A DNA stretch of 64,000 nucleotides from Shewanella mesophila. GTDB taxonomy: Bacteria; Pseudomonadota; Gammaproteobacteria; Enterobacterales; Shewanellaceae. The notes beneath the pieces were generated by a model. It searched no databases. It had not been told where the DNA came from and saw nothing but the letters and a program-made list of their open reading frames with translations. Made by a program: the position numbers and the translations under genes. Below, piece by piece: positions 1 through 64,000 of the stretch (positions are counted from its first letter, which is position 1; every line of letters starts with the position of its first letter). Location of the stretch: NCBI RefSeq assembly GCF_019457515.1, contig NZ_CP080421.1:1364001-1428000 (forward strand). Reading direction: 5' to 3'.

Positions 1-331
1 TAAACCTTAAATTGGTCGACGTTGATAAAGCTCATGGCGTATGCAAGTACTTGTTTACGCTTGTGCCACTGGCGACTCGATCGCACTGCTAAGTAGAGCA
101 AAAGCGTGATGTTAATCCATCGCACTTTTTAATCTATTGTCAGTCAGATTATTGAGCCTAAAACCGCGGCGTGAAGCGCTTGTTTACCTTTGTTTTGCTG
201 CGCTATTCAACCGTGGCTACCCTTAGATCGGTTTATTTTCTAGCAGTCCCTGTTTGCTTGTTGTTTCATCAGTTATAGTGGGATCAGATTCAAGCTTTAT
301 CGACACATTGTGGATGATAATAGGGGGATTG
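1..331. other. Upstream non-coding stretch, no gene recognised
   Basis: No convincing reading frame or RNA gene is visible before the first gene. The stretch is moderately AT-rich and probably holds the promoter of the LolA-like operon. A reading frame open from 254 could extend the first gene upstream, but the part before 332 has no ribosome binding site and does not look like a signal peptide. Confidence 0.4.
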
Positions 332-1111
332 ATGAATAGGGATTCAAGGAAGATAGTTCATGTTTTTGTTGGGTTATTATTGGTGGTGCTAGCGCCGCTG
401 GTGAGTGCGGATGAGCATGTATTAGATGCTCGTGATATTGTACGTCAGTCGGATGAACAGATGCGAGGAGCCTCCAGCTATAGCGTGGCGACGATGAACA
501 TTATCCGCCCTGATTGGACACGTTCCATGACCATGAAAAGTTGGACTAAAGGGCAAGACCTTTCACTGGTTTTGGTGACCGCTCCAGCAAAAGATAAAGG
601 CAGCGCTTCACTCAAGCGTTATAAAGAGATGTGGAACTGGATCCCATCGATTGAGCGCGTCATTAAGATCGCCCCCTCAATGTTGAGTCAATCATGGATG
701 GGCTCAGACTTCACTAATGATGACCTCATCAACCAATCTTCTATTGTTGTCGATTATGACCATCAGCTGATGGGGCAAGCGGCTATCGATGGTGATAACA
801 GTTACATTATTGATGCGCTGGCAAAGCCCGATGCGCCAGTGGTGTGGAATAAGGTGCGTTTATGGATCTCCACAACCAGCTTTTTGCAACGACGTGTCGA
901 GTTTTATGATGAGTTTGATGAGCTGGTTAATATCTTAGAAACCTCCCAAATCCAGGAGCTTGGTGGCCGTATGTTAGCCACCAAAATGGCGATGTACCCC
1001 GTCGATAAACCGGGTCAAAGAACCGAACTCATTACCCATGAAGCTCAGTTTGATTTCGATATTGAAGACAGTTTTTTTTCACAGCAGCAGATGAAAGCGT
1101 TACGGGATTAA
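332..1111 (+). CDS. LolA-like outer membrane lipoprotein-sorting protein
   Basis: This is a periplasmic protein of the LolA_like family (annotated as outer membrane lipoprotein-sorting protein), about 259 residues from the ATG at 332, which follows a GGGGG Shine-Dalgarno. The first ~25 residues form a signal peptide (basic MNRDSRK, hydrophobic core, cleavage near VSA-DE). The mature part has family features: a DARDIVRQSDEQMRG helix, a strand with TMNIIRP, then WNWIPSIERVIKI and SQSWMGSDFTNDDL. It heads a cluster with two FtsX-type permeases, an ATPase and an outer-membrane protein, so it may carry a lipoprotein or hydrophobic cargo between membranes. The cargo is unknown. The family call is firm; the transport role is inferred from context. 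Confidence 0.8.
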   Translation: MNRDSRKIVHVFVGLLLVVLAPLVSADEHVLDARDIVRQSDEQMRGASSYSVATMNIIRPDWTRSMTMKSWTKGQDLSLVLVTAPAKDKGSASLKRYKEMWNWIPSIERVIKIAPSMLSQSWMGSDFTNDDLINQSSIVVDYDHQLMGQAAIDGDNSYIIDALAKPDAPVVWNKVRLWISTTSFLQRRVEFYDEFDELVNILETSQIQELGGRMLATKMAMYPVDKPGQRTELITHEAQFDFDIEDSFFSQQQMKALRD

Positions 1112-1120
1112 CGCGGTATA

Positions 1121-1281
1121 ATACCAATCAGTATAAGAAAGTGATCTACTCAGCGTGTTTTAGCGCTTTCGATGCTGTGTTAACGAGTTTGACCGTAGAA
1201 CAACTATGCTCTTCACTCGTTGCCTTGCCTCATAAGCGCTAAATTTTCGCTGAGCGATCATATCTTTATACTGATTGGTAT
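1121..1281. repeat. 161-bp MITE-like palindromic repeat, copy 1
   Basis: The outer 16 bases, ATACCAATCAGTATAA, recur as a perfect inverted copy at 1266-1281. Imperfect pairing continues inward for roughly 50 bases per arm (for example CTCAGCG and TTTAGCGCTT in both arms). A shorter copy with the same ends lies at 45132-45239. There is no coding capacity, as in a miniature inverted-repeat element or a folded intergenic RNA repeat. It sits between the LolA-like gene and the first permease gene, ending 22 bases before that start codon. Confidence 0.8.
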
Positions 1282-1303
1282 AAAGTCGATTGAGGGAAGA
1301 GTT

Positions 1304-2527
1304 ATGTTGGTGAAACTCGCGTGGCGAAATCTTTGGCGACAAAAACGACGGACGCTACTAACCGCGTTGTCCTTGGCGTTAGCACTGTTTTTGTCACTCT
1401 TTATGCGCAGTATGCAGGAGGGGAGTTACCAACATAATATTGATAATAGTGCACGTTTCTCTACAGGATTGGTGCAACTCTCGCACCCTGACTTTGCTCA
1501 GAGTCAAAGCATAGAAGATCTACTTCCTCAAACTGACCACTTTATTTCGCCCGCAATGACCTTGCCACATGTGAGCTATCTGCTGCCGCGTATTGAATCA
1601 TTTGCACTGGCATCGGCTGGTGAGCGCTCCAAAGGGGTTATGGTGATTGGCGTATTGCCAGAGCAGGAGGATGAATACTCGGGCATTGCCAGTAAGTTGG
1701 TGGCTGGTGAATTTATTACACATGATGATCAGTCGGTGCTGATTGGTGAAGGGCTTGCGCAAACCTTAGCGCTGAGCGTGGGCGATGAGATAGTACTTTA
1801 TGGTCAAGGCTACCGCGGACAAACCGCCGCGGGGTTGTATCGGGTAAAAGGCGTGCTGCATTTTCCGCTGGCCGCGCTTGATAAACAGCTCGTTTACCTC
1901 CCGTTACCGCTGGCGCAAACGCTCTATTCTACTGGGGCGCAGGTTACCACTTGGGTATTGCACAGTGATGAATTGTCACGGATCCCCGCCTTAAAGGCTG
2001 AGCTTCAGCAACTGTACGGTCAGGATGTGAATGTTCGAGATTGGCAAGAGCTCGCGCCTGAGATGGCCCAACAGATCACCATGGATAAAGCGGGTGGCGT
2101 GTTTATGATGTACCTCCTCTATGGCATTGTTGGTTTTGGACTGTTTGCGACAATTTTAATGATGACCTTGGAGCGACAGCGTGAATTTGGCGTGATGTTG
2201 GCTACAGGTCTACAGCGGCATAAGTTAATGCAGCTCATTATTATAGAGTCCTGCTTTATTTCGCTGTTGGGTGTCATCATAGGTTTAGCGGTGAGTTTCC
2301 CTGTTGTTGGCTATTTCTATTATCACCCCATTCAATTGTCGGGCGACACGGCCGAGATGATGCTGGAGATGGGCTGGGAGCCCATTATTCCTATGTTGAT
2401 CTCGATCAGGCTTGTGGTCGATCAGGTGACAATCGTGCTCATGCTCATGAGTATCTGCCTGCTCTATCCGTTATGGCGAGCCTATCATTTGTCTCTAGTG
2501 TCGGCACTGAAGGGGGGGGAGTTATGA
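1304..2527 (+). CDS. FtsX-like ABC transporter permease (first of pair)
   Basis: This is an inner-membrane permease of the MacB/LolCE type, 407 residues from the ATG at 1304, which follows GAGGGAAGAG. The N-terminus (MLVKLAWRNLWRQKRRT) is the usual cytoplasmic lead into the first transmembrane helix. A large periplasmic domain follows, and the C-terminal FtsX domain has three helices (around FMMYLLYGIVGFGLFATI, LIIIESCFISLLGVIIG and the last ~30 residues). MTLERQREFGVMLATG is the conserved cytoplasmic coupling segment that contacts the ATPase. Its stop overlaps the next start (ATGA), so translation is probably coupled. Together with the neighbouring permease and ATPase it would form a heterodimeric mechanotransmission-type exporter. 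Substrate unknown. Confidence 0.88.
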   Translation: MLVKLAWRNLWRQKRRTLLTALSLALALFLSLFMRSMQEGSYQHNIDNSARFSTGLVQLSHPDFAQSQSIEDLLPQTDHFISPAMTLPHVSYLLPRIESFALASAGERSKGVMVIGVLPEQEDEYSGIASKLVAGEFITHDDQSVLIGEGLAQTLALSVGDEIVLYGQGYRGQTAAGLYRVKGVLHFPLAALDKQLVYLPLPLAQTLYSTGAQVTTWVLHSDELSRIPALKAELQQLYGQDVNVRDWQELAPEMAQQITMDKAGGVFMMYLLYGIVGFGLFATILMMTLERQREFGVMLATGLQRHKLMQLIIIESCFISLLGVIIGLAVSFPVVGYFYYHPIQLSGDTAEMMLEMGWEPIIPMLISIRLVVDQVTIVLMLMSICLLYPLWRAYHLSLVSALKGGEL

Positions 2528-3756
2528 TCATTAAGCTGGCGTGGCGAAACCTGTGGCGTAATAAAATCCGCACCACAACCATGGTATGCGCCATGGTATT
2601 TGGTCTGATGGGCGTGGTGGCGATGATGGGGTTTATGTCAGGCATGTATGGCAACATGATTGATAATGCCATTGCGTGGCAAGTTAGCCATGTTCAGATC
2701 CAAAACCAGCGCTACCTCGATGATCAAGATATCAATGAAACCTTAATTAACCCGCAGCCATTAATTGAGGCGCTGCGCACAATGCCCGGGGTTAAGGCGT
2801 TTTCTGCGCGATTTCTAGTAGACGGCATGATTGCTTCCGCGCGAGCCAATCGCGGTATACGCATCAATGGTGTCGACAGCGATGCCGAAGCGAAGGTGAC
2901 GCCAATAGCTGGCAGTATTATCCAGGGCCGTTGGCTGCTACAAGAGGGGCGTAATCCCATCGTTGTATCGCAAAAGACAGCCGAACGTCTGCGGCTTAAG
3001 TTGGGGTCAAAGGTGGTGCTCACTTTCAGTAATGCCCATAAAGATGTTACTGGTGCAGCTTTTCGTGTTGCTGGTATTTTTAGTTCGCCTTCTAGTGGCT
3101 TCGATGAGGCGAACAGTTATGTGCGCCGCAGTGATTTGGCTAAGCTTGCTGGAGTCGAGGGGATTCATGAAATCGCCGTCGTGCTCAATGAATCAAATAA
3201 TTTGGACAATCGCTCGGCACTGGAGCTAGCTGGGCAACTAAGTCAGTTGAGCGATACGGGCAATCGCGTGCGAGACTGGCAGCAAGTCCAGCCACTATTG
3301 GCGACAATCATTTCACAGATGGGTGCAACCAATGCGGTGATATTGGCCATTTTTGTTTCGGCAATGGGCTTAGGTATTGTCAATGTCATGCTGATGTCGG
3401 TGTTTGAACGTACCAGAGAATTGGGGGTGTTAATGGCAATTGGCATGGCAAAGCGTCAAGTGTTCACGCTTATTTTACTGGAGTCGACGCTACTGGGGAT
3501 AACGGGCGCAACCATTGGATCGCTGGCCAGTTTACTGCTGGTTACGCTGCTGGCGCAAACGGGTATTCCTTTGGGCAATATGGCACAAGGGTTAGGTGCA
3601 TTTGGCGTCGATACCACCCTTTATCCAAGCGTCAGCTCTAATGAGTACGCCGCAGCTTTTGTCACCGTGATCTTGGTGAGTATTCTGGCATCACTCTATC
3701 CCGCGCGGCAGATTTTAAAACAACGGCCGGTAGATGCTATGTCACAGAAGCATTAA
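2524..3756 (+). CDS. FtsX-like ABC transporter permease (second of pair)
   Basis: This is the second inner-membrane permease of the MacB/LolCE type, 410 residues. The ATG at 2524 overlaps the previous stop and is preceded by a G-rich Shine-Dalgarno (AAGGGGGGGGAG). MIIKLAWRNLWRNKIRTT parallels the N-terminus of the first permease, showing the two are paralogues. A periplasmic domain is followed by the FtsX core with VFERTRELGVLMAIGM as coupling helix and terminal helices ending in SLYPARQILKQRPVDAM. The pairing of two distinct permeases resembles LolC/LolE more than homodimeric MacB. It is an accessory Lol-like system, not the housekeeping one, because it travels with its own LolA-like protein and beta-barrel. 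Confidence 0.88.
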   Translation: MIIKLAWRNLWRNKIRTTTMVCAMVFGLMGVVAMMGFMSGMYGNMIDNAIAWQVSHVQIQNQRYLDDQDINETLINPQPLIEALRTMPGVKAFSARFLVDGMIASARANRGIRINGVDSDAEAKVTPIAGSIIQGRWLLQEGRNPIVVSQKTAERLRLKLGSKVVLTFSNAHKDVTGAAFRVAGIFSSPSSGFDEANSYVRRSDLAKLAGVEGIHEIAVVLNESNNLDNRSALELAGQLSQLSDTGNRVRDWQQVQPLLATIISQMGATNAVILAIFVSAMGLGIVNVMLMSVFERTRELGVLMAIGMAKRQVFTLILLESTLLGITGATIGSLASLLLVTLLAQTGIPLGNMAQGLGAFGVDTTLYPSVSSNEYAAAFVTVILVSILASLYPARQILKQRPVDAMSQKH

Positions 3757-3768
3757 GGAGGTGATGCG

Positions 3769-4452
3769 ATGAGTATCGAGATTAGCCAGCTGAGCAAAGT
3801 GTACAATCCAGACAGCGACTTTCCAGTGCATGCCGTCAAAGCGTTAGACTTGAGCATAAAACAGGGAGAGTTTGTGGCTGTGATGGGGCCGTCAGGCTCA
3901 GGCAAGACCACTTTGCTTAACATGATTGGTGGAATAGACTCGCCAAGCTCGGGTGCAGTGTATATTGATGGTGATGATATTTGTCAGTTAGATGACAAGG
4001 CATTAATCGCCTTTCGTCGCGATCATGTTGGTTTTATTTTTCAAGATTACAGTTTGTTGCCAGTGCTGACGGCATTAGAGAATGTAGAGTTTGTGATGCA
4101 ACTTCAGGGACACTGTGAGCAGGCTTGTCGGCAACGCGCCACCGAACTGTTGAAACAGGTCGGTTTGGGCGATCATCTACACAAAGTGCCCGCTAAGCTG
4201 TCGGGGGGGCAGCAGCAGCGAGTGGCCGTTGCCAGAGCCTTGGCCCCGCGGCCACGCTTTGTAATGGCCGATGAGCCAACCGCAAACTTAGATGCAAAAA
4301 GTACCAGTGAGCTGCTCGATATCATGCAACAGCTCAATGAGATAGAGGGAACGACATTTATTTTTTCAACACATGATCAACGCGTAATAAAGCGCGCTAA
4401 GCGGGTGATCGTGTTTGAGGATGGTCAACTTGTGGAGGATAAATTGCAGTGA
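3769..4452 (+). CDS. ABC transporter ATP-binding protein, LolD/MacB type
   Basis: This is a cytoplasmic ATPase of 227 residues, the usual length for LolD-type subunits. Walker A is GPSGSGKTT (residues 40-48), the Q-loop FQDYS (91-95), the signature LSGGQ (144-148), Walker B FVMADEP (164-170), and the H-loop STHDQ lies near 205. The ATG at 3769 follows TAAGGAGGTGAT, a near-perfect ribosome binding site and the strongest in the operon. It should power the two preceding permeases. The stop overlaps the GTG start of the outer-membrane protein gene, placing all five genes in one transcription unit. Confidence 0.93.
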   Translation: MSIEISQLSKVYNPDSDFPVHAVKALDLSIKQGEFVAVMGPSGSGKTTLLNMIGGIDSPSSGAVYIDGDDICQLDDKALIAFRRDHVGFIFQDYSLLPVLTALENVEFVMQLQGHCEQACRQRATELLKQVGLGDHLHKVPAKLSGGQQQRVAVARALAPRPRFVMADEPTANLDAKSTSELLDIMQQLNEIEGTTFIFSTHDQRVIKRAKRVIVFEDGQLVEDKLQ

Positions 4453-5687
4453 GGTTGCCACGCTATGGGCTTGTGATCCTGCTCTGCCTTTGTGGCGTGC
4501 AGCAGTCGATGGCATCGCCTATCCCAGGGCTTGCTCCCCAAAAAGATTGGGACTTAAACGGTTACGTTAAGTATATGGGCAGTGCGACATATCCTGACAG
4601 TCAAGATAACCTACTTGATCATCTACTCAACCAACGTGTTAATTTTGAATATCGGATTGATAAGAGGCTGCGCTTTAATTTGGGGATGCGCAATCGACTC
4701 TTCTATGGTGACACGAGTCAGTTTCCGGCCTATGGCAAGCTGGTGGGCTTCGATAACGGATATTTTGACCTATCGACCAACTGGTTAGATAGCCATGGTT
4801 GGGTTGGTAACAGTCAGTTCGATAGGGCGTATTTAACTTTTAGTACTGATGAGGATTGGCAATTTAAGCTTGGACGATTTCGGGTGAATTGGGCGATGAG
4901 CGCACTGTGGAATCCCAACGATATTTTTAATGCTTACTCGATTTATGATTTTGATTATGAAGAGCGGTCTGGCACGGATGCGATAATGGTGAGCCGGAAA
5001 TTGGGTTTTGCCAGCAGTGTTGAACTGGTCTTTAACGCCAATCAAGATAGTGACTTAAACCGCTATGCGACACGCTTTTTATTCAACCATGATGGCTGGG
5101 ATATGCAGCTAATCGCTGGGAAAGCCGGTACCGATAGAGTATTCGGCGCTGGTTTTGCGGGGGATATTCAAGGGGCTGGTATTCGGGGAGAGTGGAGTTA
5201 CTTTGACCCCATTTATGATAATTGGCCAGAGCGCGAGCAAGTGACAAATCCGTTACTCTCCACGCCCTCTATGTTGCCAGAGCTGGGGTTCTATTCGACC
5301 CATGTGGCGACTCTTGAGAGTGATTACAGTTTTGCCAGTGTTCGCAACTGGATACTGCGTGGATCTGTGCTGTATATATCCTCTCCTATGTTGGCCGATA
5401 GTGCACAGCTTTATCTTAATTTACCGCTCAGCGCTCGGACACTTAGCTTTACCCAATGGACCTATTATGGGGAGGCGAGTTTTGATTGGTCGGCGTTAAG
5501 CCGTGTCAGTCTAAGTGCGAGCTATTATCAGGATGGCTCCTATTTTGTTGGCGCTAGCGTCAGTTATTCGCTTGCTAATGACTGGCAGCTGCAATTTATT
5601 GCCCAACGATTTGATGGCGATATAGACAGTTTGTTTGGCCAATCCGCTTCGACGCTCGCTTTTGCTCAGGTGAAATGGAGCTTTTAG
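4449..5687 (+). CDS. Predicted outer-membrane beta-barrel protein of the Lol-like cluster
   Basis: This 412-residue protein has a signal peptide (MRLPRYGLVILLCLCGVQQ, cleavage near SMA-SP) and a mature part of alternating aromatic/hydrophobic and polar residues, ending in a terminal phenylalanine (KWSF) as BAM substrates do. I see no named family, but the pattern (DWDLNGYVKY, FNLGMRNRLFYGD, WQFKLGRFRVNW, CQ-free strands) is a beta-barrel. It starts at a GTG overlapping the ATPase stop (GTGA), so it is translationally coupled to the transporter. A dedicated barrel made with an FtsX-type exporter and a LolA-like carrier suggests a trans-envelope pathway or a barrel that accepts its cargo. The function is not established. 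Confidence 0.75.
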   Translation: MRLPRYGLVILLCLCGVQQSMASPIPGLAPQKDWDLNGYVKYMGSATYPDSQDNLLDHLLNQRVNFEYRIDKRLRFNLGMRNRLFYGDTSQFPAYGKLVGFDNGYFDLSTNWLDSHGWVGNSQFDRAYLTFSTDEDWQFKLGRFRVNWAMSALWNPNDIFNAYSIYDFDYEERSGTDAIMVSRKLGFASSVELVFNANQDSDLNRYATRFLFNHDGWDMQLIAGKAGTDRVFGAGFAGDIQGAGIRGEWSYFDPIYDNWPEREQVTNPLLSTPSMLPELGFYSTHVATLESDYSFASVRNWILRGSVLYISSPMLADSAQLYLNLPLSARTLSFTQWTYYGEASFDWSALSRVSLSASYYQDGSYFVGASVSYSLANDWQLQFIAQRFDGDIDSLFGQSASTLAFAQVKWSF

Positions 5688-5789
5688 CCATCATCGCAGG
5701 ATATTGGCGCCTTCAATGGCGAGGGGCTTATTTTCTTCGACGGCCCATGCTGTTAATATCGCGCTTTATTTAGCAGAAGAACACTCAAT

Positions 5790-6614
5790 TTGACTCAGCT
5801 TGCAGACGAGGTTTCTAGCGATATCTCTGTATATTTTTGTCCCTTAGTCGATGACGGCTTGCCTGTTGCCGATCGTGCTCGTTTGGAGAGTTGGTTACCT
5901 GAAGATGAGCTTGCCAAGGTCAAGCGCTATACGCGTAAAGAGGCAAGGGAAAAAGGTCTGCTGGTGCGCGGCTATTTACGTACTTTACTAACGACCTATG
6001 CAGCGGGAGTAGGGCTTGAAATAACCCCGAGCCAATGGCGATTTGTCTATGGTGATAAAGGCAAACCTAGGTTAACGGCTGACCAGTTTCAGTGCACGCA
6101 AATAGCATTTAATATTAGCCATAGTGGCGACTATCTTATGGTATCCATCACCCATGGTGCCCCTGAGATCGAGCTAGGCGCCGATATTGAGCGGCTGCGA
6201 GCAAGCACCAATATTTACCCCATTTTAAATCACTATTTTACTGAGCAAGAGCGCGATGCCTTGCTGGCACTGCCAAAGGCTGAGCAGCGCGAGCGCTTTT
6301 TCAATCTATGGGCCTTAAAGGAGTCTTACATAAAAGCCAAGGGGTTAGGGTTAGCCTTGTCGCTAAAGTCTTTTGGCTTCTGTTTTGACAGTGCAATCCG
6401 CCAGACTATGATGATTGATGGTTTAGGCGAGATAGAGGCTCGTCAGGCAATAGGTTTAGTGTTGCATCAAGAGAGCATGCTGAGCAGCGATAGTTGGAGT
6501 GTGACACTGGCGCATATTGATGCAACTTATCGCTTTGCTGTGTGTATCAATCGGCCATCACAAAGGCTACATGGCACACTGATCACCATGAGAGAGTTAT
6601 TGCAACGCTGGTAA
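5790..6614 (+). CDS. Sfp-type 4'-phosphopantetheinyl transferase
   Basis: This enzyme transfers the phosphopantetheine arm of CoA to a serine of acyl- or peptidyl-carrier domains. Its 274 residues show the Sfp-superfamily motifs: GKPRL (91-95), FNISHSGDY (107-115), GADIE with the Mg-binding acidic pair (130-134), and WALKESYIKAKG (174-185). The start is a TTG at 5790 preceded by AGAAGA; no better start is available. It lies ~100 bases behind the Lol-like cluster on the same strand and could share its transcript. No polyketide, polyunsaturated-fatty-acid or NRPS gene is in the window, so the carrier protein is elsewhere. In EPA-producing Shewanella such an enzyme is PfaE, but that assignment cannot be made from this sequence alone. 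Confidence 0.88.
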   Translation: MTQLADEVSSDISVYFCPLVDDGLPVADRARLESWLPEDELAKVKRYTRKEAREKGLLVRGYLRTLLTTYAAGVGLEITPSQWRFVYGDKGKPRLTADQFQCTQIAFNISHSGDYLMVSITHGAPEIELGADIERLRASTNIYPILNHYFTEQERDALLALPKAEQRERFFNLWALKESYIKAKGLGLALSLKSFGFCFDSAIRQTMMIDGLGEIEARQAIGLVLHQESMLSSDSWSVTLAHIDATYRFAVCINRPSQRLHGTLITMRELLQRW

Positions 6615-6621
6615 TTTGCAG

Positions 6622-6652
6622 AAAAAGCAGGCACAAATGACGTTGCCTGTTT
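6622..6652 (-). terminator. Rho-independent terminator after the porin remnant
   Basis: A 9-bp stem with one G-U pair (AAAGCAGGCA arm against TGCCTGTTT) and a 10-base loop is followed, on the minus strand, by a T run. It fits the end of the minus-strand porin and may also receive transcripts from the phosphopantetheinyl transferase. Confidence 0.6.
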
Positions 6653-6701
6653 GATTGGGAGGGTCGCGCTTAGGCCGTAATAGCCTTAAGCGCTGTTTCG
6701 A

Positions 6702-7395
6702 TTAGTAGTTAGCTTGGAATGTGAGCCAAAGCTTGTCGGTATCGTTTGAGAAACTGTAGCCGGCGCCACTGAAGCTGGCGTACTTGATGCCCACGCTGTA
6801 GTGATTGGCAAAGGGGTAGGTGGCTGACACGCCCCACTCTTTACCTATATCGATGTCGCCATAGTCAGAATCAAATTTGTGGTATTTAGCCAGTAGGTTA
6901 AGGCCTGCAACTTTAGCGATCACAATTTAATGAGTAGCCATCAAGCCATTTTCCCAGTTGCCTTTACCGCTAAATAGGAATTTGTCTGTCCAACCATTGA
7001 AGGCATGTAAAGTGGCAAGCGGAGTGATAAAGCCTGCTTTACCATCGTCGGAGCCCAACACTTCGTAACCAATTTTGGCACCGAATGCATCGATATTAAG
7101 GCCAGCGCCCAATTTGTAGTAAGACGCGCTGTAACTCACTGGATTATCATTATCTTCAGACTGCTGAGCAAATTCCGCCTGGTAGCTGAGTTTCAGCGCA
7201 TCGAGTTTTACATCGCCTGTTGCGCGGATACCGTAAGTGTCGGTAGAGAAAGCGGCCACATCTTGATTGTCAATAAGGTCGGCGTAACCAGTTAACTGGG
7301 CAAATTCAAGCCCTTTATAGTTAACGTTGACTAGGCGAGTTTCGTTCTCATGCTCTTCTTTACCTGAGCCTTCAGGGAATGTAGCGTTAGCCGCT
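6702..7395 (-). pseudogene. Decayed general porin (C-terminal part, nonsense codon)
   Basis: The minus strand encodes the C-terminal ~230 residues of a Gram-negative porin: strands such as TYGIRATGDVKLDALKLSY and YYKLGAGLNIDAFGAKIGY, the HAFNGWTDKF segment seen near the end of many porins, then KVAGLNLLAKYHKFDSDYG and a terminal barrel strand KLWLTFQANY. An in-frame TAA at 6927-6929 splits it; coding resumes in the same frame (IVIAKVAGLN). The N-terminal part is missing: upstream of about 7395 the frame runs into cysteine-rich non-porin sequence and then through the queF terminator. A signal-peptide-like stretch in another frame hints at an internal deletion. I read it as non-functional. Confidence 0.8.
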
Positions 7396-7440
7396 GCGGG
7401 ATGGGAGCAACAACAGTTGCGATTATGGAGGTCAAACAAT

Positions 7441-7462
7441 AAAAAGCCCAGCATTGCTGGGC
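7441..7462 (-). terminator. Rho-independent terminator of queF
   Basis: The stem GCCCAGC/GCTGGGC with a 3-base loop is followed by five T on the minus strand, about 40 bases after the queF stop. It separates queF from the porin remnant. Confidence 0.85.
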
Positions 7463-7499
7463 AATTAGTGATGCTATTAGCAATCAGTATGACGAAAAC

Positions 7500-8372
7500 T
7501 TATTGGCGAGCAAGACGATGGCTTTCTGGCGGATTTTCAAAATCACTGCGATATGGGTTAATGTCTAGGCCACCACGGCGTGTGTATCTTGCATAGACGG
7601 TTAACTTGGCGCAATGGCAAAACTGTTTGAGGTCGACAAAGATCCGTTCAACGCATTGCTCGTGAAACTCATTGTGCTGGCGGAACGAGATCAGATAACG
7701 CAGCAGTTTTTCACGATCGATTTTAGGACCTTGATAACGAATCATCACGCTGCCCCAATCAGGCTGAGAGGTGATTAAGCAGTTAGATTTTAATAGGTTT
7801 GAGGTCAAGGTTTCTGCGACGACACTCTTGTCATCTGTGCTATCAATAAGGTAGTCGCTGGTAAATTCATAGTTATCAACTTCAATATCGAGGTCGTCAA
7901 TGCAGGTACCTGGTAGCTCGACGACACGTTGAGAAGCAAACTGTTTGGGCTCAATGATCTTAACTACGACTTCACCTTCGGCGCATGCAGACAGATCTTT
8001 GGCCAAGGTTTGCTGTACCAGTTCAATAGACTCAAAGCGAGTTTGGTTGTAACTATTGAGATAGAGCTTAAATGACTTAGATTCAATTAGGTTGGCACTT
8101 TGATAATCGAGAATGAACTCGGCAATGGCGACCATTGGCTTACCTTTGGCATTTAGCCAAGAGAGCTCGTAACCCGTCCAGATGTCGGCCCCATGAAATG
8201 GCAGTTCAACGGATAAAGCAATCGCATCACGATTTAATTTTCTCGGTACGCCTTGTAGCAAGGATGCATCGTACTCAGCTTGATAACCAGTAGATTTGCC
8301 AAGGGTTAACTCTGAAAGGGCTGGTGCGTTACTATATGGGTCATGAACTGGTGTCATCAATCGGTTTTCCAT
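7500..8372 (-). CDS. queF: NADPH-dependent 7-cyano-7-deazaguanine reductase
   Basis: QueF reduces the nitrile of preQ0 to the amine preQ1 in queuosine biosynthesis for tRNA wobble positions. At 290 residues it is the long (YqcD-type) bimodular form. The catalytic cysteine is Cys198 in [15 protein letters not shown], followed by NEFHEQC and the conserved [11 protein letters not shown] near the C-terminus. The start is ATG at 8372; an internal ATG five codons in (MTPVHD) is an alternative, and neither has a strong ribosome binding site. A TATAAT hexamer at about 8389-8394 on the minus strand may be its -10. It is divergent from syd, the same pairing as in E. coli. Confidence 0.95.
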
Positions 8373-8417
8373 GTCAAAATAGGCGCATATTATACTTGAA
8401 TTTTGGGCGTGTGCTAA

Positions 8418-9080
8418 GTGTCTTCTTTACCTGCTTTAGATAAATTTTTCGCGTTATACCACCGAAGCTATATGGAAAAGTTAGGTGAGTTACCTCGATA
8501 TTACCCACACGGTGAACACTCCAATTGTATTGTGGGAGAGTACCAACAGGGCGGGGATGCATCAGAGCCGGTTTCCGTGATATGGCAGGCGGTAGCGCGT
8601 CCAGTAAAAGGCACATTCGATAATATAGATCACGCCTTAGAGATGACATTGCATGGCGATATTAATCATCTGTATGGCGGTTATTTTTCAGCGCCATTAA
8701 TGTTTAGCTCTCAGTGGGGCGATGGCGAACTGCTACAGGTATGGAATGACACCGATTTTGAGTATTTGCAGCAGAACCTGATTGGTCACCTAATGATGAA
8801 GCAGAAGCTTAAGCAACCTGCTACATGGTTTATTGGTGTATTGGGTGAGGGCGATCAGATGTTGGTTGTCAATAATGACGATGGCTCGGTTTGGATTGAG
8901 ATCCCAGGTGAGCAGCCTGAAGTCAAGCTGGCTGAATCATTGAACGAGTTTATCAGCGGCTTAATCCCGCGGGTTTGCCCACCATCACTTGTTGTCGAAG
9001 AGTCGTTGCCGCACACTGACCATCCTGGCATTTGGCAGCGTTTAAAAATAATGTGGCAAAACTTGCTGGGTAAGCGTTAG
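8418..9080 (+). CDS. syd: SecY-interacting protein Syd
   Basis: Syd is a small cytoplasmic protein that binds the cytosolic loops of SecY and is thought to help monitor or remove faulty translocons. At 220 residues it is somewhat longer than the ~181-residue E. coli protein. The hallmark is the block around [20 protein letters not shown] (residues ~113-132), followed by a PATWFIG strand and EFISGLIPR in the C-terminal half. The extra ~25 C-terminal residues (ending [13 protein letters not shown]) are basic and amphipathic. The start is GTG at 8418. It is divergent from queF across only 45 bases, so their promoters must overlap. Confidence 0.93.
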
Positions 9081-9131
9081 TCTAAACCTAAACGCAAGCG
9101 GCCTTAGTGATGATGACTCAGGCCCGCTAGA

Positions 9132-9905
9132 CTATAGGTGATCCCAAGAGATATTTGACACAATACGGCAGTTGTCGCATTTAAAATGAAACAGGTCTAA
9201 TAGTGGTTCATCGAGCCGCCAATGGGCGTTGCCACAGCGAGGGCAGGCTCGCTGTTTCTCCGCTGCAAGGCTTTCACCGCCAACTCGATATAAGTAGTAG
9301 TAAGTAGGGATCTTGGTGAGATATTCGATTCGGCCACGCAGATCCCATCCTCGCCTGAATAGGTCGCTGTCACAGCGTGTCAGCTCTTCTAGCGCAGCAA
9401 ATTCCGCTTTAGTCGCTGCGGCCATTTGCAGTTCATCGCACGCTTGCCACTCCGTTTGCCACTTAATGACGCGTTTATGATCGCCATTAAATGTGGCGGG
9501 GATTTTGTAAAGCGGGATCGGTTGTAGGGTGTCACCGTTGCGCAGTGGTGAACACATGTGCACATAGCTGGTATAAAGCAGTTGCCAACTGGCTGGCTCG
9601 GTACTGCTGATTTCAGAATTAATATCTTGGCCGATATACTTCTCTCTTGGGTGCAGTAGCTTTGCGTCAGTTAGCATTTGCAGGGCATGTTCGACCCAAG
9701 GGCTATTGTAACGCTTGGCTAAACTACTCTTCTCGGGCATGAGCAGGCGAACCCTAAACTCGCCATCGTTAAAGGCGACAGCAAATTCTCTTCCTAGCAC
9801 CTGACCATTGGCGCGATAGGCTTCGAGCAACCCGTTTATTGCCTGTTCAGCAGCGGTGATCGTAGTGTTATCGAAGCATTCAAATCTTAATTCAATGACG
9901 TGCAT
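9132..9905 (-). CDS. DUF2310 zinc-ribbon protein
   Basis: This 257-residue protein belongs to the DUF2310 family (described as Zn-ribbon-containing, possibly nucleic-acid binding). The N-terminus (MHVIELRFECFDN) and RRGWDLRGRIEYLTKIPTYY are typical. A C-terminal zinc ribbon is visible with two knuckles, CPRCGN and CDNC, about 25 residues apart. The function is unknown. Its ATG overlaps the stop of the preceding coiled-coil gene (TAATG), so the two are co-translated and may act together. Confidence 0.85.
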   Translation of the reverse strand: MHVIELRFECFDNTTITAAEQAINGLLEAYRANGQVLGREFAVAFNDGEFRVRLLMPEKSSLAKRYNSPWVEHALQMLTDAKLLHPREKYIGQDINSEISSTEPASWQLLYTSYVHMCSPLRNGDTLQPIPLYKIPATFNGDHKRVIKWQTEWQACDELQMAAATKAEFAALEELTRCDSDLFRRGWDLRGRIEYLTKIPTYYYLYRVGGESLAAEKQRACPRCGNAHWRLDEPLLDLFHFKCDNCRIVSNISWDHL

Positions 9906-10240
9906 TATTGACTATCTCTGTTACTAAGTGCAGATTCTAAAACTTCAATACGTGCGATGAGTTGCAACTGTTGCGACTGTAGCGCGGTTATCTGCGTAGC
10001 CAAGGCGGCGATAGTGGGTGTGGCTGTTTGCTCTGGCGCTTGGCTGTCGACCATTGTCGTATCAAATGCCAGTGCGGCAATTTCCTCTTTAGATAACGCC
10101 TTAAAGCGTTGTAATCCCTGAACCAATATTGGCATCGGGATCTGGTTTCCTAGGCGAGATTTTATTAGCGCCAGGCTTGGGGTCTTACCAGAAGAGGCGA
10201 TTGACTTTGCTGTCGCAAGGACCTGTTCGATGGGGCTCAT
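9905..10240 (-). CDS. Small conserved hypothetical protein with C-terminal coiled coil
   Basis: This is 111 residues with no recognised family. The N-terminal ~60 residues (VLATAKSIASSGKTPSLALI, then KSRLGNQIPMPILVQGLQRF) resemble a small helical, winged-helix-like DNA-binding fold. A linker rich in Pro/Thr/Gln follows, and then a heptad-like segment (IAALATQITALQSQQLQLIA) predicted to form a coiled coil. It is coupled by stop/start overlap to the zinc-ribbon gene. A nucleic-acid-binding dimer is a reasonable guess only. Confidence 0.7.
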   Translation of the reverse strand: MSPIEQVLATAKSIASSGKTPSLALIKSRLGNQIPMPILVQGLQRFKALSKEEIAALAFDTTMVDSQAPEQTATPTIAALATQITALQSQQLQLIARIEVLESALSNRDSQ

Positions 10241-10387
10241 AGTTAGTAAATTTCCTCACTAATTAGCAATGTTTTTAAGAAATGCCTCATTTAAATCTAT
10301 GTATATCTATATAAAACAATATGATACTTATTTGGCATAAGCCTTGCTTTAACTCTGACATGTATAATAGATAAACAGGAAGTTAAA

Positions 10388-10759
10388 GTGAAAACAAAAT
10401 TATTAAGTTTGGTATTGGTTAGTGTCGCTAGTATAGGCCTTTCTGGCTGTGTATTAAACATAGGTGAAGGGGACGGACAATGGAGCAACAGCGACTCTTG
10501 GGAACGCGTACAAGATCAAAATAGAGCCAATTTAGCCAAGCTAAGTTTAGGGATGAGCCGAGATCAAGTGACGACTTTGATGGGAACGGCAGACTTTAAT
10601 GAAGCCTATATCAAGCAAGATAAAGAGATTTCGGTGTTATATTACCGAACTCAGCGGATTAAAGGTGACGGCACCACAACTAAAGATGAATGCACGCCAA
10701 TTGTCTTGGCTAATAACGCTGTCGTTGGTTGGGGTGAAAAAGCTTATCACAACATGTAA
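10388..10759 (+). CDS. DUF3192 lipoprotein
   Basis: This is a 123-residue lipoprotein with a type II signal peptide: lipobox LSGC, lipidated Cys21, followed by VLNIGEGDG. The mature domain (LSLGMSRDQVTTLMGTADF, then a strand with VLYYRTQR) is of the DUF3192/SmpA-OmlA-like kind found in Shewanella and Vibrio. BamE has the same small fold, so an outer-membrane role is possible but unproven. The start is GTG at 10388, seven bases after CAGGAAG. It is monocistronic. Confidence 0.82.
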   Translation: MKTKLLSLVLVSVASIGLSGCVLNIGEGDGQWSNSDSWERVQDQNRANLAKLSLGMSRDQVTTLMGTADFNEAYIKQDKEISVLYYRTQRIKGDGTTTKDECTPIVLANNAVVGWGEKAYHNM

Positions 10760-10773
10760 CTATACTTAGCTGT

Positions 10774-10810
10774 TAACCTGCTCTGAGCTTGATAAGTGCA
10801 GAGCAGGTTA
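10774..10810. terminator. 12-bp perfect hairpin after the DUF3192 gene
   Basis: TAACCTGCTCTG at 10774-10785 pairs perfectly with CAGAGCAGGTTA at 10799-10810 across a 13-base loop, 15 bases after the stop codon. No long T run follows, so it may be a weak terminator or an RNA-stabilising 3' hairpin. Confidence 0.55.
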
Positions 10811-11016
10811 ATGCTAGGGTTGACAACTGTTCATTACACTTAAACGTTTTACTTATTCACTCGGTTGAATCTCTTTACCAAGGTGGATAAGCAATAGCGC
10901 ACCTATAATGCTCAATGGACTGAGTATCATCCATAAATCTCTGTCTTTCCATCATCGAATTCGCACACAAATAAGTTCGAAAGAATAAGGCTGTAAAGTG
11001 TAGCTCTCTTTTGCTA

Positions 11017-11247
11017 TCAATCTCTTAATTGAGCATCTAATTGATCGACAATTTCGGTCCATAAGCCATCGTCACTTAGTGCTTCTTTGAGGAAATGTTT
11101 TTGCGCATCGTTCCAAAAATCAGCTTCAGTCAGATGAATGGACGCTTCTATGCGGTGTTGATTAATAAAAGTGTCGATATCTTGCTGGCTACTGGGTAAT
11201 CCCAACTGATCGAATAGAGATTGAAAGTCTGGTTGATTCATATCCAT
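11017..11247 (-). CDS. DUF2789 small protein
   Basis: This is a 76-residue acidic cytoplasmic protein of the DUF2789 family: FDQLGLPSSQQDIDTFINQH, then ADFWNDAQKHFLKEAL and a C-terminal WTEIVDQLDAQL. I chose the ATG at 11247 because AAGGTGA lies seven bases upstream; a longer frame reaches 11292 but adds 15 residues with no ribosome binding site. The function is unknown. Confidence 0.82.
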   Translation of the reverse strand: MDMNQPDFQSLFDQLGLPSSQQDIDTFINQHRIEASIHLTEADFWNDAQKHFLKEALSDDGLWTEIVDQLDAQLRD

Positions 11248-11386
11248 AAATATCACCTTATTTTTAGCCTCTGATACCAATTGAGTATGCAACTTTTTGA
11301 TTGAATTATCGACCCGATTAAAGTTTGCACTTTTTTACAACCTTGTTACATTGAATGATATTGATCGCTAACAAGGAAAACCAGTA

Positions 11387-12037
11387 ATGAATACCACTGC
11401 AAAGCAAACCACACTTGATAACTTGAAAGCGGTATATTTAACCGCTGAAGATTTACGGGTTGCCGCGTCAATTTTATATAACGCATATCATGATGATCCT
11501 TTCTTTATTGCGGCCCTTCATAAAGGCGATAAGGCTCAATATGAACAGAAGCTGAGAGGCGCAATTCGAGAGGAGCTGCATACATTGTGGCAAGAAGAGC
11601 AGGCTCTAATTGGTTTATTTGATGATCAACGACTGATAGGGTTAGCGTGCATAGTGACTCAACAAGTACCATTAGGTGAGGCTCGTTATTGGCATTGGCG
11701 TCTCAAAATGCTAATGAGTACCGGATGGCATTCAACACAAGCGCTGATGAAAAAAGAGGCATCTATACTAGAACATCTCCCGAGTACACAATGTGGTATT
11801 TTGCAATTTATTGCGCTGACTCCAATTGAGCAACACAAAGGTTTAGGCAGTCGCTTGGTTCAAGCTGTAATGAGTTGGTGCGATGAACAGCCTAAGCTTG
11901 ATGGTATAGGTGTGTATGTTACTCAAGAGAGTCACGTTCATCTGTTTTCAAAGCTAGGATTTGCAGCAATTGAAAAGCTGACTATTGGGAGTGTCGAAGG
12001 CGATCTTCTGTTTTATCGGAGTTGCGAGAGTGAATAA
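11387..12037 (+). CDS. GNAT-family N-acetyltransferase
   Basis: This is a 216-residue predicted acetyltransferase. An N-terminal helix pair (RVAASILYNAYHDDPFFIAAL) precedes a strand LIGLACIV, and the acetyl-CoA-binding core is seen as LQFIALTPIEQHKGLGSRLV (motif Q/RxxGxG/A as HKGLGS). A C-terminal strand LFSKLGFAAIEKL closes the fold. The start ATG follows AAGGAAA. Its stop overlaps the GTG of the downstream DUF962 gene. The substrate cannot be told from the sequence. Confidence 0.85.
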   Translation: MNTTAKQTTLDNLKAVYLTAEDLRVAASILYNAYHDDPFFIAALHKGDKAQYEQKLRGAIREELHTLWQEEQALIGLFDDQRLIGLACIVTQQVPLGEARYWHWRLKMLMSTGWHSTQALMKKEASILEHLPSTQCGILQFIALTPIEQHKGLGSRLVQAVMSWCDEQPKLDGIGVYVTQESHVHLFSKLGFAAIEKLTIGSVEGDLLFYRSCESE

Positions 12038-12344
12038 AAGGTTTCAAAATTTTTGGGAGTTTTATCCTTTTTATCTTTCGCAACATCAAGAACCTATGTG
12101 TAGATATTTGCATTATGTAGGCAGTTTACTTGTCATCAGTGTATTGATTTTATTTTGTGTTACGCAAGATTTTTGGTTACTGCTTCTAATGCCTATTTTA
12201 GGATACGGTTGTGCTTGGTTAGGTCATTTCTGTTTTGAACACAATCAACCTGCAACCTTCCAATATCCTTTGTATAGTTTTATCGGTGATTGGCTGATGT
12301 TTGCTCAATGGCTAGGAGCAATGATTCGAACGAAGGCCAACTAA
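12030..12344 (+). CDS. DUF962 / Mpo1-like membrane protein
   Basis: This is a 104-residue membrane protein of the DUF962 (YGL010w/Mpo1) family. It has the characteristic FWEFYPFYLSQHQEPMCRYL start, an HYVGS motif, two hydrophobic helices, and GHFCFEHNQPATFQYPLYSF followed by GDW. The conserved histidines are those thought to bind iron in yeast Mpo1, a fatty-acid alpha-dioxygenase; an equivalent reaction here is only inferred. I place the start at GTG 12030, which overlaps the acetyltransferase stop and has CGGAG upstream, rather than at 11985. Confidence 0.85.
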   Translation: MNKRFQNFWEFYPFYLSQHQEPMCRYLHYVGSLLVISVLILFCVTQDFWLLLLMPILGYGCAWLGHFCFEHNQPATFQYPLYSFIGDWLMFAQWLGAMIRTKAN

Positions 12345-12519
12345 ACTAAGCTTGGGATAGCAGAACTGCTTCCCACAGTGTCTTATTATGCTTTTTACTG
12401 CATTGTAATCGCCCCCTTAAATTCCTCTTGGGTCTATTGCTCTGGTGATAGTTCGCATCAATATACGCGTATTTCTCATCATATTGACGATGAGCTATCT
12501 CATAAATTGCCAGATTCAA

Positions 12520-12537
12520 TGTGAGAGATCTCTCACA
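12520..12537. promoter_or_regulatory. GacA/UvrY-type operator upstream of CsrB-like RNA 1
   Basis: TGTGAGAGATCTCTCACA is a perfect 18-base palindrome matching the TGTRAG-N6-CTYACA pattern bound by GacA/UvrY/VarA response regulators. It lies about 180 bases before the predicted RNA start, the kind of distance described for Gac upstream activating sequences. The same 16-base core recurs at 13161. Confidence 0.85.
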
Positions 12538-12706
12538 CTTATGTAAGTCATTCACTTGTTAATAACATGGTTTTAATTTGGATTTGAGTTATTCCTGTTT
12601 TATAACAATGGATTATGAATATTTGTTTCGTTTTTTGGCTTTTGCTGTTTTTGTTGCATTTTAGTTTGGCTGTAGATTGTTTGTTCTGTTCACATATACT
12701 AGTCAC

Positions 12707-12920
12707 ACGATATGGAATACCACGTAGGACGTGTGAGCCCCTTAAGGATTAGGGATATCAGTTAAGTGGATTAACTGACCATGGATGACAGACTAGGATG
12801 TTATAAGGATTGATGGGACTGGCAGGACGCTAGAGCATTATGGATGAAGCAGGGAGCATCTTGATAGCAGGAAGGCTAACAAAAGAGTACAAGAAGGCGC
12901 ACTTTTAAGTGCGCCTTTTT
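12707..12920 (+). ncRNA. csrB: CsrB-family CsrA-sequestering small RNA 1
   Basis: This is a non-coding RNA of roughly 214 nt predicted to bind and titrate the translational regulator CsrA. The segment carries 13 GGA triplets, mostly as AGGA or AAGGAT/TGGATG, and small inverted repeats that would put them in hairpin loops (for example GTTAAGTGGATTAAC). A candidate -10 (TATACT) is at 12695-12700, giving a start near 12707, and a strong intrinsic terminator closes it. A GacA/UvrY palindrome lies upstream. Like E. coli csrB it lies between syd and yqcC. Its 3' part (GCAGGGAGCA ... TAGCAGGA) resembles that of the second RNA, so the pair looks like a duplication. The exact 5' end is an estimate. 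Confidence 0.85.
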
Positions 12921-12925
12921 CTTTT
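12894..12925 (+). terminator. Intrinsic terminator of CsrB-like RNA 1
   Basis: The stem AAGGCGCAC/GTGCGCCTT with a TTTTAA loop is followed by TTTCTTTT. It is GC-rich and strong, and marks the 3' end of the RNA. Confidence 0.92.
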
Positions 12926-13160
12926 CAGCCCTAAGTTATCAACTTCAGTTAGTGGTTATCATCAATTAGACTTTGCCACGACATATCTGCATAAGATTTT
13001 TGCGATACGGGTCAATAGAACTTGATTGGCCAACAACAGACCTATCGATTGCTGGGTAAGCCGCCACAATTTGCAGCGCAGACAAGCCTTTTTATCTTGT
13101 TAGTAGGGTTCAAGTTAAAGATCAGATTCAGTGTTATCAAGGTGAATGCATTGGTCATAG

Positions 13161-13176
13161 GTGAGAGATCTCTCAC
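13161..13176. promoter_or_regulatory. GacA/UvrY-type operator upstream of CsrB-like RNA 2
   Basis: GTGAGAGATCTCTCAC is a perfect 16-base palindrome identical to the core of the box at 12521-12536. It is about 178 bases before the predicted start of the second RNA, nearly the same spacing as for RNA 1, which supports both promoter placements. Confidence 0.85.
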
Positions 13177-13345
13177 ATTGTCGTGAGACATGAGGTGATA
13201 CTGAGGTTTGATATCTCTGTATAGTCACCAAAAAATCTTTTTAAACAAATGCTTATGTTAAAGGTCTTCATCTGCTTATTTATTGCGAGATAAAACTTGT
13301 AGATGTGACGACATTAAATTGAAGCCAATGAAGTAACATTGATCA

Positions 13346-13736
13346 TGTTCAAGGATGAACTGGTCAGGATGACAGAGATGTTAACTAGGATTGTTAACAT
13401 AGAGGGAATTTCCAAAGGATAGGGTACTTAGGATGAGTACTAGTGACTAAGGAAGGCCAAATCTTCAAGGATGACATTTTACTGCCTAGGATGGTGGTAT
13501 ACACGGAGTGTATGGAAAGGAATCCCATGGAAGAGCTTGGACATGCTTTATGGATGAAGCAAACTTGGTAAAAGGATTGCCAAGTCAAGGGAAGGTACTT
13601 AGATACAAGGAAAAATGGAAACAGGGATGATGCAAGGAGCATAATCTTCGCAAGGATGGTGCAGGGAGCACAGTTATAGCAGGATGGCTTAACGGAAAGA
13701 TAGAAAGCGCGACTCTATTAGAGCCGCGCTTTTTCT
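13346..13736 (+). ncRNA. csrB: CsrB-family CsrA-sequestering small RNA 2
   Basis: This is a second predicted CsrA-binding RNA of about 390 nt, close to the length of E. coli CsrB. It contains 25 GGA triplets, many within short self-complementary stretches (GTTAACTAGGATTGTTAAC; GTACTTAGGATGAGTAC; CTTGGTAAAAGGATTGCCAAG), giving the typical chain of hairpins with GGA in the loop. A weak -10 (TAACAT at 13334-13339) gives the start; the terminator ends it at about 13736. A GacA/UvrY box lies ~178 bases upstream. No plausible protein is encoded on either strand here. Having two unequal copies in tandem suggests dose-graded or redundant control of CsrA. Confidence 0.87.
13704..13736 (+). terminator. 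Intrinsic terminator of CsrB-like RNA 2
   Basis: The arms AGCGCGACTC and GAGCCGCGCT (one mismatch) with a TATTA loop are followed by TTTTTCT. Confidence 0.9.
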
Positions 13737-13767
13737 ATATAAACTATTTTCTGAGGCATTATATTTT

Positions 13768-13890
13768 GCCTTACAGCCTTACAGCCTTACAGCCTTACAG
13801 CCTTACAGCCTTACAGCCTTACAGCCTTACAGCCTTACAGCCTTACAGCCTTACAGCCTTACAGCCTTACAGCCTTACAGCCTTACAGCC
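13768..13890. repeat. 8-bp tandem repeat, about 15 copies
   Basis: TTACAGCC is repeated about 15 times without visible variation over 123 bases. It begins ~30 bases past the CsrB-2 terminator and abuts the stop codon of the minus-strand DUF3301 gene, whose TAG merges with the first GGCTGTAA unit. Because 8 is not a multiple of 3, the plus strand is open in every frame and the minus strand has TAA in every frame; the plus-strand frame through it (13766-14035) is an artefact. Such a perfect short array is expected to vary in copy number. Confidence 0.97.
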
Positions 13891-14279
13891 TATTTACAAC
13901 TGCCGCTATTACAGCCCCCGCGACTGCCACAACCGCCACCAAACTTTCCCGTTGACTCCGGGGCTTCGAGCCACTCAGGTTCTGGGAAAATCGGCCATTG
14001 AATTTTCTGGATCTTTTTACCGTGCATCCAAATAGACGCTTTATATTGATTGATACCGTCAGTACTAAACTCTAATAAAAACTTGGCTTTCCATGTTAGT
14101 CCGCTGGTTCCTCCCACACTAGGGCGAGCGGATTCCATGGCGATAGCTAATAGTTGAACTCGTTGCTTTTTGCACTCGCTAGTGGCAAAAACACGGCTTA
14201 GTTCGGCCATTTGTCGTAGTTGCCAGAAGAAGGCGGCGATGATCACCAATCCCGCAATCAATAAAAAATCTGTCATCAT
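13890..14279 (-). CDS. DUF3301 membrane-anchored protein
   Basis: This 129-residue protein has one N-terminal membrane helix (DFLLIAGLVIIAAFFWQLRQ) and a DUF3301 domain (ECKKQRVQLLAIAMESARP, then a WKAKFLLEFSTDG strand). The last ~20 residues are glycine- and cysteine-rich (GGGCGSRGGCNSGSCK), an unusual tail that could bind metal. The start overlaps the stop of the DUF3549 gene (ATGA), so the two are co-translated. The function is unknown. Its 3' end runs directly into the 8-bp tandem repeat. Confidence 0.85.
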   Translation of the reverse strand: MMTDFLLIAGLVIIAAFFWQLRQMAELSRVFATSECKKQRVQLLAIAMESARPSVGGTSGLTWKAKFLLEFSTDGINQYKASIWMHGKKIQKIQWPIFPEPEWLEAPESTGKFGGGCGSRGGCNSGSCK

Positions 14280-15289
14280 GCTTTGGTTACCTTAAAAAGT
14301 CCGCCGATGGCGGTCGAGAGGGCTGCACTGCGATTAGGATTTCTGAGTTCGATAAGCAACTCGGTTCTAATAGCTGGAATAGCTACGATATCAGCAAAGA
14401 TCTGGTTAAAGAAGTGTTGATCTTGTTTTGCTAATACTTCGAGGTAAAGAGTGCGAGTTTGATCATCCTTCAGTGCCGTCCAGTTCCGTCCTGCGATAGT
14501 GATGAGCGCTTCCCTATCTAACGTATTATTTTGGGCTAAATATTGGATTGCTTTTTTGGAATATTGTGGTTGGGACGCTAATGCACGCATAAAATAAAGC
14601 TTGTGGTCATTCTGCGCTGCATAAAGTTTTTCCAGTAGGCGCTCAGCTAACTCTGGTGAGATCAGTAAATGTTCTAGTTGTTGACATAGTGCGATTTGAA
14701 CTTCAATGGCACTGCTGTCGAATGCGTTTTCGATATGGCTATGATGATCAAGCTCGTCGGCTCTAGCACAAATATCAGCGATGCCTTGGAGGCCTACATC
14801 TTGCCAACGATCGCTGTCAAGTTGCCCCGATAAATATTGATATGCAAATTCATACTGTGGAGAGGCAGCTTTACCTAATTGTTTTCTAACTAAGGCATTA
14901 AATAGTGCCAGTTTTTCATCAGCAGGTTTGAAGGCAAATGGATGGTTAGCTAGCCTATCTTGCTGAGCTTCTGACATAGGTTGGGTTGGATCGCTGCCGA
15001 GCGCTTCTAACACCATACGAATAAATTGGGTGCGAGGCGCTGGGGACAATAATCCTCTTTCATCTAAGGGAAGTTTTAGAAACCAGATGTAGTGTTGTTC
15101 AGATGCGTCCCAAAATACCACTGCAAATTGAGCATGCCCTTGGATTGGCGAAGGATAGGGCGTAGTAAGTTGTTCTATTTCGGAAAATGTTGGTCTATCG
15201 ATATGCTGTACGCGCCGTCCTAAATCATAGACTTCGAATTGGCTGTTTGCTGTAGATAAAAATTGGGAGAGAGTGGTGATTTCAGTCAT
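14276..15289 (-). CDS. DUF3549 protein
   Basis: This is a 337-residue cytoplasmic protein of the DUF3549 family, known in Shewanella, Vibrio and relatives. Typical are TLSQFLSTANSQFEVYDLGR at the N-terminus, VVFWDASEQHYIWFLKLPLD and a long helical C-terminal half. I chose ATG 15289 (MTEITTLSQ); a TTG 11 codons upstream is possible, and neither has a good ribosome binding site. It is paired with the DUF3301 gene by ATGA overlap and divergent from yqcC. The function is unknown. Confidence 0.85.
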   Translation of the reverse strand: MTEITTLSQFLSTANSQFEVYDLGRRVQHIDRPTFSEIEQLTTPYPSPIQGHAQFAVVFWDASEQHYIWFLKLPLDERGLLSPAPRTQFIRMVLEALGSDPTQPMSEAQQDRLANHPFAFKPADEKLALFNALVRKQLGKAASPQYEFAYQYLSGQLDSDRWQDVGLQGIADICARADELDHHSHIENAFDSSAIEVQIALCQQLEHLLISPELAERLLEKLYAAQNDHKLYFMRALASQPQYSKKAIQYLAQNNTLDREALITIAGRNWTALKDDQTRTLYLEVLAKQDQHFFNQIFADIVAIPAIRTELLIELRNPNRSAALSTAIGGLFKVTKA

Positions 15290-15434
15290 AAGGATGCCGT
15301 TATGATAAGAGACAGATTTCAATGGGCGTTATTATAGGGAGAACTCTATTGAGATGGTATAATTTGGCGTAAATTAGCCGATATATCTGCTGGCATGCGG
15401 TATTTAGTGTCGATATTTATCCTTGGAAAGTGTC

Positions 15435-15755
15435 ATGTTGTATCTTTTTGTTGAAAAGCAGTTAGCGTTAATTGAGCTGGAGTTAAAATTTCTTGGATTG
15501 TGGGCCAGCGAATCTCCGTCAGTAGAAGCCTTAGCCGATCCCACGCCTTTTGCCTGTGAGTCGATGTCGTTTGAGCATTGGTTACAATTTATTTTGATCC
15601 CTAAAATGAGTGTATTAATTGAGCAGAGAGACTCGCTACCAAGTAATATTGCGCTGACCCCGATGGCTGAGCACCTGTGGCATCATCGCGCCGAAATGAG
15701 CAGATTAATATACCTTATTAACCAATTAGATGAGTGTTTGAGTGAACCAAGATAA
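15435..15755 (+). CDS. yqcC: YqcC family protein
   Basis: This is a 106-residue small helical protein of the YqcC/DUF446 family, recognised by the FEHWLQFILIPKM core and IALTPMAEHLW near the C-terminus. The ATG at 15435 follows GGAAAG. It overlaps truC by 14 bases, the same yqcC-truC-yqcA order as in E. coli. The role is unknown, perhaps linked to tRNA modification through its partner. Confidence 0.9.
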   Translation: MLYLFVEKQLALIELELKFLGLWASESPSVEALADPTPFACESMSFEHWLQFILIPKMSVLIEQRDSLPSNIALTPMAEHLWHHRAEMSRLIYLINQLDECLSEPR

Positions 15756-16572
15756 AGCAATGCAAGAGCAGGTTGTTGATGAGATTCAAGATATCGACTT
15801 GGATTTAGAACAAGTGCCAGAAATCAAGATCCTTTTTGAAGATGAGGATATTGTGGTTATTCATAAACCTGCAGGTCTGCTGGTTCATCGCAGTTACCTT
15901 GCTCGGAGAGAGCGATTTTTTGCAATGCAAATGACACGGGATAAAGTGGGCTGCCATGTATTTCCTGTCCATCGATTAGATAGACCAACTTCTGGTGTTC
16001 TATTGTTTGCTAAAAGCAGTGAGATGGCCAATGTACTTTGTGAGCAGTTTGCAGCTAAAGAAGTAGAAAAACAGTATATCGCAATTGTAAGAGGTAATAT
16101 TTTGCAAGGAGATCTACTCGATTATCCGCTGAAGCAAGAGTTTGATGAACTAGGCGATAAACATGTGGATCCCAATAAAGCGGCTCAGGAAGCGCAAACA
16201 AGTTATTTGCCGTTGCTTAATTGTGAAATTCCCTATCCATCGGGACGGTATGCTACCAGTCGATATGCCTTAGTAAAGCTTACGCCACATACTGGACGTA
16301 AACATCAATTGCGTCGTCATATGGCGCATCTACGCCACCCCATAATTGGCGATACGACCCATGGCGATGGCAAACAGAATCGATTTATTAGAGAACAGTT
16401 TGGTATTAATCGTTTGTGGTTAATCGCGAAGAAACTTAGCTTTTATCACCCAAGAACGGGAGACCGTATCAGTGTCGAAACAGAGTTAGAGCAAGAGTGG
16501 CATACCTTATTTAACGCATTTGGATGGGATGATGAAGACTTTGATGTTGATGCAAGCCAACTGATCTGTTGA
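15742..16572 (+). CDS. truC: tRNA pseudouridine(65) synthase TruC
   Basis: TruC isomerises uridine 65 in the T stem of certain tRNAs to pseudouridine. The 276-residue RluA-type catalytic domain shows IVVIHKPAGLLVHR, the active-site HRLDRPTSG (Asp80) and the RKHQLRRHMAHL block. The start is GTG at 15742, overlapping yqcC. An N-terminal acidic extension of ~25 residues and the acidic tail (WDDEDFDVDAS) lie outside the core. Confidence 0.95.
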   Translation: MNQDKAMQEQVVDEIQDIDLDLEQVPEIKILFEDEDIVVIHKPAGLLVHRSYLARRERFFAMQMTRDKVGCHVFPVHRLDRPTSGVLLFAKSSEMANVLCEQFAAKEVEKQYIAIVRGNILQGDLLDYPLKQEFDELGDKHVDPNKAAQEAQTSYLPLLNCEIPYPSGRYATSRYALVKLTPHTGRKHQLRRHMAHLRHPIIGDTTHGDGKQNRFIREQFGINRLWLIAKKLSFYHPRTGDRISVETELEQEWHTLFNAFGWDDEDFDVDASQLIC

Positions 16573-16959
16573 GTTAGCTATCCCTATTAATCCTTTTAGC
16601 TAGGGCGTATAGCGGTTTATTTTAGTAAAGCTATCGCCCTGCCATGATTAATTTTACCTACCGTTTATATTCGTTTTTTTAGGCGGCAGTCTCTTTTTCT
16701 TTTTTCACTTTGATAGGCGATACACACTGCTTATTAGCATTTTTTGTTGCGGGGAGGTTTAGAGCTAGCGCATGGATTGTTCTGAAATAACACATGCGTC
16801 GAATATGAGCACTACGCTGAACATGTTTTAGATGTTTCTGTCGGCTGGAATGTCGCATCTAATTGATCCTTGAAACTCAATAACCTAGTGTAGCTATCAA
16901 GCTTTCAATAAAGTATGGTTAAATTATATGTAAATATTGTGCTGAGGGCTAAGTAAAAC
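16573..16959. other. Intergenic region between truC and yqcA with a terminator-like hairpin
   Basis: AGGGCGTATAGC at 16602-16613 pairs with GCTATCGCCCT at 16630-16640 (one bulge), about 30 bases after truC, and may be a terminator although the T run is poor. The remaining ~300 bases are AT-rich with no gene seen; they probably contain the yqcA promoter. Confidence 0.45.
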
Positions 16960-17424
16960 ATGAGAAAAGTGAATCTAGTTTTTGGAACTGTTTATGGTAG
17001 TGCGCAATTTGTTGCGGAATCGGTTCAGGAGCAGTTAATTGCTGAAGGTAGAAAAGTGGTATTGATGACCTCAGATACCCTAACTGGATTTGTGCCGCCA
17101 CAGGATGAGTTGCTATTAATAGTCACTTCGACCACAGGTCAAGGTGATATTCCTGAAGATATTAGCATGTGGTTTGAAACACTAAGAAGTGAGGCTCCCT
17201 ATCTACCTAAGCTCGAATATGGAGTGATAGCCTTGGGGGACTCTAGCTACGAGACATTTTGTAATGCGGGGATCCGATTCGACGAACTTTTTAGCGAACT
17301 CGGTGCAAAAAGGGTCGGAGAGTTATTAAAAATTGATGCCTGCGAAACAATGGAACCTGAAGTTGAAGCTAAATCATGGTTAATAGAGTGGAACAAACTC
17401 ATCGCTCTAAGCCCCGCCGATTAG
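16960..17424 (+). CDS. yqcA: Flavodoxin-family protein YqcA
   Basis: This is a 154-residue FMN-binding flavodoxin-like electron carrier. The phosphate loop is FGTVYGSAQFVAE (residues 8-20), the second FMN loop STTGQGDIPED, and the third GDSSYETFCNAG. The length matches MioC/YqcA rather than long-chain flavodoxins. It follows yqcC-truC as in E. coli. Its last 49 bases overlap the PTS gene in another frame. Confidence 0.9.
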   Translation: MRKVNLVFGTVYGSAQFVAESVQEQLIAEGRKVVLMTSDTLTGFVPPQDELLLIVTSTTGQGDIPEDISMWFETLRSEAPYLPKLEYGVIALGDSSYETFCNAGIRFDELFSELGAKRVGELLKIDACETMEPEVEAKSWLIEWNKLIALSPAD

Positions 17425-18848
17425 GTCAAATTAGTCGTCAGTGGTTTAAATTTGCGCAGCGGTTAAGTCAAGCTTTGCTGCTGCCTATTGCAATTTTACC
17501 CGCTGCTGGGGTGATGATTGGTTTAGCGACTAATCCAGTTCCTTTCATCTCTGAGAATGCGACAATCCTGATGTTGACTATCGGCAACCTTATTTTTTCT
17601 ATGATGCCGATGTTGTTTGCGGTCACCGTAGCGATAGGGTTTTGTCGCGATCAAGGCATTGCAGCCTTTAGTGCCGTTTTTGGTTATGGGGTCTTTTTTT
17701 CAAGTTTATCGGCTTTAATCAAAATAGATGAATTTCAAACCCAAACTATTCTTGGAGCCGAGACCATAGATACGGGGATCGCTGGTGGAATATTTGTCGG
17801 AGCGATAACCTGTATTGCTGTGCATCAGAGTGAGCGAGTTCGCCTACCTGCGGTATTTTCTTTCTTTGAAGGACATCGAAGTGCGCCACTATTGATGCTA
17901 CCCCTATCTGTCTTACTTGCTTATCTGTTTTTACTTGTTTGGCCGCCGCTATCCATTTGGATTGAGCAAGTTTCTAACTGGACCGTTTACCAAGAGCCTG
18001 CATTTGCATTTGCACTTTATGGCACAGTTGAGCGATTGTTGATCCCGCTTGGTTTGCATCACATTTGGAACGCGCCGTTTTATCTTGAAATGGGTCAATA
18101 TGTGACAGAAACTGAGGTGTTTAGAGGCGAGATAGCTCGCTATTTAGCTGGCGACCCACAAGCTGGGAATCTGGCTGGTGGCTATCTGATTAAGATGTGG
18201 GGCCTACCTGCAGCAGCCTTAGCAATATGGCGATGTGCAGATAAGAATGAGCGAAATAGGGTTGCTGGAATAATGTTGTCTGCGGCTTCTGCATGCTGGT
18301 TAACTGGTGTTACTGAGCCTGTCGAATTTGCATTTATGTTTGTCGCGCCATTATTGTTCATCTTACATGCCCTGTTAACTGGGCTGGCTTACGCTGTCGC
18401 TATCTCATTAGATATCCACCATAGTGTGGTATTTTCTCATGGTTTAGTTGATTTTAGTCTATTGATGGGACAGTCCAGAAATGTAGAATGGTTTTGGATT
18501 TTAGGCCCTTTGACTGCGGTTATCTATTATCTGGTGTTTAGGGGGTCCATTCTAGCGTTTAATTTGAAGACCCCCGGCAGAGTTAGTGATAATGGAATTA
18601 ACAACGGTGGCATAATTTCTATAATCAAAGCTGTGGGCGGTAAGGATAACATTAGTGAGTTGACGGCTTGCTTAACGCGTTTAAGAATAAGCCTCAAGCA
18701 TGCTTCTCTTGTGGATATGAGCTTGCTGAACCGCTTGGATGCAAAAGGTGTCGTTGTAGTTGGAAATGGTGTACAAATTGTTTATGGGACTAAGGCCGAA
18801 CGTATTCGGCGTTTATTACAACGATATTTAGATAGGCACAAACTGTGA
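17376..18848 (+). CDS. PTS glucose-type transporter subunit EIICB
   Basis: This is a sugar phosphotransferase permease with fused EIIC and EIIB domains, 490 residues. The EIIC part starts FAQRLSQALLLPIAILPAAG, has about ten membrane helices, and carries the sugar-site motifs LGLHHIWNAPFY and TGVTEPVEFAFMF. EIIB lies at the C-terminus, with the phosphorylated cysteine at about 432 in TACLTRLRI. No EIIA is attached or nearby, so it must use a Crr-type EIIA from elsewhere. Sugar specificity (glucose or an N-acetylhexosamine) is not decided by the sequence. The start is ATG 17376 or GTG 17388; both lie inside yqcA, and no start exists downstream of that stop before the conserved region. Confidence 0.88.
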   Translation: MVNRVEQTHRSKPRRLGQISRQWFKFAQRLSQALLLPIAILPAAGVMIGLATNPVPFISENATILMLTIGNLIFSMMPMLFAVTVAIGFCRDQGIAAFSAVFGYGVFFSSLSALIKIDEFQTQTILGAETIDTGIAGGIFVGAITCIAVHQSERVRLPAVFSFFEGHRSAPLLMLPLSVLLAYLFLLVWPPLSIWIEQVSNWTVYQEPAFAFALYGTVERLLIPLGLHHIWNAPFYLEMGQYVTETEVFRGEIARYLAGDPQAGNLAGGYLIKMWGLPAAALAIWRCADKNERNRVAGIMLSAASACWLTGVTEPVEFAFMFVAPLLFILHALLTGLAYAVAISLDIHHSVVFSHGLVDFSLLMGQSRNVEWFWILGPLTAVIYYLVFRGSILAFNLKTPGRVSDNGINNGGIISIIKAVGGKDNISELTACLTRLRISLKHASLVDMSLLNRLDAKGVVVVGNGVQIVYGTKAERIRRLLQRYLDRHKL

Positions 18849-18876
18849 TCTTTTGGGAATTTTAGGGTAGGAACTA

Positions 18877-19710
18877 ATGCAGCGAAAAGTATTAATTACA
18901 GACTGTGCAGATGAGCCAGGGCTAATAACAAAGTTAACGGGCGTCTGTTATGCTCATGGGTTAAATATCATTAAAAACAGTGAGTTTGTCGATAATTCTC
19001 AGGGGCGTTTCTTTATGCGCACAGAGCTTGAAGGGCACTTTGATGATGAGCGTTTATTGGCCGATATCGATAAAGTTCTGCCAAAGCAGCGTCATAGGAG
19101 ACTTGTCAGTAAAGGCACAAAACGCATCGTTGTCATGGTAACTAAAGAGGCGCATTGTTTAGGCGATCTGCTAATGAAAGCCTATTATGGCGGATTAGAT
19201 GTCGAGATCGCTGCAATTATTGGTAATTACGATACATTGAAACCGCTTGCTAGCAAGTTTGATATTCCGTTTTATGAGGTCTCACATCAGGGCTTGACTC
19301 GTCATGAACATGAGCAGGTAATGATGGATATCATTGTCAAGTTTAATCCAGATTATCTCGTGCTTGCTAAATATATGCGAGTGTTAACACCTGAATTTGT
19401 TGAGCGCTATCCTAATCGCATCATTAATATTCATCACTCTTTTTTGCCAGCGTTTATTGGAGCGGCTCCTTATCGCCAAGCCTGGGAACGTGGTGTAAAA
19501 ATTATCGGGGCAACCGCTCATTTTGTTAACAATTGCCTCGATGAAGGACCGATTATTAAGCAGGATGTCATTCCTGTTGATCATAGTTACAGTGCCGAAG
19601 AGCTGGCTAAATGCGGACGAGATGTTGAAAAGAGCGTGTTGAGTAAGGCGCTGCAACTCGTTTTACAGGAAGATGTCATTGTTTATGGAAATAAAACTGT
19701 CGTTTTTTAA
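18877..19710 (+). CDS. purU: Formyltetrahydrofolate deformylase
   Basis: PurU hydrolyses 10-formyl-THF to formate and THF, balancing one-carbon pools and feeding formate to PurT. The 277 residues comprise an N-terminal ACT domain (VLITDCADEPGLITKLTGVC) and a formyltransferase domain with NIHHSFLPAFIGAAPYRQAW and the catalytic aspartate in DEGPII. The ATG follows TAGGGTAGGAA. Confidence 0.95.
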   Translation: MQRKVLITDCADEPGLITKLTGVCYAHGLNIIKNSEFVDNSQGRFFMRTELEGHFDDERLLADIDKVLPKQRHRRLVSKGTKRIVVMVTKEAHCLGDLLMKAYYGGLDVEIAAIIGNYDTLKPLASKFDIPFYEVSHQGLTRHEHEQVMMDIIVKFNPDYLVLAKYMRVLTPEFVERYPNRIINIHHSFLPAFIGAAPYRQAWERGVKIIGATAHFVNNCLDEGPIIKQDVIPVDHSYSAEELAKCGRDVEKSVLSKALQLVLQEDVIVYGNKTVVF

Positions 19711-19768
19711 CCTTGAATATGAGTGATACTAACCTTGGTGGTTAGCGCTAAATTTTAGAATGAAAAAT

Positions 19769-19797
19769 AAAAAAAGAGCCGATTGGCTCTTTTTTAT
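19769..19797. terminator. Bidirectional intrinsic terminator (purU / DUF3718)
   Basis: The stem AAAAAGAGCC/GGCTCTTTTT with a GATT loop has A and T runs on both sides, serving the convergent purU and DUF3718 genes. Confidence 0.9.
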
Positions 19798-19848
19798 GCG
19801 AGTGTCTCAATTGTAGGAAAGAGATACATTAGATTAGTCATCGCAAGG

Positions 19849-20193
19849 TTAATAATTTACCGCCAAAATTTGATCCTCGCCGTAGTTCATCGCTATATCT
19901 TTAATGGTCACCGTACCCGTTGCATAAGGGGCTATTTTATGTGCTGTGCGATCAGCGCCTTGACTAAGTGCAAACTGATGGAAGCTTTGATCGTTACATA
20001 CAAGGCGTGGAAATACCCTTTGCTTATTGATTCGGTACTCTTTCATTGTACCGTTAAACTTTACCACATTATTGCTGGCACCTGCTTTACAAACAGCAAT
20101 CAGCGTTTTTTCCATGTGAGGTGTCATCGCGGCTTGAGTTGAAAAAGCGAATGGTGCTAACGCAATTACAGCGATTGATAGTAACTTTTTCAT
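19849..20193 (-). CDS. DUF3718 secreted small protein
   Basis: This is a 114-residue periplasmic protein. The signal peptide is MKKLLSIAVIALAPFAFSTQ with cleavage near TQA-AM; the mature DUF3718 domain has two cysteines (AVCKAG and LVCNDQ) likely to form a disulfide. The ATG follows AGGAGC. The family is frequent in Shewanella and of unknown function. Confidence 0.85.
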   Translation of the reverse strand: MKKLLSIAVIALAPFAFSTQAAMTPHMEKTLIAVCKAGASNNVVKFNGTMKEYRINKQRVFPRLVCNDQSFHQFALSQGADRTAHKIAPYATGTVTIKDIAMNYGEDQILAVNY

Positions 20194-20357
20194 TTGATGC
20201 TCCTAGCATTTTTTCATTGGGATCGAGTAATAGTAAAGCCCCTATTTTGCATAAAAGCTGTTAGTGTTTTGTCGCCAAATGTATCTCAATGTGATGAGTG
20301 GATCAGTGTATGTCTGAAGGTAACAAAATATGTATGAAGCGATATGTATACCTATTT

Positions 20358-20553
20358 AACCTGAACTCGGGTTAAGAGATGGAATAACGCTAGATGAATT
20401 AGCCGTTTCACGCTTACTTCATCTCAAACTTGTCATTTGTTTTGCGAACAAGACCTATTTACGTGTCAATAGCCCGCCTATTGCAAGTGAGTCCAACGTA
20501 GTTAGCGGAATAAAGGGCTGTTTGAGATACATTTATTATCCCAAGTTCAGGTT
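20358..20553. mobile_element. 196-bp MITE-like element with TIRs and 4-bp target duplication
   Basis: The ends AACCTGAACTCGGGTTA and the inverted TATCCCAAGTTCAGGTT match at 15 of 17 positions. The element is flanked by ATTT on both sides (20354-20357 and 20554-20557), consistent with a 4-bp target-site duplication. Further inverted similarity extends inward (CATCTCAAAC on the left, GTTTGAGATAC on the right). There is no coding capacity, so it needs a transposase encoded elsewhere. It lies between the DUF3718 gene and the G-tract ORF. Confidence 0.75.
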
Positions 20554-20602
20554 ATTTAGGTAGTGTACTAATGTCGGTAAAACTGCTTGGACAGAGTGAT
20601 TT

Positions 20603-20805
20603 ATGTCGCGAGTGCATCAAATCATGTGTCATCATGCGTTGACTGTGGCACCTAAGATGATCTTAAAAGATGTGAAACATCTGCTTGAATTAGAGAAGCA
20701 AGAGTATTTGATCGTACGAGATGAAAAGAAATCGTTGGGGGGGGCACATGGAAAACCTTCGCGAATGCTCACTTCTGTGATTATGATACTGAGTTGCATC
20801 ATTAA
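20603..20805 (+). pseudogene. Possible CBS-like small ORF interrupted at a G8 tract
   Basis: From ATG 20603 the first ~45 residues look like half of a CBS domain: HHALTVAPKMILKDVKHLLE, then QEYLIVRDEKKSL. The frame then meets eight consecutive G (20737-20744). As written it continues to 20881, reading straight through the dapD terminator hairpin and into dapD antisense, which is unlikely to be native. One extra G would give a 67-residue protein ending at the TAA 20803-20805, just before that hairpin. One fewer G would end at 20780. It may be a phase-variable gene, a decayed gene, a sequencing error at the homopolymer, or chance. There is no strong ribosome binding site. Confidence 0.35.
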
Positions 20806-20832
20806 AAAAGCCAAGCTGGTTAGCTTGGCTTT
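20804..20832 (-). terminator. Intrinsic terminator of dapD
   Basis: The minus-strand stem AAGCCAAGCT/AGCTTGGCTT with a 4-base loop is followed by a T run, about 20 bases after the dapD stop. Confidence 0.9.
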
Positions 20833-20852
20833 GTTGATATTTTCCGAGTCAA

Positions 20853-21677
20853 TTAGTCAACGATACGCAACAGTTCATTGATACCGACTTTACCGCGAGT
20901 CTTAGCATCAACCTTCTTAACGATAATGGCGGCATATAAGCTATAAGTACCACATTTTGAAGGTAGATTGCCCGATACCACTACAGAACCCGCTGGAACA
21001 CGTCCATAATGGACTTCGCCTGTTTCACGGTCGAAAATACGAGTGCTCTGGCCGATATAAACGCCCATAGAGATAACCGAGCCTTCTTCAACCACAACGC
21101 CTTCAACAATCTCAGAGCGTGCGCCAATAAAACAGTTATCTTCGATGATGGTTGGGCCTGCTTGCAACGGCTCTAACACACCGCCAATGCCCACACCGCC
21201 AGAGAGATGCACGTTTTTACCGATTTGTGCACATGACCCAACCGTTGCCCAAGTATCAACCATGGTGCCTTCATCAACATAGGCGCCTAGATTAACGTAT
21301 GAAGGCATTAGCACTGTATTCTTACCTATGTACGAGCCCTTACGAACCGCAGCAGGTGGCACTACGCGAATGGCTTCCTCTTTAAAGCGTGCTTCATCAT
21401 AATCGGCAAACTTCATTGGCACCTTGTCAAAGTATTTGGTTTCAGCGCCATCAACGACTTCGTTGTCGAAGATACGGAAAGAGAGCAGAACGGCTTTCTT
21501 TAGCCATTGATGTACGTGCCATTGGCCATCAATTTTTTCGGCGACACGAGCTTCGCCTCTATCTAACATATTGATGACTCGCTCGACATCGGCACGAATG
21601 GCGGCATCGACTGTGTTAGGTGTAATTTCTGCGCGAGCTTCAAAAGCTGCCTCAATACGTTGGCGTAAAGCCTCCAT
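20853..21677 (-). CDS. dapD: 2,3,4,5-tetrahydropyridine-2,6-dicarboxylate N-succinyltransferase
   Basis: DapD succinylates tetrahydrodipicolinate in the succinylase branch of diaminopimelate/lysine synthesis. The 274-residue protein has an N-terminal helical domain ([18 protein letters not shown]) and a left-handed beta-helix of hexapeptide repeats (for example [39 protein letters not shown]). I chose ATG 21677, seven bases after GGGAG; a frame two codons longer is possible. It is the last gene of the minus-strand map-glnD-dapD group. Confidence 0.97.
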
Positions 21678-21719
21678 TAACATCTCCCAATTATCATTAA
21701 CTATGAATGTTGACTAAAT

Positions 21720-24290
21720 CTAATTATTAGGCTCAGATAGCACTTGGACCAGCGCCGCTCTGAGCTCATCTTGTTGAACTTGGTTTAACTCTTGTCCATC
21801 TGCCGTTTGTAACATGAAAAAGTCTTCGGCTCTTTCACCAATAGTGGTAATTTTCGCCCCTAGCAGCGACACCTGACAACGATAGAAAATATCACCCACT
21901 TTAGCCAGTAGTCCTGGGCAATCTAAGGCGATTAATTCCATCATGCTGGTGCCTTGCTTACGTGTAGGCAAAAAACTGACTTGAGTTCGAACTCGAAAGG
22001 GTTTCATCTGCCTAGGTAGTTTCTTAAATTTCGGCAGTTTAGCGGTATCGCTATTCAAGGCTTTGACAACCGCTTTCTTCAATCCTTGTATTCGAGATAT
22101 TTGTGAAACAGGGCTGCCATCTTGCTCCAAAATAACGAAAGAATCCAGTGCGTAACCATCTTTTGAGTTCATGATACTCGCATCATGAACATTTATATTC
22201 TTGTTATCCAATACCGCCATAACTGTCGCGAATAACTTAGGCTTATCTGGACTATAAACGAAGAGCTCTGTCCCACCACGAGTCGTATGTTTAGAGATTA
22301 ACACAAGCGGTTCGTCATGCTTATGCTTGAGGATCGCTTCTGCATGCCAGGCAACTTGATTGGGTTGGTGGCGCAGGAAATAGTCAGCCTTAAAACGCTG
22401 CCATAGAAGGTCGAGGCTTTTTTCTTTGATGCCGCGTCTTAGTAGCTCTTTCTTCGCTTTGCCTTGGTGCTCTCTGACCCTTGCTCTAATATCGACCGGT
22501 TTTTCTTTGCCTCTGGCAAGTACCCTTTGGGTTGAGAAGTAGAGATCGCGCAACAACGAGCCTTTCCAGTTATTCCAGGTTTTCTCGTTGGTGGCACAGA
22601 TGTCGGCAACGGTTAAGCAGTAGAGATAGCTTAAGTGCACCGCATCACGTACTTTATCGGCAAATTCGGCGACGATGTCAGGATCTGATATATCACGGCG
22701 CTGAGCGGTAACTGACATCACTAAGTGGTTTTCTACCAACCAACTGACTAAGCGACCATCGTGTTTATTTAAGCCGTGTAGATCGCAAAATGCTTGAGCA
22801 TCGACCGCACCTAGCTTGCTGTGATCGCCGCCGCGTCCCTTGCCTATATCGTGAAAAATGGCCGCTAGTACTAAGAGTCCTTTTTTCGGTAACTGATTAA
22901 TCAGCACTGCGCCTAATGGAAACTCCTCTTTTTGCTCCGTTTGTGAGAAACGATCAATGTTTAACAGCAATCTATGGGTATGTTCATCTACTGTGTAAGC
23001 ATGAAAGAGATCAAACTGCATTTGGCCTTCAATATTACGCCAAGCAGGCATATAGGCTGATAACATGCCGTGGCTATGCATTAACGATAAGGATGCGATG
23101 CCGCGAGGGTGACGCAAGATCTGTAGAAATACCGCTCGACAACGTTCATTTTCCATTAAAGGTTGTATTTGTGAACGGCGCGCTCGGCGCAGACTTCGTA
23201 AGGTCGGTGCGTAAATCGCTTTGACATTCGAGTTACGGGCGACTTGTAAGAATAGCCCCATCAACTCTGCAGGATCATCAAAAAGATCGGGGGTGAGCAG
23301 CTCGATAAATATACCGCGGCGCTGATAGTTTTCATCTATCTTTTTAATTTCTAACGCTTTGGTGTGGCCCAATGTGGCCCGTTTAAACAGTTGCAGCAGC
23401 ATCTGGTTTAACTCCATCACACGACGTACCGTGCGATAGTAGCGTTTCATCATCTGTTCGACCGCGAGTTGGGTTTCATCTTTGTAGCCAAGTAGCTCTG
23501 CGACTTGGCGCTGAAGATCAAACAGCAAGCGGTTTTCATCACGACCAGAGATCAGGTGCAACGCAAAGCGTAGTCGCCAGAGATAATCTTGACACTCTAG
23601 CAGTTCATCCAATTCATTTTTTTCTAAAAAGCCGTGGGTGAGAAGCTCTTCTGCACAGCTTGCATCGAAATAGCGCATCGCGACCCAGGTAATGGTTTGA
23701 ATATCTCTTAAGCCGCCAGGACAGGATTTTATGTTGGGCTCGAGATCGAATGCGCTGGCCTTTGCATGCCGGGCAAACTGCTCATCGCGCTTGGCGACAA
23801 AGAAATCGCTAGGAGGCCAGAAATTAGCTTCTCGTACCCCATCATAGAGTTGGTTAAATAGCCTGGGTTGACCACTTAATAGTCGGGCTTCGAGTAAATT
23901 GGTTGCAATGGTAATATCGTTAAGCCCAAGATCGAGAGTCTCATTTAAGGTACGAACACTATGACCCACCTCTAAGCCGGCATCCCAAAGGAACGCAATA
24001 TAGGTTCCTAAAATGACTTCTCCTGCCTTAGATAGTTCGCCGTCGATAAGAAACAACAGATCGACGTCAGATTGGGGATGTAACTCACCGCGGCCATAAC
24101 CCCCGACGGCAATGAGGGCGATAGGATGCTCGTTGAGTTGATGTAATTGCCATTGCTTAATAAGGAGTTCATCGACAAATCGACAGCGCTGACTGACCAG
24201 CTCAGTTACCGATTCCCCAGCGCTAAATCGCTCTAATAGTTCTTGGTTTTGTTGTTTTAAGGCGGTCTTTGCTGTTAGCGCTGTGTTCAT
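21720..24290 (-). CDS. glnD: Bifunctional PII uridylyltransferase / uridylyl-removing enzyme
   Basis: GlnD uridylylates and deuridylylates PII proteins in response to glutamine, controlling nitrogen assimilation. The 856 residues contain a nucleotidyltransferase motif ([18 protein letters not shown], residues ~63-80), the GlnD central helical region, an HD hydrolase motif ([16 protein letters not shown]) and two C-terminal ACT domains (around [20 protein letters not shown] and [20 protein letters not shown]). The ATG follows AAGGACAAG. Its place between map and dapD is conserved in gammaproteobacteria. Confidence 0.97.
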
Positions 24291-24368
24291 TCTTGTCCTT
24301 AAAAGGGATAAAGATAGCAGGTAGTTGTACCTGCTATCTTGGGTTACCGCAACACAGAATGTAAACGG

Positions 24369-25166
24369 TTAATGATTGATGATTCGTGGGAAGTCTTCCT
24401 CTTCGCGTAGGGTTAATACTTCAACGCCCGTTGGCGTGATCAATAAAGTGTGTTCCCATTGGGCGGAGTTTTTACCGTCAGAGGTCGTGACAGTCCAGTT
24501 GTCATCTTTATCTAATACGCTAGTGTGGCGACCTGCATTGATCATAGGTTCAATGGTAAAGCACATACCTGGGCGTAATAGGGTCTTATCATTATTTTTA
24601 TAATGCATAACCTGCGGCTCTTCATGGAAGCCTGCGCCAATGCCATGGCCACAATAGTCGGTAACTATGCTGTATTTTTCAAGGCCTGTTTTCTTACCTT
24701 TTACATATTTTTCGATAATGGTACCAATTTCGCCTAGTTTCATACCTGGACGTACTTTCTTGATGGCTTCATAAAGACTTTCTTGGGCTATGCGGCAAAG
24801 ACGTTTGTCTTTGGCACTGACATCACCGATCAAGAACATCTTAGAAGTATCGCCATGGTAGCCATCTTTAATGACCGTGATATCGAGGTTGATAATATCG
24901 CCATCTTTTAATGCTCTGTCACTCGGAATACCGTGACAAATGACCTCATTAATAGAGGTACAAATTGATTTTGGAAAGCCATGATAATCAAGAGGTGCAG
25001 AAATTGCGCCTTGCTCTTCTGTGTACTTAGCGCAAATATCGTTGAGTTCGTTAGTCGTTACGCCAGCCTTTACATAAGGGGCTATCATCTCTAGTACGTC
25101 AGCGGCCAATTTACCTGCGGCGCGCATTTTTTCAATCTCTTCGGCTGTTTTAATCACTATACTCAT
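24369..25166 (-). CDS. map: Type I methionine aminopeptidase
   Basis: This enzyme removes the initiator methionine from nascent proteins with small second residues. The 265-residue pita-bread protein shows the five metal ligands: aspartates in NLDITV and HGDTSKMF, histidine in CGHGIG, glutamates in TIEPMIN and WEHTLLIT. It is divergent from rpsB across 277 bases, the standard arrangement. Confidence 0.97.
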   Translation of the reverse strand: MSIVIKTAEEIEKMRAAGKLAADVLEMIAPYVKAGVTTNELNDICAKYTEEQGAISAPLDYHGFPKSICTSINEVICHGIPSDRALKDGDIINLDITVIKDGYHGDTSKMFLIGDVSAKDKRLCRIAQESLYEAIKKVRPGMKLGEIGTIIEKYVKGKKTGLEKYSIVTDYCGHGIGAGFHEEPQVMHYKNNDKTLLRPGMCFTIEPMINAGRHTSVLDKDDNWTVTTSDGKNSAQWEHTLLITPTGVEVLTLREEEDFPRIINH

Positions 25167-25230
25167 TAAGCTGTCTCTTGGGTTTTGGTAGCTGCATTTT
25201 GGGCGCGTTTGCTACGCTAAAAATTTGTGT

Positions 25231-25443
25231 TTGCGCTGGTATTATGGTATAAAGCGCGCCGTTACGTTTGACTCTTGATACTTTGTCTTCTGACATTGAA
25301 TTTAAGAGTGGATGTGGCGGCCATTATACATGGCAATTACTAAATACTAAATCACACACGTATCGACACGTTCTCCGGGGTGCCTATTTAGGTCGGAGAT
25401 ATGGGATGCGTGGAGGTCTAACCCCTAATTTTAAGGTAATAAA
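25231..25443 (+). promoter_or_regulatory. rpsB promoter (extended -10) and long 5' leader
   Basis: TGGTATAAA at 25245-25253 is an extended -10 followed by the GC-rich discriminator GCGCGCC, the type described for stringently controlled rpsB promoters in gammaproteobacteria. Transcription from about 25260 gives a leader of ~180 nt. The part just before the gene (about 25350-25430) can fold and resembles the conserved rpsB leader at which ribosomal protein S2 is known to repress its own operon. No other gene is seen between map and rpsB. Confidence 0.65.
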
Positions 25444-26172
25444 ATGACTACAGTTTCAATGCGCGACATGCTTCAGGCTGGTGTTCACTTCGGTCACCAA
25501 ACTCGTTACTGGAATCCAAAGATGAAGCCTTTCATCTTCGGCGCTCGTAACGGTGTACACATCATTAACCTAGAGCACACTGTGCCTATGTTCAATGAAG
25601 CACTAGCGTTCATCAGCAACGTAGCATCTAAGAAAGGTAAAGTTCTTTTCGTAGGTACTAAGCGCGCTGCAAGCGAAGCTATCAAAGAAGCAGCAATTTC
25701 TTGTGATCAGTACTACGTTGATAACCGCTGGTTAGGCGGTATGTTGACTAACTGGAAAACAGTTCGTCAATCAATCAAGCGTCTTAAAGATCTTGAAAGC
25801 CAGTCTGTAGACGGTACTTTCGACAAGCTAACTAAGAAAGAAGCGCTTATGCGTACTCGTGAACTTGATAAACTAGAGAAGTCTCTTGGTGGTATCAAGA
25901 ACATGGGCGGCCTACCTGACGTGATCTTCGTTATCGGTGCCGACCATGAACATATCGCTATTAAAGAAGCTAACAACCTAGGTATTCCAGTTGTTGCTGT
26001 TGTTGATACTAACTCTTCTCCAGACGGCATCAACTACATCGTTCCTGGTAACGATGATGCTATGCGTTCTATCCGTCTGTACACTGAGTCAGTTGCTGCA
26101 GCTGCTAAAGAAGGCCGTGGTCAAGACCTAGCTGTTCAAGCTGAGCAAGATGGTTTCGTAGAAGCTGAATAA
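25444..26172 (+). CDS. rpsB: 30S ribosomal protein S2
   Basis: S2 is a late-binding 30S protein needed for S1 recruitment. The 242 residues show the family starts [20 protein letters not shown] and [14 protein letters not shown], then [12 protein letters not shown] and a C-terminal [14 protein letters not shown]. Codon use is strongly biased, as expected for a highly expressed gene. AAGGTAATAAA precedes the ATG. It is followed by an attenuator and tsf. Confidence 0.98.
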
Positions 26173-26223
26173 TAAGGCGAGATGAATTTCATCGCCCTTA
26201 TTAACCAAGAAGTATGATTGGTG

Positions 26224-26250
26224 AACAGGGGCCTTGGGCCCCTGTTTTTT
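26224..26250 (+). terminator. Intergenic terminator/attenuator between rpsB and tsf
   Basis: The stem AACAGGGGCC/GGCCCCTGTT with a short loop and six T lies 40 bases before tsf. Such a partial terminator would lower tsf relative to rpsB in the shared transcript. Confidence 0.9.
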
Positions 26251-26289
26251 CACATTTGATTTGTAGAGTTTTCTATAGAGGATTTAACA

Positions 26290-27138
26290 ATGGCAATTAC
26301 TGCTGCCCAAGTTAAAGAACTACGTGAGCGCACTGGCGCTGGCATGATGGATTGTAAAAAAGCGCTAACTGAAACCAATGGTGACATTGAGCTAGCGATT
26401 GAAAATATGCGTAAGAGTGGTGCTGCTAAGGCTGCTAAAAAAGCGGGTAACATCGCTGCTGACGGCACAATCCTTATCAAGCAGGGCGCTGGTTTTACTG
26501 CACTTTTAGAAGTTAACTGTCAAACTGACTTCGTTGCTAAAGACGGAAACTTCCTAGGATTCGCTAACGCTGTACTAGACGTTGCTGCTGCATCTAAAGT
26601 GACTATCGAAGATTTGAAAGCGCAGTTTGAAGAAACTCGTGTTGCTCTAGTTGCTAAGATCGGTGAAAACATCAACGTTCGTCGCGTTGAGTACATCGAT
26701 GGCGACAAACTTGCTTTCTACCGTCACGGTGAGCGTATTGGTGTTGTTGTAACAGGTGAAGCTGACGAAGAAACACTAAAGCACATCGCAATGCACGTTG
26801 CTGCTTCTAAGCCTGAATACGTTAATCCTGAAGACGTACCAGCTGATGTTGTTGAGAAAGAAAGAGCCGTTCAAATCGAAATCGCGATGAATGAAGGCAA
26901 GCCTCAAGAGATCGCTGAGAAGATGGTTGCTGGTCGTATGAAGAAGTTCACTGGTGAGGTTTCTCTTACTGGTCAAGCTTTCATCATGGAACCTAAGAAA
27001 ACTGTTGGCGAAATTCTTAAAGAGAAAGGTGCTTCAGTTACTAACTTCATTCGTTTAGAAGTTGGTGAAGGTATCGAGAAGAAAGAAGAAGATTTCGCTG
27101 CTGAAGTTGCAGCACAAATCGCCGCTTCTAAGGCTTAA
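26290..27138 (+). CDS. tsf: Elongation factor Ts
   Basis: EF-Ts is the guanine nucleotide exchange factor for EF-Tu. The 282 residues include the N-terminal UBA-like helix bundle ([19 protein letters not shown]) and the [10 protein letters not shown] loop that contacts EF-Tu; the core and C-terminal module are complete. The ATG follows AGAGGATTT. It is highly codon-biased like rpsB. Confidence 0.98.
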
Positions 27139-27160
27139 TCGTCGCTTTTTAGATACACCC

Positions 27161-27188
27161 AAAACCGCAGCAATCGCTGCGGTTTTGT
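27161..27188 (+). terminator. Intrinsic terminator of rpsB-tsf
   Basis: The stem AAAACCGCAGC/GCTGCGGTTTT with an AATC loop lies 22 bases after tsf. Confidence 0.93.
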
Positions 27189-27271
27189 TATGTCAATTAG
27201 ATTGCCGCAACACGCATTTTTTCCGATATAATTGGCAAGTTACCCATCGGCATTTATCAGGATAAATAACT

Positions 27272-28018
27272 ATGAGCACAAATCCAAAACCTGCTTTTCG
27301 ACGTATTCTTCTCAAATTGAGTGGCGAAGCCTTAATGGGCGAAGAGGGCTTTGGCATTGACCCCAAGGTGCTAGATCGTATGGCACAAGAGATTAAAGAG
27401 CTGGTTGAGCTTGGTATTCAAGTCGGTGTTGTGATTGGTGGTGGTAACCTTTTCCGTGGTGAAGGTTTAGCAAAAGCGGGTATGAACCGCGTTGTAGGCG
27501 ACCATATGGGGATGCTAGCAACCGTGATGAATGGTTTGGCAATGCGCGATGCATTGCACCGAGCTTATGTTAATGCTCGCCTTATGTCTGCAATCCCTCT
27601 AAAAGGCGTGTGTGACGATTACAATTGGGCTGAAGCGATTAGCTTGCTCAAATCTGGGCGTGTGGTAATTTTTGCGGCGGGTACAGGTAATCCATTTTGC
27701 ACCACAGATTCAGCTGCGTGTTTACGTGGGATTGAAATTGAAGCCGAAGTTGTACTTAAAGGCACTAAAGTCGATGGCGTCTATTCAGACGACCCAGTGA
27801 AGAACCCAGAAGCGGTCAAATATGACGAGATGGGTTATGACGAAGTACTCGACAAAGAATTAAAAGTGATGGATCTTGCGGCGTTTACACTTGCAAGAGA
27901 CCACGATATGCCGATTTTAGTATTTAATATGAATAAGCCTGGTGCGCTGCGCCGTGTTATTATGGGTGACCATGAAGGCACAATGATTAAGAGTAGCCGC
28001 GCAAAATCAGCCGAATAA
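27272..28018 (+). CDS. pyrH: UMP kinase
   Basis: PyrH phosphorylates UMP to UDP as a GTP-activated hexamer of the amino-acid kinase fold. The 248 residues show [30 protein letters not shown], the UMP site [14 protein letters not shown] and a conserved DPVKNPEA loop. It lies between tsf and frr as in most gammaproteobacteria, with its own promoter space after the tsf terminator. Confidence 0.98.
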
Positions 28019-28066
28019 ATTTGTTTGTACTAACGAAAACTTAGTAACCCAAAAAGGATATTAAAC

Positions 28067-28624
28067 GTGATTAATGAGATCAAAGCAGATGCGAAACTTC
28101 GCATGGGTAAATGTGTAGAAGCGACTAAGACTCAAATGGCTAAAGTGCGTACAGGCCGTGCTCACCCAAGCCTACTCGATTCAATCAAGGTTTCTTACTA
28201 CGGTTCAATGACCCCGCTTAAGCAAGTGGGTAACGTGTCAATTGAAGACTCAAGAACACTTGCTGTAACCGTTTTTGATTCGACGCTAATTCCTGTGGTA
28301 GAAAAGGCGATCATGAGTTCAGACCTTGGTCTTAATCCAATGTCTGCAGGTACGACGATCCGTATTCCTCTGCCAGCCCTGACTGAAGAGCGTCGCAAAG
28401 ACTTGATTAAAGTGGTTCGCGCCGAGGCTGAGAATGGCCGTATTGCGGTACGTAATGTGCGCCGTGATGCAAACTCTGATGTAAAAGCGTTAGAGAAAGA
28501 TAAAGAGTGTACTGAAGACGATGTTCGTCGCAGCGAAGATGAGATTCAGAAGTTTACTGACGCTCACGTTAAAATGATTGATGAGATTTTGGCTGCAAAA
28601 GAAGCAGAGTTGATGGAAGTCTAA
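28067..28624 (+). CDS. frr: Ribosome recycling factor
   Basis: RRF splits post-termination ribosomes together with EF-G. At 185 residues it has the standard length; the helical domain motifs [19 protein letters not shown] and [16 protein letters not shown] are present, as is the conserved RRDAN stretch. The start is GTG at 28067 with AAAAGGA upstream. Confidence 0.98.
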
Positions 28625-28651
28625 TCTCCCTGCTTAGTCACTAGAGTTAAC

Positions 28652-28690
28652 ACGCCGTGTAGGGGTATACTACACGGCGTTTGCTATTTT
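28652..28690 (+). terminator. Intrinsic terminator after frr
   Basis: ACGCCGTGTAG (28652-28662) pairs perfectly with CTACACGGCGT (28670-28680); the following TTTGCTATTTT is T-rich but interrupted, so read-through into uppS is likely. Confidence 0.75.
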
Positions 28691-28705
28691 AAAGGGTTGT
28701 AATAG

Positions 28706-29500
28706 ATGTCAATCGAATCTCAAACTAGCTCTGAGCTTTCAAACGAAGCACTCTCAGAGTTAGTCAAGCAATCTATCCCTAAGCACGTTGCGATCATTAT
28801 GGATGGTAATGGTCGTTGGGCTCAGGCCCAAGGTAAGCCTCGTGTCATTGGACACAAAGCTGGGGTTAAGGCTGTTAGACGTGCGGTTAGCACGGCTCGA
28901 GAGATGGGGATAGGCTCACTAACACTGTTTGCATTTTCAAGTGAGAATTGGCGTAGACCCGACAAAGAAGTCAGTTTGTTGATGGAACTGTTTTTTACCG
29001 TGCTGCAAAGAGAGCTCAAATTGCTGCACAAGAATGGTGTTCGTCTCAATATTATCGGCGATATCAGTCGTTTTTCAGAGCGTTTACAAAAGCAAATTGC
29101 TGCCGCTATGGCGAAAACAGCTGATAATGATGGTTTAATTTTGAACGTTGCCGCTAACTATGGTGGTCGTTGGGATATTATGCAGGCGGCGCAAACCTTA
29201 GCCAAAAAGGTTGAATCTGGTGAAATGAACAGCAGTCAGTTCACTGAAGAGGCGTTAAATCAGCATTTATGCATGCAAAATCAGTCGGAAGTTGATTTAA
29301 TGATCCGAACGGGCGGAGATTATCGCATCAGCAACTTCGTGCTCTGGCAGGCCGCTTACGCAGAGTTAGTGTTTACTGATGTACTTTGGCCGGATTTTGA
29401 TGAGCAAGCCTTTAAAGATGCTGTAGCCGTATTTGCTACACGCCAGCGCCGTTTTGGATTAACGGGATCTCAAATTGAGACATTACAGGCTGAATGCTAA
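28706..29500 (+). CDS. uppS: Undecaprenyl diphosphate synthase
   Basis: This cis-prenyltransferase makes the C55 lipid carrier for peptidoglycan and O-antigen. The 264 residues carry [20 protein letters not shown] with the catalytic aspartate, [11 protein letters not shown], and [20 protein letters not shown] with the pyrophosphate-binding arginines. The first ~25 residues form a low-complexity Ser/Glu extension before the core. It is followed closely by cdsA in one operon. Confidence 0.97.
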
Positions 29501-29518
29501 ATAATAAGAGGGAAAGTT

Positions 29519-30376
29519 TTGCTAAAACATAGAATAATAACAGCAGTATGGTTAATCCCCTTGGTCATGGGGGCCATATTCTTTTTCCCTGTGGAGTATT
29601 TTTCATGGGCCTTGGTTGCGGTCTTTTTAATCGCTGGTAAAGAGTGGGGGCGCATCATTGATAAGCGCTGCAATATTACCCAGTGGAGCTTTACCTTTAC
29701 GATAGGAGTATTGCTGGTTGCGCTAAATATCTTGGTGCCAACAGAGCAAATTTGGTTGAATGGCAGCCTACATCCTATATTTATGGCCATTATGCTCATT
29801 GGTGCCATTTGGTGGGCTATTTCACTACTATTAGTTCTCTCTTTCCCGAAAAGCGCTGCCTTATGGGGCAAAAGCCATATGTTTAAGTCCATGTTTGGAC
29901 AGTTGACATTAATTCCTTGTTTTACCGCACTCATAGCCTTGAAAGCGTTAAGTAACGAGGCGACCCCATATTATGGTGGAACCTTAGTTTTCTTGGTGAT
30001 GTTAACTGTGTGGGCTACCGATTCTGGTGCTTATTTTGCCGGTAAGGCACTAGGTAAGCATAAGCTTATGCCCAATGTTAGTCCTGCTAAAACCATTGAA
30101 GGTCTTATTGGTGGGCTATTAACCACCATGATTGTTGTTGCGGGCATTATGTATGTGTCGCCAGAACAAGAAGTCGGCCTAATCATCGCTGTTACGCTAT
30201 TTGTCGCTTTGGTTTCAGCTGTGGGCGATCTATCTGAAAGCATGTTTAAGCGTGTGGCAGAGATTAAAGATTCTGGAACAATTTTACCAGGTCATGGCGG
30301 GGTGTTAGATCGTATCGATAGTCTAACTGCAGCGCTGCCTATCTTTACGTTACTTTATATCGCATTTTGGATGTAA
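29519..30376 (+). CDS. cdsA: Phosphatidate cytidylyltransferase
   Basis: CdsA makes CDP-diacylglycerol, the precursor of all phospholipids. This 285-residue integral membrane protein has about eight hydrophobic helices and the C-terminal CTP_transf_1 signature ([13 protein letters not shown], then [18 protein letters not shown]). The start is TTG at 29519 behind AGAGGGAAAG. Its stop lies two bases before the dxr ATG. Confidence 0.96.
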
Positions 30377-30378
30377 CC

Positions 30379-31575
30379 ATGCAGAAAATGGTGATTCTAG
30401 GCGCCACCGGATCCATTGGCGCTAGTACCTTGAGTGTCATTGCTCGTAACCCCAATGAGTATAGTGTTTATGCACTAGTGGCTAATACCAGCGTCGATAA
30501 GATGCTGGCCTTGTGTATTGCCCATCGACCGACAGTTGTCCATATGGTGGATGCGGCCGCAGCTCATCTTTTACAGCAGCAACTGCCGTCCAACCTTAAT
30601 GTTCGCGTGTCAACAGGCGAAGATGAACTACTTGAATTAGTCAGTTCAAATGAGGTTGATACTGTGATGGCTGCAATCGTGGGGGCCGCGGGGTTACCAT
30701 CGACACTGGCGGCGGTAAAAGCGGGCAAACGAGTACTGCTAGCCAATAAAGAATCACTGGTGATGTCGGGGCGGTTATTTATTGATGAGATGCAGCGTTC
30801 TGGCGCTCAGGTTTTACCTGTTGATAGCGAACATAATGCCATATTTCAATGTTTACCTCAGTTGGCCCAGCAGCAGATTGGGGCATGCCAATTGGCTGAG
30901 GCGGGAATCTCTCACATATTATTGACTGGATCTGGCGGACCATTCTTAAATACCGATTTAACCTTGTTACCGGATATGACACCGGAGCAGGCATGTAAGC
31001 ATCCTAATTGGTCTATGGGGCGCAAAATTTCGGTCGATTCAGCCAGCATGATGAATAAGGGGCTTGAGTATATTGAGGCTCGATGGTTATTTAACGCGAG
31101 TAAAGAGCAACTTAAGGTCGTGGTGCATCCTCAGAGTGTTATTCACTCCATGGTGCAATATAAAGATGGCTCTGTTGTCGCTCAGTTGGGTAACCCTGAC
31201 ATGCGTACCCCTATTGCTCATTGTATGGCCTATCCGCAAAGAATTTCTGCTGGCGTTGAACCTTTGGATTTTTTCAAAGTCGGACAGTTAAGCTTTCTAG
31301 AACCTGACTTCGAACGTTTTCCCTGTCTTGCATTAGCAATTGAAGCCTGTGAACAGGGGCAGGAGGCGACCACAGTGCTGAACGCTGCCAATGAAATTTC
31401 CGTTGAGGCGTTTCTTGCGGGTAAGATACGGTTTACTGATATTGCAAAAATTAACGAGTTCTGTTTATTCAAGGTGGCTAAACAGAGCTTAAATACGATT
31501 GAAGATATTTTGGCGCTTGATCGTCAAACACGCATTGTCGCCGCTGAGCATCTTAAGCACATGCAATCGTTGTAA
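30379..31575 (+). CDS. dxr: 1-deoxy-D-xylulose 5-phosphate reductoisomerase
   Basis: Dxr converts DXP to MEP using NADPH, the first committed step of the non-mevalonate isoprenoid pathway. The 398 residues show the nucleotide loop [27 protein letters not shown], the metal site [13 protein letters not shown] and [14 protein letters not shown] chose ATG 30379; a TTG four codons upstream overlaps the cdsA stop. There is no clear ribosome binding site, so translation is probably coupled to cdsA. Confidence 0.96.
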
Positions 31576-31584
31576 AGGAGTGTA

Positions 31585-32946
31585 ATGCTAGACTTTTTAT
31601 GGAACCTAGGTTCTTTTGTCATTGCCTTAGGTGTGCTGATAACGGCGCACGAATATGGACACTTTTGGGTCGCTAGACGTTGCGGCGTTAAGGTCGAGCG
31701 TTTCTCGATTGGTTTTGGCAAGGCTATCTGGCGTAAAGTGGGCAGTGATGGAACCGAATATGTCCTCGCACTTATCCCGTTAGGTGGCTATGTTAAGATG
31801 CTCGACGAACGTGTCGATGATGTGCCGCAAGCGTTAAAATCACAAGCCTTTAATCGTAAATCGGTATGGCAACGTATCGCCATTGTCGGCGCTGGCCCTA
31901 TGGCAAACTTCATCTTTGCTATTTTTGCGCTGTACATCATGTATCTTATCGGCGTGCCGTCATTAAAGCCTGTGATTGAGTCTACTCAAGCCGATACGCC
32001 TGCTGCGGTTATCCAGGTTAATCGGCCGATGCAGATCATCGCCGTTGGTGACCAAAGTGTGCGTAATTGGGAAGAGGTGACGTACGCTTTAGTTGGTCAC
32101 ATCGGTGATGAACAGATATCGATGACGTTAGCGCCGTTATCCGGCGTTATGGGCGAAGAGCGGAGTTATAAGCTTGATACCCGCAACTGGAAGTTTGATC
32201 CAGAGAAGCAATCACCGATAACCTCATTAGGTTTGGATATCTATCGCCCCGAGATCACGCCCACATTAGCTTTGGTCAGTGATGATGGTGCTGCTCATGC
32301 GGCTGGCGTAAGGGTTGGCGATACCATAGTCGCTATTAACGGCAGTTCCTACAGTGATTGGGATGGTTTTGTTGAGCAGATAAAAGCGTCGGCCAATAAA
32401 ACGGTAAGCATTACTGTAAAGCGAAATGGCGAGCAGCTTAAACTAAGTGTTACCCCGAAAGCGCGAACCTTGGATAATGGCAGTGTCGAGGGGGTTATTG
32501 GTGTTGCGCCAACTCAAGCGCCTTGGCCTGAAGAGATGCGTCTTCAGTTAGAATATGGCTTTGGCGAATCTTTTGTGGTTGCTGCAGATAAAACGTGGCA
32601 ACTTGTGTCAGTCAGCATTAAGATGATTGGCAAATTGTTTACTGGCGATGTGTCAGTTAAAAATCTCAGTGGCCCTATCTCTATTGCACAAGGTGCAGGA
32701 AGCAGTGCTAACTACGGATTAGTTTATTTTTTAGGATTCCTGGCATTAATTAGCGTAAATTTAGGCATTATTAATTTATTGCCTTTACCCGTGCTAGATG
32801 GTGGGCATCTGTTATATTACTTCATCGAAGTGATCACAGGCAGGCCTGTACCAGAAAAGGTACAGGAAATTGGATTCAGATTTGGGGCAGCTATGCTGCT
32901 AATGTTGATGAGTATCGCCCTTTTCAATGATTTTTCCCGACTCTGA
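31585..32946 (+). CDS. rseP: RIP metalloprotease RseP (site-2 protease)
   Basis: RseP cuts the anti-sigma factor RseA within the membrane to release sigma-E. The 453 residues contain HEYGH (22-26) as zinc site in the first helix, two PDZ domains in the periplasmic part (the second near AAGVRVGDTIVAINGSSYSD) and the second active motif NLLPLPVLDGGHLLYY. AAGGAG precedes the ATG. It sits before bamA and skp, which are sigma-E targets in E. coli. Confidence 0.97.
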   Translation: MLDFLWNLGSFVIALGVLITAHEYGHFWVARRCGVKVERFSIGFGKAIWRKVGSDGTEYVLALIPLGGYVKMLDERVDDVPQALKSQAFNRKSVWQRIAIVGAGPMANFIFAIFALYIMYLIGVPSLKPVIESTQADTPAAVIQVNRPMQIIAVGDQSVRNWEEVTYALVGHIGDEQISMTLAPLSGVMGEERSYKLDTRNWKFDPEKQSPITSLGLDIYRPEITPTLALVSDDGAAHAAGVRVGDTIVAINGSSYSDWDGFVEQIKASANKTVSITVKRNGEQLKLSVTPKARTLDNGSVEGVIGVAPTQAPWPEEMRLQLEYGFGESFVVAADKTWQLVSVSIKMIGKLFTGDVSVKNLSGPISIAQGAGSSANYGLVYFLGFLALISVNLGIINLLPLPVLDGGHLLYYFIEVITGRPVPEKVQEIGFRFGAAMLLMLMSIALFNDFSRL

Positions 32947-32977
32947 GCAAGGACACACACATAATTAGAAGTGCTCT

Positions 32978-35461
32978 ATGAGATTGAATAAAATTTTTGC
33001 CTCGATGTTATTAGTCGGTGCGTCTTTATCAGGGAACGGTTGGGCAGAGACATTCCAGCCATTTGAAGTCACAGATATCCAAGTGCAGGGCTTGCAACGT
33101 GTTGCGCTTGGTGCCGCCTTGTTAAATATCCCCATTAAGGTGGGAGATACCGTTGACGAAACGCGTTTGCAGCAAGCGATTAAGAGCTTATATTCGTCGA
33201 CTAACTTCGAACATATTGAAGTTGCCCGAGACGGTAGTGTGCTTGTGGTGACAGTAAAAGAGCGTCCAACTATCAGCGTTGTCTCTTTCGAAGGTAACAA
33301 AGATATTAAGGATGAGCAGTTACAAGAAAGCCTCGACGGTAGTGATGTAAAAGTCGGTGAATCTTTGGACCGCACCATGCTAAGCGGTATCGAGAAGAGC
33401 TTACAAGATTTCTACTATGGTGTCGGTAAATATGGCGCTAAGGTTGAAGCGCAGGTGATTAATCTGCCGAGAAACCGTGTCGAGCTTAAGTTTAAGTTCA
33501 CCGAAGGTTTAGCCGCAGAGATCCGTCAAATCAACGTGGTGGGTAATACTGTATTTACCGATGCAGAGTTGATCGGCATGCTTGAACTTAAAGATTATGT
33601 CGCATGGTGGGATCTTTTTGGTGAGCGTCGTTATCAAAAGCAGAAGCTACAAGCCGATCTCGAGACCATCAAAACCTTCTATCATAACCGTGGTTATATT
33701 CGATTCGATGTTGCCTCTACTCAGGTAGCAATGACTCCAGATCGTAAAGGACTCTATATCACGATTAACGTCGATGAGGGTGAGCAGTACAAGGTTAAAG
33801 ATGTTAATCTTACTGGTGATCTGATGGGGCGTGAAGAGGTGATGCAGGCGATTTTGCCTATCAAGGTCGGCGATACCTATAATGGTGGCGATGTAACCTT
33901 TACCGAAGAGATGTATGGTAAATATCTGGGCCGCTTCGGTTATGCTTATCCGGAAGTGAAAACCTACCCAGAAATTGACGATGAGACCAAAGAGGTCACG
34001 CTTAACGTCAATATTAAACCAGGTAAGCGGGTTTATGTACGTAGTATTAACTTCACGGGTAACCAAGTCACCAAAGATGAAGTATTACGCCGAGAACTCC
34101 GTCAGATGGAAGGCGCTTGGTTAAATTCGGCTCAGGTTGAGCAATCAAAGTCACGTCTTAATCGCCTAGGTTATTTTGAAACGGTTGATACTCAAACTGT
34201 GCAAGTGCCAGGTACTGATGATCTCGTTGATGTCGCATTTAATGTTAAAGAGCAGCCTTCTGGTTCATTTAACGCCGGCGTAGGTTACGGTACCGAATCT
34301 GGCCTTAGTCTGCAGTTTGGTGTTCAGCAGAGTAACTTCCTAGGCACGGGTAATCAGGCTGGGATAAACCTCAATACCAACAAATACTCTAAAAACGTCA
34401 ATGTTTCTTATACCGATCCCTACTTTACTAAAGATGGTGTCAGTTTAGGTGGGAGTGTTTTCTGGAGCGAGTTTGATGCGAATGAGGCCAACTTAGAGCG
34501 TTATAAAAATAGCTCGTACGGTGTTACATTGAATTCGGGTTTCCCGATCAATGAATACAATCGTATTAACGGTGGTGTAGGCTATCGTCATAACGAAATC
34601 TCAGAGATTTCAGCTTATGAACAGGCGCTGCGCTTCTATAACATCTACCGTGATGCAAATGATCCAAACGCCGATCTCGCATTCGATAACTTTGAGTTAA
34701 ATCTCGGTTGGTACCGCAGTACGTTAAACCGAGGCACTTTCCCAACAGATGGTTCATCGCAACGTCTAAGCGGCAAGATGACTGTGCCAGGTTCCGATCT
34801 ACAATATTTTAAGACTGATTTCGATACCAGTTTTTACTGGCCAATTACCCGAAGTCACAGCTTTGTATTCTTGACTAAAGCGCGTTTAGGTTACGGTAAC
34901 GGTTACGGTCAATTTGATAGTAATGATCAAATTCTACCCTTCTGGGAAAACTACTACTCAGGTGGTAGCAGCTCATTACGTGGCTTTAAGTCTAATTCAG
35001 TCGGTCCACGTTCATTCTACTTGTATCGTGGTAGTGAACCTTGCTCACCTGATCCATCGGGTGATGGTTGTTCGCTTCCAGGCGATCCTAATCGTGTAAC
35101 GGTAAGTGATGGACGCTCTATTGGTGGTAATGCTATTGCGACAGCAACGATAGAAATGATTGTACCTACACCGTTTTTGGATGAGGCATATACCAACTCT
35201 GTGCGCACCAGTTTCTTCGTCGATGCGGGTAACGTGTGGGATACTGAGTTTGATTATGACTCATATAAATTCTTGCCAGCAGAGCAGTTTGCTAAGCTAG
35301 AAGATTACTCAGATCCAGGGCGTATCCGTGCATCTGCGGGGATGAGTGTACAATGGTTGTCGCCGATGGGACCTATGGTATTTAGTCTTGCATGGCCAAT
35401 CAAAAAATATGAAGATGACGATACCGAGATCTTCTCGTTCAACATTGGTAAAACTTTCTAA
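32978..35461 (+). CDS. bamA: Outer membrane protein assembly factor BamA
   Basis: BamA is the essential barrel of the BAM complex that inserts outer-membrane proteins. The 827 residues comprise a signal peptide (cleavage near GWA-ET), five POTRA domains (residues ~25-425) and a 16-strand barrel (~430-827). The loop-6 motif is LRGF rather than the common VRGF, and the final residue is phenylalanine. The extracellular stretch after LRGF contains two cysteines (EPCSPDPSGDGCS), as often in BamA loop 6. Confidence 0.97.
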   Translation: MRLNKIFASMLLVGASLSGNGWAETFQPFEVTDIQVQGLQRVALGAALLNIPIKVGDTVDETRLQQAIKSLYSSTNFEHIEVARDGSVLVVTVKERPTISVVSFEGNKDIKDEQLQESLDGSDVKVGESLDRTMLSGIEKSLQDFYYGVGKYGAKVEAQVINLPRNRVELKFKFTEGLAAEIRQINVVGNTVFTDAELIGMLELKDYVAWWDLFGERRYQKQKLQADLETIKTFYHNRGYIRFDVASTQVAMTPDRKGLYITINVDEGEQYKVKDVNLTGDLMGREEVMQAILPIKVGDTYNGGDVTFTEEMYGKYLGRFGYAYPEVKTYPEIDDETKEVTLNVNIKPGKRVYVRSINFTGNQVTKDEVLRRELRQMEGAWLNSAQVEQSKSRLNRLGYFETVDTQTVQVPGTDDLVDVAFNVKEQPSGSFNAGVGYGTESGLSLQFGVQQSNFLGTGNQAGINLNTNKYSKNVNVSYTDPYFTKDGVSLGGSVFWSEFDANEANLERYKNSSYGVTLNSGFPINEYNRINGGVGYRHNEISEISAYEQALRFYNIYRDANDPNADLAFDNFELNLGWYRSTLNRGTFPTDGSSQRLSGKMTVPGSDLQYFKTDFDTSFYWPITRSHSFVFLTKARLGYGNGYGQFDSNDQILPFWENYYSGGSSSLRGFKSNSVGPRSFYLYRGSEPCSPDPSGDGCSLPGDPNRVTVSDGRSIGGNAIATATIEMIVPTPFLDEAYTNSVRTSFFVDAGNVWDTEFDYDSYKFLPAEQFAKLEDYSDPGRIRASAGMSVQWLSPMGPMVFSLAWPIKKYEDDDTEIFSFNIGKTF

Positions 35462-35521
35462 AGTAGAACTAATTTAAATAAAAAGTATTCGGCAAGTTTT
35501 GCTGACAATAAGGAGTTTATT

Positions 35522-36025
35522 TTGAATAAGATGTTTAATCGCGCAATGATGGTTTTGGTTCTTTTAGGTGCACCAATTGCTGCGCAAGCTGAGAAAATTG
35601 CCGTTGTTGATATGCAAGCGGTGTTTGAGCAACTACCTCAGCGTGAAGAAGTAAGTAAAACCCTTAAAACCGAATTCGGTGACCGTGTTGCAGGTGTGCA
35701 AAAGATGCAAGACGAACTGCGCACTATGCTTGAAACTCAGCAGCGTGATGCAGCCCTGATGAGCGAGACTCAAAAGACAGAAATGTTACGTAAGATGGAA
35801 TCAATCAAAGCCGAGCTACAACTCAAAGGTAAGGCTTTGGATGAAGATATGCGTCGTCGTAACGGTGAAGAGCAAAACAAATTGCTTGTTAAAGTTCAAA
35901 AAGCGATCAGTGCTATTGCTGAGAAAGAGCAATATGACGTAGTGCTTCAACGTGGTGCGGTCATTTACGTTAAACCTACTTCAGATATCAGCAGCAAAGT
36001 TGTTGAAGCGTTGAGTAAAGGCTAA
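35522..36025 (+). CDS. skp: Periplasmic chaperone Skp (OmpH family)
   Basis: Skp holds unfolded outer-membrane proteins in the periplasm for delivery to BamA. The 167 residues start with a signal peptide ending AQA-EK and continue with the IAVVDMQAVFEQLPQREEV strand and long charged helices that make the jellyfish trimer. The start is TTG at 35522 behind AAGGAG. It is translated between bamA and lpxD. Confidence 0.95.
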   Translation: MNKMFNRAMMVLVLLGAPIAAQAEKIAVVDMQAVFEQLPQREEVSKTLKTEFGDRVAGVQKMQDELRTMLETQQRDAALMSETQKTEMLRKMESIKAELQLKGKALDEDMRRRNGEEQNKLLVKVQKAISAIAEKEQYDVVLQRGAVIYVKPTSDISSKVVEALSKG

Positions 36026-36031
36026 CGATTG

Positions 36032-37057
36032 ATGACAAGCTACACATTAAGAGAGATAGCCACTCACTTAAATGCTGAAGTACAAGGTGATGACACGGTT
36101 AACATTAACCGTGTTGCTACCTTAGAAAATGCACAAGTCGGTGAGATCTCTTTTTTAGCCAATTCTAAGTACGAAAGTCAACTCGAAGGCACCTCAGCCT
36201 CGGCGGTATTGTTGTCGCCTAAGAGTGCTGAAAGTTATGCGGGTAACGCCATCGTTCTCAATGATCCTTATGTTGGGTTTGCCCGAGTCGCTCAGTTACT
36301 CGATTCGACCCCAAAGGCGGCAGAATCGATTCACCCTAGTGCGGTAATTGATGCTTCGGCAACGTTAGGAGAAGGCGTTGCTATTGGCGCTAATGCGGTA
36401 GTTGGTCCAAATGTCATAATTGGTGAAAATGTCCAAGTTGGTCCGGGTTGTGTGATAGGGCAAGACTCTATTGTTGGTTCTGGTACTATTTTATGGGCTA
36501 ATGTCACCCTCTATCATGATGTACACTTGGGTCAGGCTTGTATCATTCACTCGGGTACCGTGATAGGTTCTGACGGTTTTGGCTATGCTAATGAGCGTGG
36601 TCAATGGATTAAAATTCCACAAACGGGTGGTGTGCGCATCGGTGATAACGTCGAAGTCGGTGCTTGTACTAGCATAGATAGAGGCGCTATCGAGCATACC
36701 GAGATCCACAACGGTGTGATTATTGATAACCAAGTTCAGATTGCCCATAACGTCATTATTGGTGCCAATAGCGCATTGGCAGGCAGTTCAACCATTGCTG
36801 GCAGTGTGACCATAGGCAAGTATTGCATCGTGGGTGGTAATAGCGCCGTTGCGGGGCATCTATCTATTGCTGATGGTACCCACGTCTCAGGTGGAACAAA
36901 CGTCACGAGTGTTATTCGGGAGCCTGGTGTATACTCCTCGGCAACCGTCGCGATGGAAAATAAAGTCTGGCGCCGAAATACGGTTAGATTTAGACAGCTC
37001 GATGAGTTGTTCCAGCGCGTTAAGAAGCTTGAAAAAAACGTTAAATCAGATGATTAA
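36032..37057 (+). CDS. lpxD: UDP-3-O-(3-hydroxyacyl)glucosamine N-acyltransferase
   Basis: LpxD adds the second 3-hydroxyacyl chain in lipid A synthesis. The 341 residues have an N-terminal uridine-binding domain (YTLREIATHLNAEVQG), a left-handed beta helix of hexapeptides and the catalytic histidine in VQIAHNVIIGANSALAG, then a C-terminal helix. ATG 36032 is preferred to the adjacent TTG. It starts a few bases after skp. Confidence 0.96.
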   Translation: MTSYTLREIATHLNAEVQGDDTVNINRVATLENAQVGEISFLANSKYESQLEGTSASAVLLSPKSAESYAGNAIVLNDPYVGFARVAQLLDSTPKAAESIHPSAVIDASATLGEGVAIGANAVVGPNVIIGENVQVGPGCVIGQDSIVGSGTILWANVTLYHDVHLGQACIIHSGTVIGSDGFGYANERGQWIKIPQTGGVRIGDNVEVGACTSIDRGAIEHTEIHNGVIIDNQVQIAHNVIIGANSALAGSSTIAGSVTIGKYCIVGGNSAVAGHLSIADGTHVSGGTNVTSVIREPGVYSSATVAMENKVWRRNTVRFRQLDELFQRVKKLEKNVKSDD

Positions 37058-37086
37058 CTGCCTTTGGCAGCTAAGGAAGTTATTGA

Positions 37087-37548
37087 GTGTCAAATCAATT
37101 AAACACAATGGATATCAAAGAGATCCTGAAGTTTTTACCTCATAGATATCCGTTTTTATTGATCGATAGAGTCTTAGACTTTACCCCAGGCGAAACACTG
37201 TATGCGATCAAAAATGTGACCATTAATGAGCCGTTTTTCCAAGGCCATTTCCCTGTACAACCAGTTATGCCTGGTGTATTGATCCTTGAAGCTATGGCTC
37301 AGGCGACTGGCCTGTTAGCATTTAAGACCATGAGCGATGTGCCTTCAAATGACGCTCTATACTATTTCGCGGGTATTGATAAGGCACGCTTTAAGCGTGT
37401 CGTCGAACCTGGTGATCAACTTCATTTTGAAGTGAAAATGATTAAAGAACGCCGCGGGATTGGGGTGTTTACCGGTGAAGCCAAGGTGGATGGTGAACTA
37501 GTTTGTTCAGCTGAAATCATGTGTGCCCGTAGAGAGATTAGCAAGTGA
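37087..37548 (+). CDS. fabZ: 3-hydroxyacyl-ACP dehydratase FabZ
   Basis: FabZ dehydrates 3-hydroxyacyl-ACP in fatty acid elongation and competes with LpxA for the same substrate. The 153-residue hot-dog protein has [16 protein letters not shown] and the active site [20 protein letters not shown] (His and Glu). The start is GTG at 37087 with AAGGAA upstream; a second start at ATG 37108 is less well placed. The stop overlaps the lpxA start. Confidence 0.96.
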
Positions 37549-38312
37549 TCGATAAGTTAGCGTTTGTACATCCCGATGCCAAAATAGGCAATAACGTCAC
37601 TATTGGTCCTTGGACTTATATTGGTGCTGACGTTGAGATAGGTGACGATTGTCATCTTAGTTCTCATGTCGTGGTCAAAGGGCCTACCGTTATCGGTAAA
37701 GGTAATCGCATTTTTCAGTTCGCATCTGTGGGTGAAGATTGTCAAGATAAGAAGTATGCCGGCGAGCCGACACGTCTTATCATCGGCGATAACAATGTTA
37801 TCCGAGAGTCGGTAACCATTCATCGCGGCACCACACAAGACAAGGGTGAGACCATTATAGGTTCTAATAACCTGTTTATGGCCTATGTTCATATTGCTCA
37901 CGATTGCGTGGTCGGTAATAACGTGATTATGGCCAATAACGCCTCTATCGCGGGTCACGTGCATGTGGGTGATTGGGCGATTTTAGGTGGTATGACTGGA
38001 GTACACCAGTTTGTTCATATTGGTGCCCATGCATTCACAGCTGGTTACTCTTTGATATTGCAAGATGTTCCGCCATTTGTGATGGCTTCAGGCCAACCCG
38101 CGATCCCGCGTGGATTGAACAGTGAAGGACTCAAGCGTCGTGGTTTCTCTAAAGAGAGCCAACTTGCCGTGCGCCGAGCTTATAAAACGCTTTATCGTAA
38201 AGGTTTAACTATAGAAGAGGCCGTTGCAGCACTGGGTGAAGATGCAGAAGATGAGCAGGTAAAGCTGCTGATGGATTTTGTGGTCAATTCCAGCCGTGGC
38301 ATCATTCGCTAA
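37545..38312 (+). CDS. lpxA: UDP-N-acetylglucosamine acyltransferase
   Basis: LpxA catalyses the first acylation of UDP-GlcNAc in lipid A synthesis. The 255 residues are nearly all left-handed beta helix, with the catalytic histidine in [13 protein letters not shown], and end in a short helical domain ([18 protein letters not shown]). The start is GTG at 37545, overlapping the fabZ stop (GTGA). Confidence 0.96.
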
Positions 38313-38331
38313 CGATATGCCTTTAAAAGAA

Positions 38332-38356
38332 AAGCTCGTTTATACGGGCTTTTTTT
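38332..38356 (+). terminator. Intrinsic terminator-like hairpin after lpxA
   Basis: AAGCTCGT pairs with ACGGGCTT (one mismatch) across a TTAT loop and is followed by a run of T. lpxB begins 40 bases later, so it is either partial or lpxB has its own promoter. Confidence 0.75.
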
Positions 38357-38396
38357 ATGAGGTTGAAAAACCTAATAACGCACAAAGAATTTAGAT

Positions 38397-39542
38397 ATGA
38401 GTGAACAACAAAAAATATTTGCCATGGTAGCCGGAGAGCTTTCTGGTGACATCTTAGGTGCTGGATTAATTCGCGCCTTGAAACAGCAATATCCCAATGC
38501 CAGATTTATCGGTATCGGCGGCCCACAGATGGATGAACTGGGGTTTGAGTCGCTATTTTCCTTTGAGGAGTTAGCCGTGATGGGGATTGTGGAGGTGTTG
38601 TCGCGTTTGCCTAGATTACTCAAAGTGCGTAAAACCCTGATTGATGAGATCACGGCGCTTAAACCCGATTGCTTTATTGGTATCGACGCCCCCGACTTTA
38701 ACATAGGTTTAGAGTTAAAATTGAAGCTGCGCGGCATTAAAACCGTGCATTATGTCAGCCCTTCGGTTTGGGCATGGCGTCCTAAGCGGATATTTAAAAT
38801 CGCCAAAGCAACCAATATGGTGTTGTCGTTATTACCCTTTGAGAAGGCATTTTACGATAAACATGACGTGCCGTGTACGTTTGTTGGCCACACCCTCGCC
38901 GACGATATTCCTATGGTGAGCGATAAAGCGTCTGCTCGTAAAGTATTAGGTCTTGATCCAGAAGCTGAATACCTCGCCGTGTTGCCGGGCTCTCGTGGCG
39001 GTGAATTAAAGCAACTGGCAGAACCCTTTGTCAAAGCCGTTAGCTTACTTCGTCGACGTTATCCGGATCTTAAGTTTGTTACCCCTTTAGTTAACGCTAA
39101 GCGCCGAGCTCAATTTGAGGCGGCGTTAAAAGCTTTTGCCCCCGATCTTGAGATCCACCTTGTTGAAGGACAATCTCGAGTGGTGATGGCGGCAGCCGAT
39201 GCGATTTTACTGGCGTCGGGCACTGCAACGCTAGAGGCTATGCTGGTTAAAAGGCCAATGGTTGTCGCTTACCGAGTGAGTCCGATAACCTATAAGATTG
39301 CTAAACGGATGATGCAGATAGAAAGTTACTCTCTGCCCAATCTGTTAGCGGGAGAGGATATAATTCCTGAATTGATCCAAGCTGACTGCACCCCGAAGAA
39401 GATTGCCGATGCCGTATCAGGGCAGTTGGACAGTGATCATCGGCCGTTGATGGCAAAGTTTACCGCTATGCATGAGCAGCTTAGATGTAATGCGAGTCAG
39501 CGAGCGGCAGAAGCTGTAATGACTTTGGTGGAGAAGGGATAA
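38397..39542 (+). CDS. lpxB: Lipid-A-disaccharide synthase
   Basis: LpxB condenses UDP-diacylglucosamine with lipid X to give the lipid A disaccharide. This 381-residue GT-B glycosyltransferase has [15 protein letters not shown] at the N-terminus, [27 protein letters not shown] and the nucleotide-site [20 protein letters not shown]. It is membrane-associated and followed two bases later by rnhB. Confidence 0.97.
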
Positions 39543-39544
39543 AG

Positions 39545-40186
39545 ATGGCGACGTTTAAAGATATTACTCCAGAGCAAGTAACAGTATTGTGCAGCGGTTA
39601 TTATGCCGGTGTTGATGAAGTGGGCCGCGGCCCACTAGTCGGTGATGTGGTTACAGCGGCGGTTGTGCTCGACCCGCAAAATCCAATCTCAGGTTTAAAT
39701 GATTCTAAAAAACTGTCAGAAAAGAAGCGCTTAGCGCTATTTGATGAGATCTATGAAAAAGCGCTTGATGTGTCGGTAGGGCGTGCAACGCCTAGCGAGA
39801 TTGATGAGCTTAATATCTTGCATGCGACAATGCTGGCGATGCAGCGCGCGGTGGCCGGTCTTCGGGCGCGACCTGAGCGCATTTTGGTTGATGGTAATCG
39901 GGTTCCCGACTTTGACGCACCAGGCTGTATTGAAGGCGGTGTTGAAAGCCATGCGGTTATTAAGGGTGATGGCTTGATCGCGGGGATCAGCGCCGCATCG
40001 ATCATCGCTAAAGTGATCCGTGACAAAGAGATGGATGAACTCGATGCTCGCTATCCGCAGTTTGGCTTTGCTAAGCATAAAGGCTACCCGACAAAAGCTC
40101 ATTTCGACGCCCTAGAGCAACATGGCGTATTGAGTGAACATCGTAAGAGCTTTCGGCCAGTAAAAGAGCGTTTGGACGCCCAATAA
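39545..40186 (+). CDS. rnhB: Ribonuclease HII
   Basis: RNase HII removes ribonucleotides misincorporated in DNA. The 213 residues contain the catalytic [17 protein letters not shown] with the DE pair, [12 protein letters not shown], and the third acidic residue in [20 protein letters not shown], followed by the [10 protein letters not shown] loop. It lies between lpxB and dnaE. Confidence 0.97.
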
Positions 40187-40195
40187 TCGCTTATT

Positions 40196-40221
40196 GCTAG
40201 CCCCGCATCGGCTGGGCTAGC
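40196..40221. other. 8-bp perfect hairpin between rnhB and dnaE
   Basis: GCTAGCCC (40196-40203) and GGGCTAGC (40214-40221) can pair across a 10-base loop. There is no T run, so it is not a classic terminator; it may stabilise the upstream mRNA. Confidence 0.5.
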
Positions 40222-40307
40222 TTGGTAAGCGTGAGTCTGTTAATCTCAATCTGTTATTCTCAAAGGGCGATATCCGCCCGCTCAAATAATAAAAGATACT
40301 ATCAACT

Positions 40308-43300
40308 ATGTCAGAACCTCGTTTCGTGCATCTGCGCGTTCACAGTGATTTTTCTATGTCTGATGGCCTCGCGAAAGTGAAGCCTATTCTTGCTAAAGCC
40401 AGCGAACTTGAAATGGCGGCGCTTGCGTTGACCGACAAGACCAACTTGTGTGGTTTGGTTAAGTTTTATAGCGGATGTCATGGTGCGGGGATAAAGCCGA
40501 TTATTGGCACTGATTTTTCTATGCTGGTGCCTGGATTTGAGGATGAGTTCTGTTCAATCACTGTATTGGCAATGAATAACGAGGGCTATAAAAACCTGAC
40601 TTTATTGATCAGTGATGCCTATTTAAGGGGTCATGTTCGAGACCGGGCGGTGATCGATCAAGCGTGGTTGATTAAGTATAGCGAAGGGCTCATTTTACTC
40701 TCTGGTGCAAAAGATGGTGACGTAGGCAAGGCGCTGTTAAAAGGTAACGCTGGCCAGGTTGACTCTTTGATTGAGTTTTATCAAACCCATTTTCCCGATC
40801 GCTATTATCTTGAGTTAATTCGTACTGGCCGCGCCGATGAAGAGCGCTATCTTCATATGGCGGTAGAACTGGCTAACAACAAAGAGCTTCCGGTCGTTGC
40901 CACTAACCAAGTGGTATTTATTCAACCGGAGCAGTTCGAAGCCCACGAGATCCGTGTTGCGATTTCAGACGGCTTTACCCTTGCCGATCCGCGTCGACCT
41001 AAGACCTATAGCGAGCAGCAATATTTTCGCTCGCAAGATGAGATGTGTGAGCTGTTTGAGGATATTCCCGAAGCGATTACCAACACCGTTGAGATCGCTA
41101 AACGGTGTAATGTTACGGTCAGGCTCGGAGAGTATTTCCTCCCTAATTTCCCAACGGGCGATCTTTCTATCGAAGATTTTCTGGTTGCAGTGTCTAAGAA
41201 AGGGCTCGAAGAGCGTCTGGAATTTCTCTTTCCCGATGAACAAGAGCGTATTGCGCGCCGAGGCGAATATGACGAGCGCTTAGATGTCGAACTGACCGTG
41301 ATTAACAACATGGGATTTCCTGGTTACTTCCTTATCGTAATGGAGTTTATTCAGTGGGGTAAAGATAACGGCATCCCTATTGGTCCAGGTCGTGGCTCGG
41401 GAGCGGGTTCCTTAGTGGCCTACGCGCTTAAAATTACCGATCTCGATCCGCTGGAGTTTGACCTACTATTCGAACGATTCTTGAACCCTGAACGTGTATC
41501 CATGCCCGATTTCGACGTCGATTTCTGTATGGATCGCCGTGATGAGGTGATCGACCACGTGGCCGAGCTCTATGGTCGTGATGCGGTATCACAGATCATT
41601 ACCTTCGGAACCATGGCCGCGAAAGCGGTAGTACGTGACGTGGGGCGTGTGCTTGGTCATCCCTACGGTTTTGTTGACCGAATTTCGAAAATGATCCCCG
41701 CAGAGCCAGGGATGACGCTGGCTAAAGCCTTTGAGGCCGAGCCTGCGTTGCCTGAGGCCTATCACGCCGATGAAGAAGTCAAAGATCTCATCGATATGTG
41801 CCGTATCTTAGAAGGTGTTACCCGTAACGCGGGTAAACATGCGGGTGGGGTGGTGATCGCACCAACGGTTATTACCGATTTTGCGCCGCTTTATTGTGAC
41901 TCAGAAGGCCATAATCCAGTCACTCAGTTTGATAAAAACGATGTGGAAACCGCGGGTCTGGTTAAGTTCGACTTCTTAGGACTGCGCACATTAACCATTA
42001 TTGACTGGGCGTTGCAGATGATTAATCCGCGCCTTGAGAAAGAGGGTAAAGAGCCGGTTAGAATCGAAGCAATTCCGCTAGACGACCCCGCATCATTTAG
42101 ACTACTGCAACGCTACGAAACTACGGCGGTATTCCAGCTCGAATCCCGCGGTATGAAGGATCTCATTAAACGTCTTCAGCCCGATTGCTTCGAAGATATG
42201 ATCGCACTGGTTGCCCTGTTTAGACCTGGCCCGTTACAGTCGGGCATGGTTGACAACTTCATCGAGCGTAAGCATGGGCGTGAAGAGGTGTCGTATCCTG
42301 ACTCTCAATACCAACATGAGTCGTTAAAGACCCTGCTTGAGCCGACCTATGGCATTATCTTGTATCAAGAGCAGGTGATGCAGATCGCTCAGGTACTCTC
42401 TGGCTACACCCTTGGCGGTGCGGATATGCTGCGTCGTGCTATGGGTAAGAAAAAGCCTGAGGAGATGGCGAAGCAGAGGAGTATTTTCAAAGAGGGAGCC
42501 ATTAATAACGGTGTCGATGGCGAGCTGTCGATGAAGATCTTCGATTTGGTGGAGAAGTTCGCTGGTTACGGTTTTAACAAGTCGCACTCCGCCGCTTATG
42601 CGTTGGTTTCCTATCAAACTTTGTGGCTTAAGACCCACTATCCATCGCAATTTATGGCGGCGGTAATGTCTGCCGATATGGATAATACTGACAAGATCGT
42701 GACCTTAGTCGATGAGTGTGACCGCATGGGCTTGCCGCTGTTACCCCCGGATGTGAATAAAGGCTTATTTAGATTTACCGTCGACGATGACCAAAAAATT
42801 GTTTACGGCATAGGGGCGATTAAGGGCGTGGGCGAAGGGCCTGTCGATTCAATTTTAAAAGCGCGTCAGGATGGACCTTTTAAAGATCTCTTTGATTTTT
42901 GTGCCCGTATCGATTTGAAAAAGCTCAATAAGAGGGTGATTGAAAAGCTTATCTGCGCAGGCGCATTAGACACATTAGGCCCCCATCGCGCCTCTATGAT
43001 GGCAACGCTGCCTGAGGCTATTCGCGCCGCAGATCAGCATGCAAAAGCCGAAGCGATAGGTCAGCATGATATGTTTGGCTTGCTCAACAGTGAACCCGAA
43101 GATAGCAAGCAGCAATTTGTCGAATGTACTCCTTGGCCTGATAAAATTTGGCTAGAAGGTGAGCGTGAAACCTTAGGCCTATATCTTACGGGTCACCCGA
43201 TCAACCAGTATCTTAAAGAGTTGAAACACTACACCTCAGGTCGTCTGAAAGATGTTCATCCTACCGAGCGGGGTAAAACCATGAAAGCCGCGGGGCTTGT

Positions 43301-43781
43301 GGTGGCGACGCGAGTGATGATGACCAAGCGTGGCTCGAAAATGGGGCTGGTAACCTTAGATGATAAGAGCGCGCGTCTAGAGGTGATGCTGTTTACCGAA
43401 GCGTTTGAAAAGTTCGGTCACCTATTAGAGAAGGACCGGATTTTGATTATTGAAGGTGAGGTCAGTTTCGATGACTTCTCTGGCGGTAATCGTATGACGG
43501 CGCGTAATATTATCGATATGGGCGAGGCGCGAAGTCATTTTGCGCAGGCAGTAGAGGTCGATGTGGAATCTGACTCAATCGATAATCAGTGGTTAGAGCG
43601 TTTTGAGCAAGCCCTCTTACCATGGAAACAGGGTTCTGTGCCTGTGGTTATTAACTATGCTCAGCCTCAGGCCAAGGCACAATTTAAGCTTGGTGATGAG
43701 TGGCGGGTTAATCCTACCGACGAGTTAATGTTGGCACTGGAGACATTAACGGGTTCCGATAAGGTTAGGATAGTGTTCTAA
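40308..43781 (+). CDS. dnaE: DNA polymerase III alpha subunit
   Basis: This is the replicative polymerase. The 1157 residues (E. coli has 1160) contain a PHP domain at the N-terminus ([19 protein letters not shown]), the polymerase core with [16 protein letters not shown] and the catalytic acidic motif [12 protein letters not shown] near residue 400, [15 protein letters not shown], a tandem HhH region and a C-terminal OB-fold ([20 protein letters not shown]). tilS starts at the very next base, leaving no room for accA, which follows dnaE in E. coli. Confidence 0.98.
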
Positions 43782-45155
43782 ATGGAAACTCCATCATTTT
43801 CTCCCGCCACTAAAATCGCTGAGTTAGTTGAACAGCTTGGGCTTGCGCCCGAGGCTAAGTTAGTGCTTGCCTACAGTGGCGGTGTTGATTCGCAAGTGTT
43901 GGCGGTGGGATTGGCTGAGTATGCTCAATCACATCCAGAGTTTAATTATCTTCTCGTTCATGTGCACCATGGCTTAAGCACTAATGCAGCTCTGTGGGCA
44001 AAGCATTGTGAAACGATGGCGACCCAATATGATTTGCCGATAAAGGTAAAGACGGTCAAGGTTGAAGCCGGGCCAAGAGTCAGTATTGAGGCGGCGGCGC
44101 GAGATGCGCGCTACGCAGTACTCACTCAAGAGTTATCGGCAGGTGATCTACTACTGACCGCGCATCATCAAGACGATCAACTGGAGACCTTGTTACTGGC
44201 ACTTAAGCGTGGCCTTGGTCCTAAGGGGTTGGCGGCGATGGGGCGAGTGCAGGTGTTTGCAGAGCATGCCTACTTAGTGAGGCCCTTATTGGACGTGCAG
44301 CGCCAAGAGATTGAAGAATATGCCAAGCTTCATGATATTGCGCATATTGAAGATGAGAGTAATCAAGATAATCGTTTCGATAGAAATTTTTTACGTCTCG
44401 ATGTTATACCTGCGCTGAAAGCGCGCTGGCCGTCTATTGCGTCTACGGCTTCTCGCAGCGCACAACTCTGCGCCGAGCAGCAATCGCTGATTGATGAGGA
44501 GGTGGGCGCTCGCTTACCTGGCATGTTGGTGAAGATGCCGAATATGGCTAGACCCGTATTAGATTTACGTTTGTTAGCACAGCAAAGCCAGTTATGGCGC
44601 GCGCAGTTATTACGCGGGTTTATCGACTCTTTAGGGTTTGCGATGCCCTCTTCGGTGCAACTAAAGCAGCTTTTGTTTCAGCTGTTGGCAGCGAAAGAGG
44701 ATGCTAAAGTCGAGATAAGGCTTAAACCTATGGTGTTACGCCGTTTTCGCCATCATCTCTATATCGATAGATATGAAGCCTCTCCTAAGTTGATGCCTAT
44801 AGAGATCGCTATTAACGAAAGCGCGTCAGAAGGCTGGCTGATAACCGAGAATATCAAGCTTGAGCTTAATCGGTGTGATACGGGGGTTCGCTTGCGATTG
44901 CCACAAGCCAATGAGCGGGTGAGCATTCGTTTTGGTGCATCAGGTTCATCGCGTTGTCACCCCCATTTTCGTGATAAGGGGCGCGAGTTAAAAAAGCTCT
45001 GGCAGGAGTTAGCTGTGCCGCCCTGGCTACGCGATCAAGTTCCGCTTATCTATTTCAATGATACCTTGGTTGCCGCGGCGGGTTATTGGGTTGAAAAACG
45101 CTATCTCGCATCAGAGTCTGAGGTGGGATTGATACCAATCAGTGTAAGAAAGTGA
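43782..45155 (+). CDS. tilS: tRNA(Ile)-lysidine synthase
   Basis: TilS attaches lysine to cytidine 34 of tRNA-Ile2 so that it reads AUA. The 457 residues have the PP-loop LAYSGGVDSQVLA (from residue ~29), VHVHHGLS and TAHHQDDQLETLLL, and a C-terminal TilS domain with HPHFRDKGRELKKL and WLRDQVPLI. The ATG abuts the dnaE stop. The final eight codons and the stop (45132-45155) lie inside the palindromic repeat, so the native tail (LIPISVRK) is repeat-encoded. Confidence 0.96.
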   Translation: METPSFSPATKIAELVEQLGLAPEAKLVLAYSGGVDSQVLAVGLAEYAQSHPEFNYLLVHVHHGLSTNAALWAKHCETMATQYDLPIKVKTVKVEAGPRVSIEAAARDARYAVLTQELSAGDLLLTAHHQDDQLETLLLALKRGLGPKGLAAMGRVQVFAEHAYLVRPLLDVQRQEIEEYAKLHDIAHIEDESNQDNRFDRNFLRLDVIPALKARWPSIASTASRSAQLCAEQQSLIDEEVGARLPGMLVKMPNMARPVLDLRLLAQQSQLWRAQLLRGFIDSLGFAMPSSVQLKQLLFQLLAAKEDAKVEIRLKPMVLRRFRHHLYIDRYEASPKLMPIEIAINESASEGWLITENIKLELNRCDTGVRLRLPQANERVSIRFGASGSSRCHPHFRDKGRELKKLWQELAVPPWLRDQVPLIYFNDTLVAAAGYWVEKRYLASESEVGLIPISVRK

Positions 45156-45239
45156 GCTATTCGGCGTGTTTTTAGGTAACTAACTCAAGGCGAATGGACG
45201 ACTCTCGCTGAGCGTTCACACCTTTATCCTGATTGGTAT
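45132..45239. repeat. MITE-like palindromic repeat, copy 2 (108 bp)
   Basis: It begins ATACCAATCAGTGTAAG and ends TTTATCCTGATTGGTAT. The left ~40 bases match copy 1 (1121 onward) at about nine in ten positions, and the right end shares TCGCTGAGCG and CTGATTGGTAT. The centre is shorter than in copy 1. It overlaps the 3' end of tilS, where it can fold as a hairpin at the mRNA end. Confidence 0.8.
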
Positions 45240-45363
45240 GATTTTGAAATGGATAAGATCAGCCTGTAATCTAGCTAGGGCTGTTAAGTGCAAGCGTTAG
45301 CTTGGATAAGCCAAGTTAGGTCAATATAACCAACAAGCTTAAACATGGTCGTATAGATCTGAT

Positions 45364-45444
45364 AGATATCATGACGAAGAGATATCTTGGCTAATATATG
45401 TCTTGTCTAATATTATGTCATGACTAATAGATAGCATGGTTGAT
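45364..45444. repeat. Degenerate 16-bp tandem repeat, five units
   Basis: Units start at 45364, 45380, 45396, 45412 and 45429 and read like AGATATCWTGNCTAAT (for example AGATATCATGACGAAG, AGATATCTTGGCTAAT, ATATGTCTTGTCTAAT). One unit has 17 bases. The array lies between tilS and the GGDEF gene. The rest of the 45156-45529 interval is AT-rich with no gene seen. Confidence 0.65.
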
Positions 45445-45529
45445 CTGTTATCGCTTATTCCTACGTCTTTCACCTCAGGTGAATTACCCAAAAACTCACA
45501 ACTAATATCTCTTTTTATATTGATGGCGA

Positions 45530-46414
45530 TTAGCTTTGACCATCGACTCTATAACAGCGACGTCCCGCTGCTTTAGCACAATAGAGTGCCTTGTCTGCAC
45601 GCAGATAGAGATCTGCTGCACTATCGCCACTTTGCCACTGTGAAACGCCTAGGCTCGTCTGTACCTGAAACTTATTTAGCAATAAATTACTGTCGATCAT
45701 GGTCAGTACTCGTTCGCACATGATGCTGGCTGCTTGTGCATCGCCTTGGATAATGACAGTAAATTCATCTCCGCCAATTCTAAAGGCTTGATCGCTTTCT
45801 CGAATGGCTTGATTTAGTGTTTGCGCAAAACTGCTGAGCACATCGTCGCCAATAAGGTGTCCATGCGTATCGTTAAGGCGTTTAAAGTTATCGAGATCTA
45901 AGACAACTAAGCTTAATACCTCGCCATGGCGCTGCGCACGAGCCAGTGACTGTTTTATGGTCTCAGTATAATAGTGACGATTACCTAGCTGTGTCAGCGC
46001 GTCATACATAGCTTGCTGTGCCATCTGTTCATACTCTATGGCATTGATTAGCGGACGCAGTAACAGCGCCTGTAGCTGGCGTAAGAGTTCGGCTTGAGAG
46101 GTTAACATAGGTGAGTTTAATCGATAATCCAAACCCACGCTGATCCCGTCAAGGGAGACATTTTGCTTTACGGCCAAACCTTGCTCAGAGCCCCAGCTTA
46201 GCTGATACTCTTTAATGTGCAGTTTGATACCTAGGACTGGCAAGTTCTGTCCCATTATTTTGCCGAAGCAGGCAAAGACCGTCCGTGGATCTAAGCTTTC
46301 ATGCAACTGTTGCATTATGGTAACCAAGTTTGGCGAACCTTTATCAGAGTGGTGATACTCTGGTTGATATCGAAATTCGCTAGGCGAGAATTCGGTCGCT
46401 AAAGCAAAGTCCAT
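45530..46414 (-). CDS. GGDEF-domain diguanylate cyclase
   Basis: This is a predicted cytoplasmic enzyme making cyclic di-GMP. The 294 residues have an N-terminal sensory region of ~130 residues with no recognised family, then a complete GGDEF domain (YDALTQLGNRHYYTETI onward) with the intact active site GGDEF (214-218) and the RxxD inhibitory site RESD (205-208) five residues before it, so product feedback is expected. No signal peptide or transmembrane helix is seen. It is monocistronic. Confidence 0.92.
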   Translation of the reverse strand: MDFALATEFSPSEFRYQPEYHHSDKGSPNLVTIMQQLHESLDPRTVFACFGKIMGQNLPVLGIKLHIKEYQLSWGSEQGLAVKQNVSLDGISVGLDYRLNSPMLTSQAELLRQLQALLLRPLINAIEYEQMAQQAMYDALTQLGNRHYYTETIKQSLARAQRHGEVLSLVVLDLDNFKRLNDTHGHLIGDDVLSSFAQTLNQAIRESDQAFRIGGDEFTVIIQGDAQAASIMCERVLTMIDSNLLLNKFQVQTSLGVSQWQSGDSAADLYLRADKALYCAKAAGRRCYRVDGQS

Positions 46415-46898
46415 AGTGTTTACTCCACAATGAATCGGACTAGTGATAGCTTGTATGAAGCAATTATCGTGCCTATTGTTTTCGATAGAAAATTGTCTAT
46501 ATTTGTCATTTAGTTAATCACTTTGTTACATTTGTATTTTAAGCTGTCATCTTTTTGACAAAGGATTCAAGATTGAGGTGAGCGAGCGCCAACCTTGGAA
46601 GGGACGATAAAAAGACACTGGGTAACATTTTAATGTTTTCGGCATAAACAGTGACGAGTTTCCCCACTGCAATGGCTATAGGCTTATTGAGTGGCAATTG
46701 AAGATGAACAAGGTAATACCAATCTGTATAAGTAGCAGTTTGAAGCTACGCGTTATTCGATATGCAAAGTTGCAGCCATAGCATGCAGTGTTTTGTTCCC
46801 GACGGGAAGTCATGCATTAAAGCATTACGCTCTCGATCGGCATGGCCAATACAGAAATAGCCATTGCAGAAAGATCCCAGATTTTAAATGGAGCCCCA
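46415..46898. other. Intergenic region upstream of the Kef-type antiporter
   Basis: This is 484 bases without a supported gene. It includes a half-repeat at 46716-46733 (ATACCAATCTGTATAAG) matching the left end of the MITE-like family at 16 of 17 positions, without a matching right end. The promoters of the GGDEF gene and the antiporter must lie here. Confidence 0.5.
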
Positions 46899-48848
46899 AT
46901 GGAACATAGCTTTCTGATTAAAATATTGTTGATGTTGGTTATTGCCATAGTGTCGATAGCCCTATTCCGGCGAGCGGGACTGCCAGCAATTTTGGCCTAT
47001 CTTGTGACGGGGGTGATTAGTGGTCCCTCGATGTTCAATTGGTTTAGTCAACAACAGATCCACTCGGTTGCCGAGTTGGGTGTCGTCTTGTTGATGTTTT
47101 CCCTCGGATTAGAGTTCTCCTTACCCCGCTTGTGGGCGATGCGTCGTACCGTGTTTGGCTTAGGTAGTGCACAGGTTTTTGTTACCCTGGTATTAACCAT
47201 GTGCATCAGTATGCTAATGGGGATGGATCTGAATGAGGCGATTGTCGTCGGGGCCGTTGTGGCGCTTTCATCGACGGCTATTGTCCTCAAGCTACTCAAT
47301 GAACGAGGGTGGCTTAGAAGGCGGCATGGTGAACTCTCTGTCAGTGTGCTCTTGTTTCAAGATTTAGCCGTGGTGCCATTGCTAATTTTAATGCCTTTGT
47401 TGGCATCCGATAGCGAGGTGCTCAGTTGGCATCAAATTTTGTGGGCGATTGGCGAGGGACTGCTAGCATTTATTGCCTTGATGGCGTTTGGTAAATGGGC
47501 ACTGCCTAAACTGTTCGATGAGGTAGCACGGTCACGGTCGAATGAACTCTTTGTATTATCGACACTAGTGGTCGCCCTAGTAACTGGCGCCTTTACCCAA
47601 TGGATCGGCTTATCTATGGCCTTAGGTGCGTTTATGGCGGGGATGTTACTTGGAGAGAGTCAATATAAGCGCCAGCTCGAGGCCGATATTCGTCCGTTTC
47701 GAGATCTGTTGATGGGGTTATTTTTTATCTCCATAGGTATGTTACTCGATTTCAGTTTGGTCATTACATTCTGGTGGCAGGTTTTACTGCTAGTGGTTGC
47801 TGTTATCCTTGCTAAGGCTCTGATTGTTTTCGGATTGCTTCGAGCGGCAAAAGAGTCATTTCGCACTTCGGTATCTAGCGCGATTAGCTTGGCTCAAGTG
47901 GGTGAGTTTAGTTTTGTGGTATTAGCCTTGGCCGTTAATTATCAGCTGCTCGAGATCACCTTGAGCACTAAACTGGTGATGGTGGCAGTGTTATCTATGG
48001 CGGTAGCCCCATGGTTGGTCAAACATAGCGTCGATATTGCCTGTCGTCTACATGGGCTTAAATCGTCCCAGCAAGGGGAGTCTGAACCGATCCCAACGAT
48101 TGAACATGCTAATGATCTGGTGCTTATCTTGGGATACGGCCGTGTCGGTCAGACCATAGCTCGTTTTATGAAAATCGAGGCGATTCCCTATCTGGTGCTC
48201 GATCTCGACCCAACGCGAGTCTCTGAAGCTCGCCGAGCTGGCGAGCCTGTTTATTTTGGCGATGTGGCCAAACGGGCCATATTAAAACAGGCGCAGATAA
48301 AGGAAGCTAAGTTAATCGTATTAACATTTGATGGCGCTCGGGTATTGGAAGAGGTGTTACCGCTCTGTCGTCAATTAGCCCCAGAGGCGAAGATTTTGGT
48401 CAGAACCCGAGATGATGAGGGGATGGAGGATCTTGAGACGGCAGGCGCCAGTCAAGTGATCCCAGAGTCTTTAGAGGGAAGTCTAATGCTCGTTTCTCAG
48501 GTAATGTATCAATGTGGCGTGCCATTAAATCGTATTTTGAAACGTTTAGAGTATGAAAGACGTAACCATTACCAGTATCTGCATGGCTTTTTTTCTGGTG
48601 AGGAGACCGACTTTACCTTGGAGTTACTGCATGCGGTAGCGCTGCCTAAAGGGGCACAAGTGGTGGGTTTAACCTTGGCCGATATTCCATGGGAAAAACT
48701 TAGGGTCGAGCTTCGTGCTGTCAGGCGTGCCGGGGCCGAGGTTGAAAACCCAGATCTGGATTGGTTGATCAGGCCTGGAGATATTTTGATTATTTTGGGT
48801 AAGCCGCGACGTATTGAGAAAGCAGAACAGTTTTTATTGCAAGGCTAG
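46899..48848 (+). CDS. Kef-type cation:proton antiporter (CPA2) with RCK domains
   Basis: This is a 649-residue inner-membrane monovalent-cation/proton antiporter. About 12 helices form the Na_H_Exchanger domain (LPAILAYLVTGVISGPSMF, LGVVLLMFSLGLEFSL, and ALSSTAIVLKLL), followed by a TrkA-N Rossmann domain (LVLILGYGRVGQTIARF, residues ~420-540) and a TrkA-C domain at the end. It resembles KefB/KefC/YbaL. No KefF/KefG-like ancillary protein is adjacent, so glutathione gating is not shown. The ATG at 46899 has GGAG upstream; the frame extends to 46842, but those residues are not part of the family. Confidence 0.9.
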   Translation: MEHSFLIKILLMLVIAIVSIALFRRAGLPAILAYLVTGVISGPSMFNWFSQQQIHSVAELGVVLLMFSLGLEFSLPRLWAMRRTVFGLGSAQVFVTLVLTMCISMLMGMDLNEAIVVGAVVALSSTAIVLKLLNERGWLRRRHGELSVSVLLFQDLAVVPLLILMPLLASDSEVLSWHQILWAIGEGLLAFIALMAFGKWALPKLFDEVARSRSNELFVLSTLVVALVTGAFTQWIGLSMALGAFMAGMLLGESQYKRQLEADIRPFRDLLMGLFFISIGMLLDFSLVITFWWQVLLLVVAVILAKALIVFGLLRAAKESFRTSVSSAISLAQVGEFSFVVLALAVNYQLLEITLSTKLVMVAVLSMAVAPWLVKHSVDIACRLHGLKSSQQGESEPIPTIEHANDLVLILGYGRVGQTIARFMKIEAIPYLVLDLDPTRVSEARRAGEPVYFGDVAKRAILKQAQIKEAKLIVLTFDGARVLEEVLPLCRQLAPEAKILVRTRDDEGMEDLETAGASQVIPESLEGSLMLVSQVMYQCGVPLNRILKRLEYERRNHYQYLHGFFSGEETDFTLELLHAVALPKGAQVVGLTLADIPWEKLRVELRAVRRAGAEVENPDLDWLIRPGDILIILGKPRRIEKAEQFLLQG

Positions 48849-48908
48849 TCAGCTTAAGCTGGATGTTAAACCGCCTGTTACTTTGCAGGCAGTCACTTGC
48901 AATAGTCT

Positions 48909-50033
48909 CTAGTCAATATCAAAAAAAGCTTTAATCTCATCTATTTGGCACATGGCATCCTGATAGCCAAGATTAATTAATGCGCTGCAGTAAGATTGTT
49001 CGAATAACAGATAGGAGACGATACTCGAATCCGATTGTTGATTGATCCCGATAAGTCGTAGCAGTGTGCGCACCGCCATCGGCATATCATGATAGTGCTG
49101 AGCGGCAATGAGGCTTAAGTCTTCACTGGGTTTTATCACCAAAGTGTCGATGGTTTTGAGCGGCGCTTGTTGGCGGGCCTCTTCTGGAATAAGTTTCAAG
49201 GTTCCGTTGATACGCTGTAAACGTTCTAAGTCGCTGTTAAGCGTGTCTGAAAATATGGTATCAAGCAGATGGCCGGCAATGGTTGCGGTTTTAGGGTGAT
49301 GCTCTAACTCTTGGTGTATCTGTTTGTGTGGACTCTCTAAGTTTATCACCATGATTTTTTCTGCTCCTAAGTGAATAGGGCAGCTCAGGGGCGCTAACTG
49401 ATGCACTGAACCATCGCCGTAATAACCCCGATTGAGTTTTATCGAAGGGAACACTAATGGTATGGCGGAGCTGGCGAGCAGATGCTCGGTGTTGAGGTGG
49501 GTTCGTTGTCCTCCTCGCCTTGAGCGAACCCACTCATCAATATCTCGATTGGCCTGAAAAAAGGATACCGACCGTGACGAGTTATAACATGAGGTATCGA
49601 TACTGAGTGCATGAAGCGCTCCGTTACCGATATTTCTATCAATACGAGCAAAGTTAATCAGCTGATTCAGCAGTTCACGTAACGGATCATTATTGAATAA
49701 ACTACCCGCGTCAGGGTTAATCTTCTCATCTTGTAACCCCATTAACGCCATCTTAGCCAGATGTGATAAAACCCCCGAGAAAGACGCTCGATAGATTTTA
49801 TGGGTATTAAAATGACGCCAAACCCACTCAAGTTTATGCACTCCAAGATGAAAGCAGGAGGCGTGGGTAGCGATGGAGGTACCATTGATGGCGCCAGCGG
49901 AGGTTCCGCAAATAATCTTGAAAGGTATGCCATGATTTCGAGGATAGAATTGCACTATCGCCTTCAGCACGCCAACTTGGTATGCGGCGCGCGCACCGCC
50001 ACCGCCCAAAACTAACGCTTTTTTATCTGGCAA
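48909..50033 (-). CDS. Patatin-like phospholipase
   Basis: This is a predicted lipid acyl hydrolase of 374 residues. The oxyanion-hole motif GGGGARAAYQVGVLKAI starts the protein, the nucleophile is Ser45 in GTSAG, and the dyad aspartate is in GDGSVHQLAPL. There is no signal peptide, so it is cytoplasmic or exported by another route. The start is TTG at 50033 behind AAGGGGCGA. It is convergent with the antiporter. Confidence 0.9.
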   Translation of the reverse strand: MPDKKALVLGGGGARAAYQVGVLKAIVQFYPRNHGIPFKIICGTSAGAINGTSIATHASCFHLGVHKLEWVWRHFNTHKIYRASFSGVLSHLAKMALMGLQDEKINPDAGSLFNNDPLRELLNQLINFARIDRNIGNGALHALSIDTSCYNSSRSVSFFQANRDIDEWVRSRRGGQRTHLNTEHLLASSAIPLVFPSIKLNRGYYGDGSVHQLAPLSCPIHLGAEKIMVINLESPHKQIHQELEHHPKTATIAGHLLDTIFSDTLNSDLERLQRINGTLKLIPEEARQQAPLKTIDTLVIKPSEDLSLIAAQHYHDMPMAVRTLLRLIGINQQSDSSIVSYLLFEQSYCSALINLGYQDAMCQIDEIKAFFDID

Positions 50034-50453
50034 GTTCGCCCCTTATGCTTCTATTTTAGCGTTAATACGCTGTGGTTTACTTATGCTAGGGTCTGTCGCC
50101 CCTTATGCTGATTGCTATTAATGGTTAACCAGCGCTATAAATTTAGAATATGTGACCGCAGGTTGATGTTCAAGCTAGCAAGGTAAATTTTTGTTTGTTT
50201 ACTGTTAACGGGTCTATCACACTTTTAGCGCGTGTATAAACCTTCTCCTAGCATAAAAATCTCGATAATGGCCTAGTTAATAAGTCTATATTTACCTCAG
50301 CTTTACTTTGTGTTTTGGGGCGTGTTTACCCCTTATCTATTTGTAATTTATATGTTAAATATTGAGGTTTTATAAATTAACGATGACTTGAGCCAATTTG
50401 ATAATCTTGAACCTTGGGGTAGACTGGAAAAATCAACATATGAGGGATCAAAC
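50034..50453. other. Divergent promoter region (patatin / response regulator)
   Basis: The 14-base sequence TCGCCCCTTATGCT occurs at 50036-50049 and again at 50096-50109, exactly 60 bases apart. The first copy covers the predicted ribosome binding site of the patatin gene. The remainder is AT-rich and should hold the crbR-like promoter. No gene is seen. Confidence 0.5.
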
Positions 50454-51116
50454 ATGTTACAGCCACTAAAAATAATAATAGCTGATGACCATCCACTTTT
50501 TAGACAAGCATTAGTCAATATATTAACGTCTCAATTTCATGAGCTAACTATCTTCGAAGCGGAAACCATCGGCGAGCTTGATGAGATTTTGCTGCAACAT
50601 GATGATGCTGATCTCTTGCTGCTGGATCTTAATATTCCTAACGCACATGGTTTCAATACACTGGTTAATATTCGCAATACTTTTCCCCACATTGGAATTT
50701 TGGTGATCTCAGGCCAAGAGGATAAAGTCACCGTTGGCAAAAGCATTTCATTTGGTGCAGCAGGCTTTATTCCTAAATCCACCTCGGCCGATGAGATGCT
50801 TAAGGCGATAAAAGCCGTATTGGCGGGTCAGCAGTGGATCCCACAAGGCTGTGGCGATCTGACATCGGTTACCTTAGATTCGATGAGTAGCAAGATTGCT
50901 AGCTTATCGCCAAGACAACATAAAATATTAATGATGTTTGCCGATGGTTTGCTCAACAAACAGATAGCCTATGAGTTAGGTCTATCTGAAGCCACTATCA
51001 AGGCCCATGCTAGCGCTATCTTTCTTAAGCTTGGAGTTCATACTCGTACCCAAGCGGTCATCGCCATGAGTCAACTTTACCTCGATAAAACTCCACTGCT
51101 TGACGCCGTAGAATAA
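50454..51116 (+). CDS. LuxR/NarL-type response regulator, CrbR-like
   Basis: This is a 220-residue transcription regulator. The receiver domain has the acidic pair ADDHP, phosphoacceptor Asp58 in LLLLDLN and the lysine in GFIPKS; the LuxR-type HTH is SPRQHKILMMFADGLLNKQI followed by ELGLSEATIKAH. The start ATG 50454 follows GAGGGATC. It ends three bases from the convergent symporter-type hybrid kinase. In Vibrio CrbS/CrbR, and in Pseudomonas MxtR/ErdR, such a pair controls acetyl-CoA synthetase and acetate use, which is the basis for the name. Direct targets here are inferred. Confidence 0.88.
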   Translation: MLQPLKIIIADDHPLFRQALVNILTSQFHELTIFEAETIGELDEILLQHDDADLLLLDLNIPNAHGFNTLVNIRNTFPHIGILVISGQEDKVTVGKSISFGAAGFIPKSTSADEMLKAIKAVLAGQQWIPQGCGDLTSVTLDSMSSKIASLSPRQHKILMMFADGLLNKQIAYELGLSEATIKAHASAIFLKLGVHTRTQAVIAMSQLYLDKTPLLDAVE

Positions 51117-51119
51117 GCG

Positions 51120-54100
51120 CTATAGCTCAGTGCTAGCATAACTGCTCGGTGTCGCCGAGTAGTTATTGTGCAAGCTATTCGCTAAGGTAGCGCTCATAAC
51201 TGCTCTCAGCGCTATGGGTTTTATTATTTTGCGCAGGTAGCCATAACCCAATGATTTAGCTCGAAGCACTACACTTTCATCTATGGTTGCCGTGATCAAA
51301 ATAGCGGGCACGGGATGAGGTGATAGCTGCTCAATTTCGGTCATCAAGTCTAAACCGTTCAAGTTGTCATCAAGTTGGTAATCGACTAAAACAATATCGA
51401 TTTTCACGCCATGTTGTTTGAATAAGGCTTTGGCCTCGTCTGCAGATGCCGCGCTATAGACGTGACATTTCCAGCCATTAAGCAGCTCTTCCATTCCTGC
51501 AAGGACATTAGGATCGTTGTCGATACAAAGCACATGTACGCCATTTAAGGTGAGGATATCGGCTTTGGTTGTGACCAATTCTTGTGGTTTGGCGATAGCC
51601 GTTTTGACTTGTAAACTAAAAATACTGCCATGATTGACCTCGGAAGATAAGGTCAGTTGATGATGCAGTAAGCCGGTCAAACCTTGTGCGATATTAAGCC
51701 CTAAACCTAGACCATTGACTCCTTCGTGACCTGAGTGTTGTAAACGGGTGAACTGCTCAAAAATAACCACCTGTTTGTCGGCGGGGATCCCTGGACCATT
51801 ATCAACCACCTGTATCAATATATCGCTCCCTTTTCGGCGACATCCGAGCACAATTTTTCCATCTCCTGCGTAGCGAAACGCATTGCTGACCAGGTTTTGT
51901 AAGATACGTCTTAACAATACCCTGTCGCTGCTGACCCAAATCGCGGTCTTAATCGATTTGAATTTGACCTTTGACGTCGTCGCCATGGCGCTAAACTCTT
52001 CGACTAAGGAATCGAGCACCTCTTGCAGTGGGAAGTCACATATCTCGGGCACTATGGTGCCGCTTTCTATTCGCGAGACTTCATTTAAGTCCAGTAACAG
52101 TTCATTGGCCACTTGCAGTGCATTATCGATATAGCCGATCTGCTGTTTTTGTTTCGTGGATAATTGACCGTTTTGCACGAAGGCCGACGAGAACAAGCGT
52201 GCCGCCGATAGGGGTTGCAGTAGATCATGGCTACAGGCTTTTAAATAGAGGCTTTTCTTTTGGTGCGCTTGCTCTACCTTCTGCAGTGCATCTGCGAGCT
52301 CTGCGTTTGACTGACCGAGCTGCAAGTTAGCTTGCTCGAGCTTTTTAGTACGTTCATAGACGCGCGCTTCGAGATCCAGATTCTTCTCTTTAAGCAGTTT
52401 TTCAGCCTCTCGATACATGGTGATATCGGAAAATATCATCACAAAACCGCCATCGGGGATGGGGTTGCCTTGGATGCGGATCGTTTTACCGTCAGGCTGA
52501 ATTCGCTCTGTGCTGTGACGACTACCTTGACGCAGAAAATCGAGGCGACGCTGCACTTGTTCATCGAGATTGGTGACGTAATGGTTGCCAACGCTCAAAT
52601 TATATTTAATCAGCTGGCTCACTGGGCAGCCAATATAGATGAGATCGTCCGGGTAGTTAAATAGGTTGAGATAATGCTGATTCCAGGCCACTAACTTGAG
52701 GTCACTGTCGATCACAGAGATCCCTTCACTGGCATTTTCAATGGCACTATGAAGTACCGAGCGACTGAACTCCATGCGATGGTTTGAGGCGACTTCCACT
52801 AATTGGGCGACGTCTTCAATGGCAATATCGCGGCCCTTTAATGCATAGGAGATCACTAAGCGCGCCGATGCCGACCCCATTACACTGGCGAGCATATTTT
52901 CGGTGTAAAAAATGAGTGCCTGATTGTGTGCATTCTTATCGACAATGGGTTGAGGCTGGCAAGAGAAGAAATTATAAAATCCTTGGGCGGCTTTATCTTT
53001 ACCTACAAACCTAGCGACTAATAGCTCCAGTTCGGTAGGATTGACGTGTTTAGGCACCTCTTGCTGCAATTTATCTAGCTCAGGTCGCTCTATAAAATGC
53101 GCGATCTGCATCTGCTCGTGTATGCTCTGACGGGTAAATGATGACACAAGCCAGATAGCCATGACATTGACAAACAGGCCGAGTAATGTGGCCATTGTTG
53201 TCATCGAGTATTCACTGCCTGCAAAAGGATGTGGGTATAAACCTAGCTGAGGTAACAGGTTGAGTGTCAGCCACAAACTAAAGCCAGAGGTGATGCCGAC
53301 CAGCACGCCGATTAAGGTCACCCTGCGCCATAAAAATGCAGCAAAAAGGGCGGGACCTATCTGAGCTATGGCACCGAAGGCGACCTCTCCTAGGGAGGCT
53401 AAGGTATCGGGCGGCGCAACGAGAAACATGCCATAGCTTAAGAAAATAACAAATAACACCAGTGCTTTACGGATATTCAGTAGGTGAGATCTAAACTTAT
53501 AGAAGTCGGCACTTTGAATATTGTTGATCTTAAAGAGTGTTGGAAATACCACTTCATTACTGAGCATGGTGCTCAGGGCGATGGTTGAGATGATCACCAT
53601 CGAACTTGCCGCAGAAATAGCCCCTAGAAAACTAAAGAGTCCTAACCAGATCTCGCCAGTAAAAGCGGGGAGAAATAGCACATAGGCATCACTCTTAAGC
53701 GAGTCACCGTAAAGGATATTGCCAGCTTGCCCAAGTGGGGTGGCAAAGAAGGCAAAAACCAAAATATAGAGCGGAAATGTCCAGCGGCTCCAGAGGGCAT
53801 GTTTTTGATCTTTAAGTTCGACGATTAATACCTGAAACTGTCTCGGCAGACAAAGAAATGCCGACATCACAATAAACAGCAAACCAAACATAGAGATAAG
53901 ATTGGGATAGGTAAACTGCATGGTAATGGGGGACGCTTCGCTGGCCTTACGCCAAATATCCAGAGGTGAATCAAACAGGTAAAAAGAGACAAATATGCCG
54001 ATAGTCAGGTAGGCGATAACTTTGACAAAAGACTCAAAGGCAATCGCCAGCATCATCCCCGGATGACGCTCGGTAACATCGATGGCGCGTACCCCAAAAA

Positions 54101-54608
54101 TAATGGTAAAGCCTGCCAGAATAAGGCTGACGACTAATCCCAACTGCCACGAGGAGAGCAGGTGATCTTGGCGGAGGATCTCATAGGAGTTCACAATCGC
54201 CTTTTGCTGCAAGGCGATATAGGGCAAGGTGCCGACCAGCGCCACAAAGGTTACCACTACGGCTAATATGGGTGACTTACCAAAGCGTGCGGCCAGTAAA
54301 TCGGCAATTGAGGTGATGTTGAGCCGTAAGCAGACACGAATAACCCGTTGGATAAATGGCCAGGCAAAGATAAACAGTAAAATAGGCGCGATATAAACGG
54401 GTAGATAAGAAAAGGAGTTATTTGCCGCTTGCCCAGCGGTTCCTAGAAATCCCCAAGAGGTACAATAAACCCCCAATGAGAGCGAATAGATCACCGTATG
54501 CTGTTTGCTGAAGAGTTTCTCGCGGTACTTATCGCCTAAGAACGCCATCAAAAACAGTAAGCCAATATAGCTGATGCTAATAGCGACCAATAACCAATTA
54601 GGGAACAT
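51120..54608 (-). CDS. Sodium/solute-symporter hybrid histidine kinase, CrbS-like
   Basis: This 1162-residue sensor begins with a sodium:solute symporter (SSS/SLC5) domain of about 13 helices (residues 1-~500; GVYCTSWGFLGTAGQAANN near 47-65 is typical). It continues with a PAS domain (~640-760), a HisKA domain (~790-850; CSHDLLQPLSAARLF with the phosphorylated histidine), a HATPase domain (~890-1000; VVDNGPGIP, GLGLGLNIAQGL) and a C-terminal receiver (LVDYQLDD). This architecture matches CrbS/MxtR/CbrA-type kinases that sense a transported metabolite or carbon status. It probably phosphorylates the adjacent LuxR-type regulator. Confidence 0.92.
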   Translation of the reverse strand: MFPNWLLVAISISYIGLLFLMAFLGDKYREKLFSKQHTVIYSLSLGVYCTSWGFLGTAGQAANNSFSYLPVYIAPILLFIFAWPFIQRVIRVCLRLNITSIADLLAARFGKSPILAVVVTFVALVGTLPYIALQQKAIVNSYEILRQDHLLSSWQLGLVVSLILAGFTIIFGVRAIDVTERHPGMMLAIAFESFVKVIAYLTIGIFVSFYLFDSPLDIWRKASEASPITMQFTYPNLISMFGLLFIVMSAFLCLPRQFQVLIVELKDQKHALWSRWTFPLYILVFAFFATPLGQAGNILYGDSLKSDAYVLFLPAFTGEIWLGLFSFLGAISAASSMVIISTIALSTMLSNEVVFPTLFKINNIQSADFYKFRSHLLNIRKALVLFVIFLSYGMFLVAPPDTLASLGEVAFGAIAQIGPALFAAFLWRRVTLIGVLVGITSGFSLWLTLNLLPQLGLYPHPFAGSEYSMTTMATLLGLFVNVMAIWLVSSFTRQSIHEQMQIAHFIERPELDKLQQEVPKHVNPTELELLVARFVGKDKAAQGFYNFFSCQPQPIVDKNAHNQALIFYTENMLASVMGSASARLVISYALKGRDIAIEDVAQLVEVASNHRMEFSRSVLHSAIENASEGISVIDSDLKLVAWNQHYLNLFNYPDDLIYIGCPVSQLIKYNLSVGNHYVTNLDEQVQRRLDFLRQGSRHSTERIQPDGKTIRIQGNPIPDGGFVMIFSDITMYREAEKLLKEKNLDLEARVYERTKKLEQANLQLGQSNAELADALQKVEQAHQKKSLYLKACSHDLLQPLSAARLFSSAFVQNGQLSTKQKQQIGYIDNALQVANELLLDLNEVSRIESGTIVPEICDFPLQEVLDSLVEEFSAMATTSKVKFKSIKTAIWVSSDRVLLRRILQNLVSNAFRYAGDGKIVLGCRRKGSDILIQVVDNGPGIPADKQVVIFEQFTRLQHSGHEGVNGLGLGLNIAQGLTGLLHHQLTLSSEVNHGSIFSLQVKTAIAKPQELVTTKADILTLNGVHVLCIDNDPNVLAGMEELLNGWKCHVYSAASADEAKALFKQHGVKIDIVLVDYQLDDNLNGLDLMTEIEQLSPHPVPAILITATIDESVVLRAKSLGYGYLRKIIKPIALRAVMSATLANSLHNNYSATPSSYASTEL

Positions 54609-54740
54609 AGATTAAGACCTATTTTTCAGGAGCTTAATCGCCGTTTTAACTGGCCCGCCCCTTTGTTTGTTATCAAGACAACATATCACATATCGCCCTA
54701 TATTCGTCGAGTAATCCTATCGACTTAAGTCTTAGCCTGT

Positions 54741-54796
54741 TGGTGTTAATCATCTGGTATTAAGACCTTGGTATTGAACATAAGGTATTAATACTG
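54741..54796. repeat. Four 14-bp direct repeats upstream of the DcaP-like porin
   Basis: TGGTGTTAA, TGGTATTAA, TGGTATTGA and AGGTATTAA start at 54741, 54755, 54769 and 54783, an exact 14-base period, 80-135 bases before the porin start. An inverted TAATACC at 54803 pairs with the last unit. This could be a regulator-binding array or a minisatellite. Confidence 0.75.
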
Positions 54797-54875
54797 CTGC
54801 ACTAATACCTATTCCCAATTGAGCCTGTGTGCATATTTCTCCATCTTGGACGCAGACATAACAGGGGATAAAAAG

Positions 54876-55916
54876 ATGCTTATTTCAACAATAAAAAAGA
54901 TCACACTCGCGAGTTCACTTTGTTTAATAGCGGGTTCTGCCGCTGCAGGTTACGACTTTGATCTCGGCGAAAACGGAAAATTGTCATTTGGAGGTTACCT
55001 CAAGGCCGATGCGCGCTATGTATCTGGCGATGTGGGCTACCGTGACTTTTGGATTGGCTCTGGTGCTCCGCTAGCCGAAAGCGCTAATCAATTCAAAATT
55101 TTTGCCAATGAATCGCGTTTCAATACCAAGTATGTTCACGGTGATGTGATGGGCTTCATCGAAATGGACTTCTTTGGTGGCGGCGGCAATGAGGTGGTTT
55201 CCAATTCGGCGAATCCGCGTCTGCGTCATGCCTTTATCAAGTATAAAGGGCTGACAGCGGGTCAAACCTGGACCACCTTTATGAATACCAGCGCCATTCC
55301 TGAAACCGCCGATTTTGCCGGTGCGACAGTGGGGCTAGCATTTATTCGTCAAGGCCAGATCCGTTATGACATCGGCAATTTTCAGGTATCGATAGAGAAC
55401 CCTGAAAGCGTTGGCGGCGACCCTGCAAACGATGATCTGCCCGATGTTGTTGCGCGTTACAATTTCAAAGGTGATTGGGGTAATGTCTCTATCTCCGCCT
55501 TGGGTCGTAGCCTCAATACCCAGATGGGCAAGAGTGAAACCGCATTTGGCGGCTCGATTGCCGGACTCATCAAGACCTTCGGAAAAGATGATTTCCGTTT
55601 TCAATTCCATCAAGGCGAAGTGGGCCGCTATGTCGGTATTGGCGCCGCGTCAGATCTTGTTGGTGAAGAGGTGGAAACCACAACATCTTACTTAGCCGCC
55701 TATCGCCATTACTGGACAGATAGCCTGAGAACCACCGTACTCTATGGTCGCGTCGAAACCGATATTACTGAAGCCGATCGCAGTCAGTGGAGTGTCAACC
55801 TGTTTAAAAACCTTACGCCAGCACTCGCCATTGGTTTTGAAGTCGGTAACTTTGAGATCGGTGATCAAGATGTCGACTCAGACTACGCTCAATTCTCAGT
55901 ACGTTACGCCCTCTAG
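54876..55916 (+). CDS. DcaP-like outer membrane porin
   Basis: This is a 346-residue predicted trimeric porin. The signal peptide MLISTIKKITLASSLCLIAG has cleavage near AAA-GY; the mature protein has repeated barrel strands (KLSFGGYLKADARYVSGD, RLRHAFIKYKGLTAGQTW, then SDYAQFSVRYAL at the end). The YIKxDA-like start and AGQTWTTFM match DcaP-type porins for dicarboxylates and similar acids. The ATG 54876 follows CAGGGGATAAA. It precedes an ABC importer and acyl-CoA ligases on the same strand and probably admits their substrate. Confidence 0.85.
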   Translation: MLISTIKKITLASSLCLIAGSAAAGYDFDLGENGKLSFGGYLKADARYVSGDVGYRDFWIGSGAPLAESANQFKIFANESRFNTKYVHGDVMGFIEMDFFGGGGNEVVSNSANPRLRHAFIKYKGLTAGQTWTTFMNTSAIPETADFAGATVGLAFIRQGQIRYDIGNFQVSIENPESVGGDPANDDLPDVVARYNFKGDWGNVSISALGRSLNTQMGKSETAFGGSIAGLIKTFGKDDFRFQFHQGEVGRYVGIGAASDLVGEEVETTTSYLAAYRHYWTDSLRTTVLYGRVETDITEADRSQWSVNLFKNLTPALAIGFEVGNFEIGDQDVDSDYAQFSVRYAL

Positions 55917-55928
55917 TTCCATCATTTT

Positions 55929-55964
55929 GGGGGGAGGGTTGCTCCCGCTCCTTCCCCTTTTTTT
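55929..55964 (+). terminator. Terminator-like hairpin after the porin
   Basis: A GGGGGAGG arm can pair with CCTTCCCC across a ~12-base loop and is followed by seven T. It would partly separate the porin from the ABC operon. Confidence 0.7.
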
Positions 55965-56057
55965 GTGCCGCGAGATCCCAATGGGTGGTTTGTTTTCGTT
56001 CATCGTCTTGGTCAAAGGCTCGGCAATGGGGAAAAGATAAGTGTTATTTAAAGGAGT

Positions 56058-56861
56058 ATGGATGTGACAGATACCATTTTAAAAGTTGATCAAATCTCCC
56101 TCGCATTTGGTGGTGTAAAAGCGCTAACCGATGTCAGTTTTGAGGTAAAACGAGGCGCAGTATTTTCTATTATCGGCCCCAATGGGGCGGGTAAAACTTC
56201 GATGCTTAACAGCATATCTGGTCGTTATCGTCCCCAGAAGGGAGCGATTCATTTTGACGGCCAAGACGTGACTCACATGCGTCCTAACGATCGCGCCGAT
56301 CTTGGCATTGGCCGTACTTTTCAAAACTTAGCCTTATTTGGTCACATGTCAGTACTCGATAACATCATGGTCGGGCGTCATCATCTAATGAAAAACAACT
56401 GGCTCACTGGTCCTCTGTATTGGGCATCGCCAGCACAGAAAGAGGAGCTGGCGCATCGCCGTCAAGTCGAGGAGATCATCGATTTTCTCGATATTACCCA
56501 TGTTCGCAAATCGGTGGCAGGCACCTTGTCATACGGGTTACGTAAACGTGTCGAGTTAGCTCGGGCTATCGCCCTTAATCCCAAATTGATTCTGCTTGAT
56601 GAGCCTATGGCGGGAATGAACCTAGAAGAGAAAGAGGATATGGCGCGCTACATTCTCGATCTCAATGAAGAGTTCGATATCACAGTGGTGATGATTGAGC
56701 ACGATATGGGCGTGGTCATGGATATCTCCCATGAAGTGATGGTGCTCGATTTCGGTAAGCGACTCATCTGTGGCCTACCCGATGAGGTGATGGCCAATGA
56801 GCATGTGAGACAGGCTTATTTAGGGCTTGAAGATAACGAGCAATTAAAAGAGGTCGTCTAA
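56058..56861 (+). CDS. ABC transporter ATP-binding protein, LivG-like
   Basis: This 267-residue ATPase belongs to the branched-chain-amino-acid (HAAT) importer class. It has Walker A GPNGAGKTS (40-48), the LivG-type signature LSYGLRKR, Walker B LILLDEPMAGMN and the H-loop MIEHDMGVVMD. AAAGGAGT precedes the ATG. The next gene begins at its last base (TAATG), so transporter and acyl-CoA synthetase are translationally coupled. It pairs with the LivF-like ATPase at the end of the operon. Confidence 0.93.
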   Translation: MDVTDTILKVDQISLAFGGVKALTDVSFEVKRGAVFSIIGPNGAGKTSMLNSISGRYRPQKGAIHFDGQDVTHMRPNDRADLGIGRTFQNLALFGHMSVLDNIMVGRHHLMKNNWLTGPLYWASPAQKEELAHRRQVEEIIDFLDITHVRKSVAGTLSYGLRKRVELARAIALNPKLILLDEPMAGMNLEEKEDMARYILDLNEEFDITVVMIEHDMGVVMDISHEVMVLDFGKRLICGLPDEVMANEHVRQAYLGLEDNEQLKEVV

Positions 56862-58825
56862 TGAATAGCTCAAATCAATTATCTAATCCGTCATTCGACA
56901 TGGGGAACAGGGACACTTTTCCCAAGATATTGCGTCACAACGCCGCTAACTGGGGCGCTGAAATCGCCATGCGTGAAAAGGAATTTGGGATCTGGAGTGA
57001 GTTCACTTGGCAAGATTACCATAACCGAGTGAAGTGGATGTCCCTAGCCTTTAATCACTTAGGCATAGAAGCTAAAACCACTATAGCCCTGCTAGGGGAT
57101 AATCGCCCTGAGTGGGTCTGGGGCGAAGTCGCAGCCCACGCATTATGCTGTTTTTCACTTGGAATATATCAAGATTCACTTCATGAAGAGGTCGCCTACT
57201 TACTAAATCGCAGCAATGCGCAGGTGGTTGTGGCCGAGGATGAGGAGCAGTGTGACAAGTTACTCGAGCTTGGTGACCAGATTCCGGATGTGAAATATAT
57301 TGTTTACTGCGATCCACGAGGCATGCGCAAATATGACGATCCACGCCTAATTAGCGTCGAAGAGATCTACCGCATCGGTCAAGAAGTTGATAACACGGCG
57401 CCGCGCACCTATGACAACCTAGTCGATGCAGGGAAGGCTGAAAATATTGCTATCTATTGCACCACTTCTGGCACCACGTCCAAACCCAAAATCGTACTGC
57501 TGCAAGGCAGTAAGTTTATCGATCACTGCTGCTCCTATTTACGTGCCGATCCAAGGGCTCCTGGCGATAACTATGTATCGGTACTGCCACTTCCTTGGAT
57601 CATGGAGCAGGTTTATGCAGTAGGTCAGGCCTTGATTGCTCGCCAAATTGTGAACTTTGTCGAAGAGCAAGAGACCATGATGGCGGATCTGCGCGAAATT
57701 GGCCCAAGCTTTGTGCTGTTAGCGCCTCGAGTTTGGGAAGGTATCCTCGCCGATGTTAAAGCGCGCATGATGGATTCGACCCCTTTTAAGCAAAAGCTAT
57801 TTAATTTCGCTATGGAGCGAGCTGAAAAACGCTTAGCAGAGGGCAAGCGCTCTAAGCTTGCGGATCTGCTATTGATGAAGGCGCTGCGCGACCGACTCGG
57901 ATTCTCATTCCTTAAATCGGCAGCCACCGGCGGGGCGGCGATGGGGCCTGACACCTTTAAGTTTTTCCAAAGTATTGGGGTGCCGCTGCGTCAACTCTAT
58001 GGTCAAACCGAGATGTGCGGCGCTTACACCATACATCATCCTGATGATGTGGATTACGATAGCGTTGGCGTGGCGTTCGATACCGCCGAACTCAAGGTGA
58101 TCAATACCGACAGTGAAGGTGTGGGAGAGGTCATTGCCAAAACCGTTGGCATGTTCAATGGCTATCTTGGCGACCAAGCCGCCTATGATGAAGATGTTAA
58201 AGAGGGTTGGATGCATACGGGCGATGCAGGTTACTTCAAACCATCGGGTCATCTGGTGGTGATCGACCGCATTAAAGATCTGGCGAAAACCAGTAACGGC
58301 ATTCAGTACTCGCCGCAATATATAGAGAACAAACTTAAATTCTCATCCTTTATCGGTGAAGCGGTCATCCTAGGCAAGGATAAACCTTACTTGTCGGCGA
58401 TATTATGCATTCGGTTCAGTATCGTTGCTAAATGGGCTGAGCAGCAAGGCCTTGCCTTTACCAACTACACCAGCTTATCGAGCCTACCAGAGGTTTATCA
58501 GCAGCTAACTCGCGAAGTTGAGCATGTTAATGAAACCCTGCCAGACGCTCAGAAAATAAATAAATTCATTCTGTTATATAAAGAACTCGATGCCGATGAC
58601 GGTGAGCTAACCCGCACGCGTAAGGTGCGCCGCGGCGTCATCGCCGACAAGTATGGCGACATTATCGATTCTATCTACAACGATGAGCCCCATGTCGATA
58701 TCGACACAGTGATCACCTTCCAAGATGGCACTAAGTCACGGATTAAAACCCAGTTACAGGTGGCTTCGGTGATCGATAGTCAAGTCGTTAACGATGCCAG
58801 CAAAGCGCAAAGGAGAGCATCATGA
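56861..58825 (+). CDS. AMP-binding long-chain acyl-CoA synthetase-like protein
   Basis: This is a 654-residue adenylate-forming ligase expected to activate a carboxylic acid to its CoA thioester. Motifs are TTSGTTSKPK (A3; the usual Gly before the Pro-Lys is Ser), LYGQTEMCG (A5), HTGDAGY (A7) and DRIKDLAKTSNG (A8). Length and C-terminal arrangement resemble long-chain/bubblegum-type synthetases. It lies inside the importer operon, between the LivG-like ATPase and the LivH-like permease, so it probably acts on the imported substrate. The substrate is unknown. Confidence 0.9.
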   Translation: MNSSNQLSNPSFDMGNRDTFPKILRHNAANWGAEIAMREKEFGIWSEFTWQDYHNRVKWMSLAFNHLGIEAKTTIALLGDNRPEWVWGEVAAHALCCFSLGIYQDSLHEEVAYLLNRSNAQVVVAEDEEQCDKLLELGDQIPDVKYIVYCDPRGMRKYDDPRLISVEEIYRIGQEVDNTAPRTYDNLVDAGKAENIAIYCTTSGTTSKPKIVLLQGSKFIDHCCSYLRADPRAPGDNYVSVLPLPWIMEQVYAVGQALIARQIVNFVEEQETMMADLREIGPSFVLLAPRVWEGILADVKARMMDSTPFKQKLFNFAMERAEKRLAEGKRSKLADLLLMKALRDRLGFSFLKSAATGGAAMGPDTFKFFQSIGVPLRQLYGQTEMCGAYTIHHPDDVDYDSVGVAFDTAELKVINTDSEGVGEVIAKTVGMFNGYLGDQAAYDEDVKEGWMHTGDAGYFKPSGHLVVIDRIKDLAKTSNGIQYSPQYIENKLKFSSFIGEAVILGKDKPYLSAILCIRFSIVAKWAEQQGLAFTNYTSLSSLPEVYQQLTREVEHVNETLPDAQKINKFILLYKELDADDGELTRTRKVRRGVIADKYGDIIDSIYNDEPHVDIDTVITFQDGTKSRIKTQLQVASVIDSQVVNDASKAQRRAS

Positions 58826-59715
58826 ATTTCGAACTTCTGATCCAACTTATCATCAACGGCCTGATCGTGGGCCTGCTCTATGGTGTCGTCGGCATGTGTT
58901 TCGTGCTGGTGTACAAATCAACCCAGATTGTTAACTTCGCTCAAGGTGAGTTTTTGCTGGTGGGCGCTTGGGTCTGCTGGGCATTTTTAACCTACTTTCA
59001 ACTGCCTTTCTTCCTTGGGTTTATCTTAACTCTCTGTTTTATGGCGGCCTTCGGTGTGTTGTTGCAGATGATAGTGCTGCGCCCCATGATTGGTGAACCC
59101 ATTATCTCTGTGATCATGGTGACCATTGGCTTGTCTATCTTCTTCCAGTCGTTAACTAAGTGGATTTTCGGGGTCTCGCCGCAAAGTTATCCGCAAGTCT
59201 TCGACACCCAATCGGTGGCTATCTTTGGTCTGAATGTCGAATTTGCCTACTTGATGAGTACCGTTATCGCACTGCTCATCATGGTCAGCTTCTTTGTGTT
59301 CTTTAAATACTCAAAACATGGATTAGCCATGCGAGCCACAGCCTTCGATCAGCAGGTTGCACAGAGCTTAGGGATCTCGGTTAAGCAAGTGTTTGCCATG
59401 AGCTGGGGCATAGCGGCGACAGTGTCGGCGACGGCGGGCGTGGTCATCGGTATGGTCAACGGGGTTTCAAGCTCACTCTCCTCTATCGGTATTAAGGTCT
59501 TTCCTGCGGTGATCTTAGGCGGACTCGACTCCATTGTCGGCGCGATAGTCGGTGGTGTGGTGATTGGGGTGCTCGAAAACGTGGCAGAGTTCTTCGATAG
59601 CCAATACCTGAATATCGGCAACATGTATGACATAGCGCCATTTTACGTACTGCTTATCATCTTGTGGTTTAAACCCTATGGCTTGTTTGGCACCCGTGAC
59701 ATTGAGCGGATTTAG
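58822..59715 (+). CDS. Branched-chain amino acid-type ABC permease, LivH-like
   Basis: This is a 297-residue inner-membrane permease with about eight helices. The family motif GLIVGLLYGVVGMCFVLVYK at the start, STQIVNFAQGEF, and the coupling region near ATAFDQQVAQSLGISVKQVF are visible. ATGA overlap couples it to the acyl-CoA synthetase. It should pair with the LivM-like permease. Confidence 0.93.
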   Translation: MNFELLIQLIINGLIVGLLYGVVGMCFVLVYKSTQIVNFAQGEFLLVGAWVCWAFLTYFQLPFFLGFILTLCFMAAFGVLLQMIVLRPMIGEPIISVIMVTIGLSIFFQSLTKWIFGVSPQSYPQVFDTQSVAIFGLNVEFAYLMSTVIALLIMVSFFVFFKYSKHGLAMRATAFDQQVAQSLGISVKQVFAMSWGIAATVSATAGVVIGMVNGVSSSLSSIGIKVFPAVILGGLDSIVGAIVGGVVIGVLENVAEFFDSQYLNIGNMYDIAPFYVLLIILWFKPYGLFGTRDIERI

Positions 59716-59726
59716 AGGATAGCACT

Positions 59727-59783
59727 ATGTTTCAACTATTTGCATTAGACCTATTTTCAGTTCAAGGAGTTTGTTATGTCTAG
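59727..59783 (+). CDS. Possible 18-codon leader peptide overlapping livM-like start
   Basis: The ATG at 59727 stands seven bases after AGAGGAT and opens an 18-codon frame (MFQLFALDLFSVQGVCYV) whose TAG at 59781-59783 lies just inside the next gene, whose ATG is at 59776. It could couple translation of the permease to upstream ribosomes. It may be chance; there is no homology evidence. Confidence 0.3.
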   Translation: MFQLFALDLFSVQGVCYV

Positions 59784-60849
59784 TTTGGCCATGCGCCCGT
59801 GCGGGGATTTTCGCACCAGTTACAAGGGTGACAACACCATCTTTGAAACTAAGACCATTCGCTTGATGACGATATTGGTGATCGCATTAGCGTGCGCCGC
59901 ACCTCTGGTGCTCGATGGTTACTTTCTAACCCTGTTTATTCAGATCTCCTACTTAGGTATTGCTGCACTTGGCCTTAACATTTTGGTGGGCTTTACTGGG
60001 CAGATCTCCTTGGGTCACGGGGCGTTCTTTGGCTTTGGCGCGTTTGCCTCTGCCTGGCTCAATACCAGTTTCAATATTCCTGTGGTGTTTTGTATTCCTT
60101 TGGCGGGCTTTCTAACCATGGCCGTCGGCATGATGTTTGGTATGCCAGCGGCGCGTATTAAGGGTCTCTATTTGGCTATCGCGACCTTAGCCGCGCAGTT
60201 TATTATCGAAGATTTCTTCGCCCGTGCGGACTGGTTCTCAGGTGGTTCATCTGGGGCGATGGCTGCTCCTGTTAGCCTGTTTGGATTCGATTTCGATACC
60301 GATTTAAGCTTCTACTTTATCGCCTTATTCGCCTTGGTATTTATGTATATCTGGGGCTGTAACCTGATGCGGAGCCGCGATGGCCGCGCCTTCGTGGCGG
60401 TGCGCGACCATTATCTCTCTGCCGAGATCATGGGGGTGAAGCTCAACAAGTATCGTTTATTGTCATTTGGGATCTCCTCTTTCTATGCCGGTATTGGCGG
60501 TGCACTTTATGCCCACTACCTAGGCTATGTTTCGGCCGAAGGCTTCACCATTTTGATGTCGATACAGTTTCTCGCCATGGTGATCATTGGCGGCCTTGGT
60601 TCCATTAAAGGCACGCTGATGGGCGTGGTGTTTATGGTGCTCTTACCTGAGGTACTCGAGAGTATCGTTGGGCTGATGCAGTACACCGCTTGGGGCGATA
60701 TTCCCATGGTGACGGATGGTTTGGCCTACATCAAAGAGATGGCGATTGGGGTGGTGATCATCTTGTTCCTGGTTTTTGAGCCTGAAGGCCTAGCCCATCG
60801 CTGGGGACAGATTAAAAACTACTGGAAATGCTATCCGTTTGCCTATTAG
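59776..60849 (+). CDS. Branched-chain amino acid-type ABC permease, LivM-like
   Basis: This is a 357-residue inner-membrane permease. A ~35-residue cytoplasmic lead precedes the first helix; YLGIAALGLNILVGFTGQIS and LGHGAFFGFGAFASAWL are typical of LivM, as is the coupling segment AVRDHYLSAEIMGVKLNKYR. CAAGGAG lies before the ATG at 59776. It is the partner of the LivH-like protein. Confidence 0.93.
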   Translation: MSSLAMRPCGDFRTSYKGDNTIFETKTIRLMTILVIALACAAPLVLDGYFLTLFIQISYLGIAALGLNILVGFTGQISLGHGAFFGFGAFASAWLNTSFNIPVVFCIPLAGFLTMAVGMMFGMPAARIKGLYLAIATLAAQFIIEDFFARADWFSGGSSGAMAAPVSLFGFDFDTDLSFYFIALFALVFMYIWGCNLMRSRDGRAFVAVRDHYLSAEIMGVKLNKYRLLSFGISSFYAGIGGALYAHYLGYVSAEGFTILMSIQFLAMVIIGGLGSIKGTLMGVVFMVLLPEVLESIVGLMQYTAWGDIPMVTDGLAYIKEMAIGVVIILFLVFEPEGLAHRWGQIKNYWKCYPFAY

Positions 60850-61067
60850 CGTTGGTTTTAACTGATGCGCATCTCGTTGTAACACGCGGTAACGATATGC
60901 GCAGCGCAGCCACTTTGGCGAAGGTGGTTAGCGAATCTCTTCTTAATTACTCAAAGAAGTACGCACCGCAATTGAGTTGCTTTGGGCGCTTTAGCTGTCG
61001 CGCCACAAGGTTAAGGCAATTCAATCTTGAAGGACTATTTTGAAGTACCATTTGAAGGAAAATAACT
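60850..61067. other. Intergenic gap before the binding-protein gene
   Basis: This is 218 bases with an open frame (60828-61043) that overlaps the permease end, lacks a ribosome binding site and looks like no known protein. A separate promoter for the abundant binding protein may lie here. Confidence 0.4.
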
Positions 61068-62312
61068 ATGTATAAGAAATTACTACTTAGCTCAACATTG
61101 GCGGCAATGACATTTGCAAGCAGCGCTGCTCATGCTGAGGATTCTGTTTTTGTCGGCCATCTTGCCGATATGTCAGGCCCTACCGCGTTTGTGGGCAAGC
61201 CTTATGCCGACGGGGTGCGTGATGCCTTGGCGTATATTAATGCTAATGGCGGTATCAAAGGCACCAAGCTTGAGTATGAAACGACCGATTATGCTTATAA
61301 GGTGCCGCAAGCGATAGCGTCTTATAAGAAGTGGCTATCACGGGAAAACATGGTGGCGATGCAAGGCTGGGGCACTGCCGACACCGAAGCGCTTATCTCC
61401 TTTGCGGCAAAAGATAAGACGCCTATCTTCTCGGCGTCATACTCCGGTCACTTAACCGATCCTCAAGGTAAAAACCCTAAGACCACCAAACCTGCGCCTT
61501 ATAACTTTTTCTATGGCGCTTCTTATTCTGATGCCTGCCGTGGATTAGTGCAGTGGGCTGCCGACGATTGGAAGCAAAAAGGCGGCAAGGGTAAGCCTAA
61601 GTTTACCCATATTGGTGCCAATCATCCGTTCCCTAATGCGCCGAAAGAAGCCTGTGCCGAATACGCGACCGAGCTCGGTTTTGATGTACAGCCTTCAGTG
61701 GTGATCTCCATGAAACCAGGGGATTTTAAGGCTCAATGTTTAAGCCTTAAAAGCTCGGGTACCAACTATGGCTACATAGGTAACTTAGGTGGCTCGGTGC
61801 AATCGCTCATTAAATCCTGTGACACCGTCGGCACAGATATTCAGTTTATGTCCAACATTTGGGGCGGCGACAAGCTGGTGTTTAAGGCTGCTGGCGAAGG
61901 GGTGAAAAACTATATCTTCCCGACAATGACTCCGTTTTGGGATGATGAAGTTCCGGGTATGAAGCTGGTACGTGAAATATCAAAAATGTCAGACAGCAGC
62001 GGTACCGAACAGCGTCTGCATCACTATATTCGCGGTGTGTGCTCAACTTACTACATGAAAGAGTCTATGGAGTGGGCGAAAGACCACGGCGGCATTACTG
62101 GTGAAAATGTCAAGAAAGGGATGTACGTCCATCAAAACTGGGTACCAAAAGGATTAGAAGGCGTCTGTCTACCTGCTACATGGACACCTGAAGATCATCG
62201 CGGTATCAACCAAGTTAACATCTATCAAGGTAACTTCAATGGTGGTGACATTAAGGTAGAGAAAGTCAACCAAGTGACCTTAGAGCGTCGTGTGGACTGG
62301 CTAGGTTATTAA
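61068..62312 (+). CDS. ABC transporter substrate-binding protein (branched-chain amino acid type)
   Basis: This 414-residue periplasmic binding protein has a signal peptide ending AHA-ED. The mature part is of the type I Leu/Ile/Val (Peripla_BP_6) fold: VFVGHLADMSGPTAFVGKPY, then GVRDALAYINANGGIKG and QGWGTADTEALISFAAKDK. Two cysteine pairs are possible. AAGGAAAAT precedes the ATG. In this subgroup, found with AMP-binding ligases, ligands are usually organic or aromatic acids rather than amino acids, but the ligand is not readable from the sequence. Confidence 0.92.
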   Translation: MYKKLLLSSTLAAMTFASSAAHAEDSVFVGHLADMSGPTAFVGKPYADGVRDALAYINANGGIKGTKLEYETTDYAYKVPQAIASYKKWLSRENMVAMQGWGTADTEALISFAAKDKTPIFSASYSGHLTDPQGKNPKTTKPAPYNFFYGASYSDACRGLVQWAADDWKQKGGKGKPKFTHIGANHPFPNAPKEACAEYATELGFDVQPSVVISMKPGDFKAQCLSLKSSGTNYGYIGNLGGSVQSLIKSCDTVGTDIQFMSNIWGGDKLVFKAAGEGVKNYIFPTMTPFWDDEVPGMKLVREISKMSDSSGTEQRLHHYIRGVCSTYYMKESMEWAKDHGGITGENVKKGMYVHQNWVPKGLEGVCLPATWTPEDHRGINQVNIYQGNFNGGDIKVEKVNQVTLERRVDWLGY

Positions 62313-62327
62313 GCCATATTGCCGTTC

Positions 62328-62357
62328 GGCCTAGCGGTACGTTTTGCCCGCTAGGCC
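62328..62357. other. 10-bp perfect hairpin after the binding-protein gene
   Basis: GGCCTAGCGG (62328-62337) pairs perfectly with CCGCTAGGCC (62348-62357) across a 10-base loop, 15 bases after the stop. Without a T run it is more likely a 3' mRNA-stabilising structure that raises binding-protein yield relative to the downstream ATPase, as in other importer operons. Confidence 0.7.
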
Positions 62358-62382
62358 ATCATCAATTGATCTTGGAGTAGTT

Positions 62383-63201
62383 ATGACACAAGCCGTGCAG
62401 TTAAAACCAGAAACCCCACTTCTCGCGATTAATAACATCGAGGTAGTGTATGACGATGTGATCCAAGTGCTACGTGGCGTCAGCATTGAGGTGCCACAGG
62501 GGGAAATTGTGACCTTACTTGGGCCAAATGGCGCGGGTAAATCGACCACCTTGAAGGCGATATCTGGGCTACTTAAGACAGAAAATGGCGAGGTTTCTAA
62601 GGGGGATATCCATTTTATGGGAGAGCGGATCGATCAAAAAAATGCCGAGGATGTGGTGCGTTCTGGCCTATTTCAGGTAATGGAAGGTAGACGTATTATC
62701 GAAGACATGAGTGTCATCGAAAATTTAAAGCTCGGTGCCTATACCCGCAAAGATCGTAAAGTAAATCAAGATATTGAAATGGTGTTTAACTATTTCCCTC
62801 GCCTCAAAGAGCGTACTGGCTTAGCGGGTTATCTCTCGGGTGGTGAGCAGCAGATGCTGGCGATTGGCCGCGCGTTAATGGCGCGCCCTAAGATGATCTG
62901 TCTCGATGAACCCTCGATGGGCCTATCGCCACTGCTGGTTAAAGAGGTGTTTGGCATTATTGAGAAGATCAATCGCGAGCAGGGGATCACTATGCTGCTG
63001 GTGGAACAAAACGCCAACTACGCCCTGAAAGCGGCAAACTACGGCTATATCATGGAGTCAGGCAAGATAGTGCTCGATGGCAGTAAGGCGCAGTTACTCA
63101 ACAATGAAGACGTTAAAGAGTTTTATCTCGGTGGTGGCAATGAAACCCGTAAGAGTTTTAAAAACTTAAAGTCTTATAAGCGTCGTAAACGTTGGTTGTA
63201 A
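62383..63201 (+). CDS. ABC transporter ATP-binding protein, LivF-like
   Basis: This is a 272-residue ATPase of the LivF type. Walker A is GPNGAGKST (47-55), the signature LSGGEQQMLAIGRALM, Walker B MICLDEPSMGLSP and the H-loop LLVEQNANYAL. The ATG 62383 follows TTGGAG; the longer frame from 62344 covers the hairpin and is not used. It completes the importer: two ATPases, two permeases, binding protein. A basic tail (SYKRRKRWL) ends it. Confidence 0.94.
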   Translation: MTQAVQLKPETPLLAINNIEVVYDDVIQVLRGVSIEVPQGEIVTLLGPNGAGKSTTLKAISGLLKTENGEVSKGDIHFMGERIDQKNAEDVVRSGLFQVMEGRRIIEDMSVIENLKLGAYTRKDRKVNQDIEMVFNYFPRLKERTGLAGYLSGGEQQMLAIGRALMARPKMICLDEPSMGLSPLLVKEVFGIIEKINREQGITMLLVEQNANYALKAANYGYIMESGKIVLDGSKAQLLNNEDVKEFYLGGGNETRKSFKNLKSYKRRKRWL

Positions 63202-63212
63202 CAGGAGCATTT

Positions 63213-64000
63213 ATGAGACCTTTTTTTCATCCGTTAGAGGCGCAAAGCGCCGCAGCGCGTGAGCATAGCTTGATGTTGGCCCTCAGTGAACAGCTAACCT
63301 TTGCTAAGCTGCATTGTGACTATTACGCCAAGCTGCTGGCCGACATCGATCTGAGTCAAATTAATCACCTCGATGACTTAGCTAAATTGCCGATAACTCG
63401 CAAAGCCGATCTTATCGCGCTGCAAAGCGATGCGCCGCCTTTTGCTGGCATGACCCCAAAGCAGCATCGAGTGGGCCGCATCTTTAAATCTCCAGGGCCG
63501 ATTTACGAACCCGAATGTGACGGCTTTGATTGGTGGCGTATGGGGCAAGCGTTTTTTGCCGCGGGTTTTCGAGCGGGCGATCTGGTACAAAACTGCCTGT
63601 CATATCATCTAACGCCAGGCGGCTTCATTATGGATTCTGGTGCTAAGGCCTGTGGTTGCAGCGTGATCCCAGCTGGGCCCGGTCAGAGTGAGATGCAGCT
63701 GGATCTGATTGAATCGCTAAAACCCAATGGCTATTGCGGTACGCCATCATTTTTAAATATCTTGCTAGAAAAGGCCTATGAGCAAGATAAAGATATCTCA
63801 TCTATCACTAAGGCGCTGGTCTCTGGCGAGGCGCTAACTCAGCCGCTTAAAAGCCAATTTGCTAAAGCGGGTATCGAGGTTAAACAAGCCTATGCTACTG
63901 CCGATATCGGCCTTATCGCGTTTGAGAGTGTCAGCGATGCAGGCTTAGTTATCGCAGAAGATATCATTGTCGAGATAGTGCGTCCCGGCACCTTAATCCC
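63213..64000 (+). CDS. PaaK-like AMP-binding ligase (partial, cut by window end)
   Basis: The frame opens at ATG 63213 after CAGGAG and stays open to the last base, 262 codons. The start (MRPFFHPLEAQSAAAREHSL), LPITRKADLIALQ, FKSPGPIYEPECDGFDWWRM and AFFAAGFRAGDLVQNCLSYH are typical of phenylacetate-CoA ligase relatives. The usual phosphate loop SSGTTGxP is replaced by FKSPGPIYEP, so ATP binding may differ or the activity may be altered. The C-terminal part is outside the window. It is the last visible gene of the importer operon, 11 bases after the LivF-like ATPase. Confidence 0.85.
   Translation, partial: MRPFFHPLEAQSAAAREHSLMLALSEQLTFAKLHCDYYAKLLADIDLSQINHLDDLAKLPITRKADLIALQSDAPPFAGMTPKQHRVGRIFKSPGPIYEPECDGFDWWRMGQAFFAAGFRAGDLVQNCLSYHLTPGGFIMDSGAKACGCSVIPAGPGQSEMQLDLIESLKPNGYCGTPSFLNILLEKAYEQDKDISSITKALVSGEALTQPLKSQFAKAGIEVKQAYATADIGLIAFESVSDAGLVIAEDIIVEIVRPGTLI

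Follow-up and report, generated by a model that had tools for sequence, protein, structure and literature searches.

Tandem csrB genes of unequal length in Shewanella mesophila, members of a genus-wide pair with variable GGA content

Two non-coding, GGA-rich units follow each other in the same orientation on the + strand of the Shewanella mesophila DNA analysed here (a stretch of 64,000 nucleotides, called the window from now on). With a probability of about 0.93, these units are the tandem csrB genes of the csrB1/csrB2 pair known from Shewanella; judging from their sequences, each one is predicted to be activated by phosphorylated UvrY and to produce an RNA that sequesters CsrA. The csrB pair itself is already known. 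The new aspects are the first unit, which is the shortest measured in the genus survey, and the giant units enlarged by tandem modules in related species. The features of the locus are listed in Table 1.

Table 1. Features of the csrB locus in the window, and giant csrB units of related Shewanella (units 1 and 2 in order along the + strand; energies are those of the terminator hairpins).
Feature	Position	Strand	Details
syd	8418-9080		Pfam Syd, 203 bits
Mpo1-like gene, left neighbour	11985..12344	+	Pfam PF06127, 125 bits; listed ORF, probable start further in
UvrY/GacA-type palindrome, unit 1	12520..12537	+	TGTGAGAGATCTCTCACA
Predicted -10, unit 1	12695..12700	+	TATACT; aligned in window and four nearest two-unit relatives
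csrB unit 1 (predicted ends)	12707..12924	+	218 nt, 13 GGA; RF00018 match 12683-12926
Conserved 3' block, unit 1	12842..12877	+	GGATGAAGCAGGGAGCA...TAGCAGGAAGGCT; present in Rfam consensus
Intrinsic terminator, unit 1	12891..12920	+	arms 12891-12904/12907-12920, -17.6 kcal/mol, U-tract after
UvrY/GacA-type palindrome, unit 2	13160..13177	+	GGTGAGAGATCTCTCACA
Predicted -10, unit 2	13334..13339	+	TAACAT; aligned with TAGAAT/TACAAT before GTTCA(A/G)GGA in four relatives
csrB unit 2 (predicted ends)	13347..13734	+	388 nt, 25 GGA; RF00018 match 13406-13740
Conserved 3' block, unit 2	13625..13689	+	contains element repeated at 29-nt spacing
Intrinsic terminator, unit 2	13704..13734	+	arms 13704-13717/13719-13732, -15.6 kcal/mol, U-tract
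DUF3301 gene, right neighbour	13890..14279	-	Pfam PF11743, 89.6 bits
yqcC	15423-15755		
Giant unit 2, L133	palindrome at 0-based 4081	+	8.9 copies of 84 nt; 1111 nt, 83 GGA
Giant unit, L222 (Shewanella sp. UCD-KL12)			5.8 copies of 81 nt; 850 nt
Giant unit, L129			4.7 copies of 97 nt
Giant unit, L216 (S. benthica DSM 8812)			3.8 copies of 97 nt
Giant unit, L213 (S. canadensis)			3.7 copies of 120 nt

The original prediction described non-coding units of about 214 and 390 nt with 13 and 25 GGA triplets, and a recount of the letters gave the same numbers over 12711-12924 (214 nt) and, more widely, over 13340-13740. Unit starts were set 187 nt downstream of the palindromes, so that starts, like ends, are predicted positions. 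The two densest 200-nt segments and the two densest 400-nt segments of the + strand in terms of GGA are those of units 1 and 2; the unit regions contain 16 and 13 GGA per 200 nt, against a mean of 1.9 (sd 1.64) for this strand over the 64 kb, which means that the clusters are not due to chance. The sole listed frame of at least 60 aa inside the units is an 82-aa frame on the minus strand across unit 2, and the length of the units differs widely among related genomes, which speaks against a conserved reading frame.

The assignment to the CsrB family, already made in the original prediction, is supported by covariance scores, by GGA-bearing loops, by the palindromes and by the locus. Using the Rfam model RF00018, unit 1 (56.9 bits, E 2.9e-14) scores higher than unit 2 (30.1 bits, E 3.8e-6). 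Both are under the gathering score of the model (71 bits), and consequently a standard Rfam scan lists neither of them. Scores below this cut-off are usual for Shewanella, since 124 of 129 genomes (window genome included) match at E<=0.01 and only six pass it, the other 118 matching genomes staying below; at its cut-off the model mostly misses the csrB pair of this genus. The third RF00018 hit of the window genome (E 5.0, L143) has no GGA cluster and was rejected as a third csrB. A search of the plasmid collection gave no match. Apart from csrB, a t44 RNA at 25335-25422 (78.3 bits) is the sole gathering-level Rfam match of the window.

The genome also encodes the proteins of the regulatory circuit: CsrA, with one gene copy (92.5 bits, over the curated cut-off), UvrY (416.8 bits, cut-off 280, intact 216-aa frame), BarA (1362 bits, cut-off 890) and CsrD (850.9 bits, cut-off 663). 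In the window itself, a response-regulator frame at 50469-52343 weakly resembles UvrY (78.9 bits); next to it, the opposite strand matches the BarA kinase model. According to the mechanism proposed, phosphorylated UvrY would activate both promoters, each of them through its own upstream palindrome; each RNA would then bind CsrA dimers at GGA-bearing hairpin loops, thus freeing CsrA-repressed mRNAs; finally, CsrD and RNase E would terminate the signal by RNA decay. From the GGA counts (13 versus 25), one molecule of unit 1 RNA is predicted to bind about half as much CsrA as one of unit 2. By analogy with S. oneidensis, both units of S. mesophila may be expected to be transcribed under the control of BarA/UvrY and to relieve CsrA repression.

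The gene order around the units is queF, syd, DUF2310, an ORF, DUF3192, DUF2789, GNAT, Mpo1-like, unit 1, unit 2, DUF3301, DUF3549, yqcC and truC, and the part from GNAT to truC is found in the window and in many relatives. The location between syd and yqcC that had been predicted is thus right in broad terms, but the immediate neighbours are the Mpo1-like and DUF3301 genes: six genes or ORFs separate syd from the units and two separate the units from yqcC. The proposal of an E. coli-type csrB locus finds support in PMC3171408 and PMC4682653 and in a locus from outside the genus (L208), where one GGA cluster lies between syd and yqcC in a syd, yqcC-truC neighbourhood. Between the terminator of unit 2 and the DUF3301 gene there is a perfect repeat of 15.5 copies of GCCTTACA (13768-13891). 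When 93 such intervals were scanned, the same repeat was seen at the equivalent place in L082 (9.8 copies) and L133 (5.1 copies), and other short repeats fill the interval in L104, L122 and L125. This interval looks like a hypervariable tract.

Both units are preceded by a UvrY/GacA-type palindrome, and an extra half-site, TGTAAG (12542-12547), stands beside that of unit 1. With up to one mismatch, the 16-base palindrome core occurs only twice in the 4.32-Mb genome, at units 1 and 2, while the reversed pattern used as control gave 0 matches in the whole genome. This genome-wide count is a stronger test than shuffling the window, where the palindrome pattern with one mismatch gives two matches in 8 of 100 shuffles. 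The distance from palindrome to first GGA is almost the same in unit 1 (194 nt) and unit 2 (193 nt). Among paired loci, window included, it measures 193-195 nt in 60 of 87 downstream units and 181-205 nt in 85; upstream units are more variable (7 and 46 of 87, respectively). The E. coli csrB promoter has its UvrY-bound site, TGTGAGAGATCTCTTACA, centred at -183/-182 (PMC4682653), and in both window units the palindrome is located about 180 nt upstream of the predicted start, with the same spacing as in E. coli. A simple promoter scan detected no sigma-70 site at either predicted start. Candidate -10 elements were recognised by alignment with the four nearest two-unit relatives; in the window and these relatives, the RNA of unit 2 has GTTCA(A/G)GGA at the predicted start.

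The original prediction also stated that many GGA triplets are in hairpin loops, and computed folds agree with it: 5 of 13 in unit 1 and 11 of 25 in unit 2 occupy predicted loops, whereas the loop share in GGA-keeping shuffles is 0.09 and 0.10, respectively, and none of 150 shuffles reached the observed value for either unit. As for the share of unpaired GGA, unit 1 is unremarkable (17 of 150 shuffles equal or exceed it) and unit 2 is unusual (0 of 150). The fold of unit 1 (-61.7) is more stable than those of its shuffles (-50.2, sd 4.7). Besides, every one of the 30 downstream units folded had a higher loop share than the average of five shuffles of the same unit; these were the first 30 of the 76 shorter than 480 nt (86 downstream units in total; window unit included). 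The intrinsic terminator foreseen for each unit was confirmed as a hairpin followed by a U-tract; a simple terminator scan listed neither hairpin on the + strand and read that of unit 2 on the minus strand only.

The predicted 3' block common to both units is likewise real. Most Shewanella units have this block (68 of 84 upstream, 82 of 86 downstream). Of the 191 units, 167 contain GCANGGAGCA, at a median distance of 78 nt from their end, and in 166 it stands close to the 3' end. From these comparisons, the block is taken to be the CsrB family's own 3' end. As described for E. coli CsrB in PMC5027483, RNase E cleaves beyond the last CsrA sites and ahead of the terminator, and the last 107 nt contain the elements required for CsrD-dependent decay. 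By analogy, the retained 3' block would be the start site of RNase E/CsrD decay in Shewanella too.

The genus survey covered 104 Shewanella genomes, that is, the window genome and 103 of the 128 others in the RF00018 search, namely those whose best place was among the matches listed; among the 25 genomes outside it, five had no match at E<=0.01, and the loci of G085, G028 and G096 were briefly inspected. A unit was called when a recognised palindrome accompanied a GGA cluster, and both ends were found for 191 of 198 units; contig ends near the locus cost some units, and a weak terminator inflates L127_2 (654 nt). Eighty named loci overlap the surveyed genomes in species, so that they are not extra evidence, and some of their units were missed. 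The pair is ordinary for the genus: 93 genomes have two units, nine have one, a single genome has three, and G094, cut by a contig end, has none. In two of the genomes with one detected unit (G114 and G118) there is another GGA cluster for which no palindrome was recognised, and in L085, L128 and L136 a single unit lies between the Mpo1-like and DUF3301 genes. One Shewanella locus (L098, from G022) shows three csrB units in series.

The members of the pair come from separate places in six of the 93 two-unit genomes. In G051, G089, G032 and G024 a long distance on the same contig separates them; in G043 and G097 they are on two contigs, which may be due in part to a contig break. In five of these six, one unit is next to the Mpo1-like gene and the other next to DUF3301; in G024 one unit is by DUF3301 and the other has neither neighbour. 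In this genome, a 7.4-kb locus (L036, contig C1, 2828900-2836300) contains a csrB-like unit of 449 nt with 24 GGA and a UvrY-type palindrome, and none of the eleven usual neighbour genes searched for was found there. In eight further loci the gap between units is 1.5-5.6 kb, compared with a median of 97 nt over 84 loci. Adjacency of the units is therefore not needed.

Beyond the genus, 17 loci picked for their RF00018 hits were inspected. One locus of another family (L209) has queF, syd, DUF2310, DUF2789, GNAT, Mpo1-like, two GGA clusters (23 and 22 GGA), DUF3549, yqcC and truC; another from outside the genus (L202) has two GGA clusters between syd and DUF3549; and L193, from another genus of Shewanella's family, has two at the Mpo1/DUF3301 side, of which the covariance model found one. 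In L201 (G136), from another family of the order, five tandem GGA clusters are accompanied by five RF00018 hits. Tandem csrB thus exists in several families of the order.

Unit 1 of the window is the shortest of the 191 measured units, the next being 284 nt and the longest 1111 nt. Its counterparts in the four nearest two-unit relatives measure 351-376 nt, with alignable promoters, and in three of the four the 3' block can also be aligned with that of the window. For this reason unit 1 is most likely, on sequence grounds, a normal csrB that lost around 130-160 nt of its 5' body on the window lineage and kept its promoter and 3' end. The nearest relative (L119, 81% amino-acid identity in the flanks) has the sizes reversed, 376 nt with 18 GGA and 284 nt with 16 GGA. 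The two window RNAs total 38 GGA, a low value that is not the lowest of the pairs (range 34-107, median 45.5). Among 82 complete pairs the GGA-richer unit is the second in 47 and the first in 24, both being equal in 11, and no compensation between units was found (r 0.009 over the 82 pairs; 0.23 when the giants are left out).

The unit on the DUF3301 side is enlarged in a related clade by a tandem GGA module that starts around position 190-280, and the giant units of this side (L133, L129, L113/L216, L222 and L213) have 796-1111 nt and 49-83 GGA. The array is absent from the 534-nt unit of S. benthica KT99 (L221). A single module is predicted to form hairpins with GGA in the loops, and the fold of the largest RNA (L133) places 25 of 83 GGA in hairpin loops (0.30), against a mean of 0.09 and a maximum of 0.14 in eight shuffles. 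This 1.1-kb RNA, with up to 8.9 modules, carries nearly fourfold the 22 GGA motifs cited for E. coli CsrB in PMC11882849. No earlier description of csrB GGA-module arrays was found in the open-licence papers searched. The chances look balanced that Shewanella csrB is a fixed chassis (UvrY promoter and 3' decay block) in which the CsrA capacity changes quickly as GGA modules are gained and lost, with the 5' half lost in unit 1 (13 GGA) and arrays of an 81-130-nt module reaching 83 GGA in relatives. The natural series from 13 to 83 GGA, with similar promoters and 3' ends, would permit a direct test of sponge capacity versus sponge amount in the tuning of CsrA.

A less probable alternative is that the two promoters fire at different UvrY levels or phases, small and large sponges being added stepwise. 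Such a graded response is possible because csrB1 and csrB2 of S. oneidensis respond differently to growth phase: csrB1 varies with it while csrB2, around tenfold more abundant, stays level (PMC3171408). CsrB2 is moreover the stronger antagonist (PMC11045786), and the two promoters of the window differ outside the palindrome. On the other hand, the larger unit is not constant across the genus, and adjacency is lost in those relatives with distant or 1.5-5.6 kb spaced units. It is rather improbable that unit 1 is a decaying csrB remnant which adds little after the loss of its 5' body, leaving unit 2 as the functional one. Its extreme shortness and the relatives with a single unit between the Mpo1-like and DUF3301 genes would suit this explanation; nevertheless, unit 1 has its palindrome, -10, terminator and 3' block intact, its GGA loop share is above that of all 150 shuffles, its fold is stabler than theirs, and it is the unit with the higher score on the CsrB model.

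The pair is old. The nearest promoter in other genomes belongs to the same position for 83 of the 88 upstream units and for 82 of the 88 downstream ones, in a unit set that merges two versions of the unit finder; promoter likeness is 0.43 within a genome, 0.42 across positions between genomes and 0.45 for the same position. These values indicate that the pair is older than most of the surveyed species and has not been homogenised. In the promoter tree no single edge cleanly splits both positions (best 0.65), which leaves a single origin of the pair unproven. Duplication followed by divergence had been proposed from the common 3' block; this block, being in the Rfam consensus and in most units at both positions, is family-wide and consequently no sign of recent local duplication. 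Since the promoters moreover sort by position, a recent local duplication was rejected. That unit 2 arose from unit 1 in a recent Shewanella ancestor is thus highly improbable: the shared block and palindrome, and one locus (L081) whose promoters are 0.96 alike, as in a recent duplicate or conversion, would fit it, but in 165 of 176 cases the closest promoter of another species is the one at the same position, and paired GGA clusters exist outside the genus (L209; L193, at the Mpo1/DUF3301 side). For most of the genus, the locus indicates that two old sponge RNAs, each with a promoter of its own, set the global carbon-flow regulator CsrA.

The closest known system is that of S. oneidensis, in which csrB1 (420 bp) and csrB2 (421 bp; both predicted lengths) share one locus with a 1203-bp transposase gene between them. 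Northern, qRT-PCR and mutant analyses showed that both are transcribed and fall more than 100-fold without BarA or UvrY, and the genes lie side by side in other species, for example S. putrefaciens CN-32 (PMC3171408). Either RNA relieves CsrA repression, restoring siderophore synthesis (PMC11045786). The window pair is considered of a known kind because these genes, at the equivalent locus, were shown to be separately transcribed, UvrY-dependent and functional (PMC3171408; PMC11045786). One surveyed genome (G064) reproduces the arrangement and the transposase gene size published for S. oneidensis (PMC3171408), with units parted by a 1203-nt Mutator-type transposase gene in an equivalent gene order and a second unit of 425 nt. 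The likeness to the window comprises locus, order, a UvrY box for each gene and many GGA (PMC3171408; PMC11045786); the differences are in length, around 420 nt each versus 218 and 388 nt, and in the transposase, the window units being directly adjacent.

The E. coli csrB gene resembles the window units in the UvrY palindrome centred near -183 (PMC4682653), in the 3' GCAGGGAGCA block, which is in the Rfam consensus, in the stretch ahead of the terminator, and in the syd, yqcC-truC neighbourhood, as in L208. It differs in having one copy at this locus (L208), whereas the window has two, which several genes separate from syd and from yqcC. The second sRNA of E. coli, csrC, is at another locus. 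Vibrio species also have several csrB genes per genome with differing regulation, and one adjacent duplicate is described in A. salmonicida; their copies are mostly in different synteny groups, in contrast with the window, whose pair occupies one locus (PMC6262261).
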